DNA of 35,503 nt from Alistipes sp. (GTDB lineage Bacteria; Bacteroidota; Bacteroidia; Bacteroidales; Rikenellaceae): positions 1 through 35,503 of the forward strand of contig JAIEHQ010000053.1 of assembly GCA_029065825.1 (NCBI GenBank). Direction: 5' to 3'. The translations under genes were made by a program, and so were the position numbers. Of this stretch, positions 1-35,503 are shown in pieces. Position 1 is the stretch's first letter; every line of letters begins with the position of its first letter. The notes beneath the pieces are model-generated. The model saw only the letters and a list, made by a program, of their open reading frames with translations, was not told the DNA's origin and did not search any database.

Positions 1-49
1 GACGTGCTGGGCGAGAACAACCAGAAGCGCATCAACGACCTCTTCACGG
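1..49 (+). repeat. 49-bp direct repeat, copy A (window edge)
   Basis: Bases 1-49 are identical to 315-363 inside the M13 peptidase gene and diverge completely at base 50. Read in the same frame they encode the same peptide as the peptidase (starting DVLGENNQKR). That frame then runs through unrelated sequence to a TGA that overlaps the peptidase ATG. Either a second peptidase copy lies upstream, or this is an assembly artefact at a contig edge. The sequence alone cannot separate the two. Confidence 0.9.
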
Positions 50-116
50 GGTGCTGTGCAGCGCCCCTCGGATCGCGTTATGATAGACTCAAAGCAGTTA
101 AATTCAATAACAACCG

Positions 117-2147
117 ATGAAAAAGATTCTTTTTGCGGCGACCGTGCTCTGCATGCTCGGTTGCCAGAACCGGACGGCGGAGACCACGCCGGCGATCGAC
201 CTGACCAATCTGGACCGGACGGTCGCACCCAACGAGAGCTTCTATCAGTTCGCCACCGGCGGCTGGCAGGCCAAGAACCCGCTGAAGCCCGAATTTTCGC
301 GTTACGGCGCATTCGACGTGCTGGGCGAGAACAACCAGAAGCGCATCAACGACCTCTTCACGGAGATGACGAAGCGGACCGCCGAACCGGGTTCGGTCGA
401 TCAGAAGATCTCCGACCTCTACAAGATGGGTCTCGACTCGGCGCGCCTGAATGCCGAGGGTGCCGAGTCGGTCAAGGCCGACCTGGAGGCGATCCTCGGA
501 CTGAAGGAGAAGAGCGAACTGACCCCGCTGCTGGCCCGCCTGCAGATGACCTCCTGCGCGCCGCTGTTCGGCTTCGGTCCCGAGGCCGATCTGAAGAACA
601 GCCAGGTCAATGCCCTTTACGTCAGCCAGTCGGGGCTAGGCATGGGCAACCGCGACTACTACCTCGATGCCGAGAACGAGTCGATCCGCGAGGCCTATAA
701 GACTTACCTCGACCGCATCTTCACGCTCGCCGGCATGGACCGCGAGCAGACCGACAAGGCGGTTGCCGCCGTGCTGCGCATCGAGACCGAACTGGCGCGC
801 CACATGTTCTCGAACGTCGAGCTGCGCGACCTGTCGCGTCAGTACAACCCGATGGCCGTGGCCGACATGAAGAAGAACTACCCGGCCATCGACTGGGACG
901 GACTGTTCGCCTATGCGGGCATCGCTCCCGAGCGTGCGATCGTCTGCCAGCCCGACTACATGGCCGCGATGAACGCGCTGATCGAGAACACCCCGGCCGA
1001 AGAGCTGTCCTACTACCTGGCGGCCCAGTACCTCGACGCTGCGGCTCCCTACCTGAGCGACGACTTCTACGCCGCCTCGTTCGACTTCTACGGCCGCACC
1101 ATGTCGGGTGCCGAGCAGCCCAAGCCGCGCTGGAAGCGCGCCATGTCGGTGCCTAACGGCTTCCTGGGCGAGGCTGTCGGCGAAATGTACGTCGAGCGCT
1201 ACTTCCCCGCCGAGGAGAAGGCCCGCGTGATGACCCTGGTCGAGAATCTGCGCACGGCGCTCGGCCAGCACATCGATCAGCTCGACTGGATGAGCGACGC
1301 GACGAAGGTGCGCGCCCGCGAGAAACTGGCCGCCTTCCGCGTGAAGATCGGCTACCCCGACAAGTGGAAGGACTACACGACCCTTGAGATCGACCCGACG
1401 CTCTCCTACTGGGAGAACATCCAGCGTGCGGGCGAGTGGTCCACGCGCGACCAGCTGGCCAAGGTCGATAAGGCGGTCGATCGCGACGAGTGGCACATGA
1501 CACCCCAGACGGTAAACGCCTACTACAACCCGACCACCAACGAGATCTGCTTCCCCGCCGCCATTCTCCAGCCGCCGTTCTACAACCCGACGGCCGACGA
1601 CGCGGTCAATTACGGTGCGATCGGCGTGGTGATCGGCCACGAGATGACGCACGGTTTCGACGACCAGGGCCGCCGCTTCGACAAGGACGGCAACATGAAC
1701 AACTGGTGGACCGATGAGGATACGGAGGCATTCAAGGCGAAGACCGACGTGCTGGTCGGACAGTTCGACGCGATCGAGGTGCTGCCCGCACGCGACGGCC
1801 AGCCCGCGCTGCACGCCAACGGTTCGCTCTCGCTGGGCGAGAACATCGCCGATCAGGGCGGTCTGCGCGTGGCTTTCACGGCGCTCAAGAACTCGCAGAA
1901 CGGCGTGGAGCCGGAGCCGATCGACGGCTTTACCGCTCCGCAGCGCTTCTATCTGGCCTACGCTGCCGTGTGGGGCCAGAACATCCGCGACGAGGAGATC
2001 GCCCGTCTGACCAAGCTCGACGTGCACTCGCTGGGCCGCTGGAGAGTCGATGCCACGCTGCGCAACCTCCAGGACTTCTACGATGCCTTCGGCATTACCG
2101 ACGGTGCCATGTTCCTGCCCGTCGAGGAGCGTGTGATTATCTGGTAA
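117..2147 (+). CDS. pepO: M13 family zinc metallopeptidase (PepO/neprilysin-like) lipoprotein
   Basis: This 676-residue protein is a probable periplasmic or outer-membrane-anchored zinc endopeptidase that cleaves oligopeptides. It starts MKKILFAATVLCMLGCQN, a signal peptide ending in a lipobox with Cys16 as the probable lipidated residue, which supports the ATG at 117. The zinc motif HEMTH is at residues 508-512. The third ligand lies in ENIADQGG (Glu575, with Asp579 conserved in the family). The length fits bacterial PepO enzymes. No TAnnTTTG promoter is visible in the short upstream sequence, which is itself odd because bases 1-49 duplicate part of this gene. A strong terminator follows, so the gene is probably monocistronic. 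Family assignment is secure; the peptide substrate cannot be read from sequence. Confidence 0.95.
   Translation: MKKILFAATVLCMLGCQNRTAETTPAIDLTNLDRTVAPNESFYQFATGGWQAKNPLKPEFSRYGAFDVLGENNQKRINDLFTEMTKRTAEPGSVDQKISDLYKMGLDSARLNAEGAESVKADLEAILGLKEKSELTPLLARLQMTSCAPLFGFGPEADLKNSQVNALYVSQSGLGMGNRDYYLDAENESIREAYKTYLDRIFTLAGMDREQTDKAVAAVLRIETELARHMFSNVELRDLSRQYNPMAVADMKKNYPAIDWDGLFAYAGIAPERAIVCQPDYMAAMNALIENTPAEELSYYLAAQYLDAAAPYLSDDFYAASFDFYGRTMSGAEQPKPRWKRAMSVPNGFLGEAVGEMYVERYFPAEEKARVMTLVENLRTALGQHIDQLDWMSDATKVRAREKLAAFRVKIGYPDKWKDYTTLEIDPTLSYWENIQRAGEWSTRDQLAKVDKAVDRDEWHMTPQTVNAYYNPTTNEICFPAAILQPPFYNPTADDAVNYGAIGVVIGHEMTHGFDDQGRRFDKDGNMNNWWTDEDTEAFKAKTDVLVGQFDAIEVLPARDGQPALHANGSLSLGENIADQGGLRVAFTALKNSQNGVEPEPIDGFTAPQRFYLAYAAVWGQNIRDEEIARLTKLDVHSLGRWRVDATLRNLQDFYDAFGITDGAMFLPVEERVIIW
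315..363 (+). repeat. 49-bp direct repeat, copy B (inside pepO)
   Basis: This is the internal copy of the repeat that opens the window. It encodes residues 67-82 or so of the M13 peptidase. Identity with bases 1-49 is complete and stops sharply at both the window edge and base 364. Confidence 0.9.
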
Positions 2148-2173
2148 TTCCTTTATCGGGAGATTTCGATCCG

Positions 2174-2212
2174 GCGTTCCGGGCCTCGCACGAGGCCCGG
2201 AACGCTTTTTTT
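2174..2212 (+). terminator. Intrinsic terminator of the M13 peptidase gene
   Basis: A perfect 14-bp GC-rich stem (2174-2187 with 2192-2205) closes a GCAC loop and is followed by seven T residues. Confidence 0.93.
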
Positions 2213-2271
2213 GCCTTTTCGGGAGGTTTTCCGACTATTTCTTTCTTTGCGCGATAATATTGTCCGATTCG

Positions 2272-2303
2272 TTTGGAAAATAGGAATTAAAAGGTTATAT
2301 TTG
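2272..2303 (+). promoter_or_regulatory. Bacteroidota-type promoter for the 2399 lipoprotein gene
   Basis: TTTG at 2272-2275 and TATATTTG at 2296-2303 are separated by 20 nt, which matches the -33/-7 arrangement of Bacteroidota primary sigma factor promoters. The predicted leader is about 90 nt. Confidence 0.75.
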
Positions 2304-2398
2304 TAAACACACGACAATAATCCTCCTCCCACCCTTTCTCGTAGCCTCGCGTTCGTCGGGGGCCGGAGGTTTTTATTAACCTTAAAAACCTTGTCTTC

Positions 2399-3187
2399 AT
2401 GAAACATTATTTATTGTACGCCTTTCTGACCGGTGCGTTTCTGCTGTCCGGCTGCGAAAAAGAAGAGCGTGAGGGAAATTACAAGGGTTTCGCTTCTGAT
2501 TACAGCATCGTCCATTATGTGGATGGGGATCTTGAGGTCCGTCAGGACAGCTACTATCCCGGACAGCTGGTGCAGGATGCGCCCGTTCCTGTCGCGTTGT
2601 TTGTCTCCTGGACCGTTACGAAGGATTACCTGGCACCGGAACTCTCCGATCCGGAGCGTTCGGACCATCCCTGTGAGCCGGCCAATACGGAGGAGTTCCG
2701 TGCGATCGCGGCCCGCAACGGCGATGTGCCTTCTTTCGAGAAATGCCATTGGAGCGGAGCGCCCATTTATATGATCTATGATGCAGGCAACGCGCTGTCC
2801 GACAACTTTACCTCGCTGCATCTTACCTGCGACACGGCATGGGACGAGTCGCATCCTGCGGGCGCGCCGCTGGACGATCTGGTGACGGTGGAGTTCGAGT
2901 CCTATGCGGATAAAATCGCCGAGCCGAACAACTGGCACGACTTTCGGCGGCGCTATCGTTTGAGCGAACTTCCCTCCGATGCCATGCGGATGGTGGCTCT
3001 CTATTCGCATAGCGACAATTATCCGTACGACGAACGTCCGTGCCTGTGTGTGATTTTCGACGAGGCCGTCGATTTCCCGGGTTCGCGCAAGCTGACTCTG
3101 ACGCTGGCTGCGGCCGACGGGCGCACGTGGAGCGCTTCGTGCGGCGTGCGGGCCGACGGTACCAAGCAGGTCATTACCTATCCTTGA
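2399..3187 (+). CDS. Uncharacterised Bacteroidota lipoprotein
   Basis: I do not recognise this 262-residue protein. It begins MKHYLLYAFLTGAFLLSGCE, a typical lipoprotein signal with Cys19 as the probable lipidated residue, followed by an acidic/charged stretch (EKEERE) that often accompanies surface export in this phylum. The rest is soluble, rich in Asp, Tyr and Trp, with several Cys residues and no transmembrane segment. Its beta-prone, Pro- and aromatic-rich look suggests a compact extracytoplasmic domain. It has its own promoter and its own terminator, so it is a single-gene unit between the peptidase and the porin. GC content is a little lower than in neighbouring genes. No function should be assigned. 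Confidence 0.85.
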   Translation: MKHYLLYAFLTGAFLLSGCEKEEREGNYKGFASDYSIVHYVDGDLEVRQDSYYPGQLVQDAPVPVALFVSWTVTKDYLAPELSDPERSDHPCEPANTEEFRAIAARNGDVPSFEKCHWSGAPIYMIYDAGNALSDNFTSLHLTCDTAWDESHPAGAPLDDLVTVEFESYADKIAEPNNWHDFRRRYRLSELPSDAMRMVALYSHSDNYPYDERPCLCVIFDEAVDFPGSRKLTLTLAAADGRTWSASCGVRADGTKQVITYP

Positions 3188-3208
3188 TCCCCTGTCAGGG
3201 ATAGTGAG

Positions 3209-3241
3209 GCGGCGGCAACCGATGTTGCTGCCGCTTTTTTT
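3209..3241 (+). terminator. Intrinsic terminator of the 2399 lipoprotein gene
   Basis: An 11-bp stem (3209-3219 with 3224-3234, one G-U pair) with a CGAT loop is followed by seven T residues. Confidence 0.9.
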
Positions 3242-3380
3242 GCCCGCCGTGCGCGGATGCGGCCGAGGCTCTTTTCTTCGAAGAATCGCAGTGGCCGGAG
3301 TCCGCAGCGGGGGAGTGGGTATAAAATCGTATTTTCGGTCCGGCGCGGAGTGTCGGGGCGGATCGTGCTCCCCTTTTGTC

Positions 3381-3388
3381 TATCTTTG
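3381..3388 (+). promoter_or_regulatory. -7 element for the porin gene
   Basis: TATCTTTG matches the TAnnTTTG consensus and lies 53 nt before the ATG at 3442. No good TTTG is seen at the expected -33 spacing. Confidence 0.6.
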
Positions 3389-3441
3389 TCGGTGCGGAAG
3401 GTATTTCCGCGTGCATACGGAACCCCAAAGATAAAGAAGAG

Positions 3442-4569
3442 ATGAAAAACTATCGTTTGAAAGGATGTGCGGCCGTCTGGGCCGTTTTGGCCATGTGCGC
3501 GCCGCTGACGGCTGCGCGCGCCGAAGTGCCGTCGGTGGCCGCCGGGTCGCCTGCGGAGGCATACGCCCCCTTTGCGGGGGGCGGGGAGATTCATGTGGTG
3601 CCCTGCGATCCCGCCCGCGAGCAGGCGGGCGAGGTGCCTCCCGTGACGCTCGACCTCCACGGAGGGCTGCGGGCCAAGTTCGAGTGGCAGCCCGGCGAGG
3701 GCAACGCCCGCTTCCAGGTGCGCAACGCCCGGCTGAGCGCGGCCGGCGAGATCTACCGGAAGTTCTCCTACTGCATGGAGCTGGATCTTTCGGACGAGGG
3801 GCAGATCAAGTTGGTCAATGCCTACCTCGGCGGTCGGATTTATAAGGGGCTCAAGTTCGATATCGGCTACCTGCGCATCCCCTTCACGATCGATGCCCAC
3901 CGGGCGCCCCATGCGCAGCTGTTCGCCAACCGTTCGTTCGTCGCCAAGGCGGGCGGCATGCGCGACGTGGGAGCCGTGCTGGGGTGGAGCTTCGGACGCA
4001 AGGTGCCGATCGTGCTTCAGGCCGGCATGTTCAACGATGCGGGCACCGCCCAGAAGGATTACTGGACGGGCCGCTTCGGGTATGCGGGCAAGATGATCGT
4101 CGGGGTGCTGCCGTCGCTGAATTTCGTCGCCTCCTGGCGGACGACCCGTCCGGCCGACGTGCGCATGCACCTCTACAATGCGGGCTGCACCTTCCGCTCG
4201 GGCGGCTGGATCGTCGAGGCGGAGTACCTGCGCAAGGAGTACGGGGGCGGGGCCTTCGAGGGGGTCGATGCCTTCGACGGATTCTTCGGCTACGACCTGC
4301 CGCTGCGGCGCGTGTTCCGCAAGATGTCGTTCCTCGGGCGCTACGACTATATGGACAAACACAGCAGCGGCCGTCCCGGTGCCGACGGGGTGCTGGTGGC
4401 CGACGATGCCCGCCGCCACCGCCTGACGGCGGGGCTGACTTTCAGTCTGGCGCTTCCCTTCACGGCCGATATCCGGCTCAACTACGAGAAATATCTCTAC
4501 GCGCATGACGTAACGCCGAAGGCCTCCGAGCACGACAAGGTCGTGGTGGAGTTCGTGGCCCATTTCTGA
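3442..4569 (+). CDS. Phosphate-selective porin O/P-type outer-membrane beta-barrel protein
   Basis: This 375-residue protein resembles the OprP/OprO (phosphate-selective porin) family of outer-membrane barrels. It begins MKNYRLKGCAAVWAVLAM and has a signal peptidase I site near ARA-EV. The mature part alternates short amphipathic strands with charged turns, for example FQVRNARLSAAGEIYRKF and FSYCMELDLSDEGQIKLVNA. Such strands, with Arg/Lys-rich turns and a terminal Phe (VVEFVAHF), are typical of barrels in this family. The frame is open further upstream to 3376, but the signal peptide fixes the start at 3442 (GAAGAG just upstream). It is flanked by its own promoter and a bidirectional terminator. 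Substrate selectivity for phosphate is a family label only; Bacteroidota members may transport other solutes. Confidence 0.85.
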   Translation: MKNYRLKGCAAVWAVLAMCAPLTAARAEVPSVAAGSPAEAYAPFAGGGEIHVVPCDPAREQAGEVPPVTLDLHGGLRAKFEWQPGEGNARFQVRNARLSAAGEIYRKFSYCMELDLSDEGQIKLVNAYLGGRIYKGLKFDIGYLRIPFTIDAHRAPHAQLFANRSFVAKAGGMRDVGAVLGWSFGRKVPIVLQAGMFNDAGTAQKDYWTGRFGYAGKMIVGVLPSLNFVASWRTTRPADVRMHLYNAGCTFRSGGWIVEAEYLRKEYGGGAFEGVDAFDGFFGYDLPLRRVFRKMSFLGRYDYMDKHSSGRPGADGVLVADDARRHRLTAGLTFSLALPFTADIRLNYEKYLYAHDVTPKASEHDKVVVEFVAHF

Positions 4570-4598
4570 CGGGTGCCGCGGCGGTCGGCCGATACGAA

Positions 4599-4633
4599 AA
4601 GCCCGCGATCGTATGATCGCGGGCTTGCTTTTT
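4599..4633. terminator. Bidirectional terminator between porin and thioredoxin-like gene
   Basis: A perfect 12-bp stem (4599-4610 with 4615-4626) has a GTAT loop. On the plus strand it is followed by GC and five T; on the minus strand by TTTTCG. It sits between two convergent genes and can serve both. Confidence 0.88.
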
Positions 4634-4646
4634 CCGTGCGGCGGGG

Positions 4647-5069
4647 TCAGCGCTCCTCGCCGGGCTGCCCGACGATGCGGAGCAGGGCCGCCTCGAAGGC
4701 CGCGGGCGACAGCGCCCCGGAGATCGTTCCCCGGAGCCGGCCTTCGGTGTCGAGGATCAGGCAGGTCGGCACGGCCCGCACGCCGTAGCTGCGGGCGAGC
4801 GAACGTCCCGCCGGCTTGTCGATGTCGAATTTGCCCGCGACCGCATAGCGCTCCATCAGCGCTGCGATGTCGGGCCGCGAGAAGACCTCGCGCTCCATCT
4901 TTTTGCAGGGTCCGCACCAGGTGGCGTAGAGATCGATGAAGACCAGTTTGTCGGCTGCGGCGGCCTTGCGGCGCAGCGCATCGGCCGAGACATCGCGGAA
5001 GCGTACCTGGGCTTCGGCCGTCGCGAGGCAGCCGAGTGCGAAGAGCAGCAGCAGGATCGTTTTTTTCAT
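4647..5069 (-). CDS. Secreted thioredoxin-fold protein (thiol-disulfide oxidoreductase)
   Basis: This 140-residue protein is a thioredoxin-fold redox protein that should act in the periplasm. An N-terminal signal peptide (MKKTILLLLFALGCLATAEA) precedes a thioredoxin domain. The active site WCGPCKKM has Cys52 and Cys55, and the cis-proline is in AVPTCLI. The insertion KFDIDKP after helix 2 resembles the thioredoxin_7/DUF255-like group, with the motif LVFIDLYATWCGPC. It starts 41 bp downstream of the rlmN stop on the same strand, with no terminator between, so the two are probably co-transcribed. It may reduce or oxidise exported proteins; which direction cannot be told. Confidence 0.9.
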   Translation of the reverse strand: MKKTILLLLFALGCLATAEAQVRFRDVSADALRRKAAAADKLVFIDLYATWCGPCKKMEREVFSRPDIAALMERYAVAGKFDIDKPAGRSLARSYGVRAVPTCLILDTEGRLRGTISGALSPAAFEAALLRIVGQPGEER

Positions 5070-5110
5070 GAAGGTTCGCTTTTTTTAGGTAAGGAAACAC
5101 GCGGCAACAA

Positions 5111-6139
5111 TCATTCCGCGCCGTGTCCGGCGGTCGAGAGTAGGCCGCAGGCCGCCTGTATGTCCTCCCCGCGCGAGGCGCGGATGGTGGTGTGGATCCC
5201 TTTGGCGGTCAGTGCGTCGCGGAAGGCGGTCATCGCCCGGTCGTCGGGCGAGAAGTAGGGCGAGCCGGGGATCTTGTGAAAGCGGATCAGGTTGATGCGG
5301 CACTTCACGCCGTCGAGCAGCCGGCACAGCTCGCGTATGTGGCGTGGCGAGTCGTTGCGGCCGCTGAGGACGATGTATTCGAACGAGACGCGCCGCTGGT
5401 GGCTGAAGTCGTGGCGGCGCAGGATGTCGATGACCGAGCGGATCGGCCATGCCCGTTCGACGGGCATGATCTCGGCCCGCTCCTCGGCGAAGGGGTTGTG
5501 GAGGCTGACGGCCAGGTGGACTCCTGTGGCGCGCAGGAAGCGGTCGAGCTGCGGCGCTACGCCCGAGGTCGAGACCGTGATGCGGGTGGGCGACCAGCCG
5601 AAGCCCCAGTCGGAGGTAAGTATTTCGAGCGTTTCGAGCACGTTGTCGGTGTTGTCCAGCGGCTCGCCCATTCCCATGAAGACCAGGTTGGTCAGCCGTT
5701 CGCGCTCGGGCAGGGCGCCGATCTGGTTGAGGATCTCGTGGGGCGAGAGCGAATGCCGGAGCCCCTGGCGGCCCGTCGCGCAGAAGCGGCAGCCCATGCG
5801 GCAGCCCGCCTGCGAGGAGACGCAGAGCGTGGCCCGCTCGCCGTCGGGGATGTAGGCCGATTCGACGTAGGCCCCCTCGAGGGTGCGGTAGAGGTATTTT
5901 TTCGTGCCGTCCTGGGAGATGCTCTCCTTTTCGGGGGGCGTGGTTCCTGCGTGGAACTCGCGGGCGAGCAGGTCGCGGTGGCGCAGCGAGAGGTTGCTCA
6001 TCGCGGCGATGTCGGGCACGTGGCGGTCGTAGAGCCAGCGGGCGATCTGCCGGGCTGCGAAACGGGGCATCTCCAGCCGGTTGCAGAGCGCCTCCAGCCG
6101 GGCGAGCGTCATGCCGTACAGGGGAGTGGATTGGGTCAT
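5111..6139 (-). CDS. rlmN: 23S rRNA (adenine2503-C2)-methyltransferase RlmN, radical SAM
   Basis: RlmN uses radical S-adenosylmethionine chemistry to methylate C2 of A2503 in 23S rRNA and A37 of some tRNAs. The 342 residues match the usual length. The CxxxCxxC iron-sulfur motif is GCRMGCRFC (Cys113, Cys117, Cys120). The two catalytic cysteines are also present: Cys106 in TLCVSSQAGC and Cys331 in AACGLL. Other family motifs are NLVFMGMGEPLDN and TVSTSGV. The frame is open back to 6196, but MTQSTPLYGM at 6139 gives the normal N-terminus. It is the first gene of a short minus-strand unit with the thioredoxin-like gene. Confidence 0.97.
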   Translation of the reverse strand: MTQSTPLYGMTLARLEALCNRLEMPRFAARQIARWLYDRHVPDIAAMSNLSLRHRDLLAREFHAGTTPPEKESISQDGTKKYLYRTLEGAYVESAYIPDGERATLCVSSQAGCRMGCRFCATGRQGLRHSLSPHEILNQIGALPERERLTNLVFMGMGEPLDNTDNVLETLEILTSDWGFGWSPTRITVSTSGVAPQLDRFLRATGVHLAVSLHNPFAEERAEIMPVERAWPIRSVIDILRRHDFSHQRRVSFEYIVLSGRNDSPRHIRELCRLLDGVKCRINLIRFHKIPGSPYFSPDDRAMTAFRDALTAKGIHTTIRASRGEDIQAACGLLSTAGHGAE

Positions 6140-6193
6140 GCGGATGTGGTTCTTTCGTGCGGGACGCGGGCTGCCGCCTCTGTCGCCGCCGGG

Positions 6194-6201
6194 CAAAATT
6201 A
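6194..6201 (-). promoter_or_regulatory. rlmN: -7 element for rlmN
   Basis: On the minus strand this reads TAATTTTG, a match to TAnnTTTG, 54 nt before the rlmN ATG. No clear -33 box is seen, so confidence is moderate. Confidence 0.5.
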
Positions 6202-6254
6202 GTTAAAAAACGAAGATTTTCGGTGCGGATGGGGCGATTTTGAATTTTTATGTC

Positions 6255-6262
6255 TATATTTG
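6255..6262 (+). promoter_or_regulatory. tonB: -7 element for tonB
   Basis: TATATTTG matches the consensus and lies 71 nt before the tonB ATG. The upstream TTTTG is too close to be a proper -33 box. It is divergent from the rlmN promoter about 55 bp away. Confidence 0.6.
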
Positions 6263-6333
6263 TCGGTAGATAGCGTGCCTTGCGGTACGATACGGATGCG
6301 ATTTGCAGTTATTAATCGAAGAAAACATATTTT

Positions 6334-7014
6334 ATGGAAATCAAGAAAACACCGAAAGCCGACGGAGAGAACAAGCGCGGTCTGTTTCTCGAAATCGGGT
6401 TGATCGTCGCTCTGGCTCTGGTGATCCTGGCTTTCTCCATTACGCCCAAGGAGCACCGCATCGAGAAAATCGACGTGGGCTACATGCCTGTCGAGACGGA
6501 GATCATGGAGATCACGCGTCAGGACCAGAAGCCGCCCGAGGCTCCCAAGAAGGTCGATATGAACGTGCTGAGCGACATGCTGGATATCGTGACCAACGAC
6601 ACCAAGATCGAGACCGAGATCTCGTTCGAGGAGTTCAACGAGGACGAGGCCATCGAGATCGCACCCGTTCAGGAGGAGGAGATCATCGAGGAGGAGATCT
6701 TCGTGACGGCCGAGAAGATGCCGAGCTTCATGGGCGGCGATCTGAGCGCTTTCAACAAATGGGTGCAGGCACGTGTGAAGTATCCCGCCATCGCGCAGGA
6801 GAACGGCATCGCCGGCAAGGTGTTCGTGAAGTTCGTGGTCGAGAAGGACGGCACGCTGAGCAAGATCGAGGTGCTGCGCTCGCCCGACAAGTCGCTTTCG
6901 GACGAGGTGATCCGCATTCTGAAGACTTCGCCCAAGTGGGAGCCCGCCATGCAGCGCAACCGGCCGGTGCGTCTGACCTTTACCATGCCGGTCAATTTCC
7001 AGATCATGGACTAA
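6334..7014 (+). CDS. tonB: TonB energy transducer protein
   Basis: TonB couples the inner-membrane proton gradient, through ExbB-ExbD, to TonB-dependent outer-membrane transporters. The 226 residues show a short cytoplasmic N-terminus, one membrane helix (about residues 16-36, FLEIGLIVALALVILAFS), and a periplasmic acidic linker rich in Glu (EEEIIEEEIFV). A C-terminal TonB domain covers about residues 145-226, with the family motifs YPAIAQENGIAGKVFVKFVV and SPKWEPAMQRNRPVRLTFTM. The linker is Glu-rich rather than the Pro-Lys type of enterobacteria, as is common in Bacteroidota. No exbBD is adjacent. Transcription probably starts at the TATATTTG upstream and ends at the hairpin after the stop. 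Confidence 0.95.
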   Translation: MEIKKTPKADGENKRGLFLEIGLIVALALVILAFSITPKEHRIEKIDVGYMPVETEIMEITRQDQKPPEAPKKVDMNVLSDMLDIVTNDTKIETEISFEEFNEDEAIEIAPVQEEEIIEEEIFVTAEKMPSFMGGDLSAFNKWVQARVKYPAIAQENGIAGKVFVKFVVEKDGTLSKIEVLRSPDKSLSDEVIRILKTSPKWEPAMQRNRPVRLTFTMPVNFQIMD

Positions 7015-7039
7015 CCTCCGCTCCGGCGGATTCGATAAT

Positions 7040-7074
7040 CAAGGGCATCTTCGCGAAGAGGGTGCCCTTGTTTT
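7040..7074 (+). terminator. tonB: Intrinsic terminator of tonB
   Basis: CAAGGGCA (7040-7047) pairs with TGCCCTTG (7063-7070), and five further pairs (two of them G-U) continue inward to a five-base loop. TTTTC follows. Confidence 0.8.
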
Positions 7075-7114
7075 CAATCAGATGGGATCGCTGTTTGGAT
7101 TTTATAATTGAAAA

Positions 7115-7522
7115 ATGGATATGAAAAAGACTTTGATATTTACTTTGGGAATAATAACCGGTGTTTTTCTGACATTTGTAGGACTCTTTATTGTAGGGAT
7201 TAATAAATCCAATAATAATGGAATTACTATGTTCGAAGAGCCTGGGGAGGTCATTATGGCAGATCAATTTAAGATTTTTCAGGTGTTAGAACCGCACGTT
7301 GCTCTTGCTAATGCAGAAGATAGTAGTTTATCTTTATCTTCTATATCTTTTTTTAATGGCCCTATCGTATTATTTGTAAATCATACTGGAAAATATTATT
7401 ACGATGATGAGATCATTAAAGTCCCTCAGGGAAAATGTGTAAGACAAATAGGTATATATAATTATATGAACAGAGCAGGTGGGGTTAAGACTGTTCCTGT
7501 TGTTTGTATGATGGATATTTAA
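7115..7522 (+). CDS. AT-rich orphan gene: small membrane-anchored protein of unknown function
   Basis: I do not recognise a named family for this 135-residue protein. One N-terminal membrane helix (about residues 6-29, LIFTLGIITGVFLTFVGLFI) is followed by a soluble domain with the segments EPGEVIMADQFKIFQVLEPH and KYYYDDEIIKVPQGKCVRQI. The helix may be an uncleaved anchor or a signal peptide. Translation may begin at 7115 or at the second ATG at 7121. The base composition is striking: the lines I counted here are roughly one third GC, while the neighbours are clearly GC-rich. This indicates recent acquisition or a different selective history. It follows the tonB terminator and ends 18 nt before hflX. 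I think similar unnamed proteins exist in other Bacteroidales, from memory only. Confidence 0.8.
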   Translation: MDMKKTLIFTLGIITGVFLTFVGLFIVGINKSNNNGITMFEEPGEVIMADQFKIFQVLEPHVALANAEDSSLSLSSISFFNGPIVLFVNHTGKYYYDDEIIKVPQGKCVRQIGIYNYMNRAGGVKTVPVVCMMDI

Positions 7523-7540
7523 ATTAGCATTCTTTATATT

Positions 7541-8779
7541 TTGACACAGAACGATAGTAAAAATACGAAAGATACGGCTGCGCCGGGCGCTCCGGCGGCC
7601 GATGCCGGACGATCGGAGCGGGCGGTGCTGGTGGCCGTGGTGTGCGACCGGCAGGATGCCCGCCGCACGGAGGAGTACCTCGACGAGCTGGAGTTTCTGG
7701 CCGAGACGGCTGGGATCGAGACCGTGCGCCGCATCACGCAGCGGCTGCCGCAGCCCTCGTCGCGCATCTACGTGGGGCCGGGCAAGCTGGAGGAGATTGC
7801 CGACTACTGCCGCGAGCAGGAGATCGATGTGGTGATCTTCGACGACGAGCTGTCGCCGTCGCAGACCCGCAACATCGAGGCGGCGATGCCCTGCCGGATT
7901 CTGGACCGCACGCGCCTGATTCTCGACATTTTCCTTTCGCGTGCGCGGACGGCATACGCCAAGACCCAGGTGCAGCTGGCCAACTACCAGTACATGTTGC
8001 CCCGGCTCTCGGGCATGTGGACCCACCTGGAGCGGCAGCGCGGCGGTACGGGTACGCGCGGCGGCGCGGGCGAGCGCGAGATCGAGACCGACCGGCGCAT
8101 CGTGCGCAACCGCATCAGCAAGCTCAAGGAGGATCTCCAGAAGATCGACCGGCAGATGGCCGTGCAGCGCTCGAACCGGGGATCGCTCGTGCGGGTGGCG
8201 CTGGTGGGCTATACCAACGTCGGCAAATCGACGCTGATGAACCTGCTCTCGAAGAGCGACGTTTTCGCCGAGAACAAGCTCTTCGCCACGCTCGACACGA
8301 CGGTGCGCAAGGTGGTCTTCGACAACCTGCCGTTCCTGCTCTCCGATACAGTCGGATTCATCCGCAAGCTGCCCACCGAGCTGGTCGAGTCGTTCAAATC
8401 GACGCTCGACGAGGTGCGCGAGGCCGATCTGCTGCTGCACGTGGTCGATGTCTCCCACCCGCAGTTCGAGGATCAGATCGCCGTCGTGAAGCAGACCCTG
8501 CAGGAGATCGGTGCGGGCGAAAAGCCGGTATATCTCGTCTTCAATAAGGTCGATGCCTACACCTGCGTGGAGAAGGATCCCGACGACCTGACACCTCCCA
8601 CGCGGGAGAACCTCTCGCTCGATGAGCTGCGGCGGAGCTGGATCGCGCAGGCCAACACCCCCTGCATCTTCATCTCGGCCGTCGAGAAGATCAATGTCGA
8701 GAAGCTGCGCACGGACCTCTACGGCATGATCCGCGAAATCCATGCGGGACGCTACCCGTTCAACAATTTCCTCTATTGA
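7541..8779 (+). CDS. hflX: GTPase HflX (ribosome-associated)
   Basis: HflX is a GTPase that splits or rescues stalled ribosomes under stress. The N-terminal HflX domain shows the glycine-rich segment IYVGPGKLEEIADYC and the region SRARTAYAKTQVQLANYQYM, followed by the flexible RGGTGTRGGAGE loop. The GTPase domain has G1 GYTNVGKST (about residue 223), G3 DTVGFIRKLP and G4 NKVD. The 412-residue length is normal. The only start compatible with a full N-terminus is TTG at 7541; no in-frame ATG lies before the conserved domain. It begins 18 nt after the AT-rich gene and is followed by upp after 22 nt, suggesting an hflX-upp-LtaS-like operon. Confidence 0.95.
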   Translation: MTQNDSKNTKDTAAPGAPAADAGRSERAVLVAVVCDRQDARRTEEYLDELEFLAETAGIETVRRITQRLPQPSSRIYVGPGKLEEIADYCREQEIDVVIFDDELSPSQTRNIEAAMPCRILDRTRLILDIFLSRARTAYAKTQVQLANYQYMLPRLSGMWTHLERQRGGTGTRGGAGEREIETDRRIVRNRISKLKEDLQKIDRQMAVQRSNRGSLVRVALVGYTNVGKSTLMNLLSKSDVFAENKLFATLDTTVRKVVFDNLPFLLSDTVGFIRKLPTELVESFKSTLDEVREADLLLHVVDVSHPQFEDQIAVVKQTLQEIGAGEKPVYLVFNKVDAYTCVEKDPDDLTPPTRENLSLDELRRSWIAQANTPCIFISAVEKINVEKLRTDLYGMIREIHAGRYPFNNFLY

Positions 8780-8801
8780 CAAACCCTCAAAAACGACACT
8801 T

Positions 8802-9455
8802 ATGCTGCACATTCTCAACCAGCAGAATACCCTGCTCAACAAATTCATCGCCGAGATCCGCGACCGTTCGGTCCAGCAGGATTCGATGCGCTTCCGCCGC
8901 AATCTGGAGCGTATCGGCGAAGTGACGGCCTACGAAATATCGCGGACGATGAACTACGAGCCGCGCACGGTCGAGACTCCGCTGGGCGAGGCCGTCGTGC
9001 AGTGCATCTCCGACCGGGTGGTGCTGGCCACCATCCTCCGGGCGGGACTTCCGTTCCATCAGGGCTTTCTGAACTACTTCGACGATGCGCAGAACGCCTT
9101 CGTCTCGGCCTACCGCAAGAGCAAGAAGGACGGTACGTTTACCGTCAAGGTCGAGTATATCTCGTGCGGCGACCTGGAGGGCAAGACCCTGCTGCTGGTC
9201 GATCCGATGCTGGCCACCGGATCGTCGCTCGTACTGGCCTGGGAGGCGCTCTGCGAGCGGGGCGGCATGCCGGCCCACACCCACATCGCTTCGGTCATCG
9301 CCAGCGAGCAGGGGGTGGATTACGTGATGAAGAACATGCCGCGCGAGCATGTCTCGATCTGGTGCGCGGCCGTCGATGAGGAGCTTACCTCGCGCGCCTA
9401 CATCGTTCCGGGCATCGGCGATGCCGGCGACCTGGCCTACGGCGAAAAGATCTGA
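8802..9455 (+). CDS. upp: Uracil phosphoribosyltransferase
   Basis: This pyrimidine-salvage enzyme makes UMP from uracil and PRPP in the cytoplasm. The 217-residue protein carries the PRPP-binding loop LLVDPMLATGSSL and the uracil-binding C-terminal segment YIVPGIGDAGDLAYG, both in canonical positions. The frame is open from 8742, but that would overlap hflX; MLHILNQQNT at 8802 is the natural N-terminus. It lies 22 nt after hflX and 8 nt before the LtaS-like gene, with no terminator on either side, so it is the middle gene of an operon. The link to its neighbours is probably one of shared transcription only. Confidence 0.96.
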   Translation: MLHILNQQNTLLNKFIAEIRDRSVQQDSMRFRRNLERIGEVTAYEISRTMNYEPRTVETPLGEAVVQCISDRVVLATILRAGLPFHQGFLNYFDDAQNAFVSAYRKSKKDGTFTVKVEYISCGDLEGKTLLLVDPMLATGSSLVLAWEALCERGGMPAHTHIASVIASEQGVDYVMKNMPREHVSIWCAAVDEELTSRAYIVPGIGDAGDLAYGEKI

Positions 9456-9463
9456 TTCCGGCA

Positions 9464-11269
9464 ATGCTGCGTCGTTTGTCGTTCCCTGCGGCCGTCTTTG
9501 CCGTGACCGTCGGCTGGATGGCCTTGCAGAAACCGCTGTTTCTGCTCTTCTACCATGCGCGCGCGGCTTCGGCCTCGGCGGCCGACTGGTGGGCCGTCGT
9601 GCGGCACGGGCTGTCGCTCGACTGTACCGTCGCGGGATACGTCGCCGCTGTGCCGGCACTCGCCGTGCTGGCATCGTGGTGGATGCCCGATTCGTGGTGC
9701 GGTGCCGTGCGGCGGGCGGTGCGCTGCTGGCTGGCGCTCGCGGCTGTCGCGACGGCCGCGATCTTCGCGGTCGATCTGGGGCTGTACGGCTATTGGGGCT
9801 TCCGGCTCGACGGGTCGGTGCTCGTCTATCTTTCGGATCCGAAGGAGGCGCTGGCCAGCGTCACGTGGGGCGAGGCCCTGCGGCAGCTGGCGGTCTTCGC
9901 GCTCTACGGCGGCGGCATGGCCGCCACGCTTCTGCCGCTCGTGTCTCTTCTCGGGTGCGGAGGCGGCGCACGCCCGGCGCGTGTGCGTGCGTGCGGTTCG
10001 CTGTTGTCGCTGCTGCTCTGCGGCGTGCTGTTCCTGGCCATCCGGGGCGGCGTGACGGTAGCCGTGGCCAACGTCAGCAAGGTCTATTTCAGCAAGGACA
10101 TGTTCTTGAACCACGCCGCCGTCAATCCCGTCTTCTCGTTCCTCTCGTCGGCGGGCGATCGGCGGGAGTATGCCGCGGCCTATCCCTTCTTCGGGGAGGA
10201 GCGGCGGCGGGAGCTTTTCGATGACGTGCGGGGCAACCGTCCCGGGGCCGATGACGGCACCCTTCCCCTGCTGCGCACGCAGCGCCCGAATGTGGTGCTG
10301 GTGCTGCTCGAGAGTTTCGGCCGCACGATCATGGACGACACCGTGGGCGGCCGGCCCGTGATGCCCAACATGCAGCGGCTCAAGAGTGAGGGCGTGTGGT
10401 TCGAGAATTTCTTCGCCAACTCCTACCGTACCGACCGGGGCGAGGTGGCGGTGCTCTGCGGCTTTCCGGCGCAGACCACCATGTCGCTCATGAAGCTGCC
10501 CCGCAAGAACGCCACCCTGCCGTCGCTGGCCCGCTCGCTCGGGCGCGAGGGCTACCGCTCGCTCTTCGTCTATGGCGGCGACCTCAATTTTACCAACCAG
10601 GCTTCGTTCATGTATGCGACCGGTTGGGAGCGGCTGCTCTGGCAGAAGCAGATGCGGCTCGATGCCCCGACCTCGAAGTGGGGCTATGCCGACGACGTGG
10701 TGGCCGACCTTTTCGCCGACGAGGTGGAGGCGCTGAGCCGTGCGGGAGAGCCGTTTCTGGCGGGCTGGCTCACGCTTTCGAGCCACGAGCCGTTCGACGT
10801 TCCTTACGATGCGTTCGACGACCGGCTGCTCAACGCGATGGCCTTTACCGACGCGCAGGTCGGGCGGCTGATCGACCGGCTCAAGGCTTCGCCCGCGTGG
10901 GACGACCTGCTGGTGGTGCTCGTCGCCGACCACGCCTATCCCTATCCCGAGGGACTGAGCTACAACGAGCCGCTGCGCCACCGCATCCCGATGCTCTGGC
11001 TGGGCGGCGCGGTGGCCGGCCCGGCGGAGGTGGAGACCTACGCCTCGCAGATCGACTTATGCGCCACGCTGCTGGCGCAGCTCGGCATTTCGCACGAGGA
11101 GTTCGACTACAGCAAGAACATTTTCGGCAGCGAGCCTCCCCGGCGGTTCGGCTACTGGTGCTTCAGCGACGGCTTCGGCTTCATCGACGAGGCGGGCGAG
11201 ACGGTCTATGACCACACCGCCGGGCGGGTGGTCCGTTCGGACGGCGCGGGCTGCGAGGAGCGGCTGTAG
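9464..11269 (+). CDS. LtaS-like membrane phosphoglycerol/sulfatase-superfamily transferase, possibly truncated by an amber codon
   Basis: This 601-residue inner-membrane protein belongs to the LTA-synthase/sulfatase superfamily, which in Gram-negative bacteria moves phosphoglycerol or phosphoethanolamine headgroups onto glycans or lipids. About five N-terminal helices (residues 1-195) precede a periplasmic catalytic domain. Metal and nucleophile residues are in place: Glu283 in LLESFGRT, Thr323 in SYRTDRGE, and Asp489-His490 in VADHAYP. It is the third gene of the hflX-upp operon, 8 nt after upp. The TAG at 11267 is suspicious: the same frame continues for sixteen family-like codons to a second TAG. 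The catalytic core is complete, so the product may still be active. The exact substrate is unknown. Confidence 0.9.
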   Translation: MLRRLSFPAAVFAVTVGWMALQKPLFLLFYHARAASASAADWWAVVRHGLSLDCTVAGYVAAVPALAVLASWWMPDSWCGAVRRAVRCWLALAAVATAAIFAVDLGLYGYWGFRLDGSVLVYLSDPKEALASVTWGEALRQLAVFALYGGGMAATLLPLVSLLGCGGGARPARVRACGSLLSLLLCGVLFLAIRGGVTVAVANVSKVYFSKDMFLNHAAVNPVFSFLSSAGDRREYAAAYPFFGEERRRELFDDVRGNRPGADDGTLPLLRTQRPNVVLVLLESFGRTIMDDTVGGRPVMPNMQRLKSEGVWFENFFANSYRTDRGEVAVLCGFPAQTTMSLMKLPRKNATLPSLARSLGREGYRSLFVYGGDLNFTNQASFMYATGWERLLWQKQMRLDAPTSKWGYADDVVADLFADEVEALSRAGEPFLAGWLTLSSHEPFDVPYDAFDDRLLNAMAFTDAQVGRLIDRLKASPAWDDLLVVLVADHAYPYPEGLSYNEPLRHRIPMLWLGGAVAGPAEVETYASQIDLCATLLAQLGISHEEFDYSKNIFGSEPPRRFGYWCFSDGFGFIDEAGETVYDHTAGRVVRSDGAGCEERL

Positions 11270-11320
11270 CGAGGCAAGGCGCTGCTGCAAACCACCTACG
11301 AGGACATCGGCCGCCGGTAG
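11270..11320 (+). other. In-frame extension after the LtaS-like stop codon
   Basis: After the TAG at 11267-11269 the same frame reads RGKALLQTTYEDIGRR and then TAG at 11318-11320. From what I recall of Bacteroidota members of the family, a Gly-Lys-Ala...Leu-Gln-Thr...Tyr-Asp tail is the usual C-terminus. This looks like the original gene end, cut off by a nonsense change or by a sequencing error. Confidence 0.55.
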
Positions 11321-11445
11321 CTTTGCGGGCGGCGGCCGGAAGCTGCGGTGCGTGCCGGAAGGGTGCGCAGGGGGCGGGATGCCCTGTTCGGCGGGCCGGA
11401 TCGAATATATCGGCCGCGCGGCTTCCCCTTGTCGGGCGAAATTAC

Positions 11446-11453
11446 TACCTTTG
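11446..11453 (+). promoter_or_regulatory. -7 element directly before the helicase ATG (possible leaderless start)
   Basis: TACCTTTG fits TAnnTTTG and ends only 5 nt before the ATG at 11459, so transcription would begin at or very near the start codon. The -33 position is poor. Confidence 0.5.
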
Positions 11454-11458
11454 CCCGC

Positions 11459-13891
11459 ATGGAATCTCAGATATTGCAAGGACTCAACCCCGTCCAGCGC
11501 GAAGCGGTGGTCAATTACGACGCGCCGTCGCTCATCATCGCGGGTGCGGGGTCGGGCAAGACGCGGGTGCTGACCTCGCGCATCGCCTACATGATCGAAC
11601 AGGGGGTTCCGCCGGAGCATATCCTGGCGCTGACCTTTACCAATAAAGCGGCCGAGCAGATGCGCGGGCGCATCGCGCAGATGGTGCCCGGAGGACGCAG
11701 CCGCTTCATCCGGATGGGAACCTTCCACTCGGTTTTCGCGCGCATCCTGCGCGAGAATGCCGAGCGCATCGGCTATCCGGCGACCTACACCATCTACGAA
11801 CCGGCCGACTGCAAGAACTTGCTCAAGACGATCGTCAAGGAGCTGCATCTGGCCGAGGAGAAGTACAAGCCCGCGCTGCTCGCCTCGCGCATCTCCTACG
11901 CCAAGAACTGCCTGGTCACGCCGGGCGCCTACCTGGCCAACGCCAGCTGCGGGGCGGAGGACCGGCAGCGGCAGATTCCCGAATTCGGCAACATCTACAA
12001 CATCTACTGCGCCCGCTGCAAGCAGAACGGGGCGATGGACTTCGACGACCTGCTGCTGCAGACCAATATCCTGCTGCGCGACTGCCCCGACATCACGGCC
12101 CGCTATCAGGAGCTGTTCCGCTATATTCTGGTCGATGAGTATCAGGATACCAACTACGCCCAGTACGCCATCATCCGCCGGCTGTCGCAGCACCATGCCA
12201 AGGTGTGCGTGGTGGGCGACGACGCGCAGTCGATCTACTCGTTTCGGGGGGCGAAGATCGAGAACATACTCTCGTTCAAGAAAGATTTTCCCTCGGCGAT
12301 GGTCTTCAAGCTGGAGCAGAACTACCGTTCGACCCGCACGATCGTCGATGCGGCCAACTCGGTGATCGCCCGCAACTCGAAACGGATGGAGAAGAAGTGC
12401 TTCTCCGAGGGCGAGGTGGGCGACAGGATCCGGGTGCTGCGCGCCTATACCGACCGCGAGGAGGCCGAGCGGGTGGTTGCGGACCTGCGCGACAAGGTGC
12501 GGGCTGCGGGCGAGGAGTGGGCCGAGGCGGCCATCCTCTACCGCACCAACAACCAGTCGCAGGCGCTCGAAGAGGCGTTGCGCCGCAAGGGGGTTCCCTA
12601 CCGCATCTACAAGGGCAATTCGTTCTACGATCGCAAGGAGATCCGCGACATGCTGGCCTACATTCGTCTGGTGGTCAATCCCCGCGACGACGAGGCGTTC
12701 CGCCGCATCGTCAATTATCCGGCGCGCGGCATCGGCGATGCGACCGTCGAGCGCATCGCGCAGCTGGCCCGCGAGACGGGCCGTTCGATGTGGGAGGCGG
12801 TGGATGCGCTGGTGGCCGAGCCGGCGGCCGATTCGGTGCAGCGGGCCATCGTGCGCAAGGTCTCCGAGTTCGTGGCGATGATCCGCGCTCTGTCGCAGGC
12901 CCGGGCGGAGAAGGGGCTTTACGAGCTGGGGCTCGAGATCGCTACCCGTTCCGGCGTGCTCGGAGTCTATCGGCAGGAGAACACCCCCGAAGCGACCTCG
13001 GCGGTGGAGAATATCGAGGAGCTGCTCAACACCATGCAGCTCTTCAACGAGCAGCGCGAGGCCGAGATCCGGGCCGGCGAGCGCGGCGAGGAGGAGCGGG
13101 CCACCGTCGAGGAGTGGCTGCAGCAGGCGATGCTGATGACCGACATGGACAAGGAGCAGGACGATCCGGCCGACCGCAACAAGGTGACGCTGATGACGGT
13201 TCATTCGGCCAAGGGATTGGAGTACAAGTTCGTCTATATCGTCGGAATGGAGGAGAACCTCTTCCCCTCGCAGCGGGCGGCCGAGTCGCCCGACGGTCTG
13301 GAGGAGGAGCGGCGGCTCTTTTACGTGGCGCTCACGCGGGCCAAGGTCTCCGCGACGCTCTCCTATGCCGAGACCCGTTTCAAGTGGGGCAACATGGAGT
13401 TCTCGCGCCCGAGCTGCTTCCTGCGCGAGATCGATCCCTGCTATCTGGATGCCGAGCCGCTCGACGACGAGCACGAAGTGCTCCGCAAACCTGCCGGGCA
13501 GCGGAACGCCTCGCCGCTCGACGAGCTGCGCCGCCGCTTCGACTACCGTTATGCACAGAAATCGGCCTCGGGCGCTTCGCGGGGCAGTTCCCCCGCCAGC
13601 CGGCCCTCCGCGGCGCATGGGGCGCAGCCCGCGGCGACCGCCCCGGTCCGTCCGACGGCGGGCATGCGGAGCATGGGGGTGCGTCCGGGCGACGCGACCT
13701 TGCAGCAGGGTGCCGCCCCCGCCGCGAACTGCGGCTATGCGGTGGGCGACCGGGTGTCGCACCTGAAGTTCGGCGCGGGGGTCATCCTCCGCATCGAGAC
13801 GGCATCGGGCGATCACAAGCTGGTGGTCGAGTTCGCCGACTACGGCGAGAAGACTCTGCTGGCGAAGTTCGCCAAACTGACTCGGCTGTAG
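11459..13891 (+). CDS. ATP-dependent DNA helicase, UvrD/PcrA type (superfamily 1A)
   Basis: This 810-residue 3'-5' helicase should act in nucleotide excision repair, replication restart and removal of RecA or stalled polymerase. All superfamily 1 motifs are visible: Walker A AGAGSGKT (residues 28-35), DEYQDTNY (motif II), GDDAQSIYSFRGA (III), EQNYRS (IV), TVHSAKGLEYK (V) and VALTRAK (VI). A flexible Ala/Ser/Pro-rich linker follows, then a C-terminal Tudor-like domain typical of PcrA (VGDRVSHLKFGAGVI), which in PcrA binds RNA polymerase. The frame is open from 11348, but MESQILQGLNPVQ at 11459 matches the family N-terminus. Whether to name it uvrD or pcrA is a convention; both describe the same clade. 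Confidence 0.96.
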   Translation: MESQILQGLNPVQREAVVNYDAPSLIIAGAGSGKTRVLTSRIAYMIEQGVPPEHILALTFTNKAAEQMRGRIAQMVPGGRSRFIRMGTFHSVFARILRENAERIGYPATYTIYEPADCKNLLKTIVKELHLAEEKYKPALLASRISYAKNCLVTPGAYLANASCGAEDRQRQIPEFGNIYNIYCARCKQNGAMDFDDLLLQTNILLRDCPDITARYQELFRYILVDEYQDTNYAQYAIIRRLSQHHAKVCVVGDDAQSIYSFRGAKIENILSFKKDFPSAMVFKLEQNYRSTRTIVDAANSVIARNSKRMEKKCFSEGEVGDRIRVLRAYTDREEAERVVADLRDKVRAAGEEWAEAAILYRTNNQSQALEEALRRKGVPYRIYKGNSFYDRKEIRDMLAYIRLVVNPRDDEAFRRIVNYPARGIGDATVERIAQLARETGRSMWEAVDALVAEPAADSVQRAIVRKVSEFVAMIRALSQARAEKGLYELGLEIATRSGVLGVYRQENTPEATSAVENIEELLNTMQLFNEQREAEIRAGERGEEERATVEEWLQQAMLMTDMDKEQDDPADRNKVTLMTVHSAKGLEYKFVYIVGMEENLFPSQRAAESPDGLEEERRLFYVALTRAKVSATLSYAETRFKWGNMEFSRPSCFLREIDPCYLDAEPLDDEHEVLRKPAGQRNASPLDELRRRFDYRYAQKSASGASRGSSPASRPSAAHGAQPAATAPVRPTAGMRSMGVRPGDATLQQGAAPAANCGYAVGDRVSHLKFGAGVILRIETASGDHKLVVEFADYGEKTLLAKFAKLTRL

Positions 13892-14038
13892 CTCCGGGTG
13901 CGGTTTGCTCCGGACTTCTCCGCGAGCGGTCCGCTCTGTGAATGGGCGGAGCCGGATGCGCGGGAAATAGGGCGGTTCGAAGCGGGTTCTGCGGTTCGGA
14001 CCGCTGCATCGATTATCAGGACAACAAAATATTACGAT

Positions 14039-15163
14039 ATGTATCGAATTATCCTTTCGGGCGGAGGTACGGGCGGCCACATCTATCCGGCCGTGGCCGT
14101 GGCCGAAGCGTTGCGTCGCCGGCTGGGCGACGAGGTAGAGATCCTTTTCGTCGGTGCCGAGGGCAAGATGGAGATGGAGAAAGTGCCGGCTCTGGGCTAT
14201 GAGATCGTGGGGCTGCCCGTCGCCGGGTTGCAGCGCCGGCTCGACTGGCGCAATCTGCTGGTGCCCTTCAAGGCGCTCCGCAGCCTGCGGCTGGCGCGGC
14301 GGACGATCCGCGAGTTCGGGGCCGACGCGGTGGCCGGTTTCGGCGGTTATGCGAGCGGGCCGGTGCTGCGGGCCGCGCAGCGGATGGGAATCCCGACGCT
14401 GATCCAGGAGCAGAACTCCTATGCCGGTCTGACCAACAAGCTGCTGGCGCGGCGGGCGCGCACCATCTGCGTCGCCTACGAGGGGATGGAGCGCTTCTTC
14501 CCGCAGGAGAAGATCGTGATGACGGGCAATCCGCTGCGGGGCCGCTTCTCGCGCGAGGGGACCGACCGGGGCGAGGCGCTGGCCCACTTCGGCTTCGAGC
14601 CGGGGGTGCCGACGGTGCTGCTGGTGGGCGGTTCGCTCGGCACGCGGACGCTCAACGAGGTAATGAAGGAGTGGATTCCCCGGCAGGGCGGAACGGCTCC
14701 CGTGCAGGTCATCTGGCAGACGGGCAAATATTACCGGGCGGAGATGCGCGCCTTTCTGGAGGCCCATCCCACCGCCCGCATCTGGCAGGGTGCCTTCATC
14801 GACCGGATGGACTATGCCTACGCGGCGGCCGATCTGGTGGTCTCGCGCAGCGGTGCCTGCACTGTTTCGGAACTGTGCCTGGCGGCGAAGCCGACGCTGT
14901 TCGTTCCCTCGCCCAATGTGGCGGAGGACCACCAGACCAAGAACGCCCGGGCGCTTTCCGACCGGGGTGCTGCGCTGCTGGTGCCCGATGCGGAGGCGGT
15001 CGGCCGCGTGATGGACGAGGCGGTCGCCCTGGTGCGGGATCCGGAGCGGCTCGCGGAGCTGAGCCGACGCATCGGGGAGCTGGCCATCTCCGACTCTGCG
15101 GAACGGATCGTCGGCGAGATTCTCCGCCTGCTCGGGGAGAAGGGCCGGCCGGTGCGGGAATAG
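14039..15163 (+). CDS. murG: UDP-N-acetylglucosamine--N-acetylmuramyl-(pentapeptide) pyrophosphoryl-undecaprenol GlcNAc transferase MurG
   Basis: MurG transfers GlcNAc to lipid I to form lipid II on the cytoplasmic face of the inner membrane, the last intracellular step of peptidoglycan synthesis. The 374-residue protein has the N-terminal loop GGGTGGHIYPA, GGYASGP, QEQNSYAGLTNK, the GGSLG loop and the C-terminal donor-binding region SGACTVSELC with EDHQTKNA. A GTG is open further upstream (13898), but MYRIILSGGGTGG at 14039 is the normal start. It stands alone between a helicase and a DHH phosphoesterase; none of the usual division genes (murD, ftsW, murC, ftsQ) is next to it. No convincing promoter was seen in the 147 nt before it. 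Confidence 0.96.
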   Translation: MYRIILSGGGTGGHIYPAVAVAEALRRRLGDEVEILFVGAEGKMEMEKVPALGYEIVGLPVAGLQRRLDWRNLLVPFKALRSLRLARRTIREFGADAVAGFGGYASGPVLRAAQRMGIPTLIQEQNSYAGLTNKLLARRARTICVAYEGMERFFPQEKIVMTGNPLRGRFSREGTDRGEALAHFGFEPGVPTVLLVGGSLGTRTLNEVMKEWIPRQGGTAPVQVIWQTGKYYRAEMRAFLEAHPTARIWQGAFIDRMDYAYAAADLVVSRSGACTVSELCLAAKPTLFVPSPNVAEDHQTKNARALSDRGAALLVPDAEAVGRVMDEAVALVRDPERLAELSRRIGELAISDSAERIVGEILRLLGEKGRPVRE

Positions 15164-15247
15164 CCGGCCGGGCGGCGGCTTCCGGAGAGGTTTCCGGTGC
15201 GTGCGGCGGCGAAAAGCGGCGGGAACGGGTGCGGGTTTGCCTCCGGA

Positions 15248-15278
15248 TTTGATATTTGCGGATAAATTAGTATATTTG
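15248..15278 (+). promoter_or_regulatory. Strong promoter directly before the DHH phosphoesterase ATG (leaderless)
   Basis: TTTG at 15248-15251 and TATATTTG at 15271-15278 are spaced 19 nt apart, the best match in the window. The -7 box ends 5 nt before the ATG at 15284, so the mRNA should start at or within a base or two of the start codon. Confidence 0.8.
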
Positions 15279-15283
15279 CATCT

Positions 15284-16315
15284 ATGACAATCAAAGAGGA
15301 AGATATAGAGCGGCTGCGGCAGCTGCTGGAGGAACCCGCACGCAAGATCGTGATCGTGGCGCATGTCAATCCCGACGGCGATGCGGTCGGTTCGTCGATC
15401 GCCTGGCGCGATGCGCTGCAGGGGATGGGCCACCGGGTAACCTGCGTGGTCCCCAACAAATACCCCTACTTTCTGGACTGGATGTCCGATATCGGGAGCG
15501 TGGTCATCTTCAAGAACGACGAGGCGGGCATCGCCCGCCGGGCGGTGGAGGAGGCCGACCTGATCTTCTGCCTCGACTTCAACGCCATTTCGCGCCTGGA
15601 GGGGCTGAGCGAGCTGATCGAGTCCAATACGACGGCCCGCCGCGTGCTGATCGACCACCACCTGGCGCCCGGCCCCGGCTTCGACCTGATGTTCTCCCAT
15701 CCCGACTCGTCGAGCACCTCGTTCCTGGTCTATTCGATCATCGAGCGGATGCTGGGTGTGAAGGCCATCACGCCGCGGATGGCCGAAAGCATGTATGTGG
15801 GCATGATGACCGACACGGGCAACTTCTCCTTCTCGTTCCTCACGCCGGCGCTCTACCGGGCGGTGGCCGTGCTGGCCGAGACGGGAATCGACATTCCGGC
15901 CATCCACAACAACGTCTATAACGCCTTTACCGAAGGGCGCGCGCGGCTGTTCGGCTATGCGATAAACCGCAAGATGGAGGTTATGCACGACGGTACGGTG
16001 GCCTACATGTCGCTGCTCGAGAGCGAGATGCGCCGCTTCCAGTTCCAGCAGGGCGACAGCGAGGGGTTCGTCAATTATGCGCTGACGATCAAGAAGATGA
16101 AGATGTCGGCCATATTCATCGCCCACCGCAAGTTCATCCGCGTGTCGCTGCGCTCGCGGGGCGATGTCGATATGAACCTCTTCGCCCGCAAATATTTCAA
16201 CGGCGGCGGCCACCGCAATGCCGCGGGCGGCAAGTCGTTCGTCTCGATGGAGGAGACGATCGCCCACTTCCGCCGCTCGGTCGAGGAGTTCGCCGCCGAG
16301 GGTCATTTGGGTTGA
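15284..16315 (+). CDS. DHH/DHHA1 phosphoesterase, NrnA-like oligoribonuclease/pAp phosphatase
   Basis: NrnA-type enzymes degrade nano-RNA (2-5 nt) from the 5' or 3' end and dephosphorylate 3'-phosphoadenosine 5'-phosphate. The 343-residue protein has the four DHH-family motifs: AHVNPDGDAVGSS (His27, Asp31, Asp33), DFNAISRLE, the name-giving DHHLAPG and a distal MTDTGNFS. The C-terminal DHHA1 domain carries the substrate-binding GGGHRNAAGG. The length fits NrnA and excludes the longer RecJ. The start at 15284 follows a near-perfect promoter by 5 nt and suggests leaderless translation. The LysR gene begins 10 nt after its stop, so both are probably on one transcript. Confidence 0.93.
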   Translation: MTIKEEDIERLRQLLEEPARKIVIVAHVNPDGDAVGSSIAWRDALQGMGHRVTCVVPNKYPYFLDWMSDIGSVVIFKNDEAGIARRAVEEADLIFCLDFNAISRLEGLSELIESNTTARRVLIDHHLAPGPGFDLMFSHPDSSSTSFLVYSIIERMLGVKAITPRMAESMYVGMMTDTGNFSFSFLTPALYRAVAVLAETGIDIPAIHNNVYNAFTEGRARLFGYAINRKMEVMHDGTVAYMSLLESEMRRFQFQQGDSEGFVNYALTIKKMKMSAIFIAHRKFIRVSLRSRGDVDMNLFARKYFNGGGHRNAAGGKSFVSMEETIAHFRRSVEEFAAEGHLG

Positions 16316-16325
16316 TGTGTCGTCT

Positions 16326-17213
16326 ATGGACGATTTCCGGCTCAAAGTATTCATCGCGGCGGCGAAGACGCTCAGCTTTACCCGCTGCGCCGAGCAGCTC
16401 TACATTTCGCAGCCGGCCGTGAGCAAACACGTCGGGGAGCTGGAGGCGCGCTACAAGGTGCAGCTGTTCGAGCGGCGGGGCAGCCGGCTGGCGCTGACCG
16501 AGGCGGGGGCGGCGATGCTGCGCCATGCCGAGCGTATCGCCGACGACTACCGCCGCCTGCGCTATGAGATGGATCTTTTCGCCGACCGGCTGGGCGGCGA
16601 ATTGCGCATCGGGGCCAGCACGACCATCGCCCAGTACGTATTGCCCCGCATGCTGGCCCGCTTCACGAGCCGCTTTCCCGAGGTAAGGGTGTCGCTCATC
16701 TCCGGAAACAGCGGGCAGGTCGAGGAGGCGCTCGTGCGCCACGATGCCGACCTGGGGCTTGTCGAGAGCGCCACCCGGCGCCCAGGATTCCATTACGAAC
16801 CTTTCATGCCCGACGAGCTGGTGCTCGTCGCCTCCTCGCGCGGCCGTTACGGCCGGTGCGAGCGGATCACGCTCGACGAGTTGCAGCAGGCACCGCTGGT
16901 GCTTCGCGAGAACGGGTCGGGAACGCTGGAGGTGGTGGCCAGATACTTGGCGGCGGCCGGGATCCGGATCTCGTCGCTGCGGGTAATCATGCGCCTGGGC
17001 AGCACCGAGAGCATCAAGGCTTTCGTGCGCAGCAGCGATGCGCTGGCGATCGTCTCGGTCGCCTCGGTGGTCGATGAACTGCGCAGCGGGGAGCTGCGCA
17101 TCGTCGATATGGAGGGGTGCGCGATCCGCCGCGACTTCTCGTTCGTATGGCCCGAAGGGCGGGGCGATGCCCTCGCCTCGCGTTTCGTCGGGTTCGTGCG
17201 CAGTTTCGAGTAA
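16326..17213 (+). CDS. LysR-family transcriptional regulator
   Basis: This 295-residue DNA-binding regulator has the N-terminal winged helix-turn-helix of the LysR family (about residues 3-60, with LSFTRCAEQLYISQPAVSKH as the HTH) and a periplasmic-binding-protein-like effector domain beginning near GGELRIGASTTIAQYVLP. LysR proteins usually act as tetramers that sense a small molecule and often control a divergent gene. Here there is no divergent neighbour: it follows the DHH gene by 10 nt and converges on a glycosyltransferase gene with only 5 nt between the stops. Its target and effector cannot be told. The start at 16326 avoids a long overlap with the DHH gene. Confidence 0.93.
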   Translation: MDDFRLKVFIAAAKTLSFTRCAEQLYISQPAVSKHVGELEARYKVQLFERRGSRLALTEAGAAMLRHAERIADDYRRLRYEMDLFADRLGGELRIGASTTIAQYVLPRMLARFTSRFPEVRVSLISGNSGQVEEALVRHDADLGLVESATRRPGFHYEPFMPDELVLVASSRGRYGRCERITLDELQQAPLVLRENGSGTLEVVARYLAAAGIRISSLRVIMRLGSTESIKAFVRSSDALAIVSVASVVDELRSGELRIVDMEGCAIRRDFSFVWPEGRGDALASRFVGFVRSFE

Positions 17214-17218
17214 TCGGG

Positions 17219-18142
17219 TTACAGCCCTTTCCGGGCGATCGCCCATGCCAATCGGTTATACAGCTCCAGCAGGGGTGCCCGCCAGTTCGCGGGCAGCGCG
17301 TTCAGCAGGCGCAGCTTGCGGAGCGTGCGTCGGCTGTGCCGCGTGTAGGCGAAGAAACGCGCCGCGCGGGCGGCCTCCTGAGTGCCTCCCTTGGCGCTGG
17401 CGCCCAGCGCCTTGCCCAGTGCCGCGCGGGCGACGTACTCGTTGCTCTGCTCGTCGGCCGAGGGGTCGTACAGCTCCTCGAACGAAAAGCGGGTCTGCTC
17501 GGGGCGGTAGATCGCGGCCGAACGGTTGTCGGCCGCCTTGGAGTAAACGGCCAGCCTCGCCGGCGAGAAGCAGACGGGGGCCGTGCGTGCGATCCGGGTC
17601 CAAAGGTACTGGTCCTCGCCCATGCGCATCCCCTCGGGGAATCCGCCCAGCCGCAGCGTCAGGTCGCGGCGTAGGGTTGTGCTCGAAGGGATCAGCACGT
17701 AGCGGGAGAGGGATTCGGCGAAGAAATCGACGATCCCTTCGGTGCGGGGCGTGTCGCCCGGGGTAAGGGTGCGCCCGTCGTCGATGAGGAAGGAGCAGGC
17801 GTAGGCTCCGCAGCCGGGGTAGCGGTCGATCAGCCGGGCGATTTCGGCCAGATAGCCCGGCTCCCAGCGGTCGTCGCCGTCGAGCAGGGCGACCCACGTG
17901 CCCCGCGCCTCGCCGATGGCCCGGTTGCGGGCGGCGCTCACGCCCCGGTTCTCCTGCCGCACGAGGCGCACCAGCGGCGAGGCGAGGCGTTCGACCTCGC
18001 GGGCGCTGCCGTCGGTCGAGCCGTCATCGACGACGATGATTTCGAGCGGAGGCAGCGTCTGCGCCAGCACCGAGTGCAGGGAGCGGGCGATCTCCCGCTC
18101 CTTGTTGTAGAGGGGAACGACGACCGAAATATCACAGTTCAT
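17219..18142 (-). CDS. Family 2 glycosyltransferase
   Basis: This 307-residue GT-A fold enzyme should transfer a sugar from a nucleotide donor to a growing surface glycan on the cytoplasmic side. The N-terminal domain has SVVVPLYNKEREI, IIVVDDGSTDGS, NRGVSAARNRAI and the metal-binding DGDD near residue 89. The C-terminal part is less conserved and Arg-rich, without a clear membrane helix. It is the last gene of a three-gene minus-strand unit and overlaps the end of the Stealth gene by 11 nt, which indicates translational coupling. No terminator is seen between its stop and the converging LysR stop. Sugar and linkage are unknown. Confidence 0.92.
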   Translation of the reverse strand: MNCDISVVVPLYNKEREIARSLHSVLAQTLPPLEIIVVDDGSTDGSAREVERLASPLVRLVRQENRGVSAARNRAIGEARGTWVALLDGDDRWEPGYLAEIARLIDRYPGCGAYACSFLIDDGRTLTPGDTPRTEGIVDFFAESLSRYVLIPSSTTLRRDLTLRLGGFPEGMRMGEDQYLWTRIARTAPVCFSPARLAVYSKAADNRSAAIYRPEQTRFSFEELYDPSADEQSNEYVARAALGKALGASAKGGTQEAARAARFFAYTRHSRRTLRKLRLLNALPANWRAPLLELYNRLAWAIARKGL

Positions 18143-19127
18143 AGCTCGACTTTTCGGGTAGGATATGTTCGAACGCCCCGTCGAGCCGGGCGCACATCGC
18201 CTCGAAGTCGGCGATGCGCTCGCTGTCGTTCAGGCAGATCATGCGCCAGCGCTGCCGCTCGATGTCGCGGCAGATCGCCCCGATCGTCTCATCGGAGAGA
18301 GTCATCAGGCGGCAGTCCCGCATCGAGCGGGGGGAGAAGGCTCCCGAGGCGAGCATGTCGTAGCGGAAGAGGTAGTCCGAGACGTTGGTCAGGTTGCGGA
18401 ACGTGTGGCGGCACGTGGCATCGAGCGCTGCGTGCCACTCGCGCCAGCAGGCCTCCCAGTGGCTGCGCAGCACGGGTTGCGGGACGTGGTGGTCGAGCAT
18501 GCCCGTGAACATGCTCCAGGGTATCAGTGTCAGGGTCTTCAACAGGTCGGAGAGTCCGTATCGCGGCGAGAACCATTTGCCGGGATGGGCGAGGATCGCT
18601 CTGTTCTTGCGGTATTTGGCGTTGATAAGCTCCAGATTGTTGTACTGTATGTGGCCGATCGACGAGGGCTGCACCACGCTCAGCCGGGCCATGTCGCAGG
18701 GCAGGCCCCGCCGGAAGAAGTCTTCGGGCCGGCAGGGGCGCGTGAGGAACATGTCGTCGTTGAAGACCACGAACCGTTCGGCCAGCCCCTCGATGCGGTG
18801 GAGGTTCATGCCGATCGTGAGCGAGTTGAAGGTGGGCAGATACTCCGCCGGGATGAACTCCTCGTGGCGGACGATCCTCAGGCGGGGATGGTCGCGCCGC
18901 AGCCAGTCGGGCAGGTGGCCCCAGGTAACCAGGTGGATGCGCCGCACCCAGGGGGCGAAGCGCTCCGCCGCGCGGAACCAGTAGTGGAGGTTGCGCCAGT
19001 AGCGGATGCGGATCGGCGAGACATCGTCTCCCTCCTGCGCCTCGGCCTTTTTCGCCCGCTGCCACTCGGCCAGCCAGGCGGGGTCGGAGCCATCGACCCA
19101 GAAAATTACGAAATCAATCTCGTTCAT
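18132..19127 (-). CDS. Stealth-family sugar-1-phosphate transferase
   Basis: Stealth proteins transfer hexose-1-phosphate from UDP- or similar donors to make phosphodiester-linked capsules (the family also includes the human GlcNAc-phosphotransferase). The 331-residue protein shows conserved region 1 (IDFVIFWVDGSDPAW), region 2 with LPTFNSLTIGMNLHRIEGL and the acidic FVVFNDDMFL, and region 3 (DHHVPQPVLRSHWEACW). Region 4 is less clear. It sits between the LuxE-type gene (40 nt gap) and the glycosyltransferase (11-nt overlap). The context suggests a short pathway for a phosphodiester-containing cell-surface polymer or decoration. A polymerase, flippase or export system is not present in the window. 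Confidence 0.92.
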   Translation of the reverse strand: MNEIDFVIFWVDGSDPAWLAEWQRAKKAEAQEGDDVSPIRIRYWRNLHYWFRAAERFAPWVRRIHLVTWGHLPDWLRRDHPRLRIVRHEEFIPAEYLPTFNSLTIGMNLHRIEGLAERFVVFNDDMFLTRPCRPEDFFRRGLPCDMARLSVVQPSSIGHIQYNNLELINAKYRKNRAILAHPGKWFSPRYGLSDLLKTLTLIPWSMFTGMLDHHVPQPVLRSHWEACWREWHAALDATCRHTFRNLTNVSDYLFRYDMLASGAFSPRSMRDCRLMTLSDETIGAICRDIERQRWRMICLNDSERIADFEAMCARLDGAFEHILPEKSSYEL

Positions 19128-19167
19128 CGTGCTCGTTTTTAGTCGGAGGCCGTCCGATGGGGCCGGG

Positions 19168-20139
19168 CTACTGCACCAGCAGATTGCAGCCCCGGATGTC
19201 GCTCCGGTCGATGCGCCCCTCGATCTCGAAGCTGCCGTCGGCGAAGAGGCGGCCTATGTCCTGGGTCTGGATGAAGGCGCAGGAGTGGCGGTTGGCCAGG
19301 TCGATGATGTCGATCCCGCCCCGTGTGCCGACGGGCCGGCGGTCGAACGGGTCGTTCGTGTCGCGGACCGAAACCCGCATCCAGGCCGGGGTGCGGAAGA
19401 TGCCGTCGCCGGCCGAGTAGGCCTGCGAGGTTAGTTCGGCCATGCCGTACTCGGAGTGGATGCGCTCCACGCCGAAGGCCTCGCAGAGGAGGCGGTGGAA
19501 CTGCGCCTTGGGCAGCTCCTCGCGACGGCCTTTCATGCCGCCGGTCTCCATGACCACCGTGTCCGCGAGTTTCGGGGCGTATCGCTCGGCCAGCTCCCAG
19601 AGGGCGTAGCTCACTCCCAGCAGGATCTTGGGCTTGGGGTCGCGGGCCATCCGCTCCAGCAGCCCCTCGTAGTCGTGCAGGAAAAAGCCGCCCGAACCGC
19701 AGGCGGCGATCAGCCGATCGACCATATAGACCAGCGACGACCCCTCGCGTTCGAGGTAGTTGGGCAGCAGCCCGTAGAGGCTCCAGCCGGCCGGGTCGCC
19801 GTAGAACTGGCGGAAGGCCGTGCGGAAAGCCTGCTCGTACCAGCCGAGCGAGCGCATCGGGTGGCGCGAGGCGAGGGTGCCCCCCGTGTTGCTCGACGTG
19901 AAGACCGCCTCGGGAGGCTCCTCGCAGCTATAGACCTCCCGCCATTTGAAGGCCTCGATCGGCAGGTGCGGGATCTGCTCCGCCCGCCCGACCTGCTCCG
20001 GGTCCACTCCGAGCAGATCGAGGTATTCGCGATAGACGGCGCAGTGCGCGGCCTGGAAGCGGAAGGTCTCGAGCGCGGCCCGTTCGAACGCCTCCCCGTC
20101 GCCGGGGACGAGCGAGAAGATTGCATCGTCGTGTCTCAT
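19168..20139 (-). CDS. LuxE-family (acyl-protein synthetase/PaaK-like adenylating) protein
   Basis: This 323-residue protein resembles the LuxE family of adenylate-forming enzymes, which activate carboxylic acids and move the acyl group to a protein or other acceptor. A nucleotide-binding loop is visible in TSSNTGGTLASRH (about residue 78-90), and the family segments METGGMKGRREEL and HSEYGMAELTSQAY follow. The C-terminus has the hinge-like FEIEGRIDRSDIRGCN. The start at 20139 is chosen because the -7 element sits just upstream and would lie inside a longer form. It heads the operon with Stealth and glycosyltransferase genes. By analogy with CapK/PaaK-like proteins in polysaccharide loci, it may activate an acyl group for glycan decoration; this is inference. 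Confidence 0.85.
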   Translation of the reverse strand: MRHDDAIFSLVPGDGEAFERAALETFRFQAAHCAVYREYLDLLGVDPEQVGRAEQIPHLPIEAFKWREVYSCEEPPEAVFTSSNTGGTLASRHPMRSLGWYEQAFRTAFRQFYGDPAGWSLYGLLPNYLEREGSSLVYMVDRLIAACGSGGFFLHDYEGLLERMARDPKPKILLGVSYALWELAERYAPKLADTVVMETGGMKGRREELPKAQFHRLLCEAFGVERIHSEYGMAELTSQAYSAGDGIFRTPAWMRVSVRDTNDPFDRRPVGTRGGIDIIDLANRHSCAFIQTQDIGRLFADGSFEIEGRIDRSDIRGCNLLVQ

Positions 20140-20147
20140 GGTAAGGA

Positions 20148-20155
20148 CAAAGATA
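20148..20155 (-). promoter_or_regulatory. -7 element for the LuxE-Stealth-glycosyltransferase operon
   Basis: On the minus strand this is TATCTTTG, ending 8 nt before the ATG at 20139. The leader would be nearly absent. No good -33 box is seen. Confidence 0.6.
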
Positions 20156-20292
20156 GCGATTATTCTCCAAAGACGGTCGCGCTTGCGTGCGTACCGGCCG
20201 TGCATCCGGTGTTTTTCAGCCGTCCGGAGCGGCCGGAATCGCCGGATGCGTAAATTTTGGGGGATAAATCGGCCAACTCACGAAAAATATTC

Positions 20293-20300
20293 TATATTTG
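20293..20300 (+). promoter_or_regulatory. pdxA: -7 element for pdxA
   Basis: TATATTTG matches the consensus; the leader would be about 90 nt and contains several short GC-rich inverted repeats (for example GGCGGA/TCCGCC around 20337-20351). It is divergent from the LuxE promoter. Confidence 0.6.
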
Positions 20301-20396
20301 TGATTTAAAACGGCGAGTTCGCCGAATGCCGGAGCCGGGCGGACTTTCCGCCGCTTCGGGGGAGGCGGACGGCGCAGGATAAATGAACAGGATTTT

Positions 20397-21491
20397 ATGT
20401 CGGATCACAGACTGAAGATAGGTATTACTCAGGGAGATACCAACGGTATCGGCTGGGAGGTGATAATCAAGGCGCTGGGCGATCCCCGCATGGCGGAGGT
20501 CTGCACCCCCGTGATTTACGGGTCGCCCCGGGCGGCCGAACGCTACCGGACGACGCTCCGCGAGGCGGAACCTCTGGCTTTCAATGCGGTCGCCTCGCCT
20601 CAGGAGGCCCGTCGAGGCAAGATCAACCTGATCGTCGCGGGCGAGCCGGAGAAGATCGAGCCGGGCAAGGCTTCGGCCGAAGCGGGCCGCGCGGCTGCGG
20701 AGGCGTTGCGCGCTGCGGTCGCCGACCTGCGGAGCGGAGCGATCGACGCGCTGGTGACGGCTCCGATCGACAAGGAGTCGATCCAGTCGGACGACTTCCG
20801 CTGCACGGGCCACACCGAGTTTCTCGCCTCCGAGCTGGGCGGCACCCCCCTGATGATGATGTGCAGCGACCGGCTGCGCGTGGGGCTGGTAACCATCCAT
20901 ATCCCCCTGGCGGAGATCGGACGGTCGCTTACCGCCGAAGGGATCGTCGCACGCCTCAAACAGTTGCGCGAGTCGCTCAGGCAGGATTTCGGGGCGGTCG
21001 AACCGCGCATCGCCGTGCTTTCGCTCAATCCCCATGCGGGCGACGGCGGACTGCTCGGCTCGGAGGAGGAGCGGATCATCCGCCCGGCGATCAACGAGGC
21101 CTACGCCCAGGGTGTGCTGGCCTTCGGACCGTTCGCTGCCGACGGCTTTTTCGCCTGCGGAAACTACCGGGCCTACGATGCGGTGCTGGCCATGTACCAC
21201 GATCAGGGGCTTACCCCCTTCAAGACCCTTTCGCCCGACGGCGTGAACTTCACGGCCTGCCTCGGCCGGGTGCGCACCTCGCCCGATCACGGCGTGGCGT
21301 ACGACATCGCCGGACAGGACAAGGCCGATCCGCAGTCGATGCGCAACGCGATCTATGCTGCGGTCGATATCGTGAACCGCCGCCGCGCCTGGGCCGTATG
21401 GACGGCCGATCCGCTGCAGCGCGCCGAGCGCGAGCGGGGCGGACGGGACGTGTCGGTCAAGGACCTGCCCGAGGCGGAGAAGGAGGCTTAG
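20397..21491 (+). CDS. pdxA: 4-hydroxythreonine-4-phosphate dehydrogenase PdxA
   Basis: PdxA oxidises 4-phosphohydroxy-L-threonine with NAD to give 3-amino-2-oxopropyl phosphate in the DXP-dependent route to pyridoxal phosphate. The 364-residue length is slightly above the E. coli enzyme and close to Bacteroidota forms. Visible motifs are the N-terminal GITQGDTNGIGWEV, the metal-binding His in CTGHTEFLA, SLNPHAGDGGLLGSEE, and MYHDQGLTPFK with its metal-ligand His. The C-terminal GVNFTACLGRVRTSPDHGVAYDIAG region is typical. A small membrane protein gene begins 4 nt after its stop. PdxJ, the partner enzyme, is not in the window. Confidence 0.96.
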   Translation: MSDHRLKIGITQGDTNGIGWEVIIKALGDPRMAEVCTPVIYGSPRAAERYRTTLREAEPLAFNAVASPQEARRGKINLIVAGEPEKIEPGKASAEAGRAAAEALRAAVADLRSGAIDALVTAPIDKESIQSDDFRCTGHTEFLASELGGTPLMMMCSDRLRVGLVTIHIPLAEIGRSLTAEGIVARLKQLRESLRQDFGAVEPRIAVLSLNPHAGDGGLLGSEEERIIRPAINEAYAQGVLAFGPFAADGFFACGNYRAYDAVLAMYHDQGLTPFKTLSPDGVNFTACLGRVRTSPDHGVAYDIAGQDKADPQSMRNAIYAAVDIVNRRRAWAVWTADPLQRAERERGGRDVSVKDLPEAEKEA

Positions 21492-21495
21492 CGTC

Positions 21496-21705
21496 ATGGC
21501 GGCCCGAATGACCCGGACGACCGGATGGACGCTCGCCGCCTTTGCGGCGGCGATGCTTGCGGTGGAGCTGCTGCGGGAGGGATTCCGTCCCGAGAAGCGG
21601 ATCGTTTACTGTGTGCTGCTGCTCGCGGCCGCTGGCGGGGCCTGCGTCGCATGGCGCGGGTCGCGGAGCGGACGGGACGATGCGGAGCACGACGGTCGGT
21701 GTTGA
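21496..21705 (+). CDS. Small two-helix membrane protein, tandem copy 1
   Basis: This 69-residue product is not recognised. It has two predicted membrane helices (about residues 10-26 and 37-52) separated by a charged turn (REGFRPEKR) and ends in a basic then acidic tail, GRDDAEHDGRC. The start lies 4 nt after the pdxA stop, and AAGGAGG within the last pdxA codons gives an unusually good Shine-Dalgarno match for this phylum. The codon-level repeat with the next gene supports that this is a real gene and not a chance frame: the tail sequence GATGCGGAGCACGAC occurs in the same frame at the same place in both. Confidence 0.7.
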   Translation: MAARMTRTTGWTLAAFAAAMLAVELLREGFRPEKRIVYCVLLLAAAGGACVAWRGSRSGRDDAEHDGRC

Positions 21706-21709
21706 AGTT

Positions 21710-21943
21710 ATGAAGATATTGCGTATCCAGCAGACGATCGCCTGGGCGCTGTTCGCAGCGGCGCTCGCCGTCATGCTTTGTGCGGGCGGCCGGAGCTGGG
21801 GCCGGGTGCTCCTCGGGGTGCTCTTTCTCGCCGTCGCCGTCAATACGGCCGGGCTGTTCCTTTGGCTGCTGTTGCGGGTTCGCCGGGAGCGGCAGCAGGC
21901 GCGCGGTGCGGAGAGGCGGGATGCGGAGCACGACAGCCGATGA
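21710..21943 (+). CDS. Small two-helix membrane protein, tandem copy 2
   Basis: This 77-residue product is not recognised. It begins MKILRIQQTIAWALFAAALA, has two membrane helices (about residues 8-25 and 31-53), then a basic stretch (RVRRERQQARGAERR) and ends RDAEHDSR. It follows copy 1 by 4 nt and has the same plan and the same DAEHD tail, so the two look like diverged tandem duplicates. Such proteins may be small membrane partners of other complexes. The 92 nt before thrS shows no clear TAnnTTTG promoter, so thrS could be transcribed through from here. Confidence 0.7.
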   Translation: MKILRIQQTIAWALFAAALAVMLCAGGRSWGRVLLGVLFLAVAVNTAGLFLWLLLRVRRERQQARGAERRDAEHDSR

Positions 21944-22035
21944 TTGAGAGAACAACAGCCGGGACGACCGGAGGCGTATTCCGTCTCGTAATTGTGGAAG
22001 CGCCGAAGGCCCCGACAAACTAAAATTTATACGTA

Positions 22036-23991
<1,956 letters not shown>

Positions 23992-24018
23992 TGTTTTTTA
24001 AGTTTAACCAAATATTTT

Positions 24019-24024
24019 AGGAGG
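24019..24024 (+). promoter_or_regulatory. infC: Perfect Shine-Dalgarno AGGAGG that selects an ATA start for infC
   Basis: AGGAGG is followed by an 8-nt spacer and then ATA at 24033 in the IF3 frame. The first in-frame ATG (24069) has no ribosome-binding site. Such sites are rare in this phylum. Confidence 0.75.
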
Positions 24025-24032
24025 ACAAAGCC

Positions 24033-24644
24033 ATAGCAACACCACCACGTCCGTTCCCGCCGAGACCCATGAACTCGGGGAATAACAACAAACCCAGGAT
24101 GCCGCGCCCCGGCTTCCAGCCTAAGAAAGCGGATAATCCGCACCGCATCAACGACGAGATCACGGCCTCGCAGGTCCGTATCGTGGGCGAGAACGTCGAG
24201 CAGCCGCTCGTGCTGTCGCTCCGCGAGGCGCTCAAACTCGCCGATGAGATGGAGATGGATCTGATCGAGATTTCGCCCAAGGCCGATCCCCCGGTGTGCC
24301 GCATCGCCGATTACCAGAAGTTCCTCTACCAGCAGAAACGCAAGGCGAAGGAGCTGAAGGCCAATCAGACGAAAGTGGTCATCAAGGAGATCCGCTTCGG
24401 TCCGCAGACCGACGATCACGACTACAACTTCAAGTTGAAGCATGCCGAGAACTTCCTCAAGGAGGGTTCGAAGGTAAAGGCCTATGTCTTCTTCCGGGGA
24501 CGTTCGATCGTCTTCAAGGAGCAGGGAGAGATTCTGCTGCTGCGCTTCGCCACCGATCTGGAGGAGCTGGCCAAGGTCGAGTCGATGCCTAAGCTCGACG
24601 GCAAGAAGATGAACATGATTCTGGCTCCGAAGAGCAAGAAATAG
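24033..24644 (+). CDS. infC: Translation initiation factor IF-3, probable ATA start
   Basis: IF-3 binds the 30S subunit, checks the start codon and keeps the subunits apart. From ATA the protein has 203 residues: a Pro-rich extension ([11 protein letters not shown]), then [18 protein letters not shown] opening the N-domain. The linker [20 protein letters not shown] and the C-domain [20 protein letters not shown] follow. An ATG at 24069 would give 191 residues and lacks a ribosome-binding site. Non-canonical starts in infC are known (AUU in E. coli) and let IF-3 repress its own synthesis, so AUA here suggests autoregulation. The rpmI-rplT pair that usually follows is absent. Confidence 0.95.
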
Positions 24645-24688
24645 TCGGGGACGATCGCCCCGCGCTGCCGAGAGGCGGCGTTGTTTGC

Positions 24689-24738
24689 ACACTGTCGAGG
24701 TGCGGATTCATCCGTACCTCGGCGGTGTTTTGCGTTTT
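24689..24738 (+). terminator. Intrinsic terminator of the thrS-infC unit
   Basis: An 18-bp stem (24689-24706 with 24711-24728, three G-U pairs) with a TTCA loop is followed by TTTTGCGTTTT. Confidence 0.8.
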
Positions 24739-24877
24739 GGGCGGGAACGGGTGCCGGCCGGGTCCGGCGGGAAGACGGGGCTTCGGAAAAGCGCCTTTCG
24801 TCGGCTTCGGCCTTTCTGCCGGGAGCACCCGGCTGGGCGCGCGGCACCGCGCCGTCCGCCGCCAGGCCGACTTCGGA

Positions 24878-24923
24878 ATAGGGCGATAGGGCGATAGGGC
24901 GATAGGGCGATAGGGCGATAGGG
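24878..24923. repeat. Tandem 8-bp repeat GGGCGATA, five full copies
   Basis: Five exact units cover 24881-24920, preceded by ATA and followed by GGG, which extend the period on both sides. It lies between convergent genes, just beyond the SpoU methyltransferase stop at 24933. The rest of the 24645-24932 gap holds the infC terminator and nothing else that I recognise. Confidence 0.95.
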
Positions 24924-24932
24924 GGCTTGCCG

Positions 24933-25685
24933 CTATCCGATGACTCCGGCGGTGCGGCGGCGGAACTCGGCGCAGACGACGGCGGTGGCGATCGCCACAT
25001 TGAGCGATTCGGAACCGCTGCGGTCGGCCGGATAGGGGGGGATGAAGAGCTTGCGGCCGACGTATCGGGCCGCCTCGGCGGTCACGCCCTGCCCTTCGTT
25101 GCCCATCAGGACGATGCCCGCGTCGGAGAGCGGGGCGGTGTAGAGGTTTTCCCCTTCCAGAAAGGTGCCGTAAACCGGTATGCCCTTTTCGCGGGCCTGT
25201 GCCAGGTAGGGGACGAGCTCCGTGTAGTGCACCTCGACCCGCAGGATCGCCCCCATCGTGGCCTGCACCACTTTGGGGTTGTAGCAGTCGGCCGTCTGGG
25301 GCGAGCAGACGATTTGCCGGATGCCGAACCAGTCGGCCAGCCGGATGATCGTACCCAGGTTGCCGGGGTTCTGCACCCGGTCGAGCGCCAGCACCAGCTC
25401 CCGGGCGGCGCGCTCGGGACGGAACGGCCGGCGGGGTATTTCGACCAGCGCCAGCGAATCGGAGGGGGTTTTGAGCAGCGAGAGACGCTCCATCTCGCGT
25501 GGGGAGACCGTCTCGACGTGCGGTCCGGCGAAGAGATCCCCGATGCAGAAGATCTTGCGGATGCGCAGCTGAGAGGCTGCCAGTTCGCCGATGAACTTGT
25601 GTCCTTCGGCGACGAAAAGCCCCGATTCGTCGCGGCCTCGTTTGTCCGCCAGCGAGCGGACGAGTTGTATTTCGGCTTTGGTCAT
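24933..25685 (-). CDS. SpoU/TrmH-family RNA 2'-O-methyltransferase
   Basis: This 250-residue SPOUT-fold enzyme should methylate a ribose in rRNA or tRNA using S-adenosylmethionine. The N-terminal part (FVAEGHKFIGEL) is the RNA 2'-O-ribose methyltransferase substrate-binding domain. The knot-forming domain has motif 1 NPGNLGTIIRLADWFG, motif 2 VLMGNEGQGV and motif 3 IPPYPADRSGSESLNVAIAT. The frame runs upstream to 26267 through the RNase Z gene, but MTKAEIQLVRSLAD at 25685 is the natural start, and its ATG overlaps the RNase Z stop as ATGA. The target nucleotide cannot be deduced. Confidence 0.94.
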   Translation of the reverse strand: MTKAEIQLVRSLADKRGRDESGLFVAEGHKFIGELAASQLRIRKIFCIGDLFAGPHVETVSPREMERLSLLKTPSDSLALVEIPRRPFRPERAARELVLALDRVQNPGNLGTIIRLADWFGIRQIVCSPQTADCYNPKVVQATMGAILRVEVHYTELVPYLAQAREKGIPVYGTFLEGENLYTAPLSDAGIVLMGNEGQGVTAEAARYVGRKLFIPPYPADRSGSESLNVAIATAVVCAEFRRRTAGVIG

Positions 25686-26611
25686 GGTTGGGTTCTTTTT
25701 TCGATCGTGAAAGTTTCGCCCTCGGTGGCGGGATAACTCTCGGGGAACACCGTGCGGGCCTCCGCGACCAGCACCGACTCGTCCTTGTAGCGGGAGGAGT
25801 AGTGACCGATCAGAAGCCGCCGGGCCTCCGCCTTCAGGGCGATGCGGGCGGCCTCGACGGCGGTCGAGTGACCCCGTTCGCGGGCGATGCGGCGTTCGTT
25901 GTGTGAGTAGGTGGCCTCGTGGTAGAGCAGATCGGCTCCTGCGGCCAGCCCCGCGGCTTTGGGCGACCAGCTCGTGTCGGAGAGGTAGGCGTAGGAGCGG
26001 GGCCGGTGGGGCCGGTAGGTCAGTTCGGCGTTGGGGATCGTCCGTCCGTCGTCGAGCGTGACCGCCTCGCCCCTTTTGGCTGCCGTGATGCGTGCGATCG
26101 AGAGGTCGTACTCGGCGATCTTCTCCTTGCGCACGTTCAGCGGCGGCTCCTTCTCGCGGAAGAGATAGCCCGAGGTGGGGACGCGGTGGCGCAGCGGGAT
26201 GCTCCAGACCTCCAGCGTGCGGTTCTCCAGCAGCAGGGCGTGGCGGGTGGTATCGACCGGATGCCACTCCACGGAGTAGGGCAGCTGCGGATCGAAGTAG
26301 TGCAGGTGGTGGTCGATCAGCTCGCCCAGCGGTGTCGGCCCGAAGACAGGCAGCGGGGTGCGCCGGCCGTAAAGTCCCAGCGTGGAGATCAGCGGAAAGA
26401 GTCCGAAGAGGTGGTCGCCGTGCAGGTGGGAGATGAAGACGGCCCGCAGCTTGAGCGGGTTGATGCCGTAGCGGAACATCTGCCGCTGCACTCCTTCGCC
26501 CGCATCGACCAGATAGTATTGTTCGTTCACATCGACTATCTGGGCCGATGGGTGGCGGTTCGCCGTCGGTTTGGCCGAGGCGGAGCCCAGTATGGTTACC
26601 TTGAAACTCAT
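25682..26611 (-). CDS. rnz: Ribonuclease Z
   Basis: RNase Z is a zinc-dependent metallo-beta-lactamase-fold endonuclease that trims tRNA 3' ends. The 309-residue protein is of the short form. Motifs are the N-terminal GSASAKPTANRHPSA, the metal site SHLHGDHLFGL, SDTSW, LYHEATYSHNE and the C-terminal His in IGHYSSRYKD. It overlaps the SpoU methyltransferase start by 4 nt (ATGA), so both RNA-modifying enzymes are translationally coupled. It starts 99 nt after the trxB stop; that gap has a hairpin but no T run, so read-through from trxB remains possible. Confidence 0.96.
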   Translation of the reverse strand: MSFKVTILGSASAKPTANRHPSAQIVDVNEQYYLVDAGEGVQRQMFRYGINPLKLRAVFISHLHGDHLFGLFPLISTLGLYGRRTPLPVFGPTPLGELIDHHLHYFDPQLPYSVEWHPVDTTRHALLLENRTLEVWSIPLRHRVPTSGYLFREKEPPLNVRKEKIAEYDLSIARITAAKRGEAVTLDDGRTIPNAELTYRPHRPRSYAYLSDTSWSPKAAGLAAGADLLYHEATYSHNERRIARERGHSTAVEAARIALKAEARRLLIGHYSSRYKDESVLVAEARTVFPESYPATEGETFTIEKRTQP

Positions 26612-26710
26612 GCTTTCTTCGTTTTCATTGCCGGCGGCCCTCCGCCGGCAAGCGAAAGGGAAGCGCTTGCCGGAATTTCCGGAGCGCCTCCCTGTTCGTT
26701 GCGTCGCGGG

Positions 26711-27631
26711 CTATTTCAGCAGGAAACGCTCGCACTCGAGTGCTGCCGTGCAACCCGATCCGGCGGCGGTGATCGCCTGACGGAAGTGGGGATCGCGGAC
26801 ATCGCCTGCGGCGAAGACACCCTCGACGTTGGTGCGTGCGCTGCCCGGAACGGTCTTGATATAACCCTCGGCATCCAGCTCCAGCTGACCGGCGAAGACC
26901 TCCGTGTTGGGGTGGTGTCCGATGGCCAGGAAGAAGCCTGCCAGTTCGATATTGCTCTCCGTGCCCTGTGCGTCGCGGACGGTAATGCCCGTCACGCCGC
27001 ACTCGTCGCCCAGCACCTCGACGGTGTTGTGCTCGAAGAGCACCTTGATGTTCGGGGTGTTCATCACGCGCTCCTGCATCGCTTTCGAGGCGCGCAGGAA
27101 AGGCTTGCGGACGATCAGATAGACCTGACGGCAGATCGAGGCGAGGTAGGTGGCCTCCTCGCAGGCCGTGTCGCCGCCGCCGACGACGGCAACGTCTTTC
27201 TTGCGGTAGAAGAAGCCGTCGCACGTGGCGCAGGCGCTCACACCCATTCCCTTGAACTTCTGCTCGGAGGGCAGACCCAGGTATTTGGCCGAAGCGCCGG
27301 TGGCCACGATCAGGCTCTCGGCGGCGATCTCCTTCTCGTCGTTGATCGTCACGCGGAACGGACGCGAGGAGAGATCGACCTTAGTGACGATGCCCGAACG
27401 GAGGTCGGCACCGAAGCGCTGCGCCTGGGCACGCATGTTCTCCATCAGTTTCGGGCCGTCGATGCCCTCCGGGAAACCGGGGAAGTTCTCGATCTGGGTG
27501 GTGGTGGTCAGCTGGCCGCCCGGCTCGATGCCCTCGTAGAGGACGGGAGAGAGGTTGGCGCGCGACAGATAGATGGCAGCCGTGAAGCCCGCGGGGCCGC
27601 TGCCGATGATGAGGCATTTTACTTGTTCCAT
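26711..27631 (-). CDS. trxB: Thioredoxin-disulfide reductase
   Basis: TrxB is an FAD enzyme that reduces thioredoxin with NADPH in the cytoplasm. The 306-residue protein shows the FAD loop IIGSGPAGFTAAIYLSRA, the redox-active disulfide ACATCDGFF, the NADPH loop VVGGGDTACEEATYLA and the C-terminal FAD segment GVFAAGDVRDPHFRQAITAA. The length is typical. It begins 18 nt after the pseudokinase gene on the same strand with no terminator or promoter between, so it is at least partly expressed from the kinase-VWA operon. That placement is unusual for a housekeeping enzyme. Confidence 0.96.
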   Translation of the reverse strand: MEQVKCLIIGSGPAGFTAAIYLSRANLSPVLYEGIEPGGQLTTTTQIENFPGFPEGIDGPKLMENMRAQAQRFGADLRSGIVTKVDLSSRPFRVTINDEKEIAAESLIVATGASAKYLGLPSEQKFKGMGVSACATCDGFFYRKKDVAVVGGGDTACEEATYLASICRQVYLIVRKPFLRASKAMQERVMNTPNIKVLFEHNTVEVLGDECGVTGITVRDAQGTESNIELAGFFLAIGHHPNTEVFAGQLELDAEGYIKTVPGSARTNVEGVFAAGDVRDPHFRQAITAAGSGCTAALECERFLLK

Positions 27632-27649
27632 AATCGTTAAGGTTTTGAG

Positions 27650-28654
27650 TTATTTGGTTTCGATGTATTCGTTCTCTTCGATGTAGCGTTCCGTGAAGGG
27701 GGTGCCGATGCGGCCGTCGTAGTCGGCCAACGCCCAGAGTCCGCCGGAGCGTAGGCGCGAGCAGCCCGTGAAGGGGTTGAACTCGACGATCTCGTAATGG
27801 GGCGGAATCACGTAGCGGCCCCGTTTGTCGATCAGTCCCATGCCCGTCGGGGTCTGCACTTCGGCGCGGCCCTCGCGGAAGTCGGCGGCCCAGAGGAATT
27901 GCGGAGCTATGACCGGGCGGTTCTCCGTATCGACGAATCCGTAGCCCTCCCGATCCGCGATGCGGACCAGCTGGTCGGAGATCTCGCCCACGTAGAGGTG
28001 GCCAGGGAAACGGCTGCCGGTCAGGTATTCGGCGGGAGCCGCGTCGCAGAGCAGCGAGCCGGTTCCCCCCCCCTGCTCGACGGCGTAGCGACGCAGCGAG
28101 GCGAAGCCCTCCGCATCGTCGCCCGATCCGAAGCGGGCGAAGTGGTAGCGCACGGGGACGAGCTCTCCCGAGGGGTGCACGTAGGTGTTTTCGGGCTTGA
28201 GGTTGTTGTGGCTGAAGCCGATGGCCGCCAGTCCCTTTTCGAGGCGGTCGATCGACGCGAGCAGCACGTCGGTCGGAAATTCGGCGGCGCAGCGGTCGAG
28301 CGGACGGCCCCCGTCGGGCAGCCGGTGCAGCAGCAGGTCGCATCCCCGGGCGGGATCGCCGGCGAGCGACAACTCTCCGCGCAGGATGAGGTAGGGGGTC
28401 AGCAGCTCCGTGCGAAGCCGGCCGAGCCGGGCGGCGGTGCGCTCGACCGATTCGAGGGCTGCCGTCGAAAGCGGAAAGCAGAGCAGGTAGCGTGCTCCGC
28501 GCCACTCGATCTCGGTCTCGGCGAAGCGGCTCGTGCGCACGAGCCGCACCTCGCCCGCTTCGTCCCGCAGGGGGCGGCAGTCGCCGAGCGTGCGGAAGAA
28601 GAGGTCGGGCGCTTGCAACGCCTCCGAGAACTGATATAGCGTAGGTACCGTCAT
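27650..28654 (-). CDS. Pseudokinase with C-terminal WG-like repeats
   Basis: This 334-residue protein aligns by eye with the kinase at 31270-32436: each starts with a FRTLG/TRTLG segment, then the kinase-like domain. The key residues are lost. The lysine of the third strand is Leu58 (RYLLCF against RMLKCY), the catalytic Asp is Asn151 (HNNLKPEN, residues 149-156, against HGDLKPEN), and the DFD/DFG position reads RYH or HFA. The C-terminal third has WG-like repeats (GYGFVDTENRPVIAPQF, GMGLIDKRGRYVIPPHYE, GLWALADYDGRIGTPF). It begins 4 nt after the VWA stop and ends 18 nt before trxB. It probably serves as a partner, scaffold or activator of the kinase; function is unproven. Confidence 0.85.
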   Translation of the reverse strand: MTVPTLYQFSEALQAPDLFFRTLGDCRPLRDEAGEVRLVRTSRFAETEIEWRGARYLLCFPLSTAALESVERTAARLGRLRTELLTPYLILRGELSLAGDPARGCDLLLHRLPDGGRPLDRCAAEFPTDVLLASIDRLEKGLAAIGFSHNNLKPENTYVHPSGELVPVRYHFARFGSGDDAEGFASLRRYAVEQGGGTGSLLCDAAPAEYLTGSRFPGHLYVGEISDQLVRIADREGYGFVDTENRPVIAPQFLWAADFREGRAEVQTPTGMGLIDKRGRYVIPPHYEIVEFNPFTGCSRLRSGGLWALADYDGRIGTPFTERYIEENEYIETK

Positions 28655-28658
28655 GGCC

Positions 28659-29513
28659 TTATTGGATTCTGATGCTGATCGAGCCGATGTTGAGGATTGC
28701 GATCAGTTCGGCGATCGAGGCGTTGTGGCTCATCCCCCGGAAGGGCGGAAGGGCGTTGTCGCCCCGCACCTGCCGGATCGCCTCCGAGAGGTTGTCGGGC
28801 ATGACGCTCGAACAGTCGTGGAGCAGCCGGGCGTAGCGGTTGGCGGGGTCGATCTCCCCGTCGGCGGGGAAGACCAGCGACCGGGCCTCGGCATCGGAGG
28901 CGGTGTGTATGTTGAGCAGCAGCGTCTGTCCGTCGGCGGTGCCCGTCGCGCGGATCTGGTTGCAGATGTCCAGCTGTTCGCGCGGCTCGCAGTCGGAGGC
29001 TTCGCCGTCGGTTATGTTGAAGATCATGGGCGGGAAGCTCTCCCGGTGGGCCGGATGGGCGCACCAGCCGCGCACCAGGTCGCGGATCTGGAGCAGCGCC
29101 TCGTACATGGGAGTCTCCCCGGAGGCTTTGGGGGCGATCCAGGCCGGGGTCTCGATGCGGCGCACGGCGGGCGAGCCGTCGGGCATGCGCCGTTCGACCA
29201 GCCGCACGCGGCGCTCCACGGGCAGCTCGGCCAGCCGTGCGACGGAGACCAGCGGCAGCGGGTCGCCGAGCAGCGAGACCACCCCGTCGCCCGAGTAGCC
29301 CAGCACGGCCACGTCGTAGTAGTCGCGCACGCCGTCGCTCCGCCTGGCCCGTTCGATCAGCTCGAAGAGCAGCCGGTTAGCCACTTCGGCCACCGCCTCG
29401 GCCTTGGTCGTCTCGATTCCGCCGAAACGGATCCGCTGGGCCATCGAACCCGATTGGTCGATGGCCAGGATGAAGGCGGTGCGGTGCGCCCGCGTGATGC
29501 TTTGCGCGTACAT
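28659..29513 (-). CDS. VWA (von Willebrand factor A) domain protein with intact MIDAS
   Basis: This 284-residue cytoplasmic VWA protein has the metal-ion-dependent adhesion site DQSGS (residues 19-23, in AFILAIDQSGSMAQ), the Thr of SGETPMYEAL and the Asp of NITDGEASD. VWA proteins in bacteria often assemble or regulate complexes, including TerY-type ones coupled to kinases and phosphatases. There is no signal peptide or membrane helix. Its ATG shares a base with the DUF4954 stop (TAATG), and its stop is 4 nt before the pseudokinase, so the three are translationally coupled. The MIDAS residues predict Mg-dependent binding of an acidic ligand, perhaps a phosphorylated partner. Confidence 0.9.
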   Translation of the reverse strand: MYAQSITRAHRTAFILAIDQSGSMAQRIRFGGIETTKAEAVAEVANRLLFELIERARRSDGVRDYYDVAVLGYSGDGVVSLLGDPLPLVSVARLAELPVERRVRLVERRMPDGSPAVRRIETPAWIAPKASGETPMYEALLQIRDLVRGWCAHPAHRESFPPMIFNITDGEASDCEPREQLDICNQIRATGTADGQTLLLNIHTASDAEARSLVFPADGEIDPANRYARLLHDCSSVMPDNLSEAIRQVRGDNALPPFRGMSHNASIAELIAILNIGSISIRIQ

Positions 29514-31240
29514 TATTTCAGGCCTCTTACGTTGCGGTAATCTTCGTTTTTCTCCTCATCGGTGTCGGCTTCCGTTCCGTAGCCGACCGCCATTGCGGAG
29601 GAGCAGTCGCGCGCCCGGTCGTCGTCGGCGCTTTTAGCCAGCGCCTCGCTGGCGTTCCGCCCGGCTGCGATCGCTTCGGCGATCTCTTCGGGCGAGGGGG
29701 CGTGGCCCAGCAGCTGGGCGAGCACACCTTCGGCCCAGTTGCGGGCGTAGCGGGGGTAGTCGGCCGCCAGCAGGTCGAGCCGCTCCTCGATCTGCCGGAG
29801 CGTGGCGAGCCGTCCCGCCTCGATGTCGTCGAGCAGGCGGCGCACCTCGCGGCGCGGGACGTACTGGCCGGCCAGGTCGCTCCAGCGGCCCGAGCCGTCG
29901 CGGTCGCCCGCCTCGGCCCCGCCGAGCATCGCCCCGAGCGAGGCGACGATGGCCCGGTTGTATAGTTTGAGTCCCCGCCGGAGCTGTACGGATTTGATCG
30001 TGGCGTGGTTGTGCACGTAGCTTTCGGCGTCGGGCCGAGCCTCTTCGAGGGTGTTGAGCGTGTTTACCGCGTCGATCATGCCGCCCGCGAGGTAGGGGTT
30101 GTGCACTTCGAAATTGATCCGGTCGCGGCGCAGCGTGCGGCGGTCCCGCTCGGGCCACTTGGCCGTGTCGCGGACGGTGCCGTAGCTGGTCAGGTTGGCC
30201 CCCGGCATCAGGCTGGAGCGCCCCTCCTGCTCGACCAGGTAGGAGAAGGGGAAGGCGGTGGTGTCGTGGTGGTGCGTGTGCCGCCCCAGCACCAGCGTGA
30301 AGGGTCCTTCGACGGCCGGTGCCATGACGTAGGCGCTGCTGCCGAATTTGCAGCCCCGCAGGTGGATCGACTGGTGGACCGCGCCGCTCTTGAAGAGGTG
30401 GTTGCTCTGGTTGGCTCCGCTTCCCGCGTTGAAAAAGGAGAACATGCCGGCGATGAGCAGCGAGGATTTGTGGTGCGAGACGGTGTAGGGGCCGGCGAAG
30501 ACGGAGACCGCCTCGCCGTTCTCGCAGTGGCAGTTGGCGAACAGAAGCGTATCGACCGCCGTGAAGTTCCGGTCGAGCGTGCAGCACTCGCCCGCGAAGC
30601 AGCGTTCGAGCGAGACACCTCCGTCGATATGCGCCCCTTCGGCCGCGATGAAGTCGCGCGCCGTTACGTCGATGCCGATGAACGCGCCGCTGAGGACGGT
30701 GCCGTTCTCGAGCCGCGAGGCTCCTTCGACGACGGCATCCTCAGCGATATGGACCTCCCGGATGAAGCGGGCGCCCACCACGCGGGCCCGCTTCCCGACC
30801 GTACCCATCCGGTCGCGCCGGGTCTCGGCGCGACGGTCGATGATCCGCTCCAGCGCGGCGATCGCTGCGGGGCGGTGGCGGCAGAGGGCCAGCAGGTAGG
30901 CCGCCTGGGCCGACAGCTCGTTGCAGAGGGGCAGCGCGCGTCCGCCGCACTCGTTGATCGCGGCCACGCGCACTCCGTTGCCGAACGACGACTCGTGCCG
31001 GCATTCGAGGCGGCAGACATCCGAAACGACGGCTTCGTCGCAGATCCGGTAGTTGCTTACTGTCGCACGGCGGATTTGTGCGCCCCGTCCGATCCGCACG
31101 TCGCCTTCGAAGCGGCTGTCGCGGATCTCCTCCGGACGGAATCCGGGGGCGACCTCCACCCGCTCCCATGCCTGGGCGGTGTTGCCGGCGGCTTCGAGGC
31201 GGGCGATCTCTTCCTGGGTAAGTTTTCTGTATTCCGTCAT
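29513..31240 (-). CDS. DUF4954 family protein (left-handed beta-helix type)
   Basis: This 575-residue protein matches the DUF4954 family of Bacteroidota by several segments: YRKLTQEEIARLEAAG at the N-terminus, NECGGRALPLCNELSAQAAY, VSHHKSSLLIAGMFSFFNAG, SGANQSNHLFKSGAVHQ and TVRDTAKWPERD. Hexapeptide-like repeats (for example GDVRIGRGAQIRRATVSN) point to a left-handed parallel beta-helix as in sugar-nucleotide or acyl transferases. No activity is established. It is somewhat shorter than the members I recall. The start at 31240 (MTEYRKLTQ) follows the family; the frame runs to 31273. The C-terminus is acidic and low in complexity. It has its own promoter inside the end of the kinase gene and a one-base overlap with the VWA gene. 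Confidence 0.88.
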   Translation of the reverse strand: MTEYRKLTQEEIARLEAAGNTAQAWERVEVAPGFRPEEIRDSRFEGDVRIGRGAQIRRATVSNYRICDEAVVSDVCRLECRHESSFGNGVRVAAINECGGRALPLCNELSAQAAYLLALCRHRPAAIAALERIIDRRAETRRDRMGTVGKRARVVGARFIREVHIAEDAVVEGASRLENGTVLSGAFIGIDVTARDFIAAEGAHIDGGVSLERCFAGECCTLDRNFTAVDTLLFANCHCENGEAVSVFAGPYTVSHHKSSLLIAGMFSFFNAGSGANQSNHLFKSGAVHQSIHLRGCKFGSSAYVMAPAVEGPFTLVLGRHTHHHDTTAFPFSYLVEQEGRSSLMPGANLTSYGTVRDTAKWPERDRRTLRRDRINFEVHNPYLAGGMIDAVNTLNTLEEARPDAESYVHNHATIKSVQLRRGLKLYNRAIVASLGAMLGGAEAGDRDGSGRWSDLAGQYVPRREVRRLLDDIEAGRLATLRQIEERLDLLAADYPRYARNWAEGVLAQLLGHAPSPEEIAEAIAAGRNASEALAKSADDDRARDCSSAMAVGYGTEADTDEEKNEDYRNVRGLK

Positions 31241-31260
31241 GTTCGTTCCGAAATATGAGG

Positions 31261-31292
31261 CAAATGTAGTCATTTGCCCTCAAATATCCAAA
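31261..31292 (-). promoter_or_regulatory. Internal promoter for DUF4954-VWA-pseudokinase, inside the kinase gene end
   Basis: On the minus strand TTTG (31292-31289) and TACATTTG (31268-31261) are 20 nt apart, with the DUF4954 ATG 20 nt after. The -7 box lies in the inverted repeat CAAATG-TAGT-CATTTG (31261-31276). Confidence 0.65.
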
Positions 31293-32436
31293 GCGCTTCC
31301 CGCCCCCGGCGGTCGATCGTGCGGCGCTCCCCTCCGTGCACCACGACGGCCCGTCCGCCGGCGAAGGGCTTCACGGCCGTGCAGTGCGCGCAGTCGATGG
31401 CGACTCGGCCGCCGCCGTCGATGAAATGCCAGCAGCGTCCCGTGCGGACGGCGGCCAGCCCCTCCGTGAAGTCGAAGGCCGCGTCGTAAAGGGGCGGAAT
31501 CGTCTCCCCGGCGGCCGTGCGGAAGCCCCACAGCCCGTCGCGCACGAAGAGTTCGCTGCGGTCGGCCTGCCCCGAAGGCCCCTCGACGGCATATTCCAGC
31601 AGGCGGCGGAGCGTCGGCAGCCGCAGCAGGGGCGAACGCAGCAGCCGGGCGATGCGGTAGCGCACGGCATCGCCCGCCCGTTCGAACAGGGCGAGCGTCT
31701 CGGCATAGGCTTCCGACCGTCCCCCGAGCAGGGTGCGCGGCACGAGCAGCACCCCCTCCTCCGTATCGCCCAGGGCGAGCAGGCCGGGATTCAGGGCCAG
31801 GGCATGAAGCGTGGTGGAGATCAGAGCGATCGAGTAGTCGTCGATCGCCGCATCGAAGTCCTCCGGCGTGCGGGCCGGATGCTGGTAGGCGGCCGTCCCC
31901 AGCTCGGGGCTGCGCTCGCCGGCGAAGGCGGGCAGAAAGGCGCAGTCGAAGTCGATCGGGCGGAGTGCGCCCTCGGGACCGACCAGGATGTTTTCGGGCT
32001 TCAGGTCGCCGTGGGCCGTCGGGCTGCGGAGCATGCCGAGGGCCATGCGGTCGAAGGCGGCGGCCAGCTGCGCGAGCCGCTCCGTGTCGCCGCTGCGGAC
32101 GGCCCGGAGCAGCTCCTCGCGGAGGGTGGCGCCCTCGATCCAGTCGTCGATCACGGCATCGCCCCAGACCCCGTTCCCGTCGGGCTGCCAGAGGTAGATC
32201 TCCTCCGGGAGGAACCGTTCGCCGTAGATGGCCTCCAGCCGCCGCATCGGACGGGTGTAGCACTTGAGCATGCGGAACTTGCCTCCGCAGCTTATCTTGA
32301 AGACGACCGCGCTGTTGCCCACCCAGCGGGCGGGCGAGCCGTCGGGCAGGCGGCACACCCCGAAGGGACCCAGCGTGCGGGTCAGCCCCTCGGGGTCGTC
32401 CATCGTTTCGAGGTATTGGCGGATCGACAGGTGCAT
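31270..32436 (-). CDS. Serine/threonine-type protein kinase-like protein with WG-like C-terminal repeats
   Basis: This 388-residue protein has the residues of an active kinase-like fold: Lys58 in KFRMLKCY, a hinge-like VIDDWIEGATL, the catalytic loop HGDLKPEN (residues 142-149), DFD at 162-164 and GTAAYQHP with DDYSIAL in place of the activation-segment end. The glycine-rich loop is not obvious. The C-terminal region shows WG-type repeats (GLWGFRTAAGETIPPLYD, RCWHFIDGGGRVAIDC). No membrane helix is seen. It is the first gene of the kinase-DUF4954-VWA-pseudokinase run. MHLSIRQYLE at 32436 is the chosen start; an alternative ATG at 32484 would sit inside the upstream terminator. Targets are unknown. 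Confidence 0.88.
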   Translation of the reverse strand: MHLSIRQYLETMDDPEGLTRTLGPFGVCRLPDGSPARWVGNSAVVFKISCGGKFRMLKCYTRPMRRLEAIYGERFLPEEIYLWQPDGNGVWGDAVIDDWIEGATLREELLRAVRSGDTERLAQLAAAFDRMALGMLRSPTAHGDLKPENILVGPEGALRPIDFDCAFLPAFAGERSPELGTAAYQHPARTPEDFDAAIDDYSIALISTTLHALALNPGLLALGDTEEGVLLVPRTLLGGRSEAYAETLALFERAGDAVRYRIARLLRSPLLRLPTLRRLLEYAVEGPSGQADRSELFVRDGLWGFRTAAGETIPPLYDAAFDFTEGLAAVRTGRCWHFIDGGGRVAIDCAHCTAVKPFAGGRAVVVHGGERRTIDRRGREALWIFEGK

Positions 32437-32453
32437 GGGTTTCGTGTCGGTGT

Positions 32454-32489
32454 AAAAAACGAGTGGAAAACCGGGGCTTTCCACTCGTT
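32454..32489 (-). terminator. Intrinsic terminator of the FKBP-type isomerase gene
   Basis: On the minus strand a 10-12-bp stem (32478-32489 with 32458-32469) with an 8-nt loop is followed by six T residues. It ends 17 nt before the kinase start codon, leaving little room for a separate kinase promoter. Confidence 0.85.
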
Positions 32490-32511
32490 GAAGATACCTT
32501 GCCGGAGACGG

Positions 32512-33069
32512 TTAGTGGCAGCAGCCGTCGCCGCAGCCGCAGTCGTGTCCGTGATCCTCGCAGCCGCCCTCGCAACCTCCGTCGCAGCCGCAACCGCATC
32601 CGCCTTTGGGCTGGAGGTCTTCGGGCGTTACGTCGCGCACCGAAACCACCTCGACCTCGAAGTTGAGGGTCTTGCCGGCCATCGGGTGGTTGAAGTCCAT
32701 CTTCACGGTCTCGTCGCCCACCTCCTTGATGATGCCGAGCATGCGGTTGCCCTGCGCGTCGCTCATCGGCACCTGCGAGCCGACGAAGAGGATGTCCTCG
32801 GCCAGTTTGCCATCGACCATGAATATGTTTTTGGGCAGATCGACGATCGCCTCGGCGACGATCTCGCCGTAGCCGTCCTTCGGTTCGAGCGTGAAGGCCA
32901 CCTTCTCGCCCGGCTCCTTGCCCAGGATCGCCTCCTCGAATTTGGGGAGGAGCATGCCGGTGCCGAAGATGAACTCCAGGGGAGCGCCCGGCTGGGACTG
33001 GTCTGCGATTGCGCCATCGACGGTCAGCTTGTAATCGACCGCGACCATTTTGTTGTTCTCTACTTTCAT
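32512..33069 (-). CDS. slyD: FKBP-type peptidyl-prolyl isomerase, SlyD-like, with Cys/His-rich tail
   Basis: This 185-residue cytoplasmic protein is a SlyD-like chaperone and prolyl isomerase. The FKBP domain (about residues 6-70) is interrupted by an insert-in-flap chaperone domain (about 70-130), seen in DYKLTVDGAIADQSQPG, EFIFGTGMLLPKFEEAILG, PKDGYGEIVAEAIVDLPKN and GNRMLGIIKEVGDETVKMD. The C-terminal tail is very rich in Cys, His, Gly and Asp (GCGCGCDGGCEGGCEDHGHD), as in SlyD, where it binds nickel and helps hydrogenase maturation. The start at 33069 (MKVENNKMVAV) follows a consensus promoter by about 30 nt. The gene ends in a strong terminator. No hydrogenase genes are nearby. Confidence 0.92.
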   Translation of the reverse strand: MKVENNKMVAVDYKLTVDGAIADQSQPGAPLEFIFGTGMLLPKFEEAILGKEPGEKVAFTLEPKDGYGEIVAEAIVDLPKNIFMVDGKLAEDILFVGSQVPMSDAQGNRMLGIIKEVGDETVKMDFNHPMAGKTLNFEVEVVSVRDVTPEDLQPKGGCGCGCDGGCEGGCEDHGHDCGCGDGCCH

Positions 33070-33101
33070 TTTTTTGCGATATGATTTGTATGTAAGTGCG
33101 G

Positions 33102-33132
33102 CAAAGATAGGATTTCCCCGCCGATTTTCCAA
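33102..33132 (-). promoter_or_regulatory. slyD: Promoter for the FKBP-type isomerase gene
   Basis: On the minus strand TATCTTTG (33109-33102) is preceded after 19 nt by TTGG (33132-33129), an imperfect -33 box. The ATG is 32 nt downstream. Confidence 0.65.
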
Positions 33133-33290
33133 TCGGCCGGGGCCGCACGCACCCTAATAACGCGAAAAAGGGGCGGCGAATTGTGCGGCTGCCGCTCCGC
33201 CGGGCCGGATTTTCCCGCCGCCTGCCCGGCGGCGGCTCGGTTCGCATGCGGGATTTTTCGGCTTCGGGTGCGCGGTTTGCGAATTTTCGC

Positions 33291-33298
33291 TATCTTTG
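33291..33298 (+). promoter_or_regulatory. glnA: -7 element for glutamine synthetase
   Basis: TATCTTTG matches the consensus 52 nt before the ATG at 33351. No -33 box at the right spacing is seen. It is divergent from the FKBP promoter about 180 bp away. Confidence 0.6.
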
Positions 33299-33350
33299 TA
33301 GGGAGCCGCCGAGGGCGGAAACGAAAATCATCATCGTTACACGAAATATC

Positions 33351-34853
33351 ATGAATACGAATCTCAATCCCAACCCGCTGGTGCGTTTTCTGGGAAAACC
33401 GCAGCGCGAATTTACCAAGGCCGACCTGATCCGCTATATCGCGGAGAACGGCATCGAGATGGTCAATCTCCGTTACCCGGGGGCCGACGGCCGTCTGAAA
33501 ACGCTGAATTTCGTCATCAACGACGAGGCCTACCTGGAGAGCATCCTGACCTGCGGCGAACGTGTGGACGGTTCGAGCCTCTTCCCCTATATCGAGGCGG
33601 GAGCGAGCGACCTCTATGTCGTGCCCCGCTACAGAACCGCTTTCCTGAATCCTTTCAGCGAGATCCCGGCCGTCGATATTCTGTGCAGCTACTACACCAA
33701 GGAGGGGACTCCGCTGGAGATGTCGCCCGAATACACGCTGCGCAAGGCGCGCAAGGCGCTCCGTGAGGCGACGGGGCTGGATCTCGATGTCATGGGCGAG
33801 CTGGAGTTCTACGTGGTCGCTCCCGAGGAGGAGCTGTTCCAGGCCGACGACCAGCGCGGCTACCACGAATCGACCCCCTTCAACAAAGGGGCCGAGTTCC
33901 GCACGATGGCTATGAAGTACATAGCCGAGGCGGGCGGACAGATCAAGTACGGCCATTCGGAGGTGGGCAACTTCGCCAAAGAGGGGCTGAACTACGAACA
34001 GAACGAGATCGAGTTCCTGCCCACCGACCTGGAGTCGGCGGCCGACCAGCTGATGGTGGCCAAATGGATCATCCGCACGCTGGGCTACCGCTACGGTGTC
34101 GATGTCACCTTCGCGCCGAAGATCACCGTCGGCAAGGCGGGCAGCGGCCTGCATGTGCACACCCGCCTGATGAAGGAGGGGCGCAGCGCCACCGTCGAGA
34201 GCGACGGCTCCCTCTCGGAACATGCGCTCAAGGCCATCGCCGGCTACCTGAGTCTCGCTCCTTCGCTGACCGCCTTCGGCAACACCAATCCGACCTCCTA
34301 TTTCCGTCTGGTGCCCCATCAGGAGGCTCCGACCAACATTTGCTGGGGCGACCGCAACCGTTCGGTGCTGGTGCGGGTGCCGCTGGGCTGGAGCGCCGGA
34401 GCCAACCGCATGATCTGCGATGCCAATCCGCTCGAGCGGCCGGCCGATTTGGACGTGAGTCTCAAGCAGACCGTCGAGTTCCGCTGCCCGGACGGTTCGG
34501 CCGATATCTATCTGCTGCTGGCCGGGCTGGCCGTCGCCGCCCGCCACGGTTTCGAGATGGAGAACGGTGTGCAGTATGCGCGCGACCGGTATGTCGGCGT
34601 GAATATCTTCGACGAGAAGCACCGGGAGGTGCTGGAGCGCCTGAGCCAGCTGCCCGCCTCGTGCGAGGAGTCGGCCGCGCGCCTGGCCGAGCAGCGTGCC
34701 GTCTATGAGGCGCACGGGGTCTTCTCTCCGCGCCTGATCGACGGCCTGATCGGCAAGCTGGAGTCTTTCGCCGATGCCGATCTGCGGCGGGAATTGGGCG
34801 ATGACGACGCGAAGATCATGGAGCTGGTGCGCAAATACTTCTATTGCGGTTAG
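33351..34853 (+). CDS. glnA: Glutamine synthetase
   Basis: Glutamine synthetase makes glutamine from glutamate, ammonia and ATP. The 500-residue protein has the beta-grasp N-domain ([19 protein letters not shown]) and a catalytic domain with the metal-binding [21 protein letters not shown], the conserved [11 protein letters not shown] and [17 protein letters not shown], and the substrate region [12 protein letters not shown]. The adenylylation-type Tyr motif of enteric GlnA is not evident. The frame runs to 33183, but [15 protein letters not shown] at 33351 is the likely start, after a -7 box. It is a monocistronic gene. The subtype (type I-like in Bacteroidota) cannot be settled by eye. Confidence 0.95.
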
Positions 34854-34878
34854 CCTCCGCAGCCGGAAAGTCGGGCGG

Positions 34879-34914
34879 GAGCGGGGAATTCCGGGTTGCC
34901 GGAACTCCCCGCTC
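34879..34914 (+). terminator. Possible terminator hairpin after glutamine synthetase
   Basis: A 16-bp stem with one mismatch (34879-34894 with 34899-34914) closes a GTTG loop, but there is no clear T run after it, so termination is uncertain. Confidence 0.45.
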
Positions 34915-34990
34915 CTGTCGTTGCGGCGGCCGCGGGCGGGGCGGGGGTCATTTATTTCCGCTTCGATTTCGATTGTTGAGGGCTTTTGTC

Positions 34991-34998
34991 TATCTTTG
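34991..34998 (+). promoter_or_regulatory. prfA: -7 element for prfA
   Basis: TATCTTTG matches the consensus 19 nt before the ATG at 35018. A TTTCG 19 nt upstream (34967-34971) may be a weak -33 box. Confidence 0.65.
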
Positions 34999-35017
34999 TC
35001 CCCAAACGCAAGACTTT

Positions 35018-35503
35018 ATGGCAGACAATTCGATACTTATCCGACTCGACGGCCTGAAACTCAAATACGAGGAGATCGGCCAGAAACTGACCGATCCCGA
35101 AGTGATCGCCGACGTGAAGCAGTTCGTGCAGCTCAACAAGGAGTACAAGGAGCTGGAACCGATCATCGCCTCGTCGGAGCGCTACCGCACCGCCATCGCC
35201 AACCTGGCCGAGGCCAAGGACGTGCTGGCCAACGACAAGGACGAGGAGATGCGCGAGATGGCCCGCGAGGAGATCGCCGCGCTCGAACCGGCGATCGAGG
35301 GGCTGGAGGAGGAGATCAAGCTGCTGCTCATCCCCAAGGATCCGCAGGATGCGAAGAACGCCATCGTCGAGATTCGCGGCGGTACGGGCGGCGACGAGGC
35401 GGCCCTCTTCGCCGGCGACCTGATGCGCATGTACACCAAATACATCGAGACGAAGGGGTGGCGCTACGAAGTGACCTCGTTCTCCGAAGGCACGGCCGGC
35501 GGA
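35018..35503 (+). CDS. prfA: Peptide chain release factor 1, 3' part beyond window
   Basis: RF1 recognises UAA and UAG stop codons and triggers release of the finished peptide on the ribosome. Only the first 162 codons are in the window, with no stop, so the gene is cut by the window edge and not broken. The segment begins [20 protein letters not shown] and has the helical domain 1 ([34 protein letters not shown]) followed by [20 protein letters not shown]-like family sequence (here [20 protein letters not shown]). The PxT/PVT recognition loop and the GGQ catalytic motif lie downstream and cannot be checked. RF1 is favoured over RF2 by the start and by [18 protein letters not shown]. Confidence 0.93.

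Follow-up and report, generated by a model that had tools for sequence, protein, structure and literature searches.

A TerY-linked pseudokinase as a candidate regulatory partner of its active-type paralogue in a phosphatase-less, apparently TerY-P-derived module

The TerY-P triad consists of TerY, a PP2C phosphatase and a kinase with an OB fold or zinc ribbon, and has been reported both as a phage defence and as a companion of restriction systems (PMC11090510, PMC4978471, PMC7699616). Bacterial pseudokinases are widely predicted but hardly understood. The bacterial Ser/Thr pseudokinases covered in a 2025 review (ActPs1-3, GLW, CP1, DYD, DLHK and EssB/YukC) have a kinase fold with lost catalytic motifs, as does the protein described below, and EssB/YukC also resemble it in having a reduced activation loop (PMC12599244). 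SelO and SidJ show that pseudokinase-type proteins can have other activities (PMC12599244). By word search, Bacteroid-, TerY, PP2C, von Willebrand and repeats do not occur in the text of that review; literature searches found no paper joining TerY-P and a pseudokinase, and nothing on the function of WG repeats.

The closest working parallel to the locus studied here, by analogy only, is STRADalpha-LKB1-MO25, which follows the same logic of a kinase, a pseudokinase and a non-kinase partner. STRADalpha has Ser at the catalytic Asp position and Arg inside the DFG motif (PMC2686265). It retains the canonical kinase fold and can bind ATP, and its Arg lies at a different motif position from the Arg of our pseudokinase. 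STRADalpha, LKB1 and MO25 form a heterotrimer, whereas the complex proposed here is predicted from genes, and no common origin is claimed.

The window, meaning the whole 35,503-nucleotide stretch analysed, comes from Alistipes sp. (Rikenellaceae) and carries on its minus strand the gene order FKBP - KIN - DUF4954 - TerY/VWA - PSK - trxB, where KIN is an active-type kinase, VWA a TerY-type protein and PSK a pseudokinase (Table 1). KIN, the DUF4954 gene, VWA and PSK overlap or sit a few bases apart. The locus shares with TerY-P a TerY-type VWA with an intact MIDAS, a kinase that matches the STK_OB kinase domain, and the adjacency of these genes. It differs in that PP2C is absent and a pseudokinase paralogue stands in its place. 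The C-terminus of the TerY-P kinase is an OB fold or zinc ribbon, whereas KIN has WG repeats, and its STK_OB match is confined to the kinase domain (profile positions 94-245 of 562), the rest of the profile being unmatched. In a further difference from TerY-P, the module keeps a fixed position on the chromosome, next to trxB, in much of the window's genus, and no defence gene was recognised beside it. Because neither the PP2C nor the OB fold or zinc ribbon of the kinase is present, we call the family module a putative phosphatase-less variant derived from TerY-P and not a TerY-P member.

Table 1. Positions of genes, motifs and the predicted hairpin in the window
Feature	Coordinates	Strand	Basis
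trxB, starts 18 nt after PSK; flanking syntenic gene outside the core module	26711..27631	-	
PSK, pseudokinase, 334 aa	27650..28654	-	ORF; kinase-like domain residues 1-197, C-terminal WG repeats about 230-320
PSK WG repeats	27695..27967	-	PF14903
PSK Arg169 codon at DFG Asp position	28148..28150	-	genus alignment
PSK degenerate catalytic loop HNNLKPEN, residues 149-156, Asn151 replacing catalytic Asp	28187..28210	-	alignments
PSK Leu58 codon at beta3 Lys position	28481..28483	-	genus alignment
TerY-type VWA protein, intact MIDAS	28659..29513	-	PADLOC TerY 4.5e-56; alignment
DUF4954/DUF6819 protein between KIN and VWA	29513..31273	-	PF16314 3.4e-141
KIN, active-type kinase with WG repeats	31270..32436 (ATG; 31270-32484 as listed ORF)	-	PADLOC STK_OB 1.4e-21
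Terminator-like hairpin in FKBP-KIN gap, 14-bp stem, U6	32452..32489	-	fold -20.4 kcal/mol, z -7.3

The DUF4954 protein was considered as a core part of the module and rejected, since it is missing from many loci and is an insertion limited to part of the window's genus; between KIN and VWA it is absent in loci L040, L041, L046, L049, L052 and L063 and in the other genera. The hairpin is strong and separates FKBP from KIN, although a consensus scanner missed it, and it falls within the KIN ORF as read from its GTG start. The ATG at 32436 is therefore the probable start of KIN, and KIN to PSK, possibly with trxB, looks like an operon of its own. A promoter scan found no sigma-70-like site, although the sigma-70 consensus may not fit this phylum.

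From an alignment by eye, the initial annotation had described PSK as a paralogue of KIN that lost all three catalytic positions while retaining the LKPEN remainder and the WG repeats. Profile-profile alignment with KIN (hhalign, 99.8% probability, E 9.5e-28), which spans the whole length of the proteins, from a common N-terminal stretch over the kinase-like domain to the WG repeats, bears this out and pairs HGDLKPEN with HNNLKPEN. Position by position, the alignments have Leu58 for Lys58 of KIN (Lys74 in the 404-aa ORF), Asn151 for the catalytic Asp, and VRYH for IDFD, where Arg169 is found and there is no Asp. The WG repeats are recognised by PF14903 at 6.4e-12 (45.7 bits against a curated cut-off of 25.6). 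Counting three losses proved too modest, as the glycine loop is also absent relative to KIN and a stretch of about 80 residues is deleted downstream of the DFG position, ahead of the WG repeats, taking with it the activation segment and part of the C-lobe; this stretch is likewise missing in comparison with the longer PSKs of other genera. One of the three, the beta3 Lys, is moreover a poor marker. HGDLKP-N and DxD are kept in 21/21 KIN orthologues, which divide at the beta3 position into 11 with Lys and 10 with Arg; the 10 with Arg keep every other catalytic residue, so the beta3 residue alone does not mark inactivity here.

An AlphaFold2 model of PSK, with 34 orthologues in the alignment, reached a mean pLDDT of 90.7 and a pTM of 0.60, the latter as expected for two predicted domains with uncertain packing. 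In a Foldseek search with this model the kinase-like part alone matched, to protein kinases in the PDB (E about 1e-6, prob 1.00, TM-scores 0.27-0.46). PSK thus combines a predicted kinase fold with a loss, conserved among orthologues, of residues among the VAIK Lys, HRD Asp and DFG Asp, and by fold and conserved motif loss it is a pseudokinase, its inactivity being predicted from the sequence.

The genus alignment of PSK has 36 rows, of which 35 are readable at the catalytic Asp, the position being missing in the broken copy at L047, and the Asp is absent from all 35 (Asn in 32, Gly, Arg and Ala in one each). The Asn and the Leu of the window are therefore not peculiar to it: Asn is present in 32/36 rows and L, I or V stands at the beta3 Lys position in 34/36, with Lys in none. 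Arg occupies the DFG Asp position in 32/36 rows, and the alphaC Glu94 is retained in 34/36. In the kinase-like part P61 is invariant and L23, E94, H149, N151, L152 and R169 are nearly so, while most invariant positions fall in the WG part (G239, F259, R263, G273, I275 and G314). Between the window and locus L031, whose protein is 97% identical, the dN/dS of PSK is 0.14 (NG86) or 0.07 (YN00), with a similar range in KIN and VWA. PSK is under purifying selection.

The possibility that PSK is a single damaged copy, or that its losses reflect an alignment error, has one interrupted orthologue in its favour, the MAG-derived broken copy at L047, and is in practice ruled out by the 36 conserved genus rows, the low dN/dS and the single clade described below. 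Homologues keeping Lys, Asp and DFG, which would have pointed to such a copy, were sought among the orthologues and none was found. The view that KIN and PSK form a paralogous pair of active-type kinase and pseudokinase accordingly holds, on the genus rows, the orthologues from other genera, the clade and the purifying selection.

Two smaller observations concern the variation of PSK within the genus. Compared with L031, the WG part (27695-27997) has 2 synonymous and 0 other codon changes in 101 codons and the kinase-like part 27 synonymous and 10 other changes in 197 codons, a contrast that suggests a possible recombination tract. The L047 copy (1562-2491; genome G010) is interrupted by an in-frame TAG, through real loss or an assembly error.

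The module extends through the family. PSK profile matches (E<=1e-10) occur in 186/200 family genomes and in all 22 genera, although in some cases only the WG part is matched, in a different protein. Among 20 loci sampled from other genera, KIN, VWA and PSK are contiguous and in this order in 17; two of the others have VWA and PSK without KIN nearby and one lies on a contig that ends at VWA. In L115 (6829-8456) and L116 (5764-7071), two of these 17, PSK is read as two overlapping or neighbouring frames, from real loss or assembly errors. In the PSKs aligned from other genera (n=17) the catalytic Asp is gone in 17/17 (N, A, F, H, G or R) and the DFG Asp in 15, and the beta3 position is still Lys in 9. 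Loss of the catalytic Asp is thus general, whereas the Lys and a large share of the C-lobe disappeared afterwards, on the branch to the window's genus.

In a maximum-likelihood tree all PSKs form one clade (support 100/100, or 95/93 when the catalytic columns are left out), which neighbours the KINs and falls within an outgroup made up of other-family triad kinases. The simplest reading of these sequences is that PSK originated in one kinase duplication, at or before the family ancestor.

In a search of 295 genomes of the order, 9 matched the VWA profile, and six of these 9 belong to other families; in the loci read from those matched genomes TerY adjoins PP2C, and four also have a kinase that keeps HGD and DxD. 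PSK comes after TerY, in the same position as PP2C in the other-family triads of the order. Beyond the paired kinase and pseudokinase recognised initially, the wider context is thus a KIN/PSK pair organised around a TerY-type VWA, with PSK in the gene place of PP2C. A module phosphatase encoded elsewhere in the genome was considered and rejected, as neither of two triad-type PP2C profiles has a match in the 101 family genomes searched: an alignment of the PP2Cs of neighbouring triads gave 0/101, with all six of its members recovered in a leave-one-out control, and the PADLOC PP2C profile gave 0/101, with 5/5 control genomes positive. PF13672 (PP2C_2) proteins are present in six genus genomes, in other clusters (with kinase, FHA, VWA or unrelated genes) and not with the module.

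Among 37 genus genomes, 30 have KIN, VWA and PSK, 3 have none and 4 are mixed, all 4 with a divergent VWA; PSK and KIN co-occur (Fisher p 0.001, uncorrected for phylogeny). PSK adjoins VWA while KIN is elsewhere in five genomes (G004, G017, G018, G022 and G030), and KIN adjoins VWA while PSK is elsewhere in one (G005). VWA is therefore the common element where the genes are separated. Its MIDAS residues D19, S21, S23 and D169 are invariant in 33 sequences, with T134 nearly so, and these two features together suggest a complex centred on VWA. Mirror-tree correlations (KIN-VWA 0.57, VWA-PSK 0.45, KIN-PSK 0.18) are matched by control pairs, which are equally high at 0.52-0.79, so the values are not specific to the module.

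On this evidence we consider it somewhat probable that the module is a phosphatase-less derivative of TerY-P in which PSK, arising from one kinase duplication, is an ancient, non-catalytic and TerY-linked regulatory partner of KIN. The MIDAS-containing VWA would act as the hub holding KIN and PSK in one complex, and PSK, presumably incapable of phosphate transfer, would be the subunit that regulates KIN, by means of its kinase-like surface and its WG repeats. Its effect on KIN could be activation, restraint or recruitment of substrates, and scaffolding, which the initial annotation named beside allosteric activation, is a further possibility. In two genomes (G003, 93% complete, and G029, 87%) PSK occurs with a divergent VWA and no detectable KIN, which argues against a role purely as activator of KIN, or one confined to KIN.

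Restraint deserves particular attention, since PSK stands where TerY-P triads carry the phosphatase, which makes an antagonist role plausible. PSK could have replaced PP2C as the antagonist of KIN, competing for the VWA hub or for ligands bound by the WG repeats, so that kinase output would be set by stoichiometry instead of dephosphorylation. This is a serious rival, if a fairly unlikely one: the shared architecture of PSK and KIN, the pairing of VWA with either of them and the lack of a triad PP2C in the 101 family genomes would all fit it, but a shared gene place can also come from independent PP2C loss and kinase duplication, and other phosphatases, such as the PP2C_2 proteins that some genus genomes encode in other clusters, could undo the phosphorylation. 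The concentration of invariant positions in the WG part and the shortened C-lobe of PSK in the genus raise a different thought, that the kinase-like part is a degenerate linker and that PSK acts as the module's sensor, its conserved task being to offer the WG repeats to a ligand with no allosteric contact to KIN. We find this improbable, because the kinase-like part is itself conserved, with P61 invariant and other positions nearly so, and is predicted to fold well. Least probable of these three, and quite remote, is a new enzymatic activity in a rebuilt pocket (R40, E46, E94, N151, N156 and R169) after the manner of SelO and SidJ, which set the precedent (PMC12599244). The polar pocket positions are conserved in the genus, but PSK has lost the beta3 Lys and the glycine loop, and its counterparts in other genera carry different pocket residues.

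Returning to PSK as a regulatory partner of KIN, it comes with an active sister, a presumed hub and, judging from other families, a phosphatase that it has seemingly replaced, and with PSK, KIN and VWA as a set, what a pseudokinase does for its kinase becomes testable with three proteins. A tentative but possible extension is that a switch made of kinase, VWA and phosphatase was remodelled into one of kinase, VWA and pseudokinase, with an inactive kinase duplicate replacing the phosphatase as the counterpart of the kinase. In that case a relative of the anti-phage TerY-P systems would have turned into a signalling device that belongs to the core of the family and is inherited vertically. This suggests how a TerY-P module, elsewhere known as phage defence, could come to serve in core regulation.

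In four genus genomes (L145:6968-7906, L146:6981-7919, L147:6271-7203 and L148:6618-7496) a divergent TerY-like VWA occurs without a triad and adjoins a conserved gene of ~410 aa, transporter-like in appearance. In another family, a triad locus with PP2C in genome G398 has two tandem kinase copies (L163:5593-8289 and L140:2557-5688; 79% identical over 874 aligned residues). One copy lacks 33 residues in frame, and with them the glycine loop and the beta3 Lys, but retains HGD and DYD; it could be a nascent pseudokinase or a recent broken copy. From such sequences, inactive kinase duplicates may have arisen more than once in TerY-P loci. Three other-family TerY-P loci (L140:6388-7854, L141:1888-3366 and L142:6405-7850) encode a fusion protein in which a DarT-like ADP-ribosyltransferase domain (PF14487, 1e-35 to 5e-42) precedes the TerY VWA at the N-terminus, apparently a DarT linked to a kinase and phosphatase, and a DUF6939 gene adjoins the fusion in L142, with a similar gene in L140 and L141.
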